Translations under genes and position numbers: made by a program
Shown here: piece by piece, positions 1 through 64,000 of the stretch
Numbering within the stretch: the first letter of the stretch is position 1
Layout: every line of letters starts with the position of its first letter
Source: Candidatus Acetatifactor stercoripullorum
GTDB taxonomy: Bacteria > Bacillota > Clostridia > Lachnospirales > Lachnospiraceae
Length of the DNA: 64,000 bases
Reading direction: 5' to 3'
Assembly: GCA_019114005.1 (NCBI GenBank)
Contig: DXGH01000073.1
Coordinates: 62,001 to 126,000 of the forward strand
Notes under the pieces: model-generated
The model's input: only the letters and a program-made list of their open reading frames with translations
What the model was told of the DNA's origin: nothing
Database searches by the model: none

Positions 1-378
1 CTGATTGTGATAGACGCTCTTGCAGCGCGCAGCACAAGGCGTCTTAACAGAACCATACAGATTACGAACACGGGGATACAGCCCGGCTCAGGGGTTGGCA
101 ACCACAGAAACGCCCTGACTCAGGAGAGCCTTGGAGTCCCTGTGATCGCCATTGGAGTACCCACGGTGGTGGATGCGGCTACCATTGTGGGAGATGCTTT
201 GGAGAAGCTTATGGGGGATGACAGTGAATTTGACGGACTGAAATATATGGGACAGCATCGCCTGGTCTTTGCGGAGCTGAATAATATGTATATGACGGGA
301 AAGGATATCGATGCGGTGATTAAGCGGGTGAGCTTTACCATTTCTGAGGGAATCAATATTGCACTGGAGAAGGAATAG
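1..378 (+). CDS. gpr: GPR endopeptidase (germination/spore protease), C-terminal part; 5' truncated by window edge
   Basis: Open frame from base 1 to stop at 378; '[59 protein letters not shown]' is typical of GPR; followed by spoIIP as in many Firmicutes. Confidence 0.93.
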
Positions 379-467
379 GATGTTTTCATCCGGCATATAT
401 ATAAAACAGCTCTAAGGAAAGGGAGTGCTGAGCCGTAAAAGGAAGAAAAAACGCAGCCAGTCCCGCT

Positions 468-1841
468 GTGTGGTTGGCGGGGCTGGCTTTCGTGTGCCTG
501 TTTCTTTTGTCCCTGGTACGAGATTTTGGAAAAGATATGGAAGAAGGACAGGATGTGGAGACGCAGGCTTCTCTGGGAGAGGAGCTTTTGCATATGGCGG
601 GAAGAGAAATCGGAAACGCATTGTACCGGCAGTTTGTACCGGCGTTTGCCTTTGTGCAGGAAAACGCCGGTGATACTTCGGGAATTTTTCAAAAACAGGT
701 AAATTCTCTTATGCCCTTTTGCCTTTATGCTCAGGAATACGGTTTTTACGGGGATACCCAGAGTATTCCCGGCACGCAGGAATCCCTGTCACTGGAAGAA
801 ATTCTGCTGGCGGAGTCCCGGGAGGGAAGCGGGGATATTGCGGATGGCGGAGAATTGGAGGCGGGTGAGGGGGAAGGACAGGCAGGAGGGGAAGCCATGC
901 CGGAGGAAGAAAGGGGAGAGACACAGGACGCAGAAATGTCGCTGGATGAACTGCTTCGGGCGGAAAATGAAGCGGCCATGGAGGCGTCCCAGGCCCTTGC
1001 AGGACAGGAAACGGGGCAGCAGTTTATTCCCCATGCCCTTAAAAACCCTGTGGATTCCCAGATGCTTCAGGATTATGAGAGTCTTGTGCAGAATTTTTAT
1101 ACCATTGACAGCAATACCATGGCGGGCAGCGACCAGCTTGACGCAAAAAAGCTTCTGGAAAAGGACATGAGCATAGAAAAGGAAAGCGCAGGGCCGCAGA
1201 TACTGATCTTTCATACTCATTCCCAGGAAACCTTTGCGGATTCGGTCCCTGGGGATGAGAGCACCTCTATTGTGGGGGTGGGGGACCGCCTGGCAGACAT
1301 TCTTACACAGCAGTATGGATATCAGGTGCTCCACCATAAGGGGCAGTATGATGTGGAGACCAGAGATGACGCCTATTCCAACGCCCTTCCGGCCATTGAG
1401 CAGGTGCTTGCGGAAAATCCCTCTATTGAGGTGGTGATTGATTTACATAGAGATCAGATGGCGGAGGAGACCAGGCTGGTCATGGACTTGGACGGCAGAC
1501 CTACCGCCCGTTTCATGTTTTTTAACGGCCTTAGCAGGACGAAGAAAACGGGGAATATTTCTTATCTGTATAATGAAAATCAGGAGGAAAACCTTGCCTT
1601 TTCCTTTCAGATGCAGATGGCGGCGGTTCAATACTATCCGGGACTTACCAGAAAAATATATTTAAAGGGCTATCGCTACAATATGCACTTAAAGCCCCGT
1701 TATCTTTTGGTGGAGCTGGGGGCGCAGAACAATACGGTGGAGGAGGCCATGAATGCCTGTGATCCGCTGGCGCACATTTTGGAACTGGTGCTGAGCGGGC
1801 AGACGAGGCAGCAGACGGACAGTCTGCTTGCGCCTGAATAG
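468..1841 (+). CDS. spoIIP: Stage II sporulation protein P (SpoIIP)
   Basis: N-terminal TM segment; 'ILIFHTHSQETFADS...VGVGDRLADILTQQYGYQVLHHKGQYDVETRDDAYSNALPAIEQVLAENPSIEVVIDLHRD' SpoIIP core; adjacent to gpr. Confidence 0.93.
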   Translation: MWLAGLAFVCLFLLSLVRDFGKDMEEGQDVETQASLGEELLHMAGREIGNALYRQFVPAFAFVQENAGDTSGIFQKQVNSLMPFCLYAQEYGFYGDTQSIPGTQESLSLEEILLAESREGSGDIADGGELEAGEGEGQAGGEAMPEEERGETQDAEMSLDELLRAENEAAMEASQALAGQETGQQFIPHALKNPVDSQMLQDYESLVQNFYTIDSNTMAGSDQLDAKKLLEKDMSIEKESAGPQILIFHTHSQETFADSVPGDESTSIVGVGDRLADILTQQYGYQVLHHKGQYDVETRDDAYSNALPAIEQVLAENPSIEVVIDLHRDQMAEETRLVMDLDGRPTARFMFFNGLSRTKKTGNISYLYNENQEENLAFSFQMQMAAVQYYPGLTRKIYLKGYRYNMHLKPRYLLVELGAQNNTVEEAMNACDPLAHILELVLSGQTRQQTDSLLAPE

Positions 1842-1907
1842 ACTGGACAATGCCTGTAAATTCTGTTAAAATCTAACTCAAATTGTAACGGTTGGAGAGG
1901 AATACAA

Positions 1908-3725
1908 ATGGCAGCAGTAGATCAAAGCAAAATACGGAATTTTTGCATTGTGGCGCATATAGACCACGGGAAATCCACCCTGGCGGACAGAATTATCGAA
2001 AGGACGGGACTGCTTACCAGCAGGGAGATGCAGGATCAGGTCCTGGACAATATGGAGCTGGAAAGAGAGAGGGGCATTACTATAAAGGCCCAGGCGGTGC
2101 GTACGGTTTATAAGGCTAAGGATGGGGAGGAATATATTTTCAATCTCATCGACACCCCGGGGCATGTTGACTTTAATTATGAAGTGAGCCGTTCACTGGC
2201 GGCCTGCGACGGAGCCATTTTAGTGGTGGACGCCGCCCAGGGCATTGAGGCCCAGACTCTGGCGAATGTGTATCTGGCTCTGGATCACGATCTGGATGTG
2301 TTTCCTGTAATCAATAAGATCGATCTGCCCAGCGCACAGCCGGAGCGGGTGATTGAGGAGATAGAGGATGTGATCGGCATTGAGGCCCAGGATGCTCCGT
2401 TGATCTCCGCCAAAAACGGCGTGGGCATCGATGAGGTTTTGGAGCAGATTGTAAAGAAGATACCGGCCCCGTCGGGGAGCCCTGACAACCCTCTTAAGGC
2501 TCTGATTTTTGATTCCCTTTATGATTCCTACAAGGGCGTGATTATCTTTTGCCGTATTATGGAGGGCACTGTCAAAAAGGGCACTGTGATACGGATGATG
2601 GCCACGGGTGCAAAACAGGAGGTAGTGGAGGTGGGGTACTTTGGCGCGGGACAGTTTATTCCCTGTGACGAGCTGAGCGCCGGCATGGTGGGCTACATCA
2701 CGGCCTCCATCAAAAATGTGAAGGACACCGCAGTGGGAGATACGGTCACCGATGACAACCGCCCCTGTGCGGAGCCTCTTCCGGGCTATAAGAAGGTGCA
2801 GTCCATGGTGTACTGCGGCATGTATCCGGCGGATGGGGCAAAATATCCGGATCTGCGGGACGCGCTGGAGAAGCTTAAGCTGAATGACGCTTCCTTAAAC
2901 TTTGAGCCGGAGACCTCCATAGCCCTGGGCTTTGGCTTCCGGTGCGGTTTTTTAGGACTTTTGCATCTGGAAATCATCCAGGAGCGTCTGGAGCGGGAAT
3001 ACAATCTGGATCTGGTGACCACTGCCCCGGGCGTTATCTACAAGGTGCACAAGTCAAACGGAGAGGTGATAGAGCTGACCAATCCCTCCAACCTGCCTGA
3101 CCCGTCGGAGATTGCTTATATGGAGGAGCCCATTGTCAGTGCGGAGATTATGGTGACCTCGGAGTTTATCGGCTCCATTATGGAGCTGTGCCAGGAGAGA
3201 AGAGGAAAATATCTCGGCATGGAGTATGTGGAGGGCACCAGAGCACTGCTAAAATATGAGCTGCCCTTAAATGAAATTATCTATGATTTCTTTGACGCGT
3301 TGAAGTCCCGTTCCAGAGGATATGCTTCTTTCGACTATGATATCAAGGGGTACGAGCAGTCCAATCTGGTAAAGCTGGATATTTTGATCAACCGTGAGGA
3401 GGTGGATGCGCTGTCCTTTATTGTGCATGCGGATTCCGCCTATGAGAGAGGACGGAAAATGTGCGAGAAGCTGAAGGATGAAATTCCGAGGCATCTCTTT
3501 GAGATTCCCATTCAGGCTGCAGTAGGCGGGAGGATCATAGCCAGAGAGACGGTAAAGGCCATGAGAAAGGACGTTTTGGCAAAATGCTACGGCGGCGACA
3601 TCACCCGGAAAAAGAAGCTTTTGGAGAAGCAGAAGGAAGGCAAAAAGCGCATGCGCCAGATTGGCAACGTGGAGATTCCCCAGAAGGCGTTTATGAGCGT
3701 GTTGAAGCTGGATGACAGAAAATAA
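1908..3725 (+). CDS. lepA: Elongation factor 4 (LepA)
   Basis: '[20 protein letters not shown]', '[22 protein letters not shown]', LepA C-terminal '[33 protein letters not shown]'; full length. Confidence 0.98.
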
Positions 3726-4875
3726 AAAACTGGAATTATATTTTCATATTCCCTTCTGTGTGAGAAAATGCCTGTACTGCGATTTTTTGTCAGCCCCGGG
3801 AACCCGGGCCCAGATAGAGGCCTACATGGAGGCATTGCTGACAGAGACAAGAAAAAGGGCAGGAGAGTACACAGACAGGACGGTGACCAGTATTTTTCTG
3901 GGAGGGGGCACGCCCTCTGTGGCGCCTCCCCAAAAGATACAGGAGCTTATGGATACTGTAAGGGGGAGCTTTCGCCTGTCTAAGGATGCGGAAATCACTA
4001 TGGAGGTAAATCCCGGCACGGCGGATGCGGAAAGACTTGCCGCCTATTATGAGGCCGGAATCAACAGGCTGAGCATTGGCTTACAGTCTGCAGATGAAAA
4101 AGAGCTTTCAGCCCTTGGACGGATACACAGCTTTTCGGATTTTCTGAACATCTGGGAGGCGGGACGAAGGACTGGCTTTTCCAATATGAGTGTGGATCTT
4201 ATGAGCGCCATTCCGGGCCAGACTATCGCTTCTTGGAGGGAGACTCTCTTAAAAGTCCTTTCCCTGAAGTATCCTCCTGAGCATATCTCGGCCTACAGTC
4301 TCATTGTGGAGGAGGGAACGCCTTTTGCATCCCTTCAAAAGGAGGGACGGCTTCCCTTGCCGGATGAGGACAGCGAGCGCCTGATGTATGAGGAGACGGG
4401 GCGCATTCTGAGAGAACACGGATATGAAAGGTATGAGATATCCAATTATGCGAAGCCTGGCTATGCCTGCCGTCATAACTGTGGGTACTGGCAGAGAGAG
4501 GATTATCTGGGGCTTGGGATTGGCGCGGCGTCTCTGGTGGACAATGTGCGGTTTCAAAACGGCCGTGATCTGGACCGCTATCTGGAGGCTCCTCTGGGCT
4601 GCAGGGAGGGGGTGCAGAGCCTTTCTGTCACAGAACAGATGGAGGAATTTGTGTTCCTGGGGCTGCGTATGATACGGGGAATCAGTCCCCTTGCATTTGA
4701 AAGGACCTTTGGCGTGTCCATGGAAAAGGTTTATGGGCCTGTCATTGAAAGAAACAGAAAAGACGGCCTGCTTTACTTTCGGGAGGATGAGGAGACGAAG
4801 GAGGGGAGGCTGGCTCTCACGGAAAGAGGCCTGGATTTGAGCAACTACTGCATGGCGCAGTTTTTGCTCTCGTGA
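3712..4875 (+). CDS. hemW: Radical SAM coproporphyrinogen III oxidase-like heme chaperone HemW
   Basis: '[16 protein letters not shown]' radical-SAM CxxxCxxC; 'GGGTPS', '[16 protein letters not shown]'; overlaps lepA by 14 bp and follows it as in many Firmicutes. Confidence 0.93.
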
Positions 4876-4935
4876 CAGGCACCGGAGACGGAGGTTTTTC
4901 ATAGACTATTGTAAAGAGAAATCCAGGGGGGTATT

Positions 4936-5589
4936 TTGAAAACATTTCAAAAACCTTTAACCTCAGGAGAAGAAGCCGAGTATATCCGGCTGCTGCAGGA
5001 AGGCACCCCCGTAGAGGCCCGGCGGGCCAAGGAGATTCTGATTGAGCGAAACCTTCGGCTGGTGGCGCACATTGCCAAAAAATATCAGAATGTAGACGAG
5101 GATATGGAGGATTTAATATCCATCGGCTGCATTGGACTGATCAAAGCGGTAGATACCTTTGATGCGGGAAAGGGACGGCTTGCCACCTACGCCTGCCGCT
5201 GTATAGACAATGAGCTGCTGATGCTGCTGCGCAGCAAAAAGAAAACCTCCCGGGAGGTTTCTTTATTTGAGCCCATTGGGCAGGATAAAGAGGGCAATGA
5301 GATACATTTGGTGGATGTGATCGAACAGCAGCAGCCGGATATCGTTGACAGCATGGAATTTCACAGCAATATAAAGAAGCTGTTTGTGCTGTTAGAGGAA
5401 TGTCTCACAGACAGGGAAAGGGAGATATTGATTTTACGCTATGGGCTGGACGGAAGGCCGGAGGCTACCCAGAATGAGATTGGCGAAAGGATGGGGATAT
5501 CCCGCAGCTATGTGTCCAGAATCGAAAAAAAGGCACTGCAGAAGCTGAGAGACGCTTTTGCTTGTCAATCAGATAGAGCCGGGGTATAA
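4936..5589 (+). CDS. sigK: RNA polymerase sporulation sigma factor SigK (uninterrupted)
   Basis: 'LVAHIAKKYQNVDEDMEDLISIGCIGLIKAVDTFDAGKGRLATYACRCIDNELLM', 'PIGQDKEGNEIHLVDV', region 4 'TQNEIGERMGISRSYVSRIEKKAL'; TTG start. Confidence 0.88.
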   Translation: MKTFQKPLTSGEEAEYIRLLQEGTPVEARRAKEILIERNLRLVAHIAKKYQNVDEDMEDLISIGCIGLIKAVDTFDAGKGRLATYACRCIDNELLMLLRSKKKTSREVSLFEPIGQDKEGNEIHLVDVIEQQQPDIVDSMEFHSNIKKLFVLLEECLTDREREILILRYGLDGRPEATQNEIGERMGISRSYVSRIEKKALQKLRDAFACQSDRAGV

Positions 5590-5656
5590 TAAATCCGTAA
5601 GGAAGATTTAAGAGGCTGGGCAGAGTCATTCCAAAGAGACAGGAGAAGAGCATAAG

Positions 5657-6541
5657 ATGCCAGAGATAGAGGAAATTTTAAAGGCGGCTAAGGAGGCCGG
5701 GGCAAGCGATGTACATTTGACAGTGGGGATTCCGCCGAAAATGCGCATAGACGGCGGACTGGTTTCCATGGCTTATCCGAAGGTGCTGCCTGCAGACACA
5801 CTGGATGTACTGGTGAATATCATGACGCAGCAGCAGAGAGAATATTTTGAGGAGCATGGAGAATGTGACCTGTCCTTTTCTATTTCAGGATGCGGGCGCT
5901 TTCGGGTGAATGCGTATAAGCAGAGGGGATCGGCAGCTTTGGCCTTCCGGCTGGTGGGGGCCAAGGTGCCTGCCCTGGAAGAACTGGGAGCGCCGGAATG
6001 CCTGGCAGACCTCTGTGCAAAGAAAGAGGGTATGGTGCTGGTGGCAGGACCGGCCGGGAGCGGAGCTTCCACCACGCTGGCGGCTTTGGTCGACCAGATA
6101 AACGAAAGCCGCCAGGTGCATGTGATCACTCTGGAGGAGCCTATAGAATATCTTCATCAGCACAAAATGGCCATGGTAAATCAAAGGGAGATCGGAACAG
6201 ATTCCGATACTTATCTAAGCGCCCTCAGGGCGGCTCTGCGGGAGGACCCAGACGTGATCCTGATAGGGGAGCTGCAGGATACGGAAATCATTGAGCTTGC
6301 CATTCATGCTGTTGAGACAGGGCATTTGGTTTTGTCCTCTCTGCATGCTGGAAACGCAGCCTGCGTGGTGGAGCGCATTGTGGAGAAATTTCCGCCGGCC
6401 AAACAGCGGCAGATAAAAATACGCCTTTTGCATGTGCTGGAGGCGGTGGTTTTCCAGGAACTGGTGCCTGTTTCCGGAAACGGAGGGAGGACAGCGTCCT
6501 TTGAAGTGCTAAAGGGTTCCCTTTTAGGGGAAGATGTCTAA
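5657..6541 (+). CDS. PilT/GspE-type secretion ATPase family protein with altered Walker A
   Basis: 'ASDVHLTVGIPPKMRIDG', 'ITLEEPIEYLHQHKMAMVNQREIGTD', 'ALREDPDVILIGELQD', 'ETGHLVLSSLHAGNA'; Walker A reads GPAGSGAST instead of GPTGSGKST. Confidence 0.88.
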   Translation: MPEIEEILKAAKEAGASDVHLTVGIPPKMRIDGGLVSMAYPKVLPADTLDVLVNIMTQQQREYFEEHGECDLSFSISGCGRFRVNAYKQRGSAALAFRLVGAKVPALEELGAPECLADLCAKKEGMVLVAGPAGSGASTTLAALVDQINESRQVHVITLEEPIEYLHQHKMAMVNQREIGTDSDTYLSALRAALREDPDVILIGELQDTEIIELAIHAVETGHLVLSSLHAGNAACVVERIVEKFPPAKQRQIKIRLLHVLEAVVFQELVPVSGNGGRTASFEVLKGSLLGEDV

Positions 6542-6544
6542 AAA

Positions 6545-6586
6545 GCAAGGCAGGCCTGCATCTTGCCTTGCCGCATCTGTTTTTTC
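6545..6586 (+). terminator. Possible intrinsic terminator
   Basis: GCAAGGCA...TGCCTTGC stem (6545-6571), with a T-run (6581-6586) offset by several nt. Confidence 0.45.
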
Positions 6587-6669
6587 TATCATAATCATTA
6601 TATTTCCATATTATTTTCTAAGATTTTTTCATTCTACAATCCTATTTTATATTCCAAAGGAGGAGAAAA

Positions 6670-8259
6670 ATGTATAGCATGATTCAATCCGGCGCTCTGC
6701 ATGGAGTGCAGGCTTATCCCGTCTGTGTGGAGGTGGATATTGCAGCCGGGCTTCCGGGCTTTTCCCTTGTGGGTTCCTTAAGCGGCGAGGTGCGGGAATC
6801 CAAAGAACGGGTGAGCGTGGCGCTGAAAAACGCGGGTCTGCGCCTGCCGCCCAGCCATATCACGGTAAATTTGTCCCCGGCAGACTGCCGGAAGGAGGGA
6901 ACGGCCTTCGACCTGCCCATAGCTGTGGGAATCCTGCAGTCCATGGGAGCTTTTAGGGAAAATCCCTGTTCCGCAGAATTGATTGCAGACACGCTCTTTT
7001 TAGGGGAGCTTGGGCTGAACGGAGAGGTAAAGAAGGTTCGGGGTGTGCTTCCCATTGTGAGAGAAGCAGCCCGAAGAGGAATTTCAGAATGTGTGGTTCC
7101 TGTGGCAAACGCCTTAGAGGGAGCGGTGATTCCGGGGATAGCGGTCCGGGGAGTCAGTCATATCAGGCAGCTTTTGGATTATCTGAAAGGTGCAGGCAGC
7201 GAGGAAGAAAAGGAACGGCTGCTGCCAAGAGCGCAGGTGGATTTAAAGGAAATCTTCCGGGAAGGGGCGGACGATGGGGAAGAGGACTTTGCGGAGGTGA
7301 CAGGGCAGGAGACTGCAAAGCGGGCGGCTGAAATTGCGGCCGCCGGCTTCCATAACCTTTTGATGACGGGGCCTCCCGGAGCCGGAAAGTCCATGATTGC
7401 AAAAAGGCTTCCGGGAATCCTTCCCCCGCTTACGCTGGAGGAAAGCCTGGAGGCCACTGCCATTTCCAGCGTGGCGGGAACGCTTCCGGAGGGAAGCGCT
7501 CTTGTCACAAAAAGACCCTTTCAGAGTCCCCATCACACCATTTCCCACACTGCCCTGATCGGCGGCAGCTTCCTTCCCAGACCGGGAATCATTTCTCTGG
7601 CCCATAGGGGTATCTTGTTTTTGGATGAACTGCCGGAGTTTCGCAGACAGGCGCTGGATGGCCTGCGCCAGCCGCTGGAGGAACGAAGGGTGCAGATCGC
7701 AAGAGTGGGAGGAAATCTCTCCTATCCCAGTAATTTTATGCTGGTCTGTGCCATGAATCCCTGTCCCTGTGGATATTATCCGGACAGAAACCGCTGTAAA
7801 TGCACCCAATTCCAGGTAAACAAATACCTGGGAAGGATTTCCGGGCCTGTACTGGACCGGATGGATCTTTGTGTGGAGCTGCGTCAGGTGGAAATTGGAG
7901 GACTCCAGGGAAAGCAAAAGGGAGAGAGCAGCAGGGAGATCAGAAAACGGGTGATGAGGGCAAGAAAACGCCAGATGAAACGGTTTGCCGGAAGCGGCTG
8001 CCGGTTTAATGGGGATATTTCGGCGGCGGACATGGACAGGTATTGTCCTCTGGGAACTGCTGAAAAGAGACTTATGGAGGAGCTTTACCGAAGCTTAAGG
8101 CTCAGCGCAAGGGCTTACCACAGAATTTTAAGGGTGGCAAGAACCATTGCGGATTTGGAGGAGAGGGAAGCAATCGAGGAATCACATATTTTAGAGGCTT
8201 CCTTTTTTTGCCCTGCAAAGGGCTGCTGGAAGGGATGGGAGGATGCAGATGGGGATTGA
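6670..8259 (+). CDS. comM: YifB family Mg chelatase-like AAA ATPase (ComM homologue)
   Basis: 'VEVDIAAGLPGFSLVGSLSGEVRESKERV', 'LLMTGPPGAGKSMIAKRLPGILPPL', 'GGILFLDELPEF'-like segment, 'MNPCPCGYYPD'. Confidence 0.95.
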   Translation: MYSMIQSGALHGVQAYPVCVEVDIAAGLPGFSLVGSLSGEVRESKERVSVALKNAGLRLPPSHITVNLSPADCRKEGTAFDLPIAVGILQSMGAFRENPCSAELIADTLFLGELGLNGEVKKVRGVLPIVREAARRGISECVVPVANALEGAVIPGIAVRGVSHIRQLLDYLKGAGSEEEKERLLPRAQVDLKEIFREGADDGEEDFAEVTGQETAKRAAEIAAAGFHNLLMTGPPGAGKSMIAKRLPGILPPLTLEESLEATAISSVAGTLPEGSALVTKRPFQSPHHTISHTALIGGSFLPRPGIISLAHRGILFLDELPEFRRQALDGLRQPLEERRVQIARVGGNLSYPSNFMLVCAMNPCPCGYYPDRNRCKCTQFQVNKYLGRISGPVLDRMDLCVELRQVEIGGLQGKQKGESSREIRKRVMRARKRQMKRFAGSGCRFNGDISAADMDRYCPLGTAEKRLMEELYRSLRLSARAYHRILRVARTIADLEEREAIEESHILEASFFCPAKGCWKGWEDADGD

Positions 8260-9397
8260 AATGGAAGGAAAGGACGAGACGGAACGGGCTTATATGCTTT
8301 GGCTGTGCAGCCTGCCTGGAATTGGAAACGTAAGAGGAGAAAGGCTTTTGAACTTATGCGGAGGAAGCGCCCGGAATCTGTATCATGCTCCCGGGGAGCT
8401 TTGGAGTAAAGTGGTGGGAGAAAAAACCTATGAAAAGGCAAAGGAGTTTACAGAAGGGTGGAAGGTGCAGGAGGAGTATGAGAAGCTGCGGGAGAAGGGC
8501 ATTGGGTTTGTGTGTCGGTGTGAGGATACATACCCGGAGCGGCTTCGTAATATTCCGGACGCGCCTCTGGGGTTATTTTACCGGGGGAGTCTGCCAAAAC
8601 AGGACGTCCCTTCCGCTGCGGTGATCGGGGCCAGGGATTGCTCCGAATATGGAAGCTATGTGGCCAGAGAGCTGGGACGGTTTCTGGGGGAGAGGGGTGT
8701 TAATGTGATCAGCGGAATGGCACGAGGGATCGATGGCATCTGCCAGTCTGCGGCGCTGGAAAGGGGAGGAGCCTCCTTTGGGGTGTTAGGCTGCGGCGTG
8801 GATATCTGTTATCCCCGGGAGAACCGCAGGCTGTATATACAGCTCTCCTCTCAGGGCGGCCTTCTTTCTTCTTATACGCCGGGAACGGAGCCCAGACCGG
8901 GGAATTTCCCGCCGCGGAACAGAATTGTCAGCGGTCTGGCGGATGCGGTGGTTGTGGTTGAGGCCAGAAACAAAAGCGGTACGCTGATTACGGTGGACAT
9001 GGCCTTGGAGCAGGGAAAAGAGGTCTATGTGGTTCCGGGCAGAATCACGGACAGATTAAGCGACGGCTGTAACAGTCTGCTGAGACAGGGAGCCCGGGTT
9101 TTTCTGTCCCCGGAGGACTTCTGGGAGGAGCTGTCGCGGGATTTTCACAGGAAAAATCCGAAATATGCGCTTCGGGAGAGGAGAGTGGAAGGGGGAAAGA
9201 AGGAGAGGGAGCTTGTGCCTGAACTTCAGCAGATTTGGGAGGCTTTGGATTTTACGCCCAGAACCTTGGAGCAGATAAAGGACAGAATATCTTTTTCCTG
9301 TAGTGTGGGGAGTCTTGGAGCCATGCTGATGGTTTTGTGTATGAAGGGATTTGCAAGCCAGGTAAGTCCCGGGTATTTCTGCGCGGCAAAGCGCTGA
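8243..9397 (+). CDS. dprA: DNA-processing protein DprA/Smf
   Basis: 'AVIGARDCSEYGSYVARELGRFLGERGVNVISGMARGIDG', 'GVLGCGVDICYPREN', 'FPPRNRIVSGLADAVVVVEA'; overlaps comM. Confidence 0.96.
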   Translation: MQMGIEMEGKDETERAYMLWLCSLPGIGNVRGERLLNLCGGSARNLYHAPGELWSKVVGEKTYEKAKEFTEGWKVQEEYEKLREKGIGFVCRCEDTYPERLRNIPDAPLGLFYRGSLPKQDVPSAAVIGARDCSEYGSYVARELGRFLGERGVNVISGMARGIDGICQSAALERGGASFGVLGCGVDICYPRENRRLYIQLSSQGGLLSSYTPGTEPRPGNFPPRNRIVSGLADAVVVVEARNKSGTLITVDMALEQGKEVYVVPGRITDRLSDGCNSLLRQGARVFLSPEDFWEELSRDFHRKNPKYALRERRVEGGKKERELVPELQQIWEALDFTPRTLEQIKDRISFSCSVGSLGAMLMVLCMKGFASQVSPGYFCAAKR

Positions 9398-9424
9398 AAG
9401 CAGCCTTTCCGTTTGAATTGTTTC

Positions 9425-9453
9425 TTTACAGGGTTCCTGGATTGGATTATAAT
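9425..9453 (+). promoter_or_regulatory. Predicted sigma-A promoter upstream of ispG
   Basis: TTTACA (9425-9430), 17 bp, TATAAT (9448-9453). Confidence 0.6.
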
Positions 9454-9457
9454 CAAG

Positions 9458-9487
9458 AAAGGAACATCAGGAAGGTGTTCTTTTTTT
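9458..9487 (+). terminator. Hairpin plus T-tract (terminator-like)
   Basis: AAAGGAACA-tcaggaagg-TGTTCTTTTTTT. Confidence 0.5.
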
Positions 9488-9519
9488 CTCTTTGAGGATG
9501 GAAAGGAAAGGGAGGAGCC

Positions 9520-10572
9520 ATGTACAGAGACAATACCAAGGTGATACAGATAGGAGACAGAAAGATCGGCGGGGGAAATCCCATATTGATTCAGTCCATG
9601 ACAAATACAAAAACTCAGGATGTGGAGGCCACTGTGGCGCAGATTTTAAGCCTTGAGGCGGCGGGCTGCGAGATCATCCGCTGTACTGTGCCTGATATGG
9701 AGGCGGCAAAAGCCCTTTCAGAGATAAAAAAGAGGATACACATCCCCCTGGTGGCGGACATTCATTTTGATTACCGGCTGGCTGTTGCCGCCATGGAAAA
9801 CGGCGCAGACAAAATACGCATCAACCCGGGAAATATCGGCGCCCCCGACAGGGTGCGGGCTGTGGTGGAGACGGCGAAGGAGCGCAATATTCCCATCCGG
9901 GTGGGGGTAAACAGCGGTTCCCTGGAAAAGCCTCTTTTGGAAAAATATGGAGGGGTAACGGCCCAGGCTATTGTGGAGAGCGCCCTTGACAAGGTGCACA
10001 TGATAGAGGATATGGGCTATGATAATCTGGTGATCAGCATTAAGTCCTCCGACGTGCTGATGTGCGTGAAGGCTCATGAGCTGCTTGCGGGAAAGACCGC
10101 TTATCCGCTGCATGTGGGCATTACAGAAGCAGGCACGGTGCAGAGCGGCAATATCAAGTCTGCGGTGGGGCTTGGCATTATTCTCTATCAGGGAATCGGA
10201 GATACCATACGGGTTTCCCTGACGGGAAATCCGGTGGAGGAGATCAAGTCGGCCAGATTGATTTTGCGCACCCTGGGTCTTAGAAAGGGTGGGATTGAGG
10301 TGGTTTCCTGCCCTACCTGCGGAAGAACCCAGATTGACTTGATCGGACTGGCGCAAAAGGTGGAAAGACTGGTGGAGGACTATCCCCTTGCTATCAAGGT
10401 GGCTGTGATGGGATGCGTGGTAAACGGCCCCGGGGAGGCCAGAGAAGCAGATATTGGAATCGCCGGAGGCATAGGCGAGGGACTTTTAATCAAAAAGGGG
10501 GAAATTGTCCGCAAGGTGAAGGAGGAACAGCTGCTTGCGGCATTAAAGGAAGAACTGGATAACTGGAATTAG
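9520..10572 (+). CDS. ispG: (E)-4-hydroxy-3-methylbut-2-enyl-diphosphate synthase (IspG/GcpE)
   Basis: 'NPILIQSMTNTKTQDVEATVAQI', 'VSCPTCGRTQIDLIGLA', 'VAVMGCVVNGPGEAREADIG'. Confidence 0.98.
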   Translation: MYRDNTKVIQIGDRKIGGGNPILIQSMTNTKTQDVEATVAQILSLEAAGCEIIRCTVPDMEAAKALSEIKKRIHIPLVADIHFDYRLAVAAMENGADKIRINPGNIGAPDRVRAVVETAKERNIPIRVGVNSGSLEKPLLEKYGGVTAQAIVESALDKVHMIEDMGYDNLVISIKSSDVLMCVKAHELLAGKTAYPLHVGITEAGTVQSGNIKSAVGLGIILYQGIGDTIRVSLTGNPVEEIKSARLILRTLGLRKGGIEVVSCPTCGRTQIDLIGLAQKVERLVEDYPLAIKVAVMGCVVNGPGEAREADIGIAGGIGEGLLIKKGEIVRKVKEEQLLAALKEELDNWN

Positions 10573-10582
10573 GTGAAACAAT

Positions 10583-13500
10583 ATGGGTAAACCGTTTTTT
10601 GAAGTATTTCCAACGCTGAAGCTGAAACCGGATGTGCAGGATATTATGGAGCAGACCAGCGTGGAGAAAATCTCTGCAACCAAAAGCAGGGATTATCTGA
10701 GAGTGTATTTATTCAGTACCAGACTGATTGTAAAGGATCATATCTGGGAGGCGGAGAATCAGATTAAGAGGCAGCTTTTTCCCAATGTAAACATGGCGGT
10801 GAAAATATATGAGAGGTTTTCCCTGTCGGCTCAGTATGATCCGGAGAAGCTTTTGGACATTTATAGAGAAAGTATTCTGGCGGAACTTAGGGAGTACAGT
10901 CATGTGGAATATAATGCCTTTAAGACGGCGGATATTACCTTTCCGTCAAAGGATAAGGTGCTTTTGACGCTGGAGGACTCTGTCCTTGTCAGAAGCAAGG
11001 AGGAAGAGCTTGTCAGAATATTGGAAAAGGTTCTGGTGGAACGTTGTGGCTTCCAGGTAATGGTGCAGACAGATTACAAGGAAGGACAGACCGGAAGATA
11101 TGCAGAGGATGACCAGCGCAGAATTCAAATGAAAGTGGACGAAATCTGCCGCAGGGTAAAGGCTGGTGCGGCCGGCGGGCAGGACTCTGAGGCTCAAGGA
11201 ACGGCTGGTGCGGTACGTTCTCCCGGCGGGCCTGGGAAGGCGGACTTTGGCGGCAGGGGGCAGAAAGAGGCCGGTATGCCGGGCCGGAGGGAGGCGCAGT
11301 CACCCACGGCGCAAAAGAGTCTGGAAAAGGGACGGGGGGAATGGAAAAAGGGAGAATTCAGACGGGGAGGCGACTACGGAAGGAGCGTCAGACGCTCTGA
11401 CAATCCCGACGTGCTCTACGGAAGGGACTTTGAGGAGGAACCCGTAAAGATAGAGGAAATCATCGGAGAAATCGGGGAGGTGGTCATCCGGGGCAAAATT
11501 CTTACCCTGGACAAGCGGGAAATCAGGAATGAAAAGACAATCATCATCTTTGATGTAACCGATTTTACGGACACCATAACCGTGAAGATGTTTGCAGGCA
11601 ATGACCAGGCAGAGGAGATCACGAAGGGACTTAAGCCCGGCGTTTTCATCAAGGTGAAGGGCATCAGCATGGTGGACAAATTTGATCATGAGCTGACCAT
11701 AGGCTCCGTGGCCGGAATTAAGAAAATTCCGGATTTTACCACAAGCAGGACGGATACTGCCCCGGTGAAGCGCGTGGAGCTGCACTGCCATACTAAGATG
11801 AGCGATATGGACGGTGTGTCAGAGGCCAGGGACATCGTGAAACGGGCTTATCAGTGGGGGCACAGGGCTATCGCCATCACAGATCACGGGGTGGTGCAGA
11901 GCTTCACCGATGCCAATCATGTGTGGGAGGATTTGTGGAAGGCGGAGAAGGCAAAACGCAAGGAGGCCGGGGAAGAAAATCCGGTCAAGCAGGACTTCTT
12001 TAAAATTATTTATGGCATGGAAGCCTATCTGGTGGATGATCTGCGGGAAATTGTGACGGGCGAGAGAGGACAGAGCCTTTCGGATGACTTTGTGGTATTT
12101 GACATAGAGACCACGGGATTTTCGCCGGTGAATAACCGTATTATTGAAATCGGTGCGGTGAAGGTGTCAGGGGGCGAAATTGTGGACCGTTATTCCACCT
12201 TTGTGAATCCTAAGACGCCCATACCCTTTGAGATAGAAAAACTGACGGGGATCAGGGACGATATGGTACTGGACGCTCCTGAAATAGAGGAGGTTTTACC
12301 GGAATTTCTGCATTTCTGTCAGGGCTGCATCTTAGTGGCCCATAATGCGGGCTTTGATATGAGCTTTATCATGGAAAATGCCAGAAGGCTGGGATATCCC
12401 ACGGAATATACCTATGTGGATACCGTGGGCATTGCCAGGGTGCTTTTGCCTCATCAGGCCAAACACACCCTGGATGCGGTGGCAAAAACTCTGGGGATAT
12501 CCCTGGAAAACCATCACCGTGCGGTGGACGATGCGGAGGCAACGGCCCATATTTTTGTGCGGTTTATCAAGATGCTTGCAAAGGAAGAGGTGTATACTCT
12601 GGCGCAGGTGAATGCACTGGGAGCTGCCAGCGTGGATATGGTAAAGAAGCTCCCTTCTTATCATGCCATTATTTTGGCAAAAAATGATCTGGGGAGAATC
12701 AATCTCTATCGTTTGGTATCCGAGTCCCATCTGACTTATTTCAACAAACGTCCCAGAGTGCCAAAAAGCCTGGTGATGAAATACAGAGAGGGACTGCTCC
12801 TTGGCAGCGCCTGCGAGGCAGGAGAGCTTTACAGGGCGCTTTTGGACGGGCAGTCCGACGCCCAGATCGCAAGGCTGGTAAACTTTTATGATTATCTGGA
12901 AATACAGCCCTGCGGCAATAATCGTTTTATGATTGCCTCAGAAAAGGTGAGAAATGTTAATTCCGTGGAGGATATTCAGAATATCAACCGCAGGATCGTG
13001 GAGCTGGGAGAGCAGTTTCACAAGCCTGTGGCGGCTACCTGCGACGTGCATTTCCTGGACCCTGAGGATGAGGTCTACCGCAGAATCATCATGGCCGGAA
13101 AGGGCTTTGAGGATGCGGACGAGCAGGCGCCCCTTTATCTGCACACCACAGAGGAAATGCTGGAGGAATTTGCTTATCTGGGCAGCGATAAGGCGAGGGA
13201 GGTGGTGATCACCAACACCAATCTGATCGCGGACATGATAGAGACTATCTCGCCTGTGAGACCGGATAAATGTCCTCCGGTGATTCCCGACAGTGATAAG
13301 ACGCTGACGGAAATCTGCTACAATAAAGCCCACGAGATTTACGGCCCAGACCTTCCCAAAATCGTGGAGGACAGGCTGGAAAAGGAGCTGCATTCCATCA
13401 TCACCAACGGCTTTGCGGTGATGTATATTATCGCCCAGAAGCTGGTGTGGAAGTCTGTGGAGGACGGGTACCTGGTGGGCTCCAGGGGTTCTGTAGGAAG

Positions 13501-15166
13501 TTCTTTTGTGGCCACTATGTCGGGGATCACCGAGGTCAATCCCTTAAGCCCCCATTATTATTGCAGCAAATGCCATTACGTGGATTTTGACGGAGAGGAT
13601 GTAAAGGCTTATGCGGGCAAGGCCGGCATTGATATGCCGGACAAGCTGTGCCCTGTCTGCGGGGAGAAGCTGAATAAGGACGGCTTTGACATCCCCTTTG
13701 AAACCTTTTTGGGCTTTAAGGGAGACAAGGAGCCGGATATTGACTTGAATTTCTCCGGAGAGTATCAGTCCAAGGCCCACAAGTATACGGAGGTTATTTT
13801 TGGCGCAGGACAGACCTTCCGGGCAGGCACCATCGCAACGCTGGCAGACAAAACGGCTTTCGGATATGTGAAAAACTATTATGAGGAGAGGGGCGTTCAC
13901 AAGCGGACCTGTGAAATCAACCGCATCACTGCAGGCTGTACGGGCGTAAGGCGAAGCACCGGACAGCATCCCGGCGGTATTGTGGTGCTTCCCCTGGGAC
14001 AGGATATCAATTCCTTTACCCCGGTTCAGCACCCGGCGAACGATATGACCACCGACACCATTACCACCCATTTTGACTATCACTCCATTGACCACAATCT
14101 GTTAAAGCTGGATATTCTGGGACATGATGATCCTACGATGATTCGCATGCTTCAGGATTTGACCCAAAAGGACCCTACCACCATACCCCTGGACGATCCT
14201 AAGGTAATGTCCCTGTTTCAGAATACGGACGCCCTGGGCATTACACCGGATCAGATCGGAGGGTGTAAGCTGGGGGCTCTTGGGATACCGGAATTTGGCA
14301 CGGACTTTGCCATGCAGATGCTGATTGACGCCAAGCCCCAATCCTTTTCGGACCTGGTGCGGATTGCCGGTCTGGCCCATGGAACGGATGTGTGGCTTGG
14401 AAATGCCCAGACACTGATTTTGGAAGGAACGGCAACCATTGCAACGGCCATCTGCACCCGTGACGACATTATGCTTTATCTGATTCAAATGGGAGTGGAA
14501 CCCAGTCTGTCCTTCACCATCATGGAGAGCGTCCGCAAGGGAAAGGGACTGAAGGAGGAGTGGATTGCGGCCATGAAGGAGAAAAATGTGCCGGACTGGT
14601 ACATAGAATCCTGCAAAAAGATCAAATACATGTTTCCTAAGGCCCACGCGGCTGCTTATGTTATGATGGCCTGGCGTATTGCCTACTGTAAGATATATTA
14701 TCCGCTGGCCTATTACGGCGCATTTTTCAGCATCCGGGCCAAGGCCTTTTCCTATGAGATTATGTGCCAGGGTCAGAGGCATTTGGAAAGCATTATGGCG
14801 GACTATAAAAAACGGGGGGACAGCCTGTCCAACAAGGAGAAGGATGCCTATGGTGATATGCGGGTGGTGCAGGAAATGTATGCAAGAGGCTATGAATTTG
14901 TGCCCATCGACATTTTCAGGGCAAAATCCCGGGCCTTTCAGATCGTGGACGGGAAGCTGATGCCTTCTTTAAACAGCATTGACGGACTGGGGGAGAAGGC
15001 AGCAGATGCCATTGTGGAGGCGGCAAAGGACGGGCCTTTCCTGTCCAAGGATGATTTCAGGCAGCGCACCAAGGTTTCCAAAACGGTTATTGATTTGATG
15101 GATTCCCTGAATCTTTTGGGGGATCTGCCGGAATCTAACCAGATCAGTATTTTTGATTTTGTATGA
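10583..15166 (+). CDS. polC: PolC-type DNA polymerase III alpha subunit
   Basis: 1527 aa; OB domain, PHP motif 'ELHCHTKMSDMDGVSEARDIV', exonuclease 'FVVFDIETTGFSPVNNRIIEIGAV', polymerase 'GSRGSVGSSFVATMSGITEVNPL', 'EPDIDLNFSGEYQ'. Confidence 0.98.
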   Translation: MGKPFFEVFPTLKLKPDVQDIMEQTSVEKISATKSRDYLRVYLFSTRLIVKDHIWEAENQIKRQLFPNVNMAVKIYERFSLSAQYDPEKLLDIYRESILAELREYSHVEYNAFKTADITFPSKDKVLLTLEDSVLVRSKEEELVRILEKVLVERCGFQVMVQTDYKEGQTGRYAEDDQRRIQMKVDEICRRVKAGAAGGQDSEAQGTAGAVRSPGGPGKADFGGRGQKEAGMPGRREAQSPTAQKSLEKGRGEWKKGEFRRGGDYGRSVRRSDNPDVLYGRDFEEEPVKIEEIIGEIGEVVIRGKILTLDKREIRNEKTIIIFDVTDFTDTITVKMFAGNDQAEEITKGLKPGVFIKVKGISMVDKFDHELTIGSVAGIKKIPDFTTSRTDTAPVKRVELHCHTKMSDMDGVSEARDIVKRAYQWGHRAIAITDHGVVQSFTDANHVWEDLWKAEKAKRKEAGEENPVKQDFFKIIYGMEAYLVDDLREIVTGERGQSLSDDFVVFDIETTGFSPVNNRIIEIGAVKVSGGEIVDRYSTFVNPKTPIPFEIEKLTGIRDDMVLDAPEIEEVLPEFLHFCQGCILVAHNAGFDMSFIMENARRLGYPTEYTYVDTVGIARVLLPHQAKHTLDAVAKTLGISLENHHRAVDDAEATAHIFVRFIKMLAKEEVYTLAQVNALGAASVDMVKKLPSYHAIILAKNDLGRINLYRLVSESHLTYFNKRPRVPKSLVMKYREGLLLGSACEAGELYRALLDGQSDAQIARLVNFYDYLEIQPCGNNRFMIASEKVRNVNSVEDIQNINRRIVELGEQFHKPVAATCDVHFLDPEDEVYRRIIMAGKGFEDADEQAPLYLHTTEEMLEEFAYLGSDKAREVVITNTNLIADMIETISPVRPDKCPPVIPDSDKTLTEICYNKAHEIYGPDLPKIVEDRLEKELHSIITNGFAVMYIIAQKLVWKSVEDGYLVGSRGSVGSSFVATMSGITEVNPLSPHYYCSKCHYVDFDGEDVKAYAGKAGIDMPDKLCPVCGEKLNKDGFDIPFETFLGFKGDKEPDIDLNFSGEYQSKAHKYTEVIFGAGQTFRAGTIATLADKTAFGYVKNYYEERGVHKRTCEINRITAGCTGVRRSTGQHPGGIVVLPLGQDINSFTPVQHPANDMTTDTITTHFDYHSIDHNLLKLDILGHDDPTMIRMLQDLTQKDPTTIPLDDPKVMSLFQNTDALGITPDQIGGCKLGALGIPEFGTDFAMQMLIDAKPQSFSDLVRIAGLAHGTDVWLGNAQTLILEGTATIATAICTRDDIMLYLIQMGVEPSLSFTIMESVRKGKGLKEEWIAAMKEKNVPDWYIESCKKIKYMFPKAHAAAYVMMAWRIAYCKIYYPLAYYGAFFSIRAKAFSYEIMCQGQRHLESIMADYKKRGDSLSNKEKDAYGDMRVVQEMYARGYEFVPIDIFRAKSRAFQIVDGKLMPSLNSIDGLGEKAADAIVEAAKDGPFLSKDDFRQRTKVSKTVIDLMDSLNLLGDLPESNQISIFDFV

Positions 15167-15227
15167 CAGGCAGGCGGAAATGGCGCTTCAGCATTAAAAA
15201 AAATTGTAGAAATTTTTAAAAAAATAC

Positions 15228-15256
15228 TTGCAATTTTTTCGAAGATGTATTATGAT
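15228..15256 (+). promoter_or_regulatory. Predicted sigma-A promoter of tRNA-Glu
   Basis: TTGCAA (15228-15233), 17 bp, TATGAT (15251-15256). Confidence 0.65.
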
Positions 15257-15303
15257 AAGCAAGTACCGCTGATACAGCAAAAGAAAGAGCGGTATTTGCA
15301 GAT

Positions 15304-15375
15304 GGCTGATTGGTCAAGCGGTCAAGACGCCGCCCTCTCACGGCGGAAACAGGGGTTCGATTCCCCTATCAGCTG
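15304..15375 (+). tRNA. tRNA-Glu (anticodon CTC)
   Basis: Cloverleaf by eye: acceptor GGCTGAT/ATCAGCT (G1-U72 wobble), anticodon arm CCGCC-CTCTCAC-GGCGG, T arm AGGGG-TTCGATT-CCCCT; CCA not encoded. Confidence 0.9.
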
Positions 15376-15409
15376 CTTGTTCTTTAGAAGAACAGCCCAA
15401 CCCGAAAAG

Positions 15410-15450
15410 TGCTGGAAACTTGATGAAAATTGAGTTTTTAGCATTTTTTT
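15410..15450 (+). terminator. Intrinsic terminator after tRNA-Glu
   Basis: TGCTGGAAACT...AGTTTTTAGCA stem (with GU pairs) followed by TTTTTTT. Confidence 0.65.
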
Positions 15451-15509
15451 ATTGCCGAAAAAGATTTTTTTGCGGATAAGTTTACCGATAAGAAATCATT
15501 TTTGCCCCC

Positions 15510-15538
15510 TTGACATTATATGCAAAATGGAGTACTAT
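15510..15538 (+). promoter_or_regulatory. Predicted sigma-A promoter of marR-ABC operon
   Basis: TTGACA (15510-15515), 17 bp, TACTAT (15533-15538). Confidence 0.75.
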
Positions 15539-15597
15539 ACTGTTCGCATCCAAACAAAATAATTTGACAGTTGTACCAAAAAAAGGGGGTGTCTGAG

Positions 15598-16125
15598 GTG
15601 GAAAAGGATTGCGGCGCGTGGATCAATCTGCTGTCTCATAAGGTCAAAACGCGGCTGAATGCTACCTTACAGAATCTGGGCATTACCGGCGTGCAGAGCC
15701 GGGTAATCTATTATATTCTGTCTCATTACCAGGAAGGTCCGATTTTCCAGCGTGACATTGAGAACGTGTTCGGGCTGAGCCGTTCCACTGCAACGGGTAT
15801 CTTGCAGCTGCTGGAAAAAAACGGCATTATCCGGAGGGAGAGCGTAGAAAGCGATGCCAGACTCAAAAGTCTGGTTCCCACACAGCGTGCTGCTATGCTG
15901 GACGCTCAGGTGTATGCCTGCCTGCAGGAGACCGACCGTATGCTGACGCGCGGACTCTCGGAGGGTCAGGTGCAGCTGTTTAAGGAAATGGCGGCTCAGA
16001 TGCTGCGCAATCTGGATGACTGGGATGGCGAAGCGGCTGATAATGCTTCCTGCGGGAAAGTCCACGCATCGAACCCAAAAAGTTCGCAGCAGAACATTCG
16101 AGCCAAAAACAAAGAAACGAATTGA
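15598..16125 (+). CDS. MarR family transcriptional regulator
   Basis: wHTH segment 'GPIFQRDIENVFGLSRSTATGILQLLEKNGIIRRESVESDARLKSLVPTQRA'; upstream of ABC pair. Frame opens at 15571; GTG at 15598 (or 15589) favoured by the GGGGG-rich RBS. Confidence 0.88.
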   Translation: MEKDCGAWINLLSHKVKTRLNATLQNLGITGVQSRVIYYILSHYQEGPIFQRDIENVFGLSRSTATGILQLLEKNGIIRRESVESDARLKSLVPTQRAAMLDAQVYACLQETDRMLTRGLSEGQVQLFKEMAAQMLRNLDDWDGEAADNASCGKVHASNPKSSQQNIRAKNKETN

Positions 16126-16142
16126 AAAAGGAGGAAGTCAAA

Positions 16143-17891
16143 ATGATAAAAGTCTTGGCCCGCAGCATTCGCGAGTATAAAAAGGCTTCAATCTTGACGC
16201 CGCTTTTGGTGACGGTGGAGGTTATTCTGGAATGCGCGATCCCGTTTGTGATCGCTAATCTGGTAAACCAGATGCAGGCCGGCTGCTCCATGGACGTCAT
16301 TGTCCGGTATGGCGCGGCTTTGATTGCCATGTCCGTTGTCTCGCTGATTTTCGGCGGTGCGGCAGGCGCTACCTGTGCAACGGCATCCGCCGGCTTTGCG
16401 CGTAATCTGCGCAAGGATATGTTTTATAAAATACAGGATTATTCTTTTGAAAACATTGACAAATTTTCCGTTTCCAGCCTGGTCACCCGTCTGACCACTG
16501 ACATCACCAACGTGCAGATGGCTTACATGATGATTATCCGTGTTGCCATCCGCTGCCCGCTGATGTTGATTTTCTCGTTTGCAATGGGCTTTATCATGGG
16601 CGGTCGTCTGGCTATGATTTTTTTGTTTACCATACCGCTTCTGGGTATTGGCCTGTTTCTGGTTATCCGCGCTGCCACGCCTCTGTTCCGCCGGGTGTTC
16701 CGCAAGTACGATGCGCTGAACGATTCGGTGCAGGAAAATGTGCAGGCTATGCGTGTGGTAAAGTCCTATGTGCGTGAGGATTATGAAAAGAAGAAATTCG
16801 GCGCTGCGGCAGAGGATGTTCAAAAGGATTTTACCCGTGCCGAGCGTATTATGGCCATCAATAATCCCATGATGCAGTTCTGTGTTTATGCGGGTATGGT
16901 GTTTGTGCTTTCCTACGGCTCCTATTCTGTGATTACCAGCTATGGACTAGACCTGAACGTGGGACAGATGTCCTCCATGCTGACCTACAGCTTTCAGATT
17001 TTGATGAGCCTGATGATGCTGTCCATGGTGTTTGTTATGATCACCATGTCCATTGAATCGGCGGAGCGTATTGTGGAGGTTCTGAATGAGGAGAGCACGC
17101 TGCAAAGTCCGGAAAACGCCTTGACGGAAGTTAAGGACGGCTCTATTGACTTTGACAACGTCAGCTTCAAGTATTCTAAGAAGGCTGACCGTATGGCACT
17201 GTCCGACATCAATCTACATATCAAGTCCGGCGAAGTGATCGGTATTCTGGGAGGCACCGGTTCATCCAAATCGTCGCTGATCCAGCTGATTCCCCGTCTG
17301 TACGACGTGACTGAAGGAAGTGTCAGGGTGGGAGGCGAGGACGTGCGCCGATACGACTTGGAAACGCTGCGTAACCAGGTCGCTGTAGTGCTGCAGAAGA
17401 ACGTGCTGTTTTCCGGTACGATCAAGGACAATCTGCGCTGGGGAAATCCAAACGCCACCGATGCGGAGATGGAGGAGGCCTGCCGTCTGGCTCAGGCAGA
17501 CGAATTTGTCCAGCAGTTTCCGGACAAATATGACACCTGGATCGAGCAGGGAGGAACCAATGTTTCCGGAGGCCAGAAGCAGCGTCTGTGTATTGCCCGC
17601 GCGCTGTTAAAAAAGCCCAAGATATTGATTCTGGACGATTCCACCAGCGCTGTGGATACCCGCACCGACGCCTTGATCCGCAAAGGCTTCCGCGAGTTTA
17701 TTCCAGAAACCACTAAAATTATTATCGCGCAGCGTGTTGCCAGTGTGCAGGATGCCGACCGTATCATTTTGATGGAAGGGGGCCGCATCAGCGCTGTGGG
17801 CAGCCATGATCAGCTGATGGAATCCAGCGAGGTCTACCGCGATATTTATACATCCCAGAACCGAGTAGGAGGTGACAAGAATGCCGAATAA
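16143..17891 (+). CDS. ABC transporter permease/ATP-binding protein, exporter half with degenerate NBD
   Basis: N-terminal TMD; Walker A GGTGSSKSS, signature VSGGQKQR, Walker B ILILDDSTSAVD (DD not DE), H-loop replaced by Q (IIIAQRVASV). ATG 16143 with AAAGGAGG RBS. Confidence 0.93.
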   Translation: MIKVLARSIREYKKASILTPLLVTVEVILECAIPFVIANLVNQMQAGCSMDVIVRYGAALIAMSVVSLIFGGAAGATCATASAGFARNLRKDMFYKIQDYSFENIDKFSVSSLVTRLTTDITNVQMAYMMIIRVAIRCPLMLIFSFAMGFIMGGRLAMIFLFTIPLLGIGLFLVIRAATPLFRRVFRKYDALNDSVQENVQAMRVVKSYVREDYEKKKFGAAAEDVQKDFTRAERIMAINNPMMQFCVYAGMVFVLSYGSYSVITSYGLDLNVGQMSSMLTYSFQILMSLMMLSMVFVMITMSIESAERIVEVLNEESTLQSPENALTEVKDGSIDFDNVSFKYSKKADRMALSDINLHIKSGEVIGILGGTGSSKSSLIQLIPRLYDVTEGSVRVGGEDVRRYDLETLRNQVAVVLQKNVLFSGTIKDNLRWGNPNATDAEMEEACRLAQADEFVQQFPDKYDTWIEQGGTNVSGGQKQRLCIARALLKKPKILILDDSTSAVDTRTDALIRKGFREFIPETTKIIIAQRVASVQDADRIILMEGGRISAVGSHDQLMESSEVYRDIYTSQNRVGGDKNAE

Positions 17892-19797
17892 CACCAATAC
17901 TACTGCACGGGGCCGCCGCGCTCCCAAAGGCGTGCTGGGCCGCGTAATCAAGACCGTATTTCAGTTTTACCCGGTGCTTCTGCCCATTACGCTGGTTTGT
18001 ATTCTTATCAATGCCATTGTCAGCTCCATGCCGTCAATTTTCATGCAGAATGCGATCGCCGTGGTCGAGGACACCTTCAGGGATGGTGACTGGGCCACAG
18101 CCTCGGGCCGGATTTTCAATCTGCTGGCTATCCTGATTACCATGTATGTCATCAGCCTGATTGCGGGCATATGCTATACCCAGCTGATGGCGATTATTAC
18201 CCAGGGCACGCTGGCCAAACTGCGGAAAAAGATGTTTGACCATATGCAGGATTTGCCCATTCGTTATTTTGACACTCATAACCATGGCGATATCATGAGC
18301 TTTTATACCAATGATATCGATACCCTGCGTCAGATGATCAGCCAGAGTCTGCCCCAGATGCTGATTTCAGGCGTTATGCTGCTCAGCGTCTTTTGTATTA
18401 TGCTGTATTACAGCGTCTGGCTGGCGCTGGTTGTGGTCTGCGGCGTTGTGGTCATGACCTTTGTGGCGCGCTATGTCAGCGGACATTCCTCCCGCTATTT
18501 CATCAGACAGCAGATCACCATTGCCCGTACGGAGGGATTTATGGAGGAAATGATGAATGGCCAGAAGGTCATCAAGGTATTCTGCCATGAGGACGGCGCT
18601 AAGGCAGATTTTGACAAGGTAAACGATGAGCTGTTTGAAAATTCCGAAAGGGCAAACCGTTACGCTAATATTTTGATGCCCTTGTTAGCCAACATCGGCA
18701 ATGTGATGTACGTTATTGTGGCGCTGGTCGGGGGAAGCCTGCTGCTGGCTGGTGCGCCCAACCTCAGCATTTCAGGCATGGCCTTAAGCATCAGTATTGT
18801 GGTTCCTTTTTTGAATATGACCAAGCAGTTTGCCGGGGCCATTGGACAGGTGTCCAATCAGGTCAACATGGTGGTTATGGGTCTGGCTGGTGCCCATCGT
18901 ATCTTTGCGCTGCTGGATGAAGAGCCTGAGACCGATGAAGGCTATGTGACGCTGGTCAACGCAAGAGAGAGAGCTGACGGTACCCTGGAGGAATACCATG
19001 AACGCACCAATGTGTGGGCGTGGAAGCATCCCCATCACGACGGCACCGTCACCTATACCCGCCTCCAGGGAGACGTACGTTTCTTCGATGTGGACTTTGG
19101 CTATGTGCCGGAGAAAACCGTTCTGCATAATGTTTCCCTGTACGCAAAACCGGGGCAGAAGGTTGCCTTTGTGGGTTCTACCGGCGCCGGAAAAACCACT
19201 ATCACAAACCTGATCAACCGCTTTTATGACATTGCCGATGGTAAAATCCGTTATGACGGTATTAACATCAATAAGATTAAGAAGGCGGACCTGCGCCACA
19301 GCCTTGGCATTGTGCTGCAGGACACCAATCTTTTTACCGGAACGGTTATGGAAAATATTCGTTACGGCAATCTGGAAGCCCGCGACGAGGAATGTATTGC
19401 CGCTGCCAGACTGGCTGGTGCAGATGATTTTATCCGCCGTCTGCCGGACGGCTATAACACCATGCTGACCGGAAACGGAGCAAATTTAAGCCAGGGACAG
19501 CGCCAGCTGCTGGCCATTGCCCGGGCTGCTGTGGCTGACCCGCCCGTTATGATCATGGACGAGGCCACCAGCTCCATTGACACTCACACCGAGGCTATTG
19601 TTCAGCGCGGCATGGATGCGCTGATGGCGGGGCGTACTACCTTTGTGATCGCCCACCGTCTATCCACGGTGCAGAACGCCGATGCGATCATGGTGCTTGA
19701 CCATGGACGGATCATTGAGCGAGGCACCCACGAGGATCTGATCAAGCTTAAGGGAACTTATTATCAGCTGTACACCGGCGCGCTGGAGCTGGATTGA
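17881..19797 (+). CDS. ABC transporter permease/ATP-binding protein, canonical NBD partner
   Basis: N-terminal TMD; Walker A GSTGAGKTT, signature LSQGQRQ, Walker B VMIMDEATSSID, H-loop FVIAHRLS; overlaps preceding gene. Confidence 0.94.
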   Translation: MPNNTNTTARGRRAPKGVLGRVIKTVFQFYPVLLPITLVCILINAIVSSMPSIFMQNAIAVVEDTFRDGDWATASGRIFNLLAILITMYVISLIAGICYTQLMAIITQGTLAKLRKKMFDHMQDLPIRYFDTHNHGDIMSFYTNDIDTLRQMISQSLPQMLISGVMLLSVFCIMLYYSVWLALVVVCGVVVMTFVARYVSGHSSRYFIRQQITIARTEGFMEEMMNGQKVIKVFCHEDGAKADFDKVNDELFENSERANRYANILMPLLANIGNVMYVIVALVGGSLLLAGAPNLSISGMALSISIVVPFLNMTKQFAGAIGQVSNQVNMVVMGLAGAHRIFALLDEEPETDEGYVTLVNARERADGTLEEYHERTNVWAWKHPHHDGTVTYTRLQGDVRFFDVDFGYVPEKTVLHNVSLYAKPGQKVAFVGSTGAGKTTITNLINRFYDIADGKIRYDGININKIKKADLRHSLGIVLQDTNLFTGTVMENIRYGNLEARDEECIAAARLAGADDFIRRLPDGYNTMLTGNGANLSQGQRQLLAIARAAVADPPVMIMDEATSSIDTHTEAIVQRGMDALMAGRTTFVIAHRLSTVQNADAIMVLDHGRIIERGTHEDLIKLKGTYYQLYTGALELD

Positions 19798-19885
19798 TTC
19801 TATAAGACTTCCCGTGTATGTAAGGCTTAAGGTACGGCTGCTTTCCATGCAGTGATTTTATGAATGAATGATGTAAGACTAATGA

Positions 19886-19923
19886 GGACAGAGCTGCCAT
19901 AAAAAACAGCTCTGTCCCTTTTA
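19886..19923 (+). terminator. Intrinsic terminator of marR-ABC operon
   Basis: GGACAGAGCTG-ccataaaaaa-CAGCTCTGTCC followed by CTTTTAT. Confidence 0.85.
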
Positions 19924-19968
19924 TATATAATAATAGAAGAAAGTTTCATTAAAAATCTCTGAAAAAAC

Positions 19969-19997
19969 TTGCAAGCGCCCTGAATTTAGTGTATAGT
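19969..19997 (+). promoter_or_regulatory. Predicted sigma-A promoter with long leader to topA
   Basis: TTGCAA (19969-19974), 17 bp, TATAGT (19992-19997). Confidence 0.55.
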
Positions 19998-20039
19998 GTT
20001 TCACGATTGTTGAGAGAATCAGGTATATATATCAGATAA

Positions 20040-20212
20040 TATGATGTTGGGGGCAAAAGGTCTCCCAATCACAAAGCGTCAGAATTGTTTGCGGCTTCGG
20101 AGTCAAGTTGCGCCAGGAATCGACAAATTTGCTAAATGCGTTCCAAAAAATCCGAACTCGCTGCGCTCAAACAAGCTTTGTGACCGAAAATCCTTTTGAC
20201 CTCAACATCATA
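20040..20212. repeat. Long imperfect palindrome (MITE-like or structured leader element)
   Basis: Left arm TATGATGTTGGGGGCAAAAGG-N8-TCACAAAGC (20040-20077), right arm GCTTTGTGA-N8-CCTTTTGACCTCAACATCATA (20175-20212): 21/21 with 2 mismatches plus 9/9, same internal spacing. Confidence 0.75.
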
Positions 20213-20261
20213 ATATAAATAGAAGAAACACAGCGAAAACATGGAGTAAGGGGACGGCGAC

Positions 20262-22340
20262 ATGGCAAAGTATTTAGTGATCGTGGAATCACCGGCAAAG
20301 GTGAAGACAATCAAAAAATTTCTGGGAGCAAACTATGAGGTGGCGGCCAGCAACGGACATGTGAGGGATCTTCCCAAAAGCCAGCTGGGGATTGACGTGG
20401 AGCATGATTATGAGCCCAAGTATATCACGATCCGGGGAAAGGGTGACATTCTTGCCAATCTCCGCAAGGAGGTAAAGAAGGCGGAAAAAATTTATCTGGC
20501 AACCGACCCCGACAGGGAGGGCGAGGCCATCTCCTGGCATTTGATGGCAGCCCTGAAGCTGGAAGGGAAGAAGGTGTACCGCATTACCTTTAACGAGATT
20601 ACCAAGAATGCGGTGAAGGAATCTTTGAAAAATGCCAGAGAAATCAATATGAACCTGGTGGACGCCCAGCAGGCCCGCCGGGTGTTGGACAGAATGGTGG
20701 GCTATCGCATTTCCCCGCTGCTTTGGGCCAAGATTAAGAGGGGGTTAAGCGCCGGAAGAGTGCAGTCTGTGGCGCTTCGTCTGATCTGTGACAGAGAGGA
20801 AGAGATCAATGCGTTTATTCCGGAGGAATATTGGTCCTTGGATGTAAACTTAAAGATAGAAGGTGAAAAGAAGCCCATTACAGCAAAATATTATGGCACC
20901 GAAGAGGGCAGACAGTCCATTACCAGCAAGGAACAGGCGGATGCTGTTATGGCATCCCTGGAGGGGGCCCAGTATCGGGTCACAGAAGTGAAAAAGGGGG
21001 AGCGCATGAAGAAGGCCCCTCTGCCCTTTACCACCTCCACACTGCAGCAGGAAGCCAGCAAGGTGTTAAATTTTTCTACCCAGAAAACCATGCGTCTCGC
21101 CCAGCAGCTCTACGAGGGCGTGGATATCAAGGGAGAGGGCACTGTGGGTCTGATTACCTATCTGCGTACGGACTCCACCCGTGTGTCTGAGGAAGCGGAG
21201 CTTCAGGCGGCAGACTTTATAAAATCCCGTTATGGAGAGGAATATCAGTCTGAAAAGAGCGCAGAAAAAAAGACAGGGCAGAAGATTCAGGATGCCCACG
21301 AAGCCATCCGTCCTACGGATATCAACAGACTTCCTGCGCTTGTAAAGGATGAGCTGCCCAGGGATTTGTTCCGGCTTTATCAGCTGATTTGGAAGCGTTT
21401 TACAGCCAGCAGGATGAGCGGAGCCAGATATGAGACAACTTCTGTGAAGATTCAGGCGACAGAGCATATATTTACACTTTCGGCTTCCAGGCTTTTGTTT
21501 GATGGATTTATGAGTGTATATATGCAGGAGGAGGATAAGGAGGAGGAAAATTCTCTTGCAAAAGAGCTGGATAAGGACAGCAGGCTGGAGTATCTTTCCT
21601 TTGACCCCAGGCAGCATTTTACCCAGCCCCCGGCCCACTACACAGAGGCCTCCCTGGTGAAAACCCTGGAGGAGCTGGGCATCGGCAGACCCAGTACCTA
21701 TGCGCCTACCATCACCACAATTCTGGCCAGACGCTATGTGGTAAAGGAGAATAAAAATCTCTATGTGACGGAGCTGGGAGAGGTGGTAAACAATATGATG
21801 AAGGAGGCGTTCCCCAGCATTGTGGATGTGAATTTCACAGCCAACATGGAGGCCCTTTTGGACGGGGTGGAGGAAGGCACCGTAAAGTGGAAAACCATTG
21901 TATCCAATTTTTATCCCGACCTGGAAGAAGCGGTAAAAAATGCGGAGAAGGAGCTTGAGGAGGTCACCATAGAGGATGAAGTGTCCGATGAGGTGTGCGA
22001 GCTCTGCGGCAGGCATATGGTGATTAAATATGGCCCTCACGGACGATTCCTTGCCTGCCCGGGCTTCCCGGAGTGCCGCAATACCAAGCCCTATTTTGAG
22101 AAGATCGGAGTGGCCTGTCCCAAATGCGGGGGAGACATTGTCCTGAAAAAAACCAAAAAAGGCAGAAAATATTATGGCTGCATCAATAACCCCGAGTGTG
22201 ATTTCATGGTATGGCAGAAGCCATCCGGGGAGAAGTGTCCCAAATGCGGCGATATGCTTCTGGAAAAAGGAAATAAACTGGTGTGTATGAACGAACAGTG
22301 CGGCTATGTGACCGGGAAAATCCCTGTGGAAAAGCAGTGA
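20262..22340 (+). CDS. topA: DNA topoisomerase I
   Basis: 'YLVIVESPAKVKTIKKFLG', 'ATDPDREGEAISWHL', 'TYLRTDSTRVS', C-terminal Cys4 zinc fingers. Confidence 0.98.
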   Translation: MAKYLVIVESPAKVKTIKKFLGANYEVAASNGHVRDLPKSQLGIDVEHDYEPKYITIRGKGDILANLRKEVKKAEKIYLATDPDREGEAISWHLMAALKLEGKKVYRITFNEITKNAVKESLKNAREINMNLVDAQQARRVLDRMVGYRISPLLWAKIKRGLSAGRVQSVALRLICDREEEINAFIPEEYWSLDVNLKIEGEKKPITAKYYGTEEGRQSITSKEQADAVMASLEGAQYRVTEVKKGERMKKAPLPFTTSTLQQEASKVLNFSTQKTMRLAQQLYEGVDIKGEGTVGLITYLRTDSTRVSEEAELQAADFIKSRYGEEYQSEKSAEKKTGQKIQDAHEAIRPTDINRLPALVKDELPRDLFRLYQLIWKRFTASRMSGARYETTSVKIQATEHIFTLSASRLLFDGFMSVYMQEEDKEEENSLAKELDKDSRLEYLSFDPRQHFTQPPAHYTEASLVKTLEELGIGRPSTYAPTITTILARRYVVKENKNLYVTELGEVVNNMMKEAFPSIVDVNFTANMEALLDGVEEGTVKWKTIVSNFYPDLEEAVKNAEKELEEVTIEDEVSDEVCELCGRHMVIKYGPHGRFLACPGFPECRNTKPYFEKIGVACPKCGGDIVLKKTKKGRKYYGCINNPECDFMVWQKPSGEKCPKCGDMLLEKGNKLVCMNEQCGYVTGKIPVEKQ

Positions 22341-22419
22341 TATGCAGGCAGGAAACAGGGGTAGTGTCAGAATTGTCTCATAAATCAAAAAAAATACAAA
22401 AAAATTAACTGTATGCACA

Positions 22420-22448
22420 TTGTAATCTGATTTTATTTGTGATAAAAT
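22420..22448 (+). promoter_or_regulatory. Predicted sigma-A promoter of codY
   Basis: TTGTAA (22420-22425), 17 bp, TAAAAT (22443-22448). Confidence 0.55.
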
Positions 22449-22491
22449 GTTTATATATTGTAATCGGTCTCAATAAAACGGAGGAATGTGT

Positions 22492-23280
22492 ATGAGCAGT
22501 GTACAGCTATTGGACAAGACCAGGAAGATCGGCAAGTTGTTGCACAATAATAATTCCAGTAAGGTGGTTTTCAACGATATTTGCAGTGTGATGCGTGAAA
22601 TTTTGAATTCCAATGTGCTGGTGATCAGCCGCAAGGGCAAGGTGCTGGGGGTGGGGAAGTCCGATGGGATCGAATCCATCACGGAGCTGATTGAGGAGAA
22701 TGTGGGGGGATTTATCGACTCCATGTTAAATGAAAGGCTTCTGGGCGTGCTGTCCACCAAGGAGAATGTGAATCTGGAAACGCTGGGCTTTGAGAGTACG
22801 GATGTGAAAAAATTTCAGGCCATCATTACCCCTATCGAGATTGCGGGAGAGAGGCTTGGCACTCTGTTTATCTATAAATGCTATGACCAGTATGACATAG
22901 ACGATATTATACTCTGTGAATATGGCAGTACCGTGGTGGGTCTTGAGATGCTGCGGGCTGTAAATGAGGAAAGCGCAGAGGAAAGCCGAAAGGTGGCGGT
23001 GGTGAAATCTGCCATAAGCACCCTTTCCTTCTCGGAGATGGAGGCCATCACCCATATTTTCGACGAATTAAACGGCATGGAGGGAATTTTGGTTGCCAGT
23101 AAGATTGCTGACAGGGTGGGAATCACAAGGTCGGTGATCGTCAATGCGCTGCGTAAGTTCGAGAGTGCCGGCGTGATTGAATCCCGTTCCTCCGGCATGA
23201 AGGGTACCTACATCAAGGTACTCAACGATGTGGTGTTTGACGAGATAGAGGAGCTGAAGCGCCAGAATCGTAAAAAATAA
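22492..23280 (+). CDS. codY: GTP-sensing pleiotropic transcriptional regulator CodY
   Basis: 'LLDKTRKIGKLL', C-terminal wHTH 'SKIADRVGITRSVIVNALRKFESAGVIESRSSGMKGTYIKVLND'; ATG 22492 after GGAGG (frame opens at 22486). Confidence 0.96.
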   Translation: MSSVQLLDKTRKIGKLLHNNNSSKVVFNDICSVMREILNSNVLVISRKGKVLGVGKSDGIESITELIEENVGGFIDSMLNERLLGVLSTKENVNLETLGFESTDVKKFQAIITPIEIAGERLGTLFIYKCYDQYDIDDIILCEYGSTVVGLEMLRAVNEESAEESRKVAVVKSAISTLSFSEMEAITHIFDELNGMEGILVASKIADRVGITRSVIVNALRKFESAGVIESRSSGMKGTYIKVLNDVVFDEIEELKRQNRKK

Positions 23281-23289
23281 GAGCAGATG

Positions 23290-23325
23290 GCGGGACTTGT
23301 TGCATAGTCAATAAGTCCCGTTTTT
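23290..23325 (+). terminator. Intrinsic terminator of codY
   Basis: CGGGACTTGTTG-catagt-CAATAAGTCCCG-TTTTT. Confidence 0.8.
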
Positions 23326-23357
23326 CATGTTTTTGCATTGAAAACCATAAAAAAATG

Positions 23358-23385
23358 TTGTTTTTTTGGCAAAATAAATTATAAT
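23358..23385 (+). promoter_or_regulatory. Predicted sigma-A promoter at head of fla/che locus
   Basis: TTGTTT (23358-23363), 16 bp, TATAAT (23380-23385). Confidence 0.5.
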
Positions 23386-23424
23386 AGAATAAAGTGGCAG
23401 GAGTGTGTGGAAAGGAGTTCCCTG

Positions 23425-23814
23425 ATGATTCAAACCAATGTATTTGATTATATCAATGTGCTGGACAAGGCTGCGGACGCAAGCTGGCTGAGAAATGAAG
23501 CCATATCCAACAATATAGCCAACGTGGATACACCTTACTATAAGAGGCAGGATGTGTCCTTTGAAAATGAGTTAAAGAAGGCTTTGGGAAGCGGGCTGAA
23601 CAAGTCTATGGACGAGAGAGTATCCTCCATAAAGACCAGTGAGCTTCAGGCAAGGCCCTATACAGATTATGAGAGCTATTCCTACAGACTGGATGGGAAT
23701 AATGTGGACGTTGAAAATGAAAATGTGATGCTTGCGGAAAACCAGCTGAAATACCAGGGGCTTCTCACAAGCATCAACCAGGAGTTTACCAATCTGCAGA
23801 CCGTGATAAAATAG
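23425..23814 (+). CDS. flgB: Flagellar basal body rod protein FlgB
   Basis: 'LRNEAISNNIANVDTPYYKRQDVSFE'; ATG 23425 preceded by AAAGGAG; longer frame from 23338 overlaps the promoter. Confidence 0.95.
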   Translation: MIQTNVFDYINVLDKAADASWLRNEAISNNIANVDTPYYKRQDVSFENELKKALGSGLNKSMDERVSSIKTSELQARPYTDYESYSYRLDGNNVDVENENVMLAENQLKYQGLLTSINQEFTNLQTVIK

Positions 23815-23855
23815 ATTTTCTCTGTTTTGTCTCAGCTTAGAAAGGATAGAAAAGA

Positions 23856-24308
23856 ATGAGTATGTTCTCTGCTTTTAATATTAACGCATCCGGTCTTACC
23901 TCTCAGAGATACCGTATGGATGTGATTTCTGAAAATGTGGCAAATGCCAACACCACGCGCACGGAGGACGGCACGCCCTACCGGAGAAAAGTGGTTACTT
24001 TCGCCCAGAAGGGGGATCAGACCTCTTTTGGCAGAGTGCTGGGCAGCGTGTCTTTGTACCATGGATACAGCGGACAGGGCGTCAAGGTGGACGGCGTATA
24101 TGAGGATACGGAAACAGAAATGAACATGGTATATGATCCCTCCCATCCGGATGCGGATGAGAACGGTTATGTTACATATCCCAATGTAAATATCATAACG
24201 GAAATGACGAATCTGATTGATGCCAGCAGGGCTTATGAGGCAAACGCCACAGCGTTCAACGCCAGCAAATCCATGGCTCTGCAGGGGCTTCAGCTGACGC
24301 AGCAGTAA
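23856..24308 (+). CDS. flgC: Flagellar basal body rod protein FlgC
   Basis: 'FNINASGLTSQRYRMDVISENVANANTTRTEDGTPYRRKVV', 'MTNLIDASRAYEANATAFNASKSM'. Confidence 0.96.
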   Translation: MSMFSAFNINASGLTSQRYRMDVISENVANANTTRTEDGTPYRRKVVTFAQKGDQTSFGRVLGSVSLYHGYSGQGVKVDGVYEDTETEMNMVYDPSHPDADENGYVTYPNVNIITEMTNLIDASRAYEANATAFNASKSMALQGLQLTQQ

Positions 24309-24387
24309 AGCTTAAGCTTTTGAGGGGGAGCAGAAGGCATAGAAATACTGCGCAGAATGGATAAGAAGGATAAGAGGAGTACATACA

Positions 24388-24741
24388 ATGGATTTATCAG
24401 CAATTAGCGGTCTTACGGGAGTCAGTGCTTTGAATGCAGTGGGCGCGGGCTCGGAGGTTTCTGCGGCTTCGCTGACAGGAATGCTCACGGAAAAAAATGA
24501 AAAAGCGGACGGAACATTGTTTAGCGCTATTTTTAATTCGGCGCTGGACAACATTAAAACCACAAACAGCTATCTTTCAGATGCAGAAAATGAGGAAATT
24601 AAGTTTGCTCTTGGAGAAACAGAGAATACCCATGATCTGACGATTGCCTTAAAGAAGGCTTCCACAGCTCTGCAGTACACGGTGACGGTGCGGGACAAGA
24701 TCCTGGAAGCATACCGTGAGCTGATGCAGATTCAGATATAA
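24388..24741 (+). CDS. fliE: Flagellar hook-basal body complex protein FliE
   Basis: 'ENTHDLTIALKKASTALQYTVTVRDKILEAYRELMQIQI'; between flgC and fliF. Confidence 0.93.
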   Translation: MDLSAISGLTGVSALNAVGAGSEVSAASLTGMLTEKNEKADGTLFSAIFNSALDNIKTTNSYLSDAENEEIKFALGETENTHDLTIALKKASTALQYTVTVRDKILEAYRELMQIQI

Positions 24742-24762
24742 TAGAGCTGGGGGAAATTTATC

Positions 24763-26358
24763 ATGGCAGACAAGCTGAAAGAAATACCTGCAAAGGTGCT
24801 TGAGTGGTGGAATAAATTTACCGCCAGACAAAAAACCATTATCATCGGTATCGGTGCGGTGGTCATCTTTACTTTCGCAATAATCATATATGTGTTCTCA
24901 CAGCCCCAGTATTCAAGGCTGATCGAATGCGAAACAACAGCCGATGCGGCGGAGGTCATCGACATTCTGGACGGCGCAGGCATTACGCACAGGGAGTCAA
25001 GCGACGGCTTAAAGATCGATGTGGAGACCAGCCAGCTTTCTTCGGCCAACGTAGCGCTTGGCTCGGCGGGGTATGTTCCTGACGACTATTCGCCAGAGGA
25101 TGCGCTGAGCGGGGGAATGTCTACTACGGCATCCGATAAGGAAAAGCTTTGGGGCGTGTATCTGGAGAACCAGCTTTCCAAGGATCTTACCAATTTAAGC
25201 AATGTAAAAAGCGCCACTGTGCGCCTGCATATTCCCGATCAGGATGGGACGCTGATTGCGCAGCAGCAGGAGTCCTCTGCGTTTATTCAGCTTGAGCTGG
25301 ATGGAACCTTCACCTCCGCCAATGCGGCGGCGGTGGCTAAGGCGGCGGCGACTTATCTGGGAAACGAAACCACAGCTAACATCACAATCATCGACAGCGA
25401 TTCCAATATTCTGTTTGAAGGCGGGGAGGATTACACCTCTGCGGGTATTGCCAATTCCATGCAGGAGCTTCAAAATCAGGCGGAATCCATGGTGGCCAAT
25501 CAGGTGAAGAAGGTTTTGTTTGGCACCAATCAGTACAACGCCATTGAGGTCACCAGCCATCTGACTATGGATTACGCCAATTACGAGGAGACTGTAAAGG
25601 AATATTATGCCAATGATGGACGGGAAGAGGGCATGATTTCCCATCAGGACACCTTCGATTCTGAAAGTGACAGCGGCGGAAGCGCTGTGCCTGGAGCGGA
25701 GTCAAATGACGGAACTGTGGAGGTATATCCCGATTCCGGCACCACCTCCTCCACACAGTCGGAGACCTCCACGGACTATCTGCCCAATGAATCCATCAAC
25801 TATAAAGTGACTCCTGCGGGCAGCATTGATTATTCCCAGTCCTCCATTTCCATAACGGCTATTACCTGGAATGAGATTCATGAGGAGGATGTGGAGCGTC
25901 AGGGCCTTTTGGACGGCACCAGCTGGGAGGAATATAAGTCTGCAAACAGCGCGGATGTAAAGATGGATGTGGACCCGGATTTTTACAGCATTGTAGCCAA
26001 TGCTACCGGAATCAGCGAGGATAATATCACCATAGTGGCCTACGAGTCCCCTGTCTTTTATGACAGGGAGGGCATGAATGTCAGCTGGACCACTATTTTA
26101 AGCATTATGATGCTGGTAATGATTCTGGCCCTGCTGGCCTTTGTGGTGCTGCGCAGCATGCGCACCCGGACAGAGGTGGCGAGGGAGGAGGAGCTTTCTG
26201 TGGAGAACCTTCTGCAGTCCACTCCTGGGCCGGAGCTTGAGGACATTGATGTGGAGGCTAAATCAGAAACCCGCAAGCTGATAGAGAAATTTGTGGATGA
26301 AAATCCTGAGGCGGCGGCCAGCCTGCTTCGAAACTGGCTGAATGAGGACTGGAATTAA
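24763..26358 (+). CDS. fliF: Flagellar MS-ring protein FliF
   Basis: FliF-type ring domains ('LSKDLTNLSNVKSATVRLHIPDQ'), C-terminal FliG-binding tail 'ENPEAAASLLRNWLNEDWN'. Confidence 0.96.
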   Translation: MADKLKEIPAKVLEWWNKFTARQKTIIIGIGAVVIFTFAIIIYVFSQPQYSRLIECETTADAAEVIDILDGAGITHRESSDGLKIDVETSQLSSANVALGSAGYVPDDYSPEDALSGGMSTTASDKEKLWGVYLENQLSKDLTNLSNVKSATVRLHIPDQDGTLIAQQQESSAFIQLELDGTFTSANAAAVAKAAATYLGNETTANITIIDSDSNILFEGGEDYTSAGIANSMQELQNQAESMVANQVKKVLFGTNQYNAIEVTSHLTMDYANYEETVKEYYANDGREEGMISHQDTFDSESDSGGSAVPGAESNDGTVEVYPDSGTTSSTQSETSTDYLPNESINYKVTPAGSIDYSQSSISITAITWNEIHEEDVERQGLLDGTSWEEYKSANSADVKMDVDPDFYSIVANATGISEDNITIVAYESPVFYDREGMNVSWTTILSIMMLVMILALLAFVVLRSMRTRTEVAREEELSVENLLQSTPGPELEDIDVEAKSETRKLIEKFVDENPEAAASLLRNWLNEDWN

Positions 26359-26384
26359 AGGGTTTGGAAGAGAGGCGAAGGATT

Positions 26385-27401
26385 ATGGCTAGAACAAGAG
26401 AGGGAGACATTACCGGACTGCAGAAGGCGGCGATTCTGCTGATTTCGCTGGGGCCGGAGCGCTCTGCCGGTGTGTTTAAGCATTTAAAGGAAGATGAAAT
26501 AGAGGAGCTGACCCTGGAAATTGCAAATACCAGAAGCGTGACGCCCCAGGTAAAGGAAGAGGTTATCAACGAATTCTATGAGGTGTGTCTCGCCCAGCAG
26601 TATATCGCAGAGGGCGGCATTAACTATGCGAGGGAGCTTTTGGAAAAGGCTCTTGGGTCGGACAAGGCCATGGATATCATCGGCAAGCTGACGGCGTCCC
26701 TGCAGGTAAAGCCTTTTGAATTTGTCAGAAAGACGGATGCCACACAGCTGATTAACTTTATTCAGGATGAGCATCCGCAGACGATTGCATTGATTTTATC
26801 CTATCTATCTCCCAACCAGGCGGCATTGATTCTTTCTGCGCTGCCTCCTGACAGACAGGCCGATGTGGCGAGACGTGTGGCTGTGATGGACAGAACCAGC
26901 CCGGATGTGATCAAAGAGGTGGAGAAGGTTTTGGAGTCCAAGCTGGCAAGTCTGGTAAATCAGGATTACACCATTATCGGCGGCGTGGACGCGGTAGTGG
27001 AAATTTTGAATACTGTGGACAGAGGAACGGAAAAACATATTATGGAAACCCTGGAGATCGAAGAGCCGGAGCTGGCGGACGAAATCCGGAAAAAGATGTT
27101 TGTGTTCGAGGACGTGCTTCTTTTGGACGACCGGGCTATACAGCGTGTGCTGCGTGATGTGGACAACAACGATCTGGCGGTGGCCCTGAAAGGTGCAAAC
27201 GAGCAGGTGCAGAATGCGATTTTCAACAATATGTCCAAGCGTCTTGCTGTTATGATCAGAGAGGACATGGAATTTATGGGTCCTGTCCGCATGAAGGATG
27301 TGGAAGAGGCACAGCAGAAGATTGTAAATATTATCAGAAAGCTGGAGGATGCAGGCGAAATCGTTATTTCCAGAGGCGGAGGTGATGAGATCGTTGTCTA
27401 G
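26385..27401 (+). CDS. fliG: Flagellar motor switch protein FliG
   Basis: 'LTGLQKAAILLISLGPERSAGVFKHLKEDEIEELTLEIA'-type N-term, 'EHPQTIALILSYLSPNQAALILSALP', 'FVFEDVLLLDDRAIQRVLRDVD'. Confidence 0.97.
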   Translation: MARTREGDITGLQKAAILLISLGPERSAGVFKHLKEDEIEELTLEIANTRSVTPQVKEEVINEFYEVCLAQQYIAEGGINYARELLEKALGSDKAMDIIGKLTASLQVKPFEFVRKTDATQLINFIQDEHPQTIALILSYLSPNQAALILSALPPDRQADVARRVAVMDRTSPDVIKEVEKVLESKLASLVNQDYTIIGGVDAVVEILNTVDRGTEKHIMETLEIEEPELADEIRKKMFVFEDVLLLDDRAIQRVLRDVDNNDLAVALKGANEQVQNAIFNNMSKRLAVMIREDMEFMGPVRMKDVEEAQQKIVNIIRKLEDAGEIVISRGGGDEIVV

Positions 27402-28230
27402 TAATCTGCTGAAAAGAGGATATACCTGTCTGGCCCAGGATGATTTGCGTGTAATTGACAGCAATGAGCGGATGGCCAGGCGCATGGAGGAGCTGACGGC
27501 CAGAATGCAGCGCCCGGAAAACGAAGGCTTTGTCCCGGGACTTCAGGCCGGGGAGGTGCCTCCTTTGGAGGAAGGGGAAGAAAATTCCCAGACCGGCAAT
27601 GTGATAAAGGCGGCTGTGGAGGATGAAGCTGCATCACAGCAGGCGAAGGCGGAGGCTGATCTTATTGTACAACAGGCGAAAGAGGAGGCTGAGACCTTAA
27701 GACAGCAGGCAATCTCCCAGGCAAAACAGGAAAAGCGCAGTATTCTGGAGCAGGCCAGGATCCAGGGCTATGAGGAGGGGCAGAGGAAAGCGCAGGCTGA
27801 GAAAGCCCGCCTGGAGCAGGAGTACAGGAAGAAAGAAAACCAGCTGGAGGATGCTTATCAAAAAAAGCTAGATGAGCTGGAGCCGGCGTTTATTGATACC
27901 ATTACAGGAGTCTATGAGCACATTTTTCATGTGGAGCTTGCCTCCTACAGAGAGGTGCTTGTCTACCTGATTTCCACCGCCATGCGGGATGTAGAGGAAA
28001 AACGCAGCTTTTTGATCCATGTCTCTAAGGAAGATTATCCTTATGTGAGCATGGAAAAGAAGCAGCTTACAGCCGTTTCTCCCAACAGCGAAATTGAAAT
28101 CATTGAAGATTTGACGCTTGGGAAAAATGACTGTCTGATCGAGACAGACGGCGGTATTTTCGACTGCGGCGTGGGTACACAGCTTGCGCAGCTTAGGCAG
28201 AAGCTGAAGCTTTTGTCTTATGAAAAATGA
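27385..28230 (+). CDS. fliH: Flagellar assembly protein FliH
   Basis: Glu/Gln-rich coiled coil then FliH C-term 'VEEKRSFLIHVSKEDYPYV...DLTLGKNDCLIETDGGIFDCGVGTQLAQLRQKL'; between fliG and fliI; ATG 27385. Confidence 0.88.
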   Translation: MRSLSSNLLKRGYTCLAQDDLRVIDSNERMARRMEELTARMQRPENEGFVPGLQAGEVPPLEEGEENSQTGNVIKAAVEDEAASQQAKAEADLIVQQAKEEAETLRQQAISQAKQEKRSILEQARIQGYEEGQRKAQAEKARLEQEYRKKENQLEDAYQKKLDELEPAFIDTITGVYEHIFHVELASYREVLVYLISTAMRDVEEKRSFLIHVSKEDYPYVSMEKKQLTAVSPNSEIEIIEDLTLGKNDCLIETDGGIFDCGVGTQLAQLRQKLKLLSYEK

Positions 28231-28250
28231 TTCCTGATGTTAGGAGCAGT

Positions 28251-29558
28251 ATGACAATAGACTTTGAGAAATATAAGAAATTAGAAGAAAAAACATTTTT
28301 CCGCAGGCTGGGAAAGGTGGTCAACGTTGTGGGACTGACCATTGAGTCGGCAGGTCCGGATGCAAAGCTGGGAGACATCTGCAGGATATATCCTGAGGGA
28401 GACGGTGAACCGGCGCCTATTATGGCGGAAGTGGTGGGCTTTAAGGATAAAAAGACACTGCTGATGCCCTATGAGGCAGTGGACGGCATTGGCCTTGGCT
28501 GTATTGTGGAAAACACCGGTTATCCCCTTCGGGTACAGGTGAGTCAGAAGCTTCTTGGAAAAACCCTGGACGGTCTGGGACGCCCCATTGATGCAGAAAA
28601 GATAGAGGGCGCCAGCTACCCGGTGGAGGCTGCTCCGCCGGATCCTATGAGCCGGACGATTATCGACCAGGTGCTGCCCCTTGGAGTGAAGGCAGTGGAT
28701 GGGCTGATTACAGTGGGGAAAGGCCAGCGAATTGGTATATTCGCAGGCTCTGGTGTGGGGAAGTCCACACTGATGGGCATGTTTGCCAGGAATACCCGGG
28801 CAGATATCAATGTGATCGGACTGATTGGAGAGCGCGGCAGAGAGGTACGCGAATTTATCGAGAGAGACTTAGGTGAGGAGGGCATGAAACGCTCTGTGGT
28901 GGTGGTGGCCACCTCGGACCGCCCCGCTCTTGAACGAAATAAGGCTGCCAAGACAGCAACGGCGATTGCGGAATATTTCAGAGACCAGGGAAAGGATGTG
29001 CTTTTGATGATGGATTCCCTGACTCGTTTTTCCATGGCCCAGCGTGAAATCGGGCTGGCCAGCGGGGAGCCGCCTGTGAGCAGAGGCTATCCGCCCAGTG
29101 TGTACTCCGAGATGCCAAAGCTGCTGGAGAGAGCCGGGAGGGCCGCAAAGGGTTCCATAACAGGCCTTTACACGGTACTGGTGGATGGGGATGACTTTAA
29201 CGAGCCTATCACGGATACGGCCCGCAGTATTTTAGATGGACATATTATGCTGAGCCGCAAGCTGGGACATAAAAATCATTATCCGGCCATAGATATTCTT
29301 CAGAGCATTTCCAGGTGCATGAGCCAGATTGCTGACAGAGAGCACAAACAGGCGGCAGGCAGGCTAAAGTCGGTGCTGGCTACCTACAACGAAGCGGAGG
29401 ATTTGATCAACATCGGCGCATACAAGAGCGGAAGCAATCCCTCCATTGACTACGCCATCACAAAAATTGATGCGGTAAATGAATTTTTGTGCCAGGGTGT
29501 GGAGGAAAAGTTTGAATTCGAAGAGACTGTGGCTGCCCTGGAAAAGCTGTTTCAGTAA
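28251..29558 (+). CDS. fliI: Flagellum-specific ATPase FliI
   Basis: 'GQRIGIFAGSGVGKSTLMGMFARNTRADINVIGLIGERGREVREFIERDLG'; ATG 28251 with AGGAG RBS. Confidence 0.97.
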   Translation: MTIDFEKYKKLEEKTFFRRLGKVVNVVGLTIESAGPDAKLGDICRIYPEGDGEPAPIMAEVVGFKDKKTLLMPYEAVDGIGLGCIVENTGYPLRVQVSQKLLGKTLDGLGRPIDAEKIEGASYPVEAAPPDPMSRTIIDQVLPLGVKAVDGLITVGKGQRIGIFAGSGVGKSTLMGMFARNTRADINVIGLIGERGREVREFIERDLGEEGMKRSVVVVATSDRPALERNKAAKTATAIAEYFRDQGKDVLLMMDSLTRFSMAQREIGLASGEPPVSRGYPPSVYSEMPKLLERAGRAAKGSITGLYTVLVDGDDFNEPITDTARSILDGHIMLSRKLGHKNHYPAIDILQSISRCMSQIADREHKQAAGRLKSVLATYNEAEDLINIGAYKSGSNPSIDYAITKIDAVNEFLCQGVEEKFEFEETVAALEKLFQ

Positions 29559-29580
29559 AAACAGGAGGCCGTGAACATAA

Positions 29581-30033
29581 ATGGCAAGATTTCACTATTC
29601 ACTGCAAAGCATTCTGAGTATCAAGGAAAAGATGGAGACCCAGGCAAAGCAGGAGTTTTCCTCCGCTAAAGGCGCTCTTGACAGGGAGGAGGAAAAGCTG
29701 GCGGAATTAAAGGAGCGGAAGCGGGCTTATGAAAAACAGGCGGCAGAGCTTCTTTCGGGGAAGCTGGATGTGAGAGAGATTGAAGAGAATCAAACTGCGA
29801 TTCTGCGCATGGATTCCTTTATTGCAGAGCAGAACGTCAGGGTGCGGAGAGCAAAGAAGGCTCTTGAGGAGGCCAGGGAACGTCTGACGGAAGTGATGAA
29901 GGAGCGGAAAACCCATGAATCTTTGAAGGAAAAAGCCTTTGAAAGCTTTTTACAGGAAGAAAACAGGCAGGAGAGCAAGGAGATAGATGAGCTGACCAGC
30001 TATACTTATGGTCAGAGGCAGGTGAGCAAATAA
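29581..30033 (+). CDS. fliJ: Flagellar export protein FliJ
   Basis: Coiled-coil 'RFHYSLQSILSIKEKMETQAKQEFSSAKGAL'; directly after fliI. Confidence 0.87.
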   Translation: MARFHYSLQSILSIKEKMETQAKQEFSSAKGALDREEEKLAELKERKRAYEKQAAELLSGKLDVREIEENQTAILRMDSFIAEQNVRVRRAKKALEEARERLTEVMKERKTHESLKEKAFESFLQEENRQESKEIDELTSYTYGQRQVSK

Positions 30034-30908
30034 TGGCAAAGGCAAAGAATCTTGAGGGGCTGGCGGCTCCGACGGAAAAAGAAAAATTAGAAAGTGAAAA
30101 AAAGGAACTGAAAAGACAGCAGCGGGAGCAGAGAAAAGAGGCAAAAAGAAGAGCCAGAGAAATTGCCAGGCAGGAGGACGCTCTGGGGGAGGATGAGGAG
30201 AGCAATGGTCTTTTGACTCTTGGAGCGACGCTTCTGATTGTGGCCCTTTGGCTGGCGGTAATCTGCGTCGTTATCAAGCTGGACGTGGGAGGCTTCGGAA
30301 GCAGGGTTCTGGCTCCCATTCTGCAGGATGTGCCGGTGCTCAACAAAATATTGCCGGAAAATTCCGTGACGGAGACTACGGATACAGAAAGCTATGGGGG
30401 ATACACCAGCCTGGAGGAAGCGGTGGAACAGATAAGGAGCCTGGAAATTCAATTAGAGCAGGCTCAAAATGAGTCCCGGTCCAAGGATGAGGAGCTTGAC
30501 AGCTTAAAAGCTGAGGTTCTGCGGCTTCAGGAATTTGAAAACAGCCAGGTGGAATTCCAGAGGGTAAAAACGGAGTTTTACGAGGAAGTAGTGTATGCCG
30601 AAAACGGTCCCGGGGCTGAGGAGTACCAGAAATACTATGAGTCAATGGATCCCACCACGGCAGAATATATTTATAAGCAGGTGGTTACACAGCTCGAGGA
30701 AAGCAAAGAGGTTCAGGATTATGCAGAAGCTTATTCTCAGATGAAGCCTAAGCAGGCTGCGGGAATTTTTGAGTCTATGACCGATGATTTGGATCTGGCG
30801 GCCCGGATATTAAAGGTTATGAGTGCTGAGGACAGGGGCGCTATTATGGGGCAAATGGATCCTGAGGTGGCAGCCAGACTGACCAAAATCATGGATCCTG
30901 AATCTTGA
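30033..30908 (+). CDS. MotE-like flagellar protein (TM, coiled coil, MgtE-N-like C-terminus)
   Basis: TM 'LTLGATLLIVALWLAVICVVIKL'; C-term 'YSQMKPKQAAGIFESMTDDLDLAARILKVMSAEDRGAIMGQMDPEVAARLTKIM'. Confidence 0.78.
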   Translation: MAKAKNLEGLAAPTEKEKLESEKKELKRQQREQRKEAKRRAREIARQEDALGEDEESNGLLTLGATLLIVALWLAVICVVIKLDVGGFGSRVLAPILQDVPVLNKILPENSVTETTDTESYGGYTSLEEAVEQIRSLEIQLEQAQNESRSKDEELDSLKAEVLRLQEFENSQVEFQRVKTEFYEEVVYAENGPGAEEYQKYYESMDPTTAEYIYKQVVTQLEESKEVQDYAEAYSQMKPKQAAGIFESMTDDLDLAARILKVMSAEDRGAIMGQMDPEVAARLTKIMDPES

Positions 30909-31008
30909 CGGAAAGCGTAACAATTTTTTTGATTTTTTCCGATATATGGTTTGAATGCCTTAACAGGCTTTCAAATAAATAAAATACGAAAAGAAAGGAG
31001 GAGAGAGT

Positions 31009-32412
31009 ATGACGAGTACACCTGTAAAGGCTGCGGGCAGTGCGGTCAAGGGAGCCGCTCAGATTTTTCCCGCTGCAGGGAAAACCGGGGAATCCGGATT
31101 TCAGGAAATACTGAATTTTCAGACGGACAGAAGGGATACCCAAAAGGCAGTGAAACAGGATACTGCTTCCTTTGGCGGGCAGACTTCCCTTCGAAAGACA
31201 GAGCATGTCCAGGGCGAATCCCTAAAGACAAAGGACACGGGGAAGGCCGGGGCTGAAAAAGAAGCGGAAGCTTTGCAGGATGCGGACCTTGCCGGTGAGG
31301 AAAGGGAGGAAGTCCTGGAGGTGCTTGGCAGTGTGTCTGCACAGTTTATGGAGCAGCTTGGCCAGATACTTGGATTGACAAAAGAGGAAATCCAGGATGT
31401 GCTTGGACAGCTTGACATGGAGCCCTTACAGCTGTTAAATCCGGAGAATTTGAGCGGTTTTCTGCTTGCGGCGGCCGGAGCGGAGGATTCCCTTTCCCTG
31501 ATTACCAACGGGGAGCTGTATCAGGATTACCGGACGGCCATGGAGCAGCTGAGTGCGCTTTTGGAACAGGCCGGCAAAGAGCTGGGACTGGAAGGCGAAG
31601 CACTTTTAGCGCTGACAGAGGATGTGGGAAGCACGCCCGGTGAATCCGGCATTGGCGGGGAATCTGTATCCGTGGAAATCACGGTAGATGAAGCTGTTTT
31701 GCAGGAAGAAATGCCGGAAACAGAGGAAGGCAGCACGCCAAGGAGCAGCCAGGGGATGTCTGAAGGGAATGCCCAGACGGATACGCAGCTGGTGAAACAG
31801 AGTGCCGGGGCAGACGCACAGACAGACGAAGGAAACGGCGCACAAAGCCGCCAGGAGCACACGGGCGGACAAACCGCCAATTTCCTGCAGCAGGAATTCA
31901 GGCTTGACAGCTTTCAGGCTCAGGCAGCGCAGACAGGGGAAAGCGCCCTTATATGGGATGTGGATACCCAGGATATTATGAAGCAGATCATGGATTACAT
32001 GAAGATTCAGATTAAGCCTGACGTATCTAATCTTGAAATGCAGCTGCATCCGGAAAGCCTTGGAACCGTACATGTTCAGGTGGTGTCAAAGGGAGGGGCT
32101 GTAACGGCTCATTTTATCACGCAGAACGAGACGGTAAAGGCCGCTTTGGAAAGCCAGATGATTCAGCTCAAGGAAAGCTTTCAGGAACAGGGAGTGAGAG
32201 TGGAGGCTGTTGAGGTTTCTGTACAAGCCCATCAGTTTGAGAGAAACTTAGAGCAGGGCAGAGGAAGGCAGCAGGAGCAGGCTCCATCCAAAGGAAGAGC
32301 GAGAAGAATAAATCTCAATGAGCCTTTGGATTTAGAGGATTTAGAACAAGAGGAAGCTCTGGCGGCTGAGATGATGACTGCCACAGGAAGCACGGTGGAT
32401 TTCACCGCGTAG
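31009..32412 (+). CDS. fliK: Flagellar hook-length control protein FliK
   Basis: C-term Flg_hook 'LEMQLHPESLGTVHVQVVSKGGAVTAHFITQNETVKAALESQMIQLKESFQEQGVRVEAVEVSV'. Confidence 0.93.
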   Translation: MTSTPVKAAGSAVKGAAQIFPAAGKTGESGFQEILNFQTDRRDTQKAVKQDTASFGGQTSLRKTEHVQGESLKTKDTGKAGAEKEAEALQDADLAGEEREEVLEVLGSVSAQFMEQLGQILGLTKEEIQDVLGQLDMEPLQLLNPENLSGFLLAAAGAEDSLSLITNGELYQDYRTAMEQLSALLEQAGKELGLEGEALLALTEDVGSTPGESGIGGESVSVEITVDEAVLQEEMPETEEGSTPRSSQGMSEGNAQTDTQLVKQSAGADAQTDEGNGAQSRQEHTGGQTANFLQQEFRLDSFQAQAAQTGESALIWDVDTQDIMKQIMDYMKIQIKPDVSNLEMQLHPESLGTVHVQVVSKGGAVTAHFITQNETVKAALESQMIQLKESFQEQGVRVEAVEVSVQAHQFERNLEQGRGRQQEQAPSKGRARRINLNEPLDLEDLEQEEALAAEMMTATGSTVDFTA

Positions 32413-32438
32413 CACAGAAAAAGGAAAGGAGTGATGTT

Positions 32439-33161
32439 ATGGCACTGGTACAGGCAGTGGAGGATGGAAAACTGGTAGAATCTACATCCCAGAGCTCTCT
32501 GTCCCAAACCACAGGCGCCAGCAGCGATATGGACAAGGATGCTTTTCTGCAGCTTTTGGTGGCGCAGATGAAGTATCAGGATCCGCTGGAGCCCACCTCT
32601 AACACGGAGTACATATCCCAGTATGCACAATTTACCCAGGTGGAGCAGATGCAGAACATGGCAAAGAGCATGGATCTGCAGAGGGCAAGCACCCTTGTGG
32701 GAGAGGAAGTATATATCAAGACCACAAATTCCTCGGGAGAGACCAACTATGTGCGGGGAAAAGTAGACTATGTGGTATACGAGAACGGAAAGGCATATCT
32801 GTCTATCGGAGAGCAGCTGTATTCCATTGACGATTTGGATACGGTGGCAGACCCCGAATACCTTGCAGCTTACGACAAGGCATATGATTTCAATGTGGCG
32901 ATCAACAAGCTGCCCGGCGTAAACGCTATTGGTCTTTCAGATGGAGAGGCCATTGATGAGCTGGAGAAAATCTACAATGAAATGACGGATTATGAGAAAA
33001 GCTTTCTGGCAACCGATGTGGTGAACCAGCTGAATAAGTATATCGAAAAGCTTGAGGAGCTGAGAACCATAGCAGGAGAGGACGAAGGCACGCAGAACGG
33101 AGAGGACACGGAAGATACGCAGGGAACAGAGGGAACTGGGAATACAGATACGGGAGCCTGA
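32439..33161 (+). CDS. flgD: Flagellar hook assembly protein FlgD
   Basis: 'MDKDAFLQLLVAQMKYQDPLEPTSNTEYISQYAQFTQVEQMQNM'. Confidence 0.93.
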   Translation: MALVQAVEDGKLVESTSQSSLSQTTGASSDMDKDAFLQLLVAQMKYQDPLEPTSNTEYISQYAQFTQVEQMQNMAKSMDLQRASTLVGEEVYIKTTNSSGETNYVRGKVDYVVYENGKAYLSIGEQLYSIDDLDTVADPEYLAAYDKAYDFNVAINKLPGVNAIGLSDGEAIDELEKIYNEMTDYEKSFLATDVVNQLNKYIEKLEELRTIAGEDEGTQNGEDTEDTQGTEGTGNTDTGA

Positions 33162-33164
33162 GAA

Positions 33165-33569
33165 ATGAACATACAAAAAAGCGGTTATCTGTCCATTGAG
33201 CAGCTGACCGACCGATATCTGAATCCGGCGCAGAGGACGGGGACAGAAAGGACCACGGACGGTCTGACGTTTGAAGAGGTTCTGCAGACAAAGACGCTTC
33301 AGGGCGAGGAAACAAAGGGGCTTAAGTTTTCCAAGCATGCGGCGGTGCGTCTGGCGGACCGGAATATTGAATTGAGCACGAAGCAGCTGGAACGGCTGAA
33401 TGAAGGGGCAAAGAAGGCAAAACAAAAAGGGATCAGGGATTCCCTGGTGATCGTGGATGAAATTGCCTTTATTGTAAATGTGCCCAGCCAGACGGTAGTG
33501 ACGGCAATGGACAGTGCACAGACAAGTGAAAATGTATTTACCAATATAAACGGAGCGGTGATTATATAA
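33165..33569 (+). CDS. TIGR02530-type flagellar operon protein
   Basis: 'LKFSKHAAVRLADRNIELSTKQLERLNEGAKKAKQKGIRDSLVIVDEIAFIVNVPSQTVVTAMD'; between flgD and flgE. Confidence 0.85.
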   Translation: MNIQKSGYLSIEQLTDRYLNPAQRTGTERTTDGLTFEEVLQTKTLQGEETKGLKFSKHAAVRLADRNIELSTKQLERLNEGAKKAKQKGIRDSLVIVDEIAFIVNVPSQTVVTAMDSAQTSENVFTNINGAVII

Positions 33570-33647
33570 GCCGGACCTGAATGGAGGCTTGAGCCTTTTG
33601 AATGACAGAGAGAGGCAGGAACCGTTTCTACAGGAGGAATCAGTACT

Positions 33648-35360
33648 ATGATGAGATCATTGTATTCTGGTGTGTCAGGACTGAAAACACACCAGACAAA
33701 GATGGACGTGATCGGTAATAATATTGCCAACGTCAACACGGTTGCATTTAAGTCAAGCTCGATTGTGTTCAGCGATCTGCTCAGCCAGACCACGCAGAAC
33801 GCAAGCGGCCCCAACGCCCTTACGGGAGCCGGGGGAACCAATGCAAGACAGATCGGTCTGGGCGTTAAATCCGGAGCGATCAGCACAAGCATTGCTACAC
33901 AGGGGGCCAGCCAGTCCACGGGCAATCCCTTTGATATCATGATCAACGGAGATAACTTTTTCATTGTGAACAACGGCAGTGAGAATTTCTTTACCCGTGA
34001 CGGTTCCTTTTATGTGGACGCAGCAGGCAACCTTGCCATGACCAGCACCGGCTACAATGTAATGGGCTGGGGCGTGGACGAAACCACAGGAGAAATCAGA
34101 CAGGATACGGTGACAGCGCTGCGTATTATGAGCGCGGCAAATATGACTTATCCGCCGGAGGCTACCTCCCAGGCGTATGTTTCCGGCATCCTGGACAAAA
34201 ACGATACGGATGTGACCAGTGCAAACGGCAAGGTGATCAACCTGAATTTTTATGATGCCCTGGGCTACAGCTACACGGCAAAGCTGACCTTTAAGCAGTC
34301 GGCGGACGAAAATGAGTACAGCCTGGAGCTTTCCAGCCTGCTGGATTCCGAGGGAAACGAGATAGACATTACAGGGGTTACCTTCGGAACGGTAAACAAT
34401 ACCCAGGAAAGGCCGGTGACGGTAAGCTTTAACAGCTCGGCTTATAGGTGGAACGGCAATCAGCTTCAGTCTGCTGACGGCGGCATTATCTATGCGGATT
34501 TAACGGCTATATTCAACGCCGGTACTTTAAGGGACAGAGACGAAGTGGTAAGCATTGGCGGAACGGACATGACAGTGCAGGAGGTTCTGGACAACATTGC
34601 TGCAGCCTATGGCTATGAGGGTTCTACAGAGGAATTTTTAAATCTGTTTGTGTACGATGAAACAAACGGCACTACGCCGGTTTCTGTGGAGCAGATGCTG
34701 GCAAACATGGTACAGGGTACAGGAACTGATATGTTTCCTTCTACGGAGGATTCCTTTGAAGCTGACGGCCGTTTCTTTGACGGCACCACGATAACCTTTG
34801 ACGGCAACACCGGAAACTTTGCCGGTATCGGCGGAGCGGCTACCCAGACCACTGCTGTTTTGGGACTTTCCGCCCTGGGCGGAAACTTTTCCGACATCAC
34901 CGTTGATTTTTCCAATGTGTCTATGGTAGACAACAAGGGAACCTCTACCGTGTCCGCTACCAGCGGGGACGAGGACGGACTGGGTGCCGGCAGACGCCTT
35001 GGGGATATGATTGGTGTTTCCATTCAAAACAATGGCATGATTTATGCAAGCTACGATAACGGTATGACAAAGCTGCTGGGACAGATTGCGACTGCGGAGT
35101 TTGCCAATGCCTCCGGTCTGGAGAAGCAGGGTGACAATCTTTATTCCGCATCCTTAAACTCCGGGGAATTCGACGGCATCGGCGTGGATATTACCGCAAA
35201 CGGCGGCTATATGTCCACTGGACAGCTGGAGATGAGCAATGTGGATCTGTCCTCAGAGTTTACAGAAATGATCACTACACAGAGAGGCTTCCAGGCAAAC
35301 AGCCGTATTATCACGGTGTCCGATACCTTGCTTGAGGAATTGACAAACCTGAAGAGATAA
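33648..35360 (+). CDS. flgE: Flagellar hook protein FlgE
   Basis: 'MMRSLYSGVSGLKTHQTKMDVIGNNIANVNTVAFKSSSIVFSDLLSQT', C-term 'NVDLSSEFTEMITTQRGFQANSRIITVSDTLLEELTNLKR'. Confidence 0.96.
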   Translation: MMRSLYSGVSGLKTHQTKMDVIGNNIANVNTVAFKSSSIVFSDLLSQTTQNASGPNALTGAGGTNARQIGLGVKSGAISTSIATQGASQSTGNPFDIMINGDNFFIVNNGSENFFTRDGSFYVDAAGNLAMTSTGYNVMGWGVDETTGEIRQDTVTALRIMSAANMTYPPEATSQAYVSGILDKNDTDVTSANGKVINLNFYDALGYSYTAKLTFKQSADENEYSLELSSLLDSEGNEIDITGVTFGTVNNTQERPVTVSFNSSAYRWNGNQLQSADGGIIYADLTAIFNAGTLRDRDEVVSIGGTDMTVQEVLDNIAAAYGYEGSTEEFLNLFVYDETNGTTPVSVEQMLANMVQGTGTDMFPSTEDSFEADGRFFDGTTITFDGNTGNFAGIGGAATQTTAVLGLSALGGNFSDITVDFSNVSMVDNKGTSTVSATSGDEDGLGAGRRLGDMIGVSIQNNGMIYASYDNGMTKLLGQIATAEFANASGLEKQGDNLYSASLNSGEFDGIGVDITANGGYMSTGQLEMSNVDLSSEFTEMITTQRGFQANSRIITVSDTLLEELTNLKR

Positions 35361-35376
35361 GGTATTATTAATGAAT

Positions 35377-35400
35377 AAGGGACGGAGCTTTCCGTCCCTT
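35377..35400 (+). other. Perfect 10-bp stem-loop between flgE and flbD without U-tract
   Basis: AAGGGACGGA-GCTT-TCCGTCCCTT, followed by ATGTCAC. Confidence 0.8.
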
Positions 35401-35451
35401 ATGTCACTTACGGCCTGTGCCTGATGGAATGACAGAAGCGAGGTGGATTCT

Positions 35452-35637
35452 ATGATAGAGGTAACGAAAATCAACGGCGTGAAAATCCTTGTAAATCCGC
35501 ATCTGTTTGAAGTGGTGGAGGAGACGCCGGATACGGTGATTACGCTGACGACAGGCAGAAAAATAATTGTAAAAGAAAGTAGACAAGAGATAAAAAATCT
35601 TGTAAAATTGTACAGAAAGGATATTCTTGCAGAATAA
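35452..35637 (+). CDS. flbD: FlbD/SwrD family flagellar protein
   Basis: 'MIEVTKINGVKILVNPHLFEVVEETPDTVITLTTGRKIIVKES'; between flgE and motA. Confidence 0.93.
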   Translation: MIEVTKINGVKILVNPHLFEVVEETPDTVITLTTGRKIIVKESRQEIKNLVKLYRKDILAE

Positions 35638-35661
35638 TTCAAAAAATTGCGGAATGTTTAG

Positions 35662-36468
35662 GTGATTCTCGTGGATATAGCATCCTTATTAGGCATTATT
35701 TTAGGATTATTGGCAATCGTATTCGGTGTTATCAGCAGTGCCGGCCTGGGAGGTGTTTATGAATATCTGGATTATCCATCCGTTATCATAACCTTTGGCG
35801 GCGCCTTTGCCTGTACGCTGATGAGTGTGAGCCTGCAGAATTTTATTGGCGGAATAAAGTCCATGGGGCTGATTTTCAAGGCTCCTGTTGTGAATACAGC
35901 GGAGATGATACGCAAGATCATCGACTTGTCCAATGTGGCCCGCAAGGAGGGACTGCTTTCCCTGGAGGAGGCGGCAGAAGATTTAGAGGATCCCTTTTTG
36001 AAAAAAGGTATTCTTTTGATTGTGGACGGCACGGATCCGGATCTGGTCAGAGCGATTATGGAAACAGAGCTTGTGAGCGTTGAAGGGAGACATAAGGACA
36101 AGATTGGTTTCTGGGACACGCTCTCTGCGATGGGCCCCGCCTGGGGTATGATCGGTACCCTGATCGGCCTTGTGGATATGCTCTATAATATGGAAGACCC
36201 CTCCACCATTGGGCCAGCCATGGCGGTTGCGCTGATTACCACCTTGTACGGCTCCCTGCTGGCAAACTGGATTTGTATTCCGGTGTCCAACAAGCTGAAG
36301 GCGGATAATGATGTGGAAATGATGCAGAAGGAAGTAATGATAGAGGGGCTTTTGTCCATTCAGGCCGGGGAGAATCCAAGAGTCATTGAAGAAAAGCTGA
36401 AATCCTTCCTCGCTCCAGCCGAAAGAGAGAATGCGGCCGAAGAAGCAGAGGCGGGAGGTGAGGCGTAA
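35662..36468 (+). CDS. motA: Flagellar motor stator protein MotA
   Basis: 'LEYLDYPSVIITFGGAFACTLMS'-type MotA; 'DTLSAMGPAWGMIGTLIGLVDMLYNMEDPSTIGPAMAVALITTLYGSLLAN'. Confidence 0.96.
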   Translation: MILVDIASLLGIILGLLAIVFGVISSAGLGGVYEYLDYPSVIITFGGAFACTLMSVSLQNFIGGIKSMGLIFKAPVVNTAEMIRKIIDLSNVARKEGLLSLEEAAEDLEDPFLKKGILLIVDGTDPDLVRAIMETELVSVEGRHKDKIGFWDTLSAMGPAWGMIGTLIGLVDMLYNMEDPSTIGPAMAVALITTLYGSLLANWICIPVSNKLKADNDVEMMQKEVMIEGLLSIQAGENPRVIEEKLKSFLAPAERENAAEEAEAGGEA

Positions 36469-37292
36469 TGGCCAGACGCAGAGAAGATCCGCCATCAGGG
36501 GGAAATGCGCCGTGGATGAATACCTTTGCGGATTTGATGAACCTTCTTTTATGTTTTTTCGTCATGCTGTTCGCTATGTCAGATACAGATACGGAAAGGT
36601 ATAACCAGATGGCGGCGTCCATGAACAGCACCTTCAGTATTTTTGACGGAGGAGACACTGCTTTGGAGGAAGGTGTGCTGATTGGGAACGGCATCAGCCA
36701 GCTGAATAATCTGGATCAATACATAAACAGTACGGGAAGGGCGGCTGAAGGACAGAATGACGCCCAGGAATTCGAGGAAAATACGCAGAGCACTGCCCAG
36801 GAGCTGGCTCAGGCATTGGAAGAGGAGATGCTGCAGCAGAATGAAGAATTGTCTGAGAACATTGAGGAAGCCGTATATGAGAGCGGCTTGTCTGATCAGG
36901 TGGAGGTGAGTTTTTCGTCTCAGTACGTCCAGCTGACCATGAAGGGCGCCCTTTTGTTTGACTCGGGCAGCGCCGAGTTGAAGGGAGAGGCGCTGGATGT
37001 TCTGGATAATGTAGGAGTGATTCTGGAAAAATACAGCGAAGGCACCATTGAAATAGAAGGCCATACGGATAATGTACCAATAAGCAGCGCCAGATATGCC
37101 GATAATGAGGAGCTCAGCAGTGCCAGAGCCCTTTCTGTGTTCTATTATCTGGTAGAAAATACCTCTTTGGATCCGGCAAGGCTGCGGCATGCGGGAATGG
37201 GAGAAAGAGAACCCATTGCGGATAATTCCACTGAGGAGGGCCGAAGCAGGAATCGAAGAGTAGAAATACGAATTTACAATCCTGCCAGCTGA
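36468..37292 (+). CDS. motB: Flagellar motor protein MotB
   Basis: 'APWMNTFADLMNLLLCFFVMLFAMSDTD'; OmpA-like 'EIEGHTDNVPISSARYADNEELSSARALSVFYYLVE'; overlaps motA stop. Confidence 0.96.
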   Translation: MARRREDPPSGGNAPWMNTFADLMNLLLCFFVMLFAMSDTDTERYNQMAASMNSTFSIFDGGDTALEEGVLIGNGISQLNNLDQYINSTGRAAEGQNDAQEFEENTQSTAQELAQALEEEMLQQNEELSENIEEAVYESGLSDQVEVSFSSQYVQLTMKGALLFDSGSAELKGEALDVLDNVGVILEKYSEGTIEIEGHTDNVPISSARYADNEELSSARALSVFYYLVENTSLDPARLRHAGMGEREPIADNSTEEGRSRNRRVEIRIYNPAS

Positions 37293-37361
37293 GAAATAAG
37301 AGCGGCAGCTGTCTGGGTTTTAAATTAAAAAGTGTGCAAAAATGCGCAGATGGGAGTAAAA

Positions 37362-37883
37362 ATGAAGAAGAACATGCTGACAGTGCTGATTCTGGCACTA
37401 CTGATTGTAAATCTTGTGTTGACCAGCGTGCTGATGGTCAGTGTCATGGGAACCAACCAAAAGACATCCGAGCTGGTGAATAACATAGCTACGGTAATGC
37501 GGCTGGAGCTGACGCAGCCGGGAGAGCAGGGGCAGGAGATTTCTCTGGAGGACACAGCGGTATACAATCTGACAACTATGACTATTCCTCTGGCAAATGA
37601 TCCTTCTGGCAATGATGGAGGGGTGCAGCGGTATATTCAGTTTGATGCGGCGTTATCCATGAACATGAACAGTGATGGATACAAAACCTATGGCGAGACC
37701 ATAGCGGATCGTGAGAGTCTTGTGAAGGATGCTATCTCCTCGGTGGTTTCAGCCCACACAGAAAGTGAGTGCAGGGCGGACCTGGAGGGACTGAAGGCAG
37801 AAATCCTGCAGGCGGTTCAAAATTTGTTCCAGTCTGATTTTATTTATCAGGTGGCAATCAGCGAAGTGAAGTTCGGAAGTTAG
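37362..37883 (+). CDS. fliL: FliL-like flagellar basal body-associated protein
   Basis: Single N-terminal TM, ~174 aa; between motB and fliM; frame opens at 37332, ATG 37362 has a GGGAG RBS. Confidence 0.78.
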   Translation: MKKNMLTVLILALLIVNLVLTSVLMVSVMGTNQKTSELVNNIATVMRLELTQPGEQGQEISLEDTAVYNLTTMTIPLANDPSGNDGGVQRYIQFDAALSMNMNSDGYKTYGETIADRESLVKDAISSVVSAHTESECRADLEGLKAEILQAVQNLFQSDFIYQVAISEVKFGS

Positions 37884-37902
37884 GCTAAGGAGGTGAGCTT
37901 TT

Positions 37903-38883
37903 GTGGGAGAGGTCCTTTCACAAAATGAGATAGATAATCTGCTTGCAGCCTTATCGGCCGGAGAGCTGGACGTAGATCAGATGCAGAGCAATGAAGAGAA
38001 GCATGTGAAGAATTATGATTTCAGCCGACCCACGAAGTTTTCAAAGGAGCATCTGCGGACGCTGGAAATCATATTCGAGCATTACAGCCGGCTGGTTTCT
38101 ACGAATCTTCCTGTCTACCTGCGGAAAAATGTCCAGGTGGCGGTGGCAAGCTCAGAGACAGTTACCTTCAGCGAGTTTACCAATGCTTTGTCTAATCCCG
38201 TTATTTTGGGAATCATTAATTTTGCTCCGCTGAATGGAACGGTTATCATAGACCTGGCAACAAACCTTGGCTACGCCATGCTCGACCGTATGCTGGGAGG
38301 CAGCGGCGTACCATTGGAGAAAAGCAGGGAATTTTCAGAGATTGAGCTTACTATTTTACAGAAACTGATGATTATGTTTACCCAGCTTCTCAGGGAGCCC
38401 TGGAAAAATGTGATTGATGTGAATCCTGTTTTAAACCGGATGGAAACAAATCCACAGTTTGCCCAGGTGATCGCTCCCAATGATATGATAGCGCTGATCA
38501 CGCTTAACATGAAGATCGGGGATGTGGAGGGCTTTATGAATATATGCCTGCCTTTCTTTACCCTGGAAGACATCATGGATAAGCTGAATACAAAATACTG
38601 GTTTTCTACAATGCAGGAGAACCGGGATGAAAATTATGAGGAATATATCGAATCGCTGATCCGAAGGGTAGATGTACCCATTAAGGCAGTACTCGGAAAA
38701 AGCCTAATTTCAGTGAATGATTTCCTGAATCTTCAGGTTGGAGACTGCATCCGCCTGGATTCAAAGATTGATAGCGATATGGATATTTATGTAGGAAATA
38801 TCAGAAAGTTTACCGCATTGCCCGGAACCGATAAAGAATCTTATGCTGTCCGGATTACATCGGTAATCAGAGAGGAGGAGTAA
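37903..38883 (+). CDS. fliM: Flagellar motor switch protein FliM
   Basis: '[17 protein letters not shown]'; '[29 protein letters not shown]'; 'MLDRMLGG'. Confidence 0.97.
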
Positions 38884-38885
38884 GC

Positions 38886-40367
38886 ATGGATGGAATGCTG
38901 TCTCAGGATGAGATAAGTGCGCTGCTAAATGGAATGGATTTATCCGCCGATGGCGCAGGTGATTTGGACAGTACAGAAAACCTGCCGAAAGGGGATGCGG
39001 CAGGAGACATAAGCAATGAAAGTACAGCCGGCAGCACAGCTTCCGGAGAGGGAGAGCTGCTGACAGATGTGGAAAAGGATGCAATTGGGGAGGTTGCCAA
39101 TATCAGTATGGGTTCCTCTGCCACCACCCTTTATTCTCTTGTGAATAAAAAGGTGAATATCACTACCCCGGTGGTTACCCTGGCTACATGGAATACGCTG
39201 CTGGGAGATTATGAAAAGCCATGTGTATTTATCCAGATTAAATATACCAAGGGGCTTGACGGCATGAATATTCTCGTGCTGAAGGAGCACGACGTGAAGG
39301 TGATTGCCGACCTGATGATGGGCGGTGACGGAACCAATACGGACGGTGAACTGGGTGAGCTGCATTTGAGCGCCATCTCTGAGGCTATGAATCAGATGAT
39401 GGGTTCTGCTGCCACATCTCTTTCCACGATGCTGCAGACGGTGATTGATATCAGCCCGCCAGAGAGCACTCTGGTGGATTTATCCGAATTCCAAAACGGT
39501 GGGGATGTTTCGCCGTTTCTGGGCGGCACCTTCGTTAAAATTGCTTTTCGCATGCAGATTGATGATCTGGTGGATAGTACCATTATACAGTTATACCCCA
39601 TTGAATTTGCCCGTAAGGTGGTGGAAACCTTCTTTAACACCCAATCAGTAGGCGCTTCGGAAAGCGTTTCCGCTCCGGAACAGGAGATGAATTCACAGCA
39701 GATGCCTTCGTCAGGAGATTCTCAGGGCCAGACGGGATATGGTAATGGGATGGAAAGCGGAATGAATTCCAATGGAATAAATTCCCATGGAATGAATTCC
39801 ATGGCAATGAACCAGATGGACATGAATCCAATGAATATGAACCCCATGGGAACAAACCAGATGAATATGGGGCAGATGGGCATGGGCCAGATGGCAATGA
39901 ACGGGAACCCAATGGGAATGAACCAGATGGGCATGAATCAACTGAATATGAACCCCATGGGAACAAACCAGATGAATATGGGGCAGATGGGCATGAACAT
40001 GAATGCAGGCGGATTCAATCAACCCATGGGGATGAGTCAGATGGGGGCGGTTCCCCAGATGAATCAGCAGAATGTTAATGTTCAGCCGGCCCAGTTTCAG
40101 AATTTTTCCAGCAATGTAAATAGTGTTCCAGGCCAGGAAAATATCGGCCTGATCATGGATGTCCCTCTTGAGGTTACAGTTGAATTGGGACGTACCACTA
40201 AGTCGATTTCCGAGATACTTGATTTCGCGCCTGGCACGATCATTGAGCTTGACCGTATTGCAGGCGAACCTATAGACGTTTTGGTGAACGGCAAATTTGT
40301 TGCAAAGGGAGAAGTTGTTGTAATCGAAGAAAGCTTTGGTGTGAGAGTAACCGAAATTATCAAATAG
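38886..40367 (+). CDS. fliY: Flagellar motor switch phosphatase FliY (FliN with CheC-like domain, Met-rich linker)
   Basis: '[14 protein letters not shown]'; two CheC-type sites DAIGEVAN and SAISEAMN; FliN C-term '[66 protein letters not shown]'. Confidence 0.96.
39750..40061 (+). repeat. Met/Asn/Gln/Gly-rich tandem repeat tract within fliY
   Basis: 31 Met in 104 codons; 53-bp exact direct repeat at 39832-39884 and 39943-39995 (111-bp period). Confidence 0.92.
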
Positions 40368-40379
40368 GAGGATAGTTAA

Positions 40380-40742
40380 ATGGCAAAGAATATTTTGATT
40401 TGTGATGACGCGGCATTCATGAGGATGATGATTAAGGACATTTTGACGAAAAACGGCTACAATGTCGCAGGAGAAGCGGAAAACGGGATTAAGGCTGTGG
40501 AGAAGTATAAGGAGGTTTCTCCCGACCTTGTGCTTATGGATATCACTATGCCTGAGATGGATGGTATTCAGGCGCTGAAGGAGATCAAAAAGCAGGATGC
40601 CGGCGCAAAGGTCATTATGTGTTCCGCCATGGGACAGCAGGCGATGGTGATTGAGTCCATTCAGGCTGGTGCAAAGGATTTTATTGTAAAACCTTTTCAG
40701 GCAGAGCGTGTGATTGAAGCCGTTAAAAAGGTAGTGGGCTGA
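40380..40742 (+). CDS. cheY: Chemotaxis response regulator CheY
   Basis: 'NILICDDAAFMRMMIKDILTKNGYNVAGEAENGIKAVEKYKEVSPDLVLMDITMPEMDG'; single REC domain. Confidence 0.95.
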   Translation: MAKNILICDDAAFMRMMIKDILTKNGYNVAGEAENGIKAVEKYKEVSPDLVLMDITMPEMDGIQALKEIKKQDAGAKVIMCSAMGQQAMVIESIQAGAKDFIVKPFQAERVIEAVKKVVG

Positions 40743-40747
40743 CGGCA

Positions 40748-41095
40748 GTGCTGCTGACAGGGAATGTAAACAGCTACGCGCAGTTTCTTGCTGTGCTGGT
40801 AGTTTTTGTTTTGGTGCTCGGCATAACGGCGCTGACTACCAAGTGGATTGCGAATTACCAAAAGCAGCAGAATGTGACCTGCAACATTGAAATTCTGGAG
40901 ACAACCCGTATCAGCAATAACAAGTATATCCAGCTTGTGCGGATTGGTGAGACATATCTTGCCATCGCGGTCTGCAAGGATACGGTAACGCTGCTTGGGG
41001 AAGTGCCTAAGGAGCAGCTTAAGGAGAGCGGCCCAAAGGAAACAGGGAAGCCCTTCAAGGCCTTGCTGGAAAAGGCAATGAAACCAAAGGAATAA
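40748..41095 (+). CDS. fliO: FliO/FliZ family flagellar biosynthesis protein
   Basis: One TM, then 'LETTRISNNKYIQLVRIGETYLAIAVCKDTVTLLGEVPKEQL'; between cheY and fliP. Confidence 0.82.
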   Translation: MLLTGNVNSYAQFLAVLVVFVLVLGITALTTKWIANYQKQQNVTCNIEILETTRISNNKYIQLVRIGETYLAIAVCKDTVTLLGEVPKEQLKESGPKETGKPFKALLEKAMKPKE

Positions 41096-41099
41096 CTGC

Positions 41100-41966
41100 A
41101 TGAAGAAGCAAATGTTGACTGGAAAAAAAATATGGATGCTCGTATGCCTGCTGATTACGGTAGGCATATTGTGTATTCACGAACCCATTACAGCCCATGC
41201 GGCACAGCAGCACCTGACGGGAGAAACAGAAAATTCAACTGTTATCAATCCTCCCGGCACGGCCCAGACGCCCGAAGAATTGAATTCACTGAACACAGGG
41301 AATACCATAAGCATCACCTACAATGATGGGAACGGACAGCTGAATGGAGCTTTAAGAATTTTAATTATTCTGACGCTGATTGCTTTGGCTCCCACCCTCA
41401 TCATTATGATGACCTCCTTTACCAGGATTATCATCGTGATGCACTTTACCCGGTCGGCGTTAAATACCCAGACGGCGCCGCCCAACCAGATTTTGATCGG
41501 TTTGTCCCTGATTCTTACCTTTTTCATTATGGAGCCTACCATAACAACTGTTTACGAGGAGGCTGTGGTTCCTTTTGAGGAGGGTCAGATAGATCAGGAA
41601 GAAGCCTTTGAACGGGGGATGGAGCCTCTGAGGGAATTTATGTACCGCCAGACCCAGGTAAAGGATGTGGAGTTGTTTATGGACATTGCAGGGCAGGAGT
41701 GGGACAGTGCATCTTTGGAGGATATACCAAATTCCGTGCTGGTTCCAAGCTTTATGGTCAGTGAGCTGAGAACGGCCTTTTGGATTGGTTTTATGATTTA
41801 TATTCCTTTTATTGTGATAGATATGGTGGTGGCCTCCACGCTCATGAGTATGGGTATGATGATGCTGCCGCCCACCACCATTTCCATGCCTTTTAAGATA
41901 CTTTTGTTTGTTTTGGCGGATGGCTGGTCTCTTGTAATAGGCAATCTGGTAAAGACCTTTTACTGA
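41100..41966 (+). CDS. fliP: Flagellar export apparatus protein FliP
   Basis: 'TLIIMMTSFTRIIIVMHFTRSALNTQTAPPNQILIGLSLILTFFIMEP'. Confidence 0.97.
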   Translation: MKKQMLTGKKIWMLVCLLITVGILCIHEPITAHAAQQHLTGETENSTVINPPGTAQTPEELNSLNTGNTISITYNDGNGQLNGALRILIILTLIALAPTLIIMMTSFTRIIIVMHFTRSALNTQTAPPNQILIGLSLILTFFIMEPTITTVYEEAVVPFEEGQIDQEEAFERGMEPLREFMYRQTQVKDVELFMDIAGQEWDSASLEDIPNSVLVPSFMVSELRTAFWIGFMIYIPFIVIDMVVASTLMSMGMMMLPPTTISMPFKILLFVLADGWSLVIGNLVKTFY

Positions 41967-41991
41967 TGGCTGTCGTGGAAAGGATTTTTAG

Positions 41992-42264
41992 ATGACCGTT
42001 GATGCAGTTACAGAAATGGCGAACAATGCCTTATATTTGATTATCCTGGTATCGCTGCCGGTTTTGCTGGTTTCCCTGATTGTTGGTCTGATAATCAGTA
42101 TTTTTCAGACGGTAACTTCCATACAGGAACAGACCCTGACCTTTGTCCCCAAAATCATCTGTGTGTTTTTGGCGCTGATGCTGTTTGGACACTGGATGAT
42201 GAGCACCATGGTGGAATTTACTACTCAGCTGTGGTCGAGCTTCAGTCTTTATGTACATAAATAG
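41992..42264 (+). CDS. fliQ: Flagellar export apparatus protein FliQ
   Basis: 90 aa; 'VGLIISIFQTVTSIQEQTLTFVPKIICVFLALMLFGHWMMSTMVEFT'. Confidence 0.96.
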   Translation: MTVDAVTEMANNALYLIILVSLPVLLVSLIVGLIISIFQTVTSIQEQTLTFVPKIICVFLALMLFGHWMMSTMVEFTTQLWSSFSLYVHK

Positions 42265-42279
42265 ACGGGAGCAGGGGAT

Positions 42280-43062
42280 ATGATCAATTATTCTTTTTCC
42301 ATTTATGATCTGGAATATTTTCTGCTGATTTTTACCAGGGTATCCTGTTTTGTGTTTATTGCTCCTTTTTTCAGCATGAGCAACACGCCTGCGAGAGTCA
42401 GAATCGGTCTCAGCTTTTTTTCATCCATGCTGCTTTATGGGGTATTAACCCCTGCAGAGGCAGTGGTATATGACTCTGTGCTGGAATATACGGTAATCAT
42501 AATGAAGGAGGCTGTCGTCGGGCTTTTGATTGGCTTTGGCGCAAATATCTGTACTTCTGTTGTGAACTTTGCGGGTTCCATTGTAGATATGGAGACGGGA
42601 CTTTCCATGGCCACGCTGATGGATCCCGCCACCAGGGAAAACACCAGCATAACGGGTGTTTTTTATCAGTATGTTTTTATGATGCTCCTGATTGCTACGG
42701 GAATGTACCGGTATCTGTTTGGTGCGCTGGCGGACACCTTTACGCTGATCCCGGTGAACGGAGCAGTATTTCGTTCGGACTCTCTTGTGCAGTCCATGAC
42801 GAATTTTTTGAGCGACTATATCGTGATCGGCTTTCGCATTGTGCTGCCGGTATTTTGTGTGGTGCTTTTGCTGAATGCAATATTGGGTGTTTTGGCAAAG
42901 GTGTCTCCCCAGATGAATATGTTTTCTGTGGGAATTCAGCTGAAAATACTGGTGGGGCTTGCGGTGATGTTTTTTACGGCTGCAATGCTGCCTGGCGCCG
43001 CTGATTTTATTTTTCAGGAGATGAAAAAGATGATTGTATCCTTTGTGAACGGCATGATGTAG
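42280..43062 (+). CDS. fliR: Flagellar export apparatus protein FliR
   Basis: Multi-TM; 'FTRVSCFVFIAPFFSMSNTPARVRIGLSFFSSMLL'; after fliQ. Confidence 0.94.
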   Translation: MINYSFSIYDLEYFLLIFTRVSCFVFIAPFFSMSNTPARVRIGLSFFSSMLLYGVLTPAEAVVYDSVLEYTVIIMKEAVVGLLIGFGANICTSVVNFAGSIVDMETGLSMATLMDPATRENTSITGVFYQYVFMMLLIATGMYRYLFGALADTFTLIPVNGAVFRSDSLVQSMTNFLSDYIVIGFRIVLPVFCVVLLLNAILGVLAKVSPQMNMFSVGIQLKILVGLAVMFFTAAMLPGAADFIFQEMKKMIVSFVNGMM

Positions 43063-43073
43063 AGGTGTGATAA

Positions 43074-44186
43074 GTGATATTGGAATATAACCTTCAATTC
43101 TTTGCAAAAGAGGGACAGGGCGGAGAAAAAACGGAGCCTGCCACCGAGAAAAAGCTCACTGATGCCCGCAAGGAAGGGCAGGTGGCCAGAAGCCGTGAGG
43201 TTGGAAATGGCCTGGGGCTTTTGGCGCTTTTTCTGGTTTTAAAACTATGGGTGGGAAACATGGGCACCCAATTTCTCTCAGTTTTTTCTGATATTTACAA
43301 TCGAATTCCGGAGACGGCAACATTCTGGAATGGCTATATGCCGGAGACAGACACGGGAATCGTGTTCCGGGAGATGATGCTGCAATCGGTAATCATCATG
43401 CTGCCCATTCTGCTGATCGGTGTCGCGGTGGCTTTTTTCAGCGATGTCATACAAGTGGGCTGGCATCCCACGGGGAAGCCCATACAGCCTAAATTGAACA
43501 GAATGAGTCCTCTGTCGGGCTTTCAGCGGATTTTTTCCGTGAATTCCGTGATGGAGCTGCTAAAATCCCTTTTGCGGATTGGTCTTATTGTTTATATCTG
43601 CTACAGCTATCTTCAGGATAAATGGCCGCTTTTGTTTTCCCTGTATGACATGACGCTTATGCAGGCGCTGCAGCTTGCAGCAGAGACGGTGACGGATCTG
43701 GGAATCCGTATTTCTATCGTGTATTTGGTTTTGGCGGCTGCAGATTTTGCTTATCAAAAGATAAAATTTGCGATGGATATGCGGATGACAAAGCAGGAAA
43801 TCAAGGAAGAGTACAAGCAGCAGGAAGGAGACCCTCAGGTCAAGGGTAAAATCCGCCAGAAAATGCGGGAGGTTTCCCAGAGACGTATGATGCAGAATCT
43901 GCCTCAGGCAGATGTGGTCATTACCAACCCTACCCATTATGCTGTGGCTATCAAATATGACCCCCAGGTTGCAGATGCGCCGGTGGTAATCGCCAAAGGA
44001 GAGGATTATCTGGCAGCCCGCATCAAGGAAGTAGCAAAGGAAAATAAGATAGAAATTGTTGAGAATAAACCCCTTGCCCGTATGCTTTATGCAAATGTGG
44101 ATGTGGGGGCGGTGGTGCCGCCGGAGCTGTATCAGGCGGTTGCAGAGGTGCTGGCCTTCGTTTATCATCTGCAGGGCAAAATTTAA
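43074..44186 (+). CDS. flhB: Flagellar export switch protein FlhB
   Basis: 'GGEKTEPATEKKLTDARKEGQVARSREV'; autocleavage motif 'DVVITNPTHYAVAIKYD'. Confidence 0.97.
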   Translation: MILEYNLQFFAKEGQGGEKTEPATEKKLTDARKEGQVARSREVGNGLGLLALFLVLKLWVGNMGTQFLSVFSDIYNRIPETATFWNGYMPETDTGIVFREMMLQSVIIMLPILLIGVAVAFFSDVIQVGWHPTGKPIQPKLNRMSPLSGFQRIFSVNSVMELLKSLLRIGLIVYICYSYLQDKWPLLFSLYDMTLMQALQLAAETVTDLGIRISIVYLVLAAADFAYQKIKFAMDMRMTKQEIKEEYKQQEGDPQVKGKIRQKMREVSQRRMMQNLPQADVVITNPTHYAVAIKYDPQVADAPVVIAKGEDYLAARIKEVAKENKIEIVENKPLARMLYANVDVGAVVPPELYQAVAEVLAFVYHLQGKI

Positions 44187-44204
44187 AGGAAAGGAAGTGT
44201 ATAC

Positions 44205-46244
44205 ATGAAACTGAACAAAGCAGATATGGGCGTTGCTCTCTATATAATAGCTGCCTTTTTAATGTTTATCGTTTCCATTCCTACGTGGCTTTTGGACATT
44301 CTTCTTGCACTGAATATTGCCATTGCGCTTACGATATTGTTTGTAGCCATGTTCAGCAAGGAAGTGCTGGATATGTCTTATTTCCCTACGATGCTTTTGT
44401 TTACCACCATTTTCAGAATCGCGCTGAATGTGTCCTCTACTAAATTGATTTTGGGACAGGGTGATGCGGGAAACGTGGTGCAGACCTTCGGTGAGTATGT
44501 GGGCGGCGGTAATCTGATCATCGGCGTTATTGTGTTTATCATTCTGATCATGATACAGTTTCTTGTAATCAACAAGGGTTCAGAGCGTGTGTCAGAGGTA
44601 ACCGCCAGGTTTACCCTGGACGCTATGCCTGGTAAGCAGATGGCCATTGATGCGGATTTGAACACCGGGGCTATCACGGATGCTGAGGCAAAGCGCAGGC
44701 GTGAGAAAATTCAGGAAGAAGCAAGCTTCTTTGGTTCCATGGACGGTGCTGTAAAGTATGTAAAGGGAGACGCCATTGCCGGTCTTATTATTACGGTGAT
44801 CAATATTGTGGGCGGTATCATCATGGGCGTCACAAGAGAGGGGCTGGACATAACGGCCGCTCTGGATAAATATGCTATTTTGACCATAGGCGACGGTTTG
44901 GTGAGCCAGATTCCTTCCCTGTTAATTTCCCTCTCCACAGGTATCCTTGTGACTAAGGGAAGCAAGGAAGCGGATTTTGGAAGCACTCTGATAAAACAGC
45001 TTTTCAGTATTCCGAAGGTTCTTTATCTGGTGGGGGGAATGCTGATCGTATTAGGCTTTACCACCAATTTGAACACTATTTTGTTTGTGGGTCTGGGGCT
45101 GGTGTTTATCATTGCAGGGAGAAGCATTGCAGGTACCATCGAGACCGCCAGAATCGAGCAGGAGGTAGACACTGAGGAGGCGGCTGCAGAGGAGATTCGT
45201 CAGCCGGAGAATGTGAACAGCCTGCTGCAGGTGGATCCCATTGAATTGGAATTCGGCTACGGGATTATTCCACTGGCGGACGTAAACCAGGGGGGCGACC
45301 TTTTGGATCGTGTGGTTATGATCAGAAGGCAGATTGCGCTGGAGCTGGGGACGGTTGTGCCCATTATTCGACTCAGGGACAATATTCAGTTAAATCCCAA
45401 CCAATATATTATTAAGATCAAGGGGATACAGGTCAGTGAGGGCGAAATCCTTTTTGACCACTACATGGCCATGAATCCCGGCTACGTGGAGGAGGAAATC
45501 ACGGGAATTCCCACCTTTGAGCCCTCCTTCCATCTGCCTGCCATCTGGATTACGGAGGGGCAGAGAGAGCGCGCGGAAAGTCTGGGATATACGGTTGTGG
45601 ACCCTCCTTCCATTATAGCCACCCATCTGACGGAGATTATCAGACAGCACATTGCGGAGCTTTTGACCAGACAGGATGTGCAGAATCTGCTAAACAACCT
45701 GAAGGAAAGCAATCCTTCCCTGGTGGAGGAGCTTGTGCCGAAAACGCTGGGTCTTGGGGAAATTCAGAAGGTGCTTCAGAACCTGCTGCGGGAGGGCATT
45801 TCCATCAGGGATCTGCTTACGATTCTGGAAACGCTGGCGGATTATGCGCCTACCACCAGAGACACAGATGTTTTGACAGAGTATGTACGCCAGAGCTTAA
45901 AGCGGGCCATATCCACCAAGTATTTTCCGGCCAACGAGACCACAAGCGTGGCAACCTTAGACCCCAAGGTGGAGCAGGAAATTATGGGAAGCGTGAAACA
46001 GACGGAAACGGGAGCGTTTTTGAATCTGGATCCCAGCCGCTCCAAGGCTATCATAGATTCGGTGGGGAAAGAAATCCGCAAGCTGGAAAATCTGGGCAAG
46101 ACGCCCATTATCATTACATCTCCCATTGTGCGTATGTATTTTAAGAGACTGACGGAGGATTATTTTAAAGATTTAGTGGTGGTTTCTTACAATGAGGTGG
46201 AGTCTAATGTAGAATTACAGTCGGTAGGGATGGTGACAGCGTAA
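44205..46244 (+). CDS. flhA: Flagellar export protein FlhA
   Basis: 'ALNIAIALTILFVAMFSKEVLDMSYFPTMLLFTTIFRIALNVSSTKLIL', 'TARFTLDAMPGKQMAIDADLNTGAI'. Confidence 0.98.
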   Translation: MKLNKADMGVALYIIAAFLMFIVSIPTWLLDILLALNIAIALTILFVAMFSKEVLDMSYFPTMLLFTTIFRIALNVSSTKLILGQGDAGNVVQTFGEYVGGGNLIIGVIVFIILIMIQFLVINKGSERVSEVTARFTLDAMPGKQMAIDADLNTGAITDAEAKRRREKIQEEASFFGSMDGAVKYVKGDAIAGLIITVINIVGGIIMGVTREGLDITAALDKYAILTIGDGLVSQIPSLLISLSTGILVTKGSKEADFGSTLIKQLFSIPKVLYLVGGMLIVLGFTTNLNTILFVGLGLVFIIAGRSIAGTIETARIEQEVDTEEAAAEEIRQPENVNSLLQVDPIELEFGYGIIPLADVNQGGDLLDRVVMIRRQIALELGTVVPIIRLRDNIQLNPNQYIIKIKGIQVSEGEILFDHYMAMNPGYVEEEITGIPTFEPSFHLPAIWITEGQRERAESLGYTVVDPPSIIATHLTEIIRQHIAELLTRQDVQNLLNNLKESNPSLVEELVPKTLGLGEIQKVLQNLLREGISIRDLLTILETLADYAPTTRDTDVLTEYVRQSLKRAISTKYFPANETTSVATLDPKVEQEIMGSVKQTETGAFLNLDPSRSKAIIDSVGKEIRKLENLGKTPIIITSPIVRMYFKRLTEDYFKDLVVVSYNEVESNVELQSVGMVTA

Positions 46245-47488
46245 TGATTATTAAAAAATACGTAGGGAAAACCGAAGAAGAAGCGGCGGAGGCTGCCAAG
46301 AAGGAGCTTGGCGGAAGCGCCGTTATCATGAATGTGAGGGATGTAAAGCCCAGCGGATGGCGGAGACTGTTCCAATCAAAGCAGGTGGAGGTGACGGCGG
46401 CTTTGGAGGAGGAGCAGGATGCCTATACGCCCGTACGCAGAGAGGCAGCGAAAGCCCAGGCTGGTCAGCCCAAGGCGACGCTTCTTTCGGAAAAAGTCTC
46501 TGATATGGATAACGGGCTTGAGGGAAGCTCAAAGGACATTGAAAAGAAGCTGGAAAGCCTCCAGAACCTTCTGGTGACTCAGCTTAAGAAATCTGAGACA
46601 GAGAAAAATCAAGCCAGAGAGGAAGAGGAGGAACAGATACCGAAGCACGAAGGCAGCGACAAACAGGGAGACAGGGAAGAAAATAAGGAACAGGAGAAAT
46701 TTATCCGTCTTTTGTACAATACCATGCTGGACAATGAGGTGGATGAAAGATACGCCAATCAGATTCTGGAGGACATAGACAAAACCAGAAAGCCCAACAC
46801 TCCCATTGATTATATTCTTACAAACGTATATCAGAAAATGATTTTAAAATTCGGAAGGGCGGAGGGAATCAAGCCCGCTGCAAAAGGACCGAAGGTAGTG
46901 CTGTTTCTTGGGCCTACCGGCGTGGGCAAGACTACGACTATCGCAAAAATAGCAAGCAGCTATTCTGTAGGAGAGAAGAAAAACATTGCCCTTTTGACCG
47001 CCGATACTTACCGGATAGCCGCTGCGGAGCAGCTTAGGACCTATGCCAATATACTGGAGGTTCCCTTTCAGGTAATCTATACCAAAGAAGAGCTGCAGAA
47101 AGCGATTTCAGATTTTGAAAGCTTTGATTACATTTTTGTGGACACGGCGGGGCATTCCCACCAGAATGAGGAGCAGCTGGAAAAAACCAGCGGTCTGCTT
47201 AAGGCCGTGGAGGAGATGGCGGAGTATCAGGCGTTTCTTGTGCTCAGCGCCACCACCAAATACAGTGATCTGCTGCGTATTGCAGAAAGCTATAAGACGA
47301 TAACAAAATATCAGCTGATTTTTACCAAGCTGGATGAGACGGCTGCGTTTGGAAATCTGATGAATTTGAAGCTGTATACGGATGCTCCCATCGCTTTTGT
47401 AACCTGTGGTCAGAATGTACCGGATGACATTGAGCAGTTTAATCCGCAAAAGACTGTAAAATCCCTGCTGGGAGGGAAACGCGGATAA
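46244..47488 (+). CDS. flhF: Flagellar SRP-like GTPase FlhF
   Basis: 'MIIKKYVGKTEEEAAEAAKKELGGSAVIMNVRDVK'; G domain 'KVVLFLGPTGVGKTTTIAKIASSY', 'DTAGHSHQN'. Confidence 0.95.
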   Translation: MIIKKYVGKTEEEAAEAAKKELGGSAVIMNVRDVKPSGWRRLFQSKQVEVTAALEEEQDAYTPVRREAAKAQAGQPKATLLSEKVSDMDNGLEGSSKDIEKKLESLQNLLVTQLKKSETEKNQAREEEEEQIPKHEGSDKQGDREENKEQEKFIRLLYNTMLDNEVDERYANQILEDIDKTRKPNTPIDYILTNVYQKMILKFGRAEGIKPAAKGPKVVLFLGPTGVGKTTTIAKIASSYSVGEKKNIALLTADTYRIAAAEQLRTYANILEVPFQVIYTKEELQKAISDFESFDYIFVDTAGHSHQNEEQLEKTSGLLKAVEEMAEYQAFLVLSATTKYSDLLRIAESYKTITKYQLIFTKLDETAAFGNLMNLKLYTDAPIAFVTCGQNVPDDIEQFNPQKTVKSLLGGKRG

Positions 47489-47494
47489 AGGAGT

Positions 47495-48370
47495 GTGGAT
47501 ATGGATCAGGCAGAACAGTTGAGAATCATGAAAGCAGGCAGACAGACAAGACCCCTGGCGCGTGTCATTACCGTTACCAGCGGAAAGGGCGGGGTAGGAA
47601 AATCCAACACCTCCATCAATCTTGCCATTCAGTTTCGCAGGCAGGGAAAACGGGTCGTTATATTGGATGCAGACTTCGGGCTGGCGAATATTGAGATTAT
47701 GTTCGGGGCGGTTCCAAAACATAATCTATACGATTTGATTTATCAGGGAAAAAGCATTCAGGAAATTATCACCTGGGGGCCCATGAATGTGGGTTTTATT
47801 TCCGGCGGCTCCGGAATTTCCGGGATGGCAAACCTAAACAGGGAGCAGCTAAGCTATATTATTCAAAATCTTGCCCAGTTGGATGCCATTGCGGACATTA
47901 TCATAGTGGACACGGGAGCCGGCATTGCAGATGCGGTGCTGGAATTTTTGGTGGCCAGCGGGGAAATTCTTCTGGTAACCACGCCGGAGCCAACCTCCAT
48001 TACAGATTCCTATTCTCTTTTAAAGGCGCTGTACCGTCATCCTAAATTCAACGAGGAGGAGACCAAGGTAAAGCTCATTGCAAACAGAGTGCAGAAGGAG
48101 GAGGAAGGGGAAATTCTGTTTCATAAGCTGAATACGGTGGTGGCCAGATACCTGAAGGTGCCTATGATCTTTTTGGGAAGTGTGCCGCAGGACGCTTTCT
48201 TGTCACAGGCAGTGATGCAGCAGGTTCCGGTTTCTCTTCAGAGTCCGGACGCAAAGTCCAGCCTTGCCTACGAAAGGATTGCCGGACGGCTTTTGGGCGC
48301 AGAGGAAACAAAGCGCCAGCCCAAAAGAGGGATTGCCGCATTTTTTTCTCATATAATTAGCAGAAGGTAG
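47495..48370 (+). CDS. flhG: MinD/ParA-like ATPase FlhG (YlxH)
   Basis: 'ARVITVTSGKGGVGKSNTSINLAIQFRRQGKRVVILDADFGLANIEIMFG'; follows flhF. Confidence 0.95.
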   Translation: MDMDQAEQLRIMKAGRQTRPLARVITVTSGKGGVGKSNTSINLAIQFRRQGKRVVILDADFGLANIEIMFGAVPKHNLYDLIYQGKSIQEIITWGPMNVGFISGGSGISGMANLNREQLSYIIQNLAQLDAIADIIIVDTGAGIADAVLEFLVASGEILLVTTPEPTSITDSYSLLKALYRHPKFNEEETKVKLIANRVQKEEEGEILFHKLNTVVARYLKVPMIFLGSVPQDAFLSQAVMQQVPVSLQSPDAKSSLAYERIAGRLLGAEETKRQPKRGIAAFFSHIISRR

Positions 48371-48382
48371 AAGGAGTGGCAT

Positions 48383-49105
48383 ATGCTTTCAAGGATGATT
48401 TCTGTGGGAGATAAAATTGATTTGCAGGCCCTTGAGGGGCCGGGGGAGAGCGGTGAGGAGCCGGCCATATACCACAGCATGGTGTATGACATCCTGTCCG
48501 AGGACACGTTAGAGCTTACGATGCCCCTTGAAAAGTCAAAACTGGTACTGCTGCCCGTTGGCAGTGAATACCGCATGATTTCTTATGGAGAGACGGGACT
48601 TTATCAATGCCTGGTGCGGGTGATTGGCCGGCGCAAAAGCGATAATGTATTTATTCTCGGGGTAAGGTTAAGCAGCGGTCTGAGCAAATACCAGAGAAGG
48701 GCGTACTACCGCTACAACTGTACGCTGGATATGCAGGTTCGGAGCCTTTCCAGGGAAGAAATACGGGTGCTGGAAAAGAAGCTGCCCTTTGTGCCCCAGC
48801 CGGGGCTTCCCATGGAGAAGGGCGTTATTGCGGATATCAGTGGAGGAGGACTGCGCTTTGTGTCACAGCAGCGCTACGAAGCGGAGGAATTTATTTACTG
48901 CGCTTACATTCTGGTGAGGGACGGAAAAAAGAAGGAAATAGAGGCTGCAGGCAGAGTGCTGAGTGTGAGAGAGCTTGAGGAAAAAAGGGGAACCTTTGAG
49001 CACAGAGTGGCATACTGCAATTTGAGCAGGGTGATGAGAGAAGAGATTATTAAGTACATATTCGAGGAAGAACGAAAAATCAGGAAGAAAGAAAATTTGA
49101 TGTGA
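48383..49105 (+). CDS. YcgR-type PilZ-domain flagellar brake protein
   Basis: N-terminal YcgR-like domain; PilZ motifs RRAYYR (RxxxR) and DISGGG (DxSxxG). Confidence 0.88.
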   Translation: MLSRMISVGDKIDLQALEGPGESGEEPAIYHSMVYDILSEDTLELTMPLEKSKLVLLPVGSEYRMISYGETGLYQCLVRVIGRRKSDNVFILGVRLSSGLSKYQRRAYYRYNCTLDMQVRSLSREEIRVLEKKLPFVPQPGLPMEKGVIADISGGGLRFVSQQRYEAEEFIYCAYILVRDGKKKEIEAAGRVLSVRELEEKRGTFEHRVAYCNLSRVMREEIIKYIFEEERKIRKKENLM

Positions 49106-49122
49106 GAGGAGGCACTTTCGTT

Positions 49123-50214
49123 ATGCCAAAAAAAATTCTGGTTGTAGATGACTCTGCACTCATGAGAAGAGTGCTATGTGATATAATAAACAGCGATAAG
49201 AGATTTCAGGTTGTCGCGAGAGCCACAAATGGTCTGGAGGCCTTTGACCTTTTGAGCAGGAATCAGTACGACGCAGTGGTCCTTGATGTGAATATGCCAA
49301 AGATGAACGGGCTTGAGCTGTTAAAGGAGCTGCGGAAATTCAAGATATCTGCCAAAGTGATGATGGCAAGTACGGATACCAGGGAAGGCGCTAAGACAAC
49401 CCTCGATGCTCTTGAGCTTGGAGCACTTGATTTCATACATAAGCCGGACAGCGCCATCGACTGCAGGGTAGACGCTTTTAAAACGGAGCTTCTGCGGATA
49501 CTGGATGTGGTGGCAAACAGTAAGCCTCCTGTGTTTGAGTCCGAGGAAAAAATCCGGGAAAACAGACAGACTACCAGTAAAATGGTGGATATTGTGCGCA
49601 GGCACACCGTCAGGGTTCCGGGAAGAAAAGTGGTGGCTATTGCCAGCTCCACAGGCGGTCCCAAGGCTCTCCAGTCGGTGATACCGAAGCTTCCCAAGGA
49701 GCTGGATACACCGGTGCTTGTGGTGCAGCATATGCCCAAGGGCTTTACGGCGTCCCTGGCCGAGCGGCTCAACGACTTAAGCAGTGTTGCTGTGAGGGAG
49801 GCGAAAGAGGGAGATGAGCTGGAAGCGGGAGTGGTGTATATCGCCATGGGGGGCATGCACATGAATGTGAAGGTCTCTCCCGCAGGAAGGCATACCATCC
49901 ATTATTCCGACGAGCCTGCCAGGGAGGGCGTGAAGCCTTGCGCCAATTATATGTATGAGTCCTTGGCAGACAGCCGCTTTGACAATGTGGTCTGTGTGGT
50001 AATGACGGGGATGGGCGCCGACGGAACGGAAGGAATCAAGAACTTAAAAGCGCAAAAGCAGGTACATGTGATTGCCCAGGATCAAAACAGCAGTACTGTT
50101 TTCGGGATGCCTAAGAGTGTTATCAATGCAGGATTGTCTGATCAGGTGGTTCCCCTGGAGCAGATCGCACAGGAAATTATATTGCATGTTGGAGTGAAAA
50201 CCAGCAATGTGTAA
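49123..50214 (+). CDS. cheB: Chemotaxis protein-glutamate methylesterase CheB
   Basis: REC 'KILVVDDSALMRRVLCDIINSD'; catalytic 'VVAIASSTGGPKALQSVIPKLP', 'VQHMPKGFTASLAERL'; ATG 49123. Confidence 0.97.
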   Translation: MPKKILVVDDSALMRRVLCDIINSDKRFQVVARATNGLEAFDLLSRNQYDAVVLDVNMPKMNGLELLKELRKFKISAKVMMASTDTREGAKTTLDALELGALDFIHKPDSAIDCRVDAFKTELLRILDVVANSKPPVFESEEKIRENRQTTSKMVDIVRRHTVRVPGRKVVAIASSTGGPKALQSVIPKLPKELDTPVLVVQHMPKGFTASLAERLNDLSSVAVREAKEGDELEAGVVYIAMGGMHMNVKVSPAGRHTIHYSDEPAREGVKPCANYMYESLADSRFDNVVCVVMTGMGADGTEGIKNLKAQKQVHVIAQDQNSSTVFGMPKSVINAGLSDQVVPLEQIAQEIILHVGVKTSNV

Positions 50215-50229
50215 GCCGTTTGTGGCAGA

Positions 50230-52356
50230 ATGGAGGATAAAATGGACGTAAGCCAGTATCTTGAAATTTTCCTGGATGAAACGAAGGAGCATTTGCAGGC
50301 TTTAAACACACAGATTCTTGAACTGGAATCAGATCCTGAAAACATGGATGTTATCAATGAGATATTCCGTGCTGCACATTCCTTAAAGGGCATGGCGGGC
50401 ACCATGGGATACAAGCGGATGCAGACGCTGACCCACGATATGGAGAATGTATTCTCTGAGGTGAGAAATGGCAATATCAAGGTGACCCCTGATATGATAG
50501 ACGTGCTTTTCCGCTGTCTGGATGCGCTGGAGGAGTACAATAACAATATTCAGGAAACTGCGGATGAGGGCACCAATGACAATGAGCCGTTAATCAAGCA
50601 GCTGAATGATATTTTAAATCAAAACAAAAAAACACAGGAGGCTCCCACAGATAATGCTGCCGGGGAGCAGAAGGTGCAGGAGGCGAAAGAGACGGAGACC
50701 TCCGCAGATAAATGGGATCACATTCCGCTGGACGAAAGCCAGATTCATGTAATATTGGCGGCTCAAAAGCAAGGGAAGAAGGTTTACGGCCTGAATGTGG
50801 TGGTACAGGACAGCTGTATCCTGAAGGCTGCCAGAGCCTTTCTGGTTTTTAAGGCAGTGGAGGAAAAAGGTGAAATTATCGTGTCTGAGCCCAGCGCCCA
50901 GGATGTGGAGGATGAGAAATTTGACAAGGACTTTACCTTAATTGTCCTGTCTGATGCCACTCTGGACGAGGTGATTCAGGCGGCTGGAAGTGTATCCGAA
51001 ATTGCAAATGTGACAGGCGCTCCCATTGTTTTGGAAAACAACAGCAGCTATCATCCTTTGGAAGAGACGGCCGCAGAGCAGGAAAAGCCGGAGACCGAGG
51101 CTGCCGGGGCGGAAACCGCCCAGTCGTTGCCCGAGGAAAGAAGGGCAAAGCCTGCAGCCAAAGCGCCGGAGAAGAAGCAGACGCCCGGAAAGCCCGTGGT
51201 GAACCGGACTGTCAGAGTGGACATTGAAAAACTGGATGTGCTGATGAATTTGGTGAGCGAGCTGATTATTGCCAAAAACTCGCTGGTATCCTTTGCAAAT
51301 CAAGAGCATGACCAGACCAGCGGCCAGGGCTTTAATGAGCAGATTGAATATATTGAGAGTGTTACCACAAATCTCCATGAATCTGTAATGAAGGTGCGGA
51401 TGGTTCCCATTGAGAGCGTTGTAAACAAGTTTCCCCGTATGATACGTGATCTCTCCAAGACTCTTGGCAAAAAGATGGAGCTGTACATGACGGGTGAGGA
51501 GACGGAGCTTGACAGAACTGTTGTGGATGAGATCGGAGACCCGCTTATGCACCTTCTGCGCAACGCAGCGGATCATGGGCTGGAATCTGCGGAGGTACGG
51601 GCTCAGAGAGGCAAGCCTGAGACGGGCTCTATCTGTCTGGACGCATACCAGGATGGCAACAATGTAATTATTGAAGTGAAGGATGATGGAAACGGTATTG
51701 ACGTGGAAGGCGTGAAAAACAAAGCCATTGAGAAGAATGTGATCACGCCGGAGCAGGCAGCCAATATGACAGAAAAGGAAATCATCAATCTTCTTTTCCT
51801 TCCCAGCTTTTCCACAGCAAAGAAGGTTACAGACGTTTCCGGAAGAGGCGTGGGACTGGATGTAGTGCGTTCCAAGATCGAATCCTTGAGCGGCGAGGTA
51901 GAGGTAAAGACCAAGCTGGGCGTAGGCAGCACATGGATCATCAGACTGCCGCTGACTCTTGCCATCATTCAGGCTCTCATGGTAGTTGTAGGGGGTGAGA
52001 AATATGCTATCTCCCTGGGATCCATTCAGACGCTGGAGGACATTGAACCCAGCGAGGTAAAGCTGGTGCAAAACAAAGAAGTCATCAATCTGCGGGGGAC
52101 GGTTATTCCTCTGATCCGGCTTTCGGAGGTGCTTGACGTAGAAAGCAGCAGGTCTGCCGACGAAAACCTGATCGTGGTCATCGTAAAGAAGGGAGACAAG
52201 ATGGCGGGACTTGTGATTGATGAGCTGATCGGACAGCAGGAAATAGTGATCAAATCCCTTGGGAAATATATGAAACAGTGCAAATTCATCAGCGGCGCCA
52301 CGATCCTGGGCGACGGCGAGGTGGCGTTGATTCTGGATGCCAATGCTTTGATTTAG
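50230..52356 (+). CDS. cheA: Chemotaxis sensor histidine kinase CheA
   Basis: HPt 'IFRAAHSLKGMAGTMGY'; 'HLLRNAADHGLE', 'GRGVGLDVVRSKIESLSGEVEV'; C-terminal CheW-like domain. Confidence 0.98.
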   Translation: MEDKMDVSQYLEIFLDETKEHLQALNTQILELESDPENMDVINEIFRAAHSLKGMAGTMGYKRMQTLTHDMENVFSEVRNGNIKVTPDMIDVLFRCLDALEEYNNNIQETADEGTNDNEPLIKQLNDILNQNKKTQEAPTDNAAGEQKVQEAKETETSADKWDHIPLDESQIHVILAAQKQGKKVYGLNVVVQDSCILKAARAFLVFKAVEEKGEIIVSEPSAQDVEDEKFDKDFTLIVLSDATLDEVIQAAGSVSEIANVTGAPIVLENNSSYHPLEETAAEQEKPETEAAGAETAQSLPEERRAKPAAKAPEKKQTPGKPVVNRTVRVDIEKLDVLMNLVSELIIAKNSLVSFANQEHDQTSGQGFNEQIEYIESVTTNLHESVMKVRMVPIESVVNKFPRMIRDLSKTLGKKMELYMTGEETELDRTVVDEIGDPLMHLLRNAADHGLESAEVRAQRGKPETGSICLDAYQDGNNVIIEVKDDGNGIDVEGVKNKAIEKNVITPEQAANMTEKEIINLLFLPSFSTAKKVTDVSGRGVGLDVVRSKIESLSGEVEVKTKLGVGSTWIIRLPLTLAIIQALMVVVGGEKYAISLGSIQTLEDIEPSEVKLVQNKEVINLRGTVIPLIRLSEVLDVESSRSADENLIVVIVKKGDKMAGLVIDELIGQQEIVIKSLGKYMKQCKFISGATILGDGEVALILDANALI

Positions 52357-52373
52357 GAAGGAGAGATGACGAT

Positions 52374-52868
52374 ATGGAACAGCTCAGTACAAGGAAACAG
52401 GAATATGTGCAGGAAGTTGAAGGCAAAGAGCCGGTTGAGACCATTCAGTATATCGTAATCCGTCTGGGAAAAGAGCAGTACGGCATCGACATCTGCAACG
52501 TGGACAGCATTGTAAGGATGCAGCATATTACCAGAGTGCCCAAGGTGGCAGCGTATCTGAAGGGGGTCATCAACCTGCGGGGAGAGGTGATACCGGTTAT
52601 GAGTCTGCGCTTAAAGATGGGCCTTGCAGAGGATGAGGTAACCAGAGCCACCCGTATTATCATTCTGAAGCTGGATCAGCAGGGCAATGTGGGAATTATG
52701 GTGGATGAGGTGAAAGAGGTGGTGACCCTTGAGGCCACAGACATCGAGAAGGTTTCCTATGATTCCAAGGACGACAAGACAAATTTTATCAACGGAGTGG
52801 GAAAGCACGATGGCGAATTGATTTCCTTGCTGGACTTAAGCACCGTCGCGCTGGAGGATAACGCATAA
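52374..52868 (+). CDS. cheW: Chemotaxis coupling protein CheW
   Basis: 'ETIQYIVIRLGKEQYGIDICNVDSIVRMQHITRVPKVAAYLKGVINLRGEVIPVM'; start 52374, not the 52278 ORF start inside cheA. Confidence 0.96.
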   Translation: MEQLSTRKQEYVQEVEGKEPVETIQYIVIRLGKEQYGIDICNVDSIVRMQHITRVPKVAAYLKGVINLRGEVIPVMSLRLKMGLAEDEVTRATRIIILKLDQQGNVGIMVDEVKEVVTLEATDIEKVSYDSKDDKTNFINGVGKHDGELISLLDLSTVALEDNA

Positions 52869-52892
52869 TATTCAGTGAAGGAGAAGGAGCCA

Positions 52893-53516
52893 ATGGGAGA
52901 GCTCAGCTTGGAAAAGGTTTCGGAGACCTATTTTGACGTATTGAAGGAAATTGGAAATATCGGAGCGGGAAATGCCATGACGGCTCTTTCCCAGATGCTT
53001 CAATGTAAGGTGGACATGAAGGTTCCCCAGGTAAAGCTGCTGGAATTTTCGGAGGTGGGAGCACTGATGGGCGGCGAAGAGCAGGTCATGGTGGGTGTGC
53101 TCCTGGGCGTCGAAGGCGATATCACCGGCAGCATGATGTTCCTGGTGGAGAAGGAGAGCGCAAAGCATCTGATTAATAAGGTGATGATGGGGATGGCGCC
53201 GGAGGGAGACGACTTTTCCGAGATGGAGCTGTCTGCCATGAAGGAGCTGGGAAACATTATCACAGGAGCTTACCTGAATTCCCTTTCTACCCTGACAAAT
53301 CTGCAGATTTATCCTACGCCGCCCGCTCTGACGGTGGATATGGCGGGAGCAATTTTGAGTGTTCCCGCCATTCAATTCGGCGTGCTGGGAGACAGAATCC
53401 TGTTGATTCAGTCCCAGTTTTATGATGAGATTGAGATAGACGGATATTTTATTCTGATACCGGACCTGGAATCCTATTCTAAGATTCTGTCCGCATTGGG
53501 GATACCGGTGGAATAG
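52893..53516 (+). CDS. cheC: CheY-P phosphatase CheC
   Basis: Two CheC active sites DVLKEIGN and SAMKELGN; between cheW and cheD. Confidence 0.94.
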   Translation: MGELSLEKVSETYFDVLKEIGNIGAGNAMTALSQMLQCKVDMKVPQVKLLEFSEVGALMGGEEQVMVGVLLGVEGDITGSMMFLVEKESAKHLINKVMMGMAPEGDDFSEMELSAMKELGNIITGAYLNSLSTLTNLQIYPTPPALTVDMAGAILSVPAIQFGVLGDRILLIQSQFYDEIEIDGYFILIPDLESYSKILSALGIPVE

Positions 53517-53548
53517 ACCAGACAGGGAAAAGTGAGAAGGAAAAGCGC

Positions 53549-54037
53549 ATGAGTGAGATTATCAAAGTGGGAATGGCAGATTTAAAGACCTGTGTAAGTC
53601 CCAATGGCGTCACCACGCTGGGACTTGGTTCCTGCGTAGGAATCGCCATCAGAGACCCGAATACGAAAATAGGCGGGCTGGCACACATTATGCTGCCGGA
53701 CAGTAAGCAGATACGAAACAGCCAACAAAATATTGCAAAGTTTGCAGATACCGGAATTGCGGAGCTGGTATCCCAGATGGAAAAGCTGGGGGCGGTACGC
53801 AGCCGTATGGTGGCAAAGATTGCGGGGGGAGCTACCATGTTTTCCTTTCAGGGACGTTCTGATATGATGCAGGTGGGGGATCGCAATGTGGAGGCGACCA
53901 AAAAGAAGCTCAAGGAGATGAATATCCCGATTCTGGCCCAGGATACAGGAGCGAACTATGGACGGACAGTTACCTTTTTTCCTGAAACAGGAGAATTTCA
54001 TATCAGGGCCGTGGGAAGGGCAGAGAAAATTATCTGA
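53549..54037 (+). CDS. cheD: Chemoreceptor glutamine deamidase CheD
   Basis: 'LGLGSCVGIAIRDPNTKIGGLAHIMLPDS', 'RMVAKIAGGATMF', 'GANYGRTVTFFPETGEFHIR'. Confidence 0.95.
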   Translation: MSEIIKVGMADLKTCVSPNGVTTLGLGSCVGIAIRDPNTKIGGLAHIMLPDSKQIRNSQQNIAKFADTGIAELVSQMEKLGAVRSRMVAKIAGGATMFSFQGRSDMMQVGDRNVEATKKKLKEMNIPILAQDTGANYGRTVTFFPETGEFHIRAVGRAEKII

Positions 54038-54049
54038 CAGGGGTATGCT

Positions 54050-54313
54050 ATGAACAGAAGATATTTGCCTTTGATACTGATGCTGGCAGCGGGAGCCGTT
54101 ACCTGCATAGTTACATTTATAAGGGATTTTTCAATTTTGGGGAAGCTGGGAGCGCTGCTTTTTGTTTTGGTTGTATTTTATTTTTTGGGCAGCGTTTTAA
54201 AATGGACCTTAGATTATTTTGACAGACAAAACCAGGCGGCAGCGGAGGAAAAGGAAGAGGGAGAGAGCGGGGGCGAGGAACTGAAAGCGCAGAGCAAAGA
54301 GGGAGAGCAATAA
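54050..54313 (+). CDS. Small membrane protein between cheD and sigD, unknown function
   Basis: 87 aa; two hydrophobic segments, acidic C-term; collinear and tightly packed. Confidence 0.72.
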   Translation: MNRRYLPLILMLAAGAVTCIVTFIRDFSILGKLGALLFVLVVFYFLGSVLKWTLDYFDRQNQAAAEEKEEGESGGEELKAQSKEGEQ

Positions 54314-54319
54314 AATTTA

Positions 54320-55093
54320 ATGGAAGAGGCTGCTAGAAAGAAACTTTTAGAAGAATACGCAAAGACCAAATCGCCGGAAACCAGGGAGAAAATCATTTTG
54401 GAGTATGCTCCTTTGGTCAAGGTGGTGGCGGGCAGGCTGAGCATGTACCTGGGCTATAATGTGGAGTATGAGGATCTGGTCAGCTACGGGATATTCGGTC
54501 TGATTGACGCTATAGACAAATTTGACTGCATGAAGGAGGTCAAATTTGAAACCTATGCCAGCCTCAGAATCCGCGGAGCTATTCTGGATCAGATTCGCAA
54601 GATGGACTGGATACCCAGAACCATCCGGCAGAAGCAGAAAAAGATTGAAGCTGTGATCAAACAGATAGAGCAGTCAACCGGGCATGGAGCTACTGAGGAG
54701 GAGATTATAAAGGGGCTTGGAATATCGACAGAAGAATACCTGGAATGGCAGTCTCAGATGAAAATTACAGGACTGGTATCCTTGAATGAATACATGGAGC
54801 AGGGCAGCGATGTGTCTCAGGATTATGGAAGGTACACTGCGGCCAGGTTTGACGGCCCGGAGGAACGTATTGAAAAGGAGGAGCTGAGCAGGGTCTTAGG
54901 GGAGGCTTTGGAGCTTTTGACGGAAAAAGAAAAAAAGGTAATCACGCTTTATTATTATGAGGATTTAACGTTAAAGGAAATCAGCAGCCTTTTGGAGGTA
55001 TCGGAATCCAGGGTATCGCAGCTGCACACCAGAGCGCTGCAGAAAATGAAAACAAAGATGGGAACTTATATGGGACTTCTGTCTGATCATTGA
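54320..55093 (+). CDS. sigD: Motility sigma factor SigD/FliA/WhiG
   Basis: 'LSMYLGYNVEYEDLVSYGIFGLIDAIDKFDCMKEVKFETYASLRIRGAILDQIRKMDWIPRTIRQKQKKIE'; region 4 'VITLYYYEDLTLKEISSLLEVSESRVSQLHTRALQKMK'. Confidence 0.96.
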   Translation: MEEAARKKLLEEYAKTKSPETREKIILEYAPLVKVVAGRLSMYLGYNVEYEDLVSYGIFGLIDAIDKFDCMKEVKFETYASLRIRGAILDQIRKMDWIPRTIRQKQKKIEAVIKQIEQSTGHGATEEEIIKGLGISTEEYLEWQSQMKITGLVSLNEYMEQGSDVSQDYGRYTAARFDGPEERIEKEELSRVLGEALELLTEKEKKVITLYYYEDLTLKEISSLLEVSESRVSQLHTRALQKMKTKMGTYMGLLSDH

Positions 55094-55118
55094 CAGAGAA
55101 TGTATTGGGAGATGTGTT

Positions 55119-56708
55119 ATGCAAAATGGATTTTTTCGGCTGGTAAAGATGCCGGGAGGCTTTGGAATCCGTTTTTTTCCGCCGACGGACGGTGGAGAGG
55201 AGGTTCGGATTGCGGAGGTAATCAGCTATCTTGACCGGCTTCATGTGGATTACGACGCCAATCAGCTCAAGAAATATATTGGGGAAAAGACCCAGGGAGC
55301 TTGTTTTTTAGGGAGAAAGGACTGCCCGGTATGCGATGAGACTTATCAGCTTGAGGTAAGCGATGATTTTATGGAGGCTGTGGCAAGATTTTATCCGCCC
55401 TCAGATACCGGAAAAAGAATTACCTTTGATGAATTCTATAAGGACCTCAGGTACCGTAATATTGTTTCAGGAGTACAGATGTCCTCCTTGCAGGATCATT
55501 TTCAATCGGAGGGGATTTACTGTACGGACCTGGTGGTGGCAAGGGGCAGGGAACCCAGACAGGGCACTGATGCCCGTGTGGAATACTACTTTAACACTGA
55601 AGTGCATGTACAGCCTACGATGCGTGAGGATGGAAGTGTGGACTTTTTCCATTTGAATATGATCAACCACTGCCGGAAGGGAGAAATGCTGGCAAGGATT
55701 CTTCCGGAGACTCAGGGAGAACCGGGAGTTAATATTCTGGGCAGGAGGATTGCGCCAAAACCTGTAAAAAGAGCGGTTCTGAAATTCGGGCGCAATATTG
55801 AGCTGTCTCCTGATAAAAACGCTATTTATTCCAAGGTGGACGGACACGTGGTTTTGGTGGATGACAAGGTTTTTGTGTCCGACGTATATGAGGTAGAGAA
55901 TGTGGATATCACCACAGGTAATATAGAGTTTGAGGGCAGTGTGCAGATAAATGGCAATGTGGCCTCAAATTTTGTGGTGAATGCCAGAGGAAACGTGATT
56001 ATAAACGGTGTGGTAGAGGGCGCCCACATTACGGCCGGCGGCAATATCATCATTGCAAGAGGAGTAAACGGCATGGGAAAAGGAACCCTGGAGGCAGGAA
56101 GGGATGTGGTGGCAAAATTTATTGAGAATGCCACAGTGAATGCAGGCGGCTATGTCAATACGGAATCCATCCTCCACAGCCAGGTCAGCGCGGGAACAGA
56201 GATTACGGTAACCGGCAGGAGAGGCTTTATCACAGGAGGGCATGTTCAGGCGGGCAACCGTATCAATGTAAAGAATCTTGGAGCCGCCCTGGGAGCGTCT
56301 ACCATTGTGGAGGTTGGAGTGGATCCGGAGAGAAAGGCCAGATATGTGCAGCTGCAGAAGGAGATTTCTGAGCTGGTGAAGCTGATTAAAAACACCCAGC
56401 CGGTATTGATCAGCTTTGGAGAAAAACGCGCCAAGGGAGTGCGGTTTACTCCGGAGCAGCTTAAATATGTGAAGGATGCGGCGCAGCTGGTAGAGACTAA
56501 GAAGGAAGAGCTGGCCCGGAAAAACAGGGAGATGAACGAGCTTCATACGCTTCTTGCAGGGCAGCGCAAGGCCGCAGTGGTGGTGCAGGGCAGTGCTTAT
56601 CCGGGTACTACAATCATTATTGGGGATGTTTCCATGATTCTGCAGAGCAATTATCAATATTGCAGATTTGAAAAGGTAGAAGGCGATGTAAAAATGCTTC
56701 CTATGTAG
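55119..56708 (+). CDS. FapA family (DUF342) protein
   Basis: 'DVYEVENVDITTGNIEFEGSVQINGNVASNFVVNARGNVIINGVVEGAHITAGGNIIIARGVNG' beta-helix repeats; C-terminal coiled coil. Confidence 0.92.
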   Translation: MQNGFFRLVKMPGGFGIRFFPPTDGGEEVRIAEVISYLDRLHVDYDANQLKKYIGEKTQGACFLGRKDCPVCDETYQLEVSDDFMEAVARFYPPSDTGKRITFDEFYKDLRYRNIVSGVQMSSLQDHFQSEGIYCTDLVVARGREPRQGTDARVEYYFNTEVHVQPTMREDGSVDFFHLNMINHCRKGEMLARILPETQGEPGVNILGRRIAPKPVKRAVLKFGRNIELSPDKNAIYSKVDGHVVLVDDKVFVSDVYEVENVDITTGNIEFEGSVQINGNVASNFVVNARGNVIINGVVEGAHITAGGNIIIARGVNGMGKGTLEAGRDVVAKFIENATVNAGGYVNTESILHSQVSAGTEITVTGRRGFITGGHVQAGNRINVKNLGAALGASTIVEVGVDPERKARYVQLQKEISELVKLIKNTQPVLISFGEKRAKGVRFTPEQLKYVKDAAQLVETKKEELARKNREMNELHTLLAGQRKAAVVVQGSAYPGTTIIIGDVSMILQSNYQYCRFEKVEGDVKMLPM

Positions 56709-56735
56709 GAGCTTACAGAAAAAAGGAGAAGTACT

Positions 56736-57047
56736 ATGGCGTTTGGCTCCATTGAAATAACAACAATCACCAGAGCGCAGGATTATACAGCCATCAAGCA
56801 AAACGAGGACAATAAGCCTTTGGTGAACCAGACCAATATTGGGCAGCAGATACAGAAGGATACACAGCAGAGGGCCAGGGAGGTTCGAAGCTCCGATAAT
56901 TCCGACTGGCAGAATAAGAAGTTTGACGCCAGAGAAAAGGGAAGCGGAGAATACTATGGAGACGGGGGAAGAAACCGTCAAAAAAAGGAAAAGAAACCGG
57001 ACGGCATGAAGGAAAATGGGTATCGGGGATTTGACATAAAAATTTAA
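56736..57047 (+). CDS. Uncharacterised 103-aa hydrophilic protein
   Basis: AAAAGGAGAA RBS before ATG 56736; collinear between FapA-family and SwrB-like genes. Confidence 0.72.
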   Translation: MAFGSIEITTITRAQDYTAIKQNEDNKPLVNQTNIGQQIQKDTQQRAREVRSSDNSDWQNKKFDAREKGSGEYYGDGGRNRQKKEKKPDGMKENGYRGFDIKI

Positions 57048-57062
57048 GGGACGGACTGCACA

Positions 57063-57761
57063 ATGAGCGCAATGGAAATATTTCTGCTGATTACAGGCGG
57101 AATCATTTTTATAGTGAGTTTTCTTCTTCCGGCGGGCAGAGAGGATACGTCGGAGGAAAATAAAGCCCTTGTGAGAGAAGAGATCAGGGGCTTTGTTGCC
57201 GATGAAATGGAAAATATAAAGAGCCAGATGGATGATGTGGCAGAGGAAACTGTGGGATATGCCATGGAGAAAACGAAACGATCCCTGGAGAGAATTTCCA
57301 ATGAAAAAATCATGGCGGTAAACGAGTATTCCGATACCGTGCTGGAGGAGATTCATAAAAACCATCAGGAGGTAATGTTCCTGTATGATATGCTCAATGA
57401 CAAGCATAAGCATCTGAAAGATGCGGTTTCAGAGATAAACCGGACAATGAAGGAGGCCGAGGAAACCAGAAGAAGGGCTCAGGCAGTGGTGGATTCCTTG
57501 CAAAGTCTGGCGCCGGAGGAAACAAAAGCCGGGGAGATGGGTTCTGATTTGGAAAATACTCCGGAGGGCGGACAGCCTGAGGAAAGGAAAGGAATCGGCG
57601 CAGACATCAGTCTTTCTAAAGAGGACGAAAGGGGAGCCAACAGTAACGACAGGATTTTAGAGCTTTACAGGGCGGGCTGGTCAAAGGTTGCAATCGCTAA
57701 GGAGCTGGGTCTTGGCGTGGGAGAGGTGAAGCTGGTGGTTGACTTATATAAAAATATGTAG
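57063..57761 (+). CDS. DUF6115/SwrB-like membrane-anchored coiled-coil protein with C-terminal HTH-like segment
   Basis: N-terminal TM; coiled coil; C-term 'NDRILELYRAGWSKVAIAKELGLGVGEVKLVVDLYKNM'; position sigD...rpsB matches B. subtilis swrB. Confidence 0.75.
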   Translation: MSAMEIFLLITGGIIFIVSFLLPAGREDTSEENKALVREEIRGFVADEMENIKSQMDDVAEETVGYAMEKTKRSLERISNEKIMAVNEYSDTVLEEIHKNHQEVMFLYDMLNDKHKHLKDAVSEINRTMKEAEETRRRAQAVVDSLQSLAPEETKAGEMGSDLENTPEGGQPEERKGIGADISLSKEDERGANSNDRILELYRAGWSKVAIAKELGLGVGEVKLVVDLYKNM

Positions 57762-57770
57762 AAGTGCATA

Positions 57771-58373
57771 ATGGCTGCAGAACAGCCCTGCACTACGGAG
57801 TTGAGAATTGAGATGAGGTTGAAATATTATTTGCGGGGATTGGGGATCGGAATGGTGGCTGCCGCAGTGCTGATGGGGGCCGCCTCAGGAAGGGGTCAGA
57901 CGCTCAGTGATGCGCAGATCAGGGAACGTGCGGCAGAGCTTGGGATGGTGGAAAGCACCCCGGCCGTTTTGTCCGATCTGGAAACGCCCCAGTCAGAAAC
58001 GCTGCCGGAGGCACTGCCAGAGGCAGGGCAGGAATCCCGGGAAACCATGGAGGAGCCGCCGGGGACGCAGGCACTGCAGCCAGAGGAGACAGAAACGCTG
58101 CAGTCAGAGGCAGCAGAGGCGCAGCAGCCGGAGGAAACAGAGGCACTGCAGCCAGAGGCCGCGCCGGAAGTGTCTGTGACCATACAGCCGGGCGACAGCT
58201 CGGTGACGGTGAGCAGAATGCTGGCCGAGGCGGGACTTGTAGAGGACGCAGAGGCTTTCGACAGGTATCTTTGCGACAACGGCTATTCCAAATCTCTTCG
58301 GATCGGCACCTATCAGATAGAACCGGGAACCGGGGAGGAAGAAATTGCGGAAATTATCACCGGAAAACAGTAA
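57771..58373 (+). CDS. Short MltG/YceG-like protein with Glu/Gln/Ala-rich linker
   Basis: N-terminal TM; C-term 'VTIQPGDSSVTVSRMLAEAGLVEDAEAFDRYLCDNGYSKSLRIGTYQIEPGTGEEEIAEIITGK' resembles the YceG N-terminal LysM-like part only. Confidence 0.68.
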   Translation: MAAEQPCTTELRIEMRLKYYLRGLGIGMVAAAVLMGAASGRGQTLSDAQIRERAAELGMVESTPAVLSDLETPQSETLPEALPEAGQESRETMEEPPGTQALQPEETETLQSEAAEAQQPEETEALQPEAAPEVSVTIQPGDSSVTVSRMLAEAGLVEDAEAFDRYLCDNGYSKSLRIGTYQIEPGTGEEEIAEIITGKQ

Positions 58374-58398
58374 AACCCCTTGCAACAGGGGTTTTCTT
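58372..58398 (+). terminator. Intrinsic terminator overlapping a downstream promoter
   Basis: AAAACCCCT-tgcaac-AGGGGTTTTCTT, overlaps the stop codon of the previous gene. Confidence 0.75.
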
Positions 58399-58408
58399 AT
58401 GCTATAAT
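58380..58408 (+). promoter_or_regulatory. Predicted sigma-A promoter of rpsB-tsf
   Basis: TTGCAA (58380-58385), 17 bp, TATAAT (58403-58408). Confidence 0.75.
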
Positions 58409-58414
58409 GCCACT

Positions 58415-58555
58415 GTTGTGACGAAAAAACACGCGTTTCGATTTGGCATCGGTGTTCTCCCACAGGAGAATAGATGTCAGAGCTAACCGGGCTTAAGTAA
58501 CGCCGGCCCGGCAGAAAAGAAGCTGCGGAAGAAAAAACCAAATGGAGGTAAAAAA
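58415..58555 (+). ncRNA. Candidate structured rpsB 5' leader
   Basis: ~140-nt leader with CGAT-ttggc-ATCG, TTCTCC-caca-GGAGAA and CCGGGC-N13-GCCCGG stems. Confidence 0.4.
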
Positions 58556-59341
58556 ATGAGCGTTATTTCTATGAAACAATTACTTGAAGCAGGTGTTCAT
58601 TTCGGACATCAGACGAGAAGATGGAACCCTAAGATGGCTCCCTACATCTTCACAGAGAGAAACGGCATCCACATTATCGACCTGCAGAAATCCGTAGGCA
58701 AGGTGGACGAGGCTTATAAGGCTGTTTCCGAGATTGTGGCACAGGGCGGAACCATTTTATTTGTGGGAACCAAGAAACAGGCCCAGGATGCTGTTAAGAC
58801 AGAGGCAGAGCGCTGCGGAATGTATTATGTAAACGAGAGATGGCTGGGCGGTATGCTGACCAACTTTAAGACCATCAGATCCCGTATCGACAGGCTGCAT
58901 GCCATTGAGACCATGTCCGAGGACGGAACCTTTGATGTTCTGCCTAAGAAGGAAGTTATCGCTTTGAAGAAGGAATGGGAAAAGCTGGAGAAGAATCTGG
59001 GCGGCATTAAGAATATGACCAGAATCCCGGATGCAATCTTTGTAGTAGATCCCAAGAAGGAGAGAATCTGTGTGCAGGAAGCGCATTCACTGGGCATTAC
59101 CCTGATCGGAATCGGTGATACCAACTGCGATCCCGAGGAGCTGGATTACATTATTCCCGGAAATGACGACGCAATCAGAGCAGTGAAGCTGATTGTTTCC
59201 AAGATGGCTGACGCCGTGATCGAGGCAAACCAGGGAGAAGCGGTTTATACACAGGAAGATGTGGCAGAGGGTGAAGCAGAGGATATCGAAGAGGTAGCGG
59301 CCGCAGAAGAAGAGGAAGCAGTTTCTCAGGACGCGGAATAA
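58556..59341 (+). CDS. rpsB: 30S ribosomal protein S2
   Basis: '[47 protein letters not shown]'. Confidence 0.99.
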
Positions 59342-59389
59342 TTTTAATGTTGCAGAGAAAAACTTTTAGGGAAAGATAGGGTGAAGAAT

Positions 59390-60328
59390 ATGGCAGAGAT
59401 TACTGCAGCTATGGTAAAAGCGCTGCGCGAGCAGACAGGCGCAGGCATGATGGATTGCAAAAAGGCGCTGAGTGAGACAAATGGAAATATGGAAGAGGCT
59501 GTGGAGGTTCTGAGAAAGAACGGACAGGCCAAGGCAGTGAAAAAGGAAGGCAGAATTGCAGCGGAAGGTATCTGCCGCATTGCTTCTAAGGGTGACACCG
59601 CAGCAGCGGTTGTGGAGGTGAATTCCGAGACTGATTTCGTGGCAAAGAACGAGCAGTTCCAGCAGTTTGTAGAGGCTGTTGCAAGGCAGGCTGTAGAATC
59701 GGATGCAGCAGATATGGATGCGTTCCTTGCAGAAAAGTGGAACGAGGATGCTTCCAAGACTGTGCAGGATGCGTTGATTGAGAAGATTGCCGTGATCGGT
59801 GAGAAGCTCAGCATCAGAAGATTTGAGAGAGTGGAAGCTGCAAATGGCTGCGTGGTATCCTATGTGCACGGCGGCGGAAGGATTGGCGTGATTGTTGAGG
59901 CCCAGACCAATGTGGTAAACGATGCTGTGAAAGAGGCTATGACCAATATAGCTATGCAGGTTGCAGCCCTTTCTCCCAAATACGTTGCCACAAGCGATGT
60001 GTCAGAAGAGTACAAGGCACATGAGAAGGAGATCATCGCGGCACAGATCGCGCAGGATCCCAAGATGGCAGGAAAGCCTGAAAAGGTGATCGAGGGTGCA
60101 ATCAATGGACGCTTGAATAAGGAATTAAAGGAAGTATGTCTGCTGGAGCAGGTTTATGTGAAGGCCGAGGACGGAAAGCAGACGGTTGCACAGTATATTG
60201 CGCAGGTTGCAAAGGAAAACAATGCGGAATTGAGCGTGAAGAGATTTGTGCGTTTTGAGACCGGCGAAGGCCTGGAGAAGAAGAACGAGGACTTTGCGGC
60301 AGAGGTAGCTGCACAGATGGGAATGTAA
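59390..60328 (+). CDS. tsf: Elongation factor Ts
   Basis: 'MAEITAAMVKALREQTGAGMMDCKKALSETNGNMEEAVEVLRKNG', 'VEVNSETDFVAKNEQF'; ATG 59390. Confidence 0.98.
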   Translation: MAEITAAMVKALREQTGAGMMDCKKALSETNGNMEEAVEVLRKNGQAKAVKKEGRIAAEGICRIASKGDTAAAVVEVNSETDFVAKNEQFQQFVEAVARQAVESDAADMDAFLAEKWNEDASKTVQDALIEKIAVIGEKLSIRRFERVEAANGCVVSYVHGGGRIGVIVEAQTNVVNDAVKEAMTNIAMQVAALSPKYVATSDVSEEYKAHEKEIIAAQIAQDPKMAGKPEKVIEGAINGRLNKELKEVCLLEQVYVKAEDGKQTVAQYIAQVAKENNAELSVKRFVRFETGEGLEKKNEDFAAEVAAQMGM

Positions 60329-60356
60329 GCGTTTGCCGCATGTGCGGCAGACGTAT

Positions 60357-60402
60357 AAAAAGAGCCTTGAACACGGGCTTATTCGTGGGCCGGGCTCTTT
60401 TT
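60357..60402 (+). terminator. Intrinsic terminator of rpsB-tsf
   Basis: AAAAAGAGCC...GGGCTCTTTTT with inner stem. Confidence 0.75.
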
Positions 60403-60442
60403 ACGTAACTGGTACTAAAATACTAAAAAAAACATAAAATGA

Positions 60443-60471
60443 TTGCAAAAGAAAGTATCAAGTGGTATTCT
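60443..60471 (+). promoter_or_regulatory. Predicted sigma-A promoter of the chemoreceptor gene
   Basis: TTGCAA (60443-60448), 17 bp, TATTCT (60466-60471). Confidence 0.5.
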
Positions 60472-60531
60472 GTCACTGTAGGCTTTTGCTTGGCTTTTGC
60501 TTTATATGCCTGAATAGGAAAGGAGAAAGAT

Positions 60532-61800
60532 ATGAATAAGATTGAAGCATTTTTAAGAAACCGACCTATTAAGAAGAAAATTCGTGCTGCTTTTTCCTGT
60601 ATCATTGTGATTTTTTTAATCAGCATATTGATATCAGTTTTTCGGTTTATAGTTGATAGAGATTTCTTGTCAGCATTACTGGTTTTGCTAATCGCAGCTA
60701 TCGGCGTGGCCGCTACGATAGTGATTGGGATAAGCCTGCAGAATTTGATTGTGGAACCGGTGCGCGAATTGAAAGATGCAGCTGAAAAAATATCCAAGGG
60801 TGATTTTGACCTGGGAACCTCCTGGGAGTCGGAGGATGAGCTGGGAGATCTTTCCAGAAGCTTTGGGAGAACAGCCAGCACCTTGAAGCTTGTGATTGGA
60901 GATTTAAATTACATAGTGTCAGGATTTGCCGAGGGTAATTTTAACGTGCGAAGCAAATGTCCTGAGGCGTATGCCGGAGAGCTGGGTTCTGTGCGCCAGG
61001 AGCTGATTAAGATGGTCAGGGCTATCAGTGAGCTGCTGGAAGGCATGCAGTCCTCTGCGGATCAGGTTGCTGCAGGCTCCTCACAGCTTGCCGTCAGTGC
61101 ACAGGATATTGCCGAGGGCGCTACGGAACAGGCGGCTGCCGTAGAAGAGCTGGTGGCTACGGTGAATGAAGTGACCAATCAGGTGCTGGAGAACACCAAA
61201 TCTACGGATATTGCCCATGACAAGGCAAAGGTGGTAGGTGCAGAGGCTGAAAACAGCAAGGCGAAGATGAAGGAGCTGACCCAGGCTATGGATAAGATCA
61301 GCAGCACCTCTCAGCAGATTGAAAAGGTAATCGCAGATATTGAGGGAATCGCATCCCAGACCAATCTTCTTTCCCTGAACGCATCTATTGAGGCGGCAAG
61401 AGCCGGAGAGGCGGGAAGAGGCTTTGCGGTTGTTGCGGATGAAATCCGCAAGCTGGCGGAGGAAAGTGCGGCTTCAGCGGTAGAGTCCAGAAAGATGATA
61501 GACGCCTCTATGAATGAGGTGGCGGCAGGAAGCAGAATCACTCAGGAAACGGCGGACGCGCTGAACAAGGTGATTGAGGAGCTGGATCATATCATTCAGC
61601 AGGTTGCAAATATCCGCACGGCGTCGGATCGTCAGGCGATTTCTGTTAAGGAAATGGAAAAGGGCGTGGAACAGATTAACGACGTAATCCAGTCTAATTC
61701 GGCTGCTTCCCAGGAGACTTCTGCAACCAGTGAGGAGCTGTCTGCGTCTGCGACTACACTGGATGAAATGATGAAACGGTTCCAGCTGCGTCAGGATTGA
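60532..61800 (+). CDS. Methyl-accepting chemotaxis protein lacking a periplasmic/extracellular sensor domain
   Basis: Two TMs separated by a short loop, HAMP, signalling hairpin '[44 protein letters not shown]'. Confidence 0.96.
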
Positions 61801-61844
61801 CAAGGGCTGATATGGGATGGATAAAGAACTGACAAAGGATTAAG

Positions 61845-62624
61845 ATGGACGAAAAAGGACAGAGCCGGATTTCCCGCCGCTATGATTACCTGGATGCCTT
61901 GAGAGGACTTGCGTTAATCAGCATGATTTTGTATCATGGGGTGTGGGATCTGGTTTACATAGGGAATGTGGATTGGAAGTGGTTTCGTTCCGATGCCGCT
62001 TTTATATGGCAGCAGAGCATATGCTGGACTTTTGTTCTGCTGTCAGGCTTTTGCTGGATGTTTGGAAGGCGCCGCCTAAAGCGTGGACTGATCGTGCTGG
62101 GAGCAGGCCTGCTTACCTCCCTTGTAACCTGGAGCTTTACCTATAATGAGAGAGTTACCTTTGGGATCCTTACATTTTTAGGGACGGCAATGCTGGTCAT
62201 GATTCCTCTGGAAAAGGTGCTTGGAAAAATTCCAGCAAAGGCGGGATGTGTGCTTGGCTTTGCACTTTTCCTGATAACAAGAGGAATCAATGATGAATAT
62301 CTGGGGTTTGGTCCGGCAGAAATCATAAGGCTTCCTCATGGGTGGTATCAAAAGGGTCTGTTTATGACCTTTTTTGGCTTTACAGACGAAGCCTTTTATT
62401 CGGCGGATTACTTTTCTGTGTTTCCCTGGATTTTCCTGTTTGTAACAGGTTACTTTTTATATCGGATTGCACGGGATAGAAATCTTTTGGATAAAATAGC
62501 AGATGTGGCGCCCAGACTGCCGTTTTCGGCGCTGGGGAGACATTCTCTTTTGATTTATCTGCTGCATCAGCCGGTGATGTATCTGGCGCTTGTGCTTCTT
62601 GGGGTTATAAAGACTCCTGGCTGA
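61845..62624 (+). CDS. Heparan-alpha-glucosaminide N-acetyltransferase-like (DUF1624) membrane protein
   Basis: 'RYDYLDALRGLALISMILYHGVWDLVYI', multi-TM, 'ALGRHSLLIYLLHQPVMY'. Confidence 0.88.
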   Translation: MDEKGQSRISRRYDYLDALRGLALISMILYHGVWDLVYIGNVDWKWFRSDAAFIWQQSICWTFVLLSGFCWMFGRRRLKRGLIVLGAGLLTSLVTWSFTYNERVTFGILTFLGTAMLVMIPLEKVLGKIPAKAGCVLGFALFLITRGINDEYLGFGPAEIIRLPHGWYQKGLFMTFFGFTDEAFYSADYFSVFPWIFLFVTGYFLYRIARDRNLLDKIADVAPRLPFSALGRHSLLIYLLHQPVMYLALVLLGVIKTPG

Positions 62625-62667
62625 AGAAAGGCATATGAGCGGATGCAGCGCAGGACATCTGACAGTT

Positions 62668-62698
62668 AGAAGGACGGCAGCATTGTCCTTCTTTTTTT
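62668..62698 (+). terminator. Intrinsic terminator
   Basis: AGAAGGAC-ggcagcatt-GTCCTTCTTTTTTT. Confidence 0.85.
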
Positions 62699-62824
62699 AT
62701 GCTTAGAAAATGAGTTAAAAAAATTACAGATATATTTTACAGGTATTTAACACAGAAAAAGGGATATGATGAACAATGACAAAAGTTACATGTCATACAG
62801 TGAAAAATGTGTCAAAATTTAACA

Positions 62825-62853
62825 TTGTATATCCGGCTGCGTTTTGATATACT
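62825..62853 (+). promoter_or_regulatory. Predicted sigma-A promoter of PHP gene
   Basis: TTGTAT (62825-62830), 17 bp, TATACT (62848-62853). Confidence 0.55.
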
Positions 62854-62882
62854 GAATGAGGTTCAGGAAAAAGGAGGTTGCC

Positions 62883-63656
62883 ATGCGTTTTGATATGCAC
62901 TGCCATACCAAGGAAGGGTCCATGGATGGCAAGGTACCCATAGCGGAATATATTTCTCTTTTGATAGACAGAGGCTATGACGGTATGCTTGTCAGTGATC
63001 ATAATTCCTATAAGGGCTACAGAGAGTGGAAGCGGAATCTAAAAGACAAAAAATTTCCGGATTTTGTAGTTTTAAAGGGCATTGAGTATGATACCATCGA
63101 TGCAGGACACATACTTGTGATTATGCCGGAGAATGTGAATTTAAAGATTTTGGAGCTGAGAGGGCTTCCTGTGCATCTGCTGATTGATATTGTGCATAAA
63201 AATGGAGGTATTTTAGGGCCCGCCCATCCCTGTGGGGAAAAATATCTGAGCATTACCAATACCCGCAAGCATAAAAGCCAGCTGGCGGTGATGGACAGGT
63301 TCGATTTTGTGGAGGGCTTTAATGCTTGTGAGACAGTCCAGAGCAACCGCAGCGCTTCCGCTATTGCGGAGCAGTTTGAAAAACCACGGTTCGGCGGCAG
63401 CGATGCGCATAAGGCGGATTGTGTGGGATTAGCCTATACGGATTTTCCGGTTCCCATACGTTGTGAATCCGACCTGATCCAATGTGTGCTTGAGAAAAAT
63501 CAGATTACCTGCGGAGGCAGCTATTATAAGGGAACCACAAAAGAAAGGATAGGGAAGGCAAACAGTATTCTTGTGCAGTCATTTTGGTTTTACAACCGTC
63601 TGGGAAGTCTGTGGCGTCACCGCCAAAGAGTGATGGAAATGCACAAGCTGGTATAA
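62883..63656 (+). CDS. PHP domain-containing protein
   Basis: 'MRFDMHCHTKEGSMDGKVPIAEYISLLIDRGYDGMLVSDHNSYKGY', 'GGILGPAHPCGE', 'GGSDAHKAD'; ATG 62883 after AAAGGAGG. Confidence 0.9.
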   Translation: MRFDMHCHTKEGSMDGKVPIAEYISLLIDRGYDGMLVSDHNSYKGYREWKRNLKDKKFPDFVVLKGIEYDTIDAGHILVIMPENVNLKILELRGLPVHLLIDIVHKNGGILGPAHPCGEKYLSITNTRKHKSQLAVMDRFDFVEGFNACETVQSNRSASAIAEQFEKPRFGGSDAHKADCVGLAYTDFPVPIRCESDLIQCVLEKNQITCGGSYYKGTTKERIGKANSILVQSFWFYNRLGSLWRHRQRVMEMHKLV

Positions 63657-63680
63657 AAAAATTGGAAAAAAAAGGACGAG

Positions 63681-63715
63681 AAAGCGACGGGTTGTAATCA
63701 TTTCGTCGCTTTTCT
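63681..63715 (+). terminator. Intrinsic terminator of PHP gene
   Basis: AAAGCGACG...CGTCGCTTTTC. Confidence 0.7.
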
Positions 63716-63800
63716 TCATAAATTCTTAAGATGCTTTTTTGTATGGCGCAGGGTATAATGTTTTCATTAAAACAAATGTTTTTTTGAAAAGAGGGAAAGT

Positions 63801-64000
63801 ATGATAAAAACACAAAACGTGGAAAAGGAAAACCGGAAAAAACGCAGGGCAGCTCTCAAACAGGGACTGTTGTCTGCGCTGATTGCCGTGTCTGCGGTTA
63901 CGCTTACCGCCTGCGGCGGCAGGGAGGAGACGGTTTCAGCAGATGAAACTCCGGCGTATGTGTATGTGCCGGAATACATAGAGCTCAGTAATGACAGCTA
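63801..64000 (+). CDS. Putative lipoprotein, N-terminal fragment (runs off window)
   Basis: GAGGGAAAGT RBS, ATG 63801, signal peptide and lipobox 'LLSALIAVSAVTLTACGG'; no stop before 64000. Confidence 0.75.
   Translation, partial: MIKTQNVEKENRKKRRAALKQGLLSALIAVSAVTLTACGGREETVSADETPAYVYVPEYIELSNDS

Follow-up and report, generated by a model that had tools for sequence, protein, structure and literature searches.

Among the described components of the flagellar switch, the FliY proteins of B. subtilis and T. maritima are closest to the protein considered here, and share with it a FliM-like N-terminal peptide, a CheC domain carrying both active sites, a disordered linker, a QPxxF motif, a FliN domain and the operon setting. 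From known biology, we take FliY to be a cytoplasmic protein of the C-ring. FliY linkers elsewhere in the phylum are mostly 46-114 aa long and charged, with 0-8% Met, whereas those of Lachnospiraceae are 51-197 aa long, nearly uncharged and mostly contain 10-29% Met. The Spa33/SctQ-type C-ring proteins also end in a FliN-type domain, and a separate FliN gene is absent here; they differ by an internally translated C-terminal fragment (an internal translation start has been reported for Spa33), while no internal ribosome-binding signal was detected in the FliY linker. Most of the known Met-rich low-complexity regions are eukaryotic. That of yeast Pbp1/ataxin-2 is likewise disordered, Met-rich and aromatic-poor, but it belongs to a eukaryotic, condensate-forming, RNA-related protein with Msr present, whereas the genome analysed here lacks MsrA and MsrB. 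Copper/silver proteins of the CTR1, SilE and PcoC type have the same MxM and MxxM spacings, but are placed at the cell surface or in the periplasm and usually have His or Cys, whereas the FliY linker is cytoplasmic, without Cys and nearly free of His. In the open-access literature, judged from titles and abstracts, no description of a Met-rich region in FliY or the flagellar switch was found.

In the present study, fliY was located at 38886..40367 on the plus strand of the window, which is the whole stretch of 64,000 nucleotides that was analysed; the features given below lie on the same strand unless otherwise mentioned. The encoded protein of 493 aa, consisting of an N-terminal peptide, CheC phosphatase domain, linker and FliN domain, reached a whole-protein score of 443 bits against PRK08119 (NCBIfam equivalog, cut-off 218) and gave Pfam matches to CheC and FliMN_C. 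The protein is FliY, with a Met-rich linker as a variant specific to the family. The N-terminal peptide (38886..38936) resembles the start of FliM in sequence and has a predicted helix at residues 7-14; its positions L5, Q7, E9, I10, A12 and L13 are invariant in an alignment of 40 FliY members. It is followed by a first disordered segment (38937..39056), which is acidic and without Met (pLDDT about 40-45). The CheC-type CheY-P phosphatase domain (Pfam CheC; residues 58-254; 39057..39647) contains both active-site motifs, D65/E69/N72/P95 and S162/E166/N169/P191-192; the motif residues (DxxxExxN / SxxxExxN ... P) are invariant across the 40 aligned FliYs, and phosphatase activity is predicted on this basis. 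This domain matched the structure of T. maritima FliY (4hyn) with an E-value of 5.8e-39, and the other solved structural relatives are T. maritima FliN (1o6a/1yab) and Salmonella FliN (8umd). The linker of 156 aa, with 33 Met (residues 253-408; 39642..40109), is predicted to be disordered. Within it lies a conserved motif (residues 396-407; 40071..40106), recognized by alignment and common to the phylum, which directly precedes the FliN (SpoA) domain (residues 419-492; 40140..40361; FliMN_C match). The consensus of this motif is (V/I)N(V/I)QPAQFQ(N/S)F, with F404 invariant and P401 and F407 almost invariant in the 40-member alignment; Phe was replaced in 0-1% of linker comparisons, and the Phe residues of the motif are almost fixed.

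The gene is adjoined by fliM upstream (37903..38883) and by a cheY-like single-domain response regulator downstream (40380..40742), and the flagellar-chemotaxis cluster around it in the window includes fliG, fliH, fliI, fliK, flhA, flhF, cheA, cheB, cheC and cheD. In the whole genome, FliMN_C domains are confined to FliM and FliY and there is no separate fliN gene; thus, FliN domains are supplied by FliY alone. Elsewhere in the window, an 87-aa ORF without Pfam match (54050-54310) is flanked by cheD and a sigma factor gene, and a 24-bp tandem repeat of about four copies (58069-58158) is located within the ORF 57771-58370, which has a weak YceG-like match.

A sequence-only reading of this DNA had described a Met-rich tandem-repeat tract between the CheC and FliN domains of FliY at 39750-40061, with 31 Met in 104 residues accompanied by Asn, Gln, Gly and Pro. 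Translation of these positions (FliY residues 289-392) confirmed the description exactly (31 Met, 21 Asn, 17 Gly, 11 Gln and 6 Pro), and the placement between the two domains and the repeat character were verified by PRK08119 and Pfam and by Tandem Repeats Finder, which reported 15- and 30-bp arrays of imperfect units. These bounds fall short of the full linker (about 39642-40109), which ends in the conserved pre-FliN motif. A DNA pattern for MxMxxMxM had nine matches in the 3.07 Mb genome, six of them in the FliY tract, and the reversed control had none; the Met-rich tract is unique within the genome. On the minus strand, all three frames are open over the tract (39634-40022) because of its composition, and the minus-strand ORFs 39634-39966, 39711-40022 and 39722-39934 were set aside as a by-product of it. 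The structure was predicted with AlphaFold2 on a 40-sequence alignment. Residues of about 256-428 were modelled without secondary structure (pLDDT about 40-50), the CheC domain was confident, and a FliN-like fold beyond about residue 428 had moderate confidence (50-72).

The composition changes along the linkers of the family. In the first third, next to CheC, Ala, Pro and Glu dominate; Met then climbs to 30-37% near the FliN domain, together with Gln, Gly, Pro and Asn, and in this Met-rich part Glu, Lys and Asp drop to about zero. Leu, Ile and Val together account for 2.2% of the linkers, His for 0.08% and Cys for 0.0%. The Met residues are not spaced at random: gaps of two make up 34% (20% expected) and gaps of three 26% (15% expected), while direct MM pairs are depleted. 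The number of Met increases with linker length, with a slope of 0.35 Met per additional residue. The first disordered segment of FliY serves as a Met-poor internal control (family mean 1.1% Met), and the mean for 219 other low-hydrophobic segments encoded by neighbouring genes is 2.2% Met. Among 895 ORFs from 80 relatives and the window, stretches with at least 10 Met per 40 aa were found in FliY linkers only. By these two surveys, the explanation that disordered or flagellar proteins of these genomes are Met-rich in general was rejected.

The comparison was extended to relatives, with family membership of the loci assigned by database labels and tree clade. Every linker of the first 107 relatives was Met-bearing (9-29% Met; 51-197 aa), and the repeat units vary by species but are all Met-rich, MGMPQ, GMNPMMNQM, PMQGM and MGMNPQM among them. 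A Met content of 10% or more is reached by 153/167 linkers in Lachnospiraceae, a family of gut-type anaerobes (median 21.5%). The corresponding figures are 3/47 for other families of the order (median 4.3%), 1/48 for other orders of the class (median 1.7%) and 0/41 for the remainder of the phylum (median 1.4%). The Met enrichment looked for by the sequence-only reading across species is therefore family-wide, and the relatives with non-Met linkers that it associated with neutral expansion did not appear as the pattern within the family. Anaerobic life alone was rejected as the cause of Met-richness, since the linkers of the other orders of the class are Met-poor. The Lachnospiraceae FliYs form one clade in the tree (support 99) with few losses of Met-richness, 13 family members having fallen below 10% Met; in a second tree, 157 family FliYs and one other member of the order form a clade with support 77. 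L333, from another family of the same order, has a 113-aa linker with 19% Met and is placed far from this clade. By its tree position, its Met-richness is an independent gain, so that Met-richness arose at least twice. Some family genomes also carry a second, diverged FliY type (L241, L247, L251 and L246), in which the linker consists of Met and Gln without Gly or Pro (MMQMQMMQQMMQQMQ) and looks helical; this is possibly a separate gain of Met.

Selection on the linker was examined at the codon level in 23 independent close pairs, for which the alignment took no account of the encoded amino acids. Of the fourfold sites in the linker, 39% differ, while the divergence per nonsynonymous site was 0.013 for Met, 0.027 for Gln, 0.051 for Gly, 0.054 for Pro, 0.063 for Asn, 0.105 for Ala and 0.197 for Ser. 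Because repeats may slide in alignments, the comparison was repeated on gap-free anchored stretches, which gave 0.32 for fourfold sites, 0.023 for Met and 0.031 for Gln. Sliding was thus rejected as the source of Met conservation, though Gln comes close to Met in this result. Overall, the divergence at fourfold sites exceeds that of Met codons per nonsynonymous site in the same linkers by a factor of about 14-30. Between repeat copies within one linker, 6.7% of the Met-codon sites and 41.5% of the fourfold sites differ, the Met value being the lower one in 119 linkers and the higher one in 11. These comparisons are strong, yet partly dependent on phylogeny; they show that the constraint falls on Met and Gln, not on Met alone. 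Since the constraint on Gln is almost as strong as that on Met, selection may act on the overall make-up of the linker and not on thioether chemistry. Single-base replacements of Met numbered 14, too few to show a preference for hydrophobic residues. Taking together the family-wide enrichment, the slow divergence of Met codons, the gain of Met with length and the Met-poor other segment, we conclude from sequence comparison that a Met-rich, nearly uncharged make-up is selectively maintained across Lachnospiraceae. The 14/167 family linkers below 10% Met (as low as 1-2%) indicate that FliY can function without a high Met content.

Several explanations may be considered for these findings. The linker could be an inert spacer, in which slippage drives the repeats, any flexible uncharged sequence suffices and Met is inherited from a PQMGM-like ancestral unit. 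The repeat arrays, the large length differences between close species, the growth of longer linkers by addition of Met-rich units and the working of other families of the class with Met-poor linkers all agree with this. It conflicts with the divergence of synonymous sites, which is 6 to 30 times that of Met codons in repeat copies and between species, with units that differ by species and yet are all Met-rich, with the Met-poor other disordered segment of FliY and with the separate 19% Met gain in L333. The synonymous-site tests reject neutral repeat expansion as a sufficient explanation, and we consider the inert spacer rather unlikely, although it is the first of the alternatives in our ranking. 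The non-random Met gaps of two to three and the constraint on Met and Gln would also suit a docking site with many weak contacts to a partner at the base of the ring (for example FliH/FliI, CheY, CheD or FlhF), and FliN-type domains dock FliH, according to work cited within PMC6613710. The Met-rich part has no motif common to all species, its commonest 5-mers occurring in 55-59/158, and a search of the flagellar flanks yielded no Met-rich partner protein; docking is therefore given a low probability. The in-frame ATG codons might instead be internal translation starts giving a free FliN domain, since the genome has no separate fliN gene and T. maritima FliY also gives rise to a shorter FliN*, for which internal initiation is the probable origin (PMC4832279). 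The suspected start in T. maritima is a Val codon, for which a Met-rich linker is unnecessary. Shine-Dalgarno strength in the linkers was -5.5 against -5.7 in codon-shuffled controls and, near the FliN domain, -5.7 against -5.9, whereas the true start is far stronger (-11.7). Internal starts in linkers were rejected by this comparison with shuffled controls, and we regard this explanation as highly improbable.

The sequence-only reading had proposed that the linker acts as a redox sensor, a metal sensor or a flexible tether, and of these only the tether withstood the analysis. In a reversible redox sensor, oxidation of Met would disperse or extend the linker, and methionine sulfoxide reductases would reset it. 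In composition, the linker is similar to the Met-rich low-complexity region of Pbp1, the condensates of which dissolve when Met is oxidized and form again with Msr (PMC8394241). MsrA (PF01625) and MsrB (PF01641), however, are absent from the present genome (99.99% complete) in a search of these two families, for which the controls were positive. Relatives were surveyed for both enzymes as group samples. Within the genus, MsrA occurs in 5/49 genomes and MsrB in 0/49; three of the five MsrA carriers have no FliY match. The Met content of FliY in the family is alike with and without MsrA (12.2% and 13.2%, p=0.82; compared by genus), and the sampled other orders of the class carry Met-poor linkers. 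Judged from gene content, the absence of MsrA and MsrB removes the usual resetting enzymes and weakens the proposal, although one-way oxidation or another reductase, such as MsrC or a molybdenum-type enzyme, would be compatible with it; we consider it very unlikely. A linker that binds Cu(I)/Ag(I) and links metal stress to motility would explain the over-represented MxM and MxxM spacings, but the linkers contain no Cys and only 0.08% His, and FliY is located in the cytoplasm at the C-ring. Known copper/silver proteins of the Met type as a rule also contain His or Cys and function in extracytoplasmic locations, and Cu(I) is bound far tighter by cytoplasmic thiols than by thioethers. Copper sensing was found to be the least probable of all the explanations.

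The best reading, which we hold tentatively and slightly short of an even chance, is a disordered tether in which Met residues act as weak stickers in a dense, multi-copy brush. The flexible-tether part is strong, as modelled: the region of residues 256-428 has low pLDDT and no predicted secondary structure, and the linker length varies widely in the family. The tether would join the CheC (CheY-P phosphatase) domain to the ring-forming FliN domain and would have two parts, a Pro/Ala/Glu-rich stretch by CheC and then a nearly uncharged stretch with 30-37% Met by FliN. As FliM:FliN is near 1:3 in other bacteria (PMC4832279; PMC10128058), the number of FliY linkers that crowd at the base of the ring may be large, perhaps as high as about 100. 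The sticker mechanism is what we infer. Met side chains, being hydrophobic, flexible and unbranched, would allow hydrophobic contact while adding neither beta-branching nor charge, so that a weakly cohesive, non-aggregating brush appears the likeliest role. Such a brush would keep the phosphatase domains close to the ring and set their reach to CheY-P. The Met-rich low-complexity sequence of yeast Pbp1 is able to self-associate (PMC8394241), which may be taken as an analogy only for stickers in FliY.

Overall, the Met-rich linker is a real and unusual finding, while the sensor idea is weakened. It provides a clear bacterial case in which selection keeps the amino-acid composition, and not the sequence, of a disordered linker family-wide in a well-understood machine. 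The role of Met versus other residues in a disordered tether within a crowded ring is thereby made testable.
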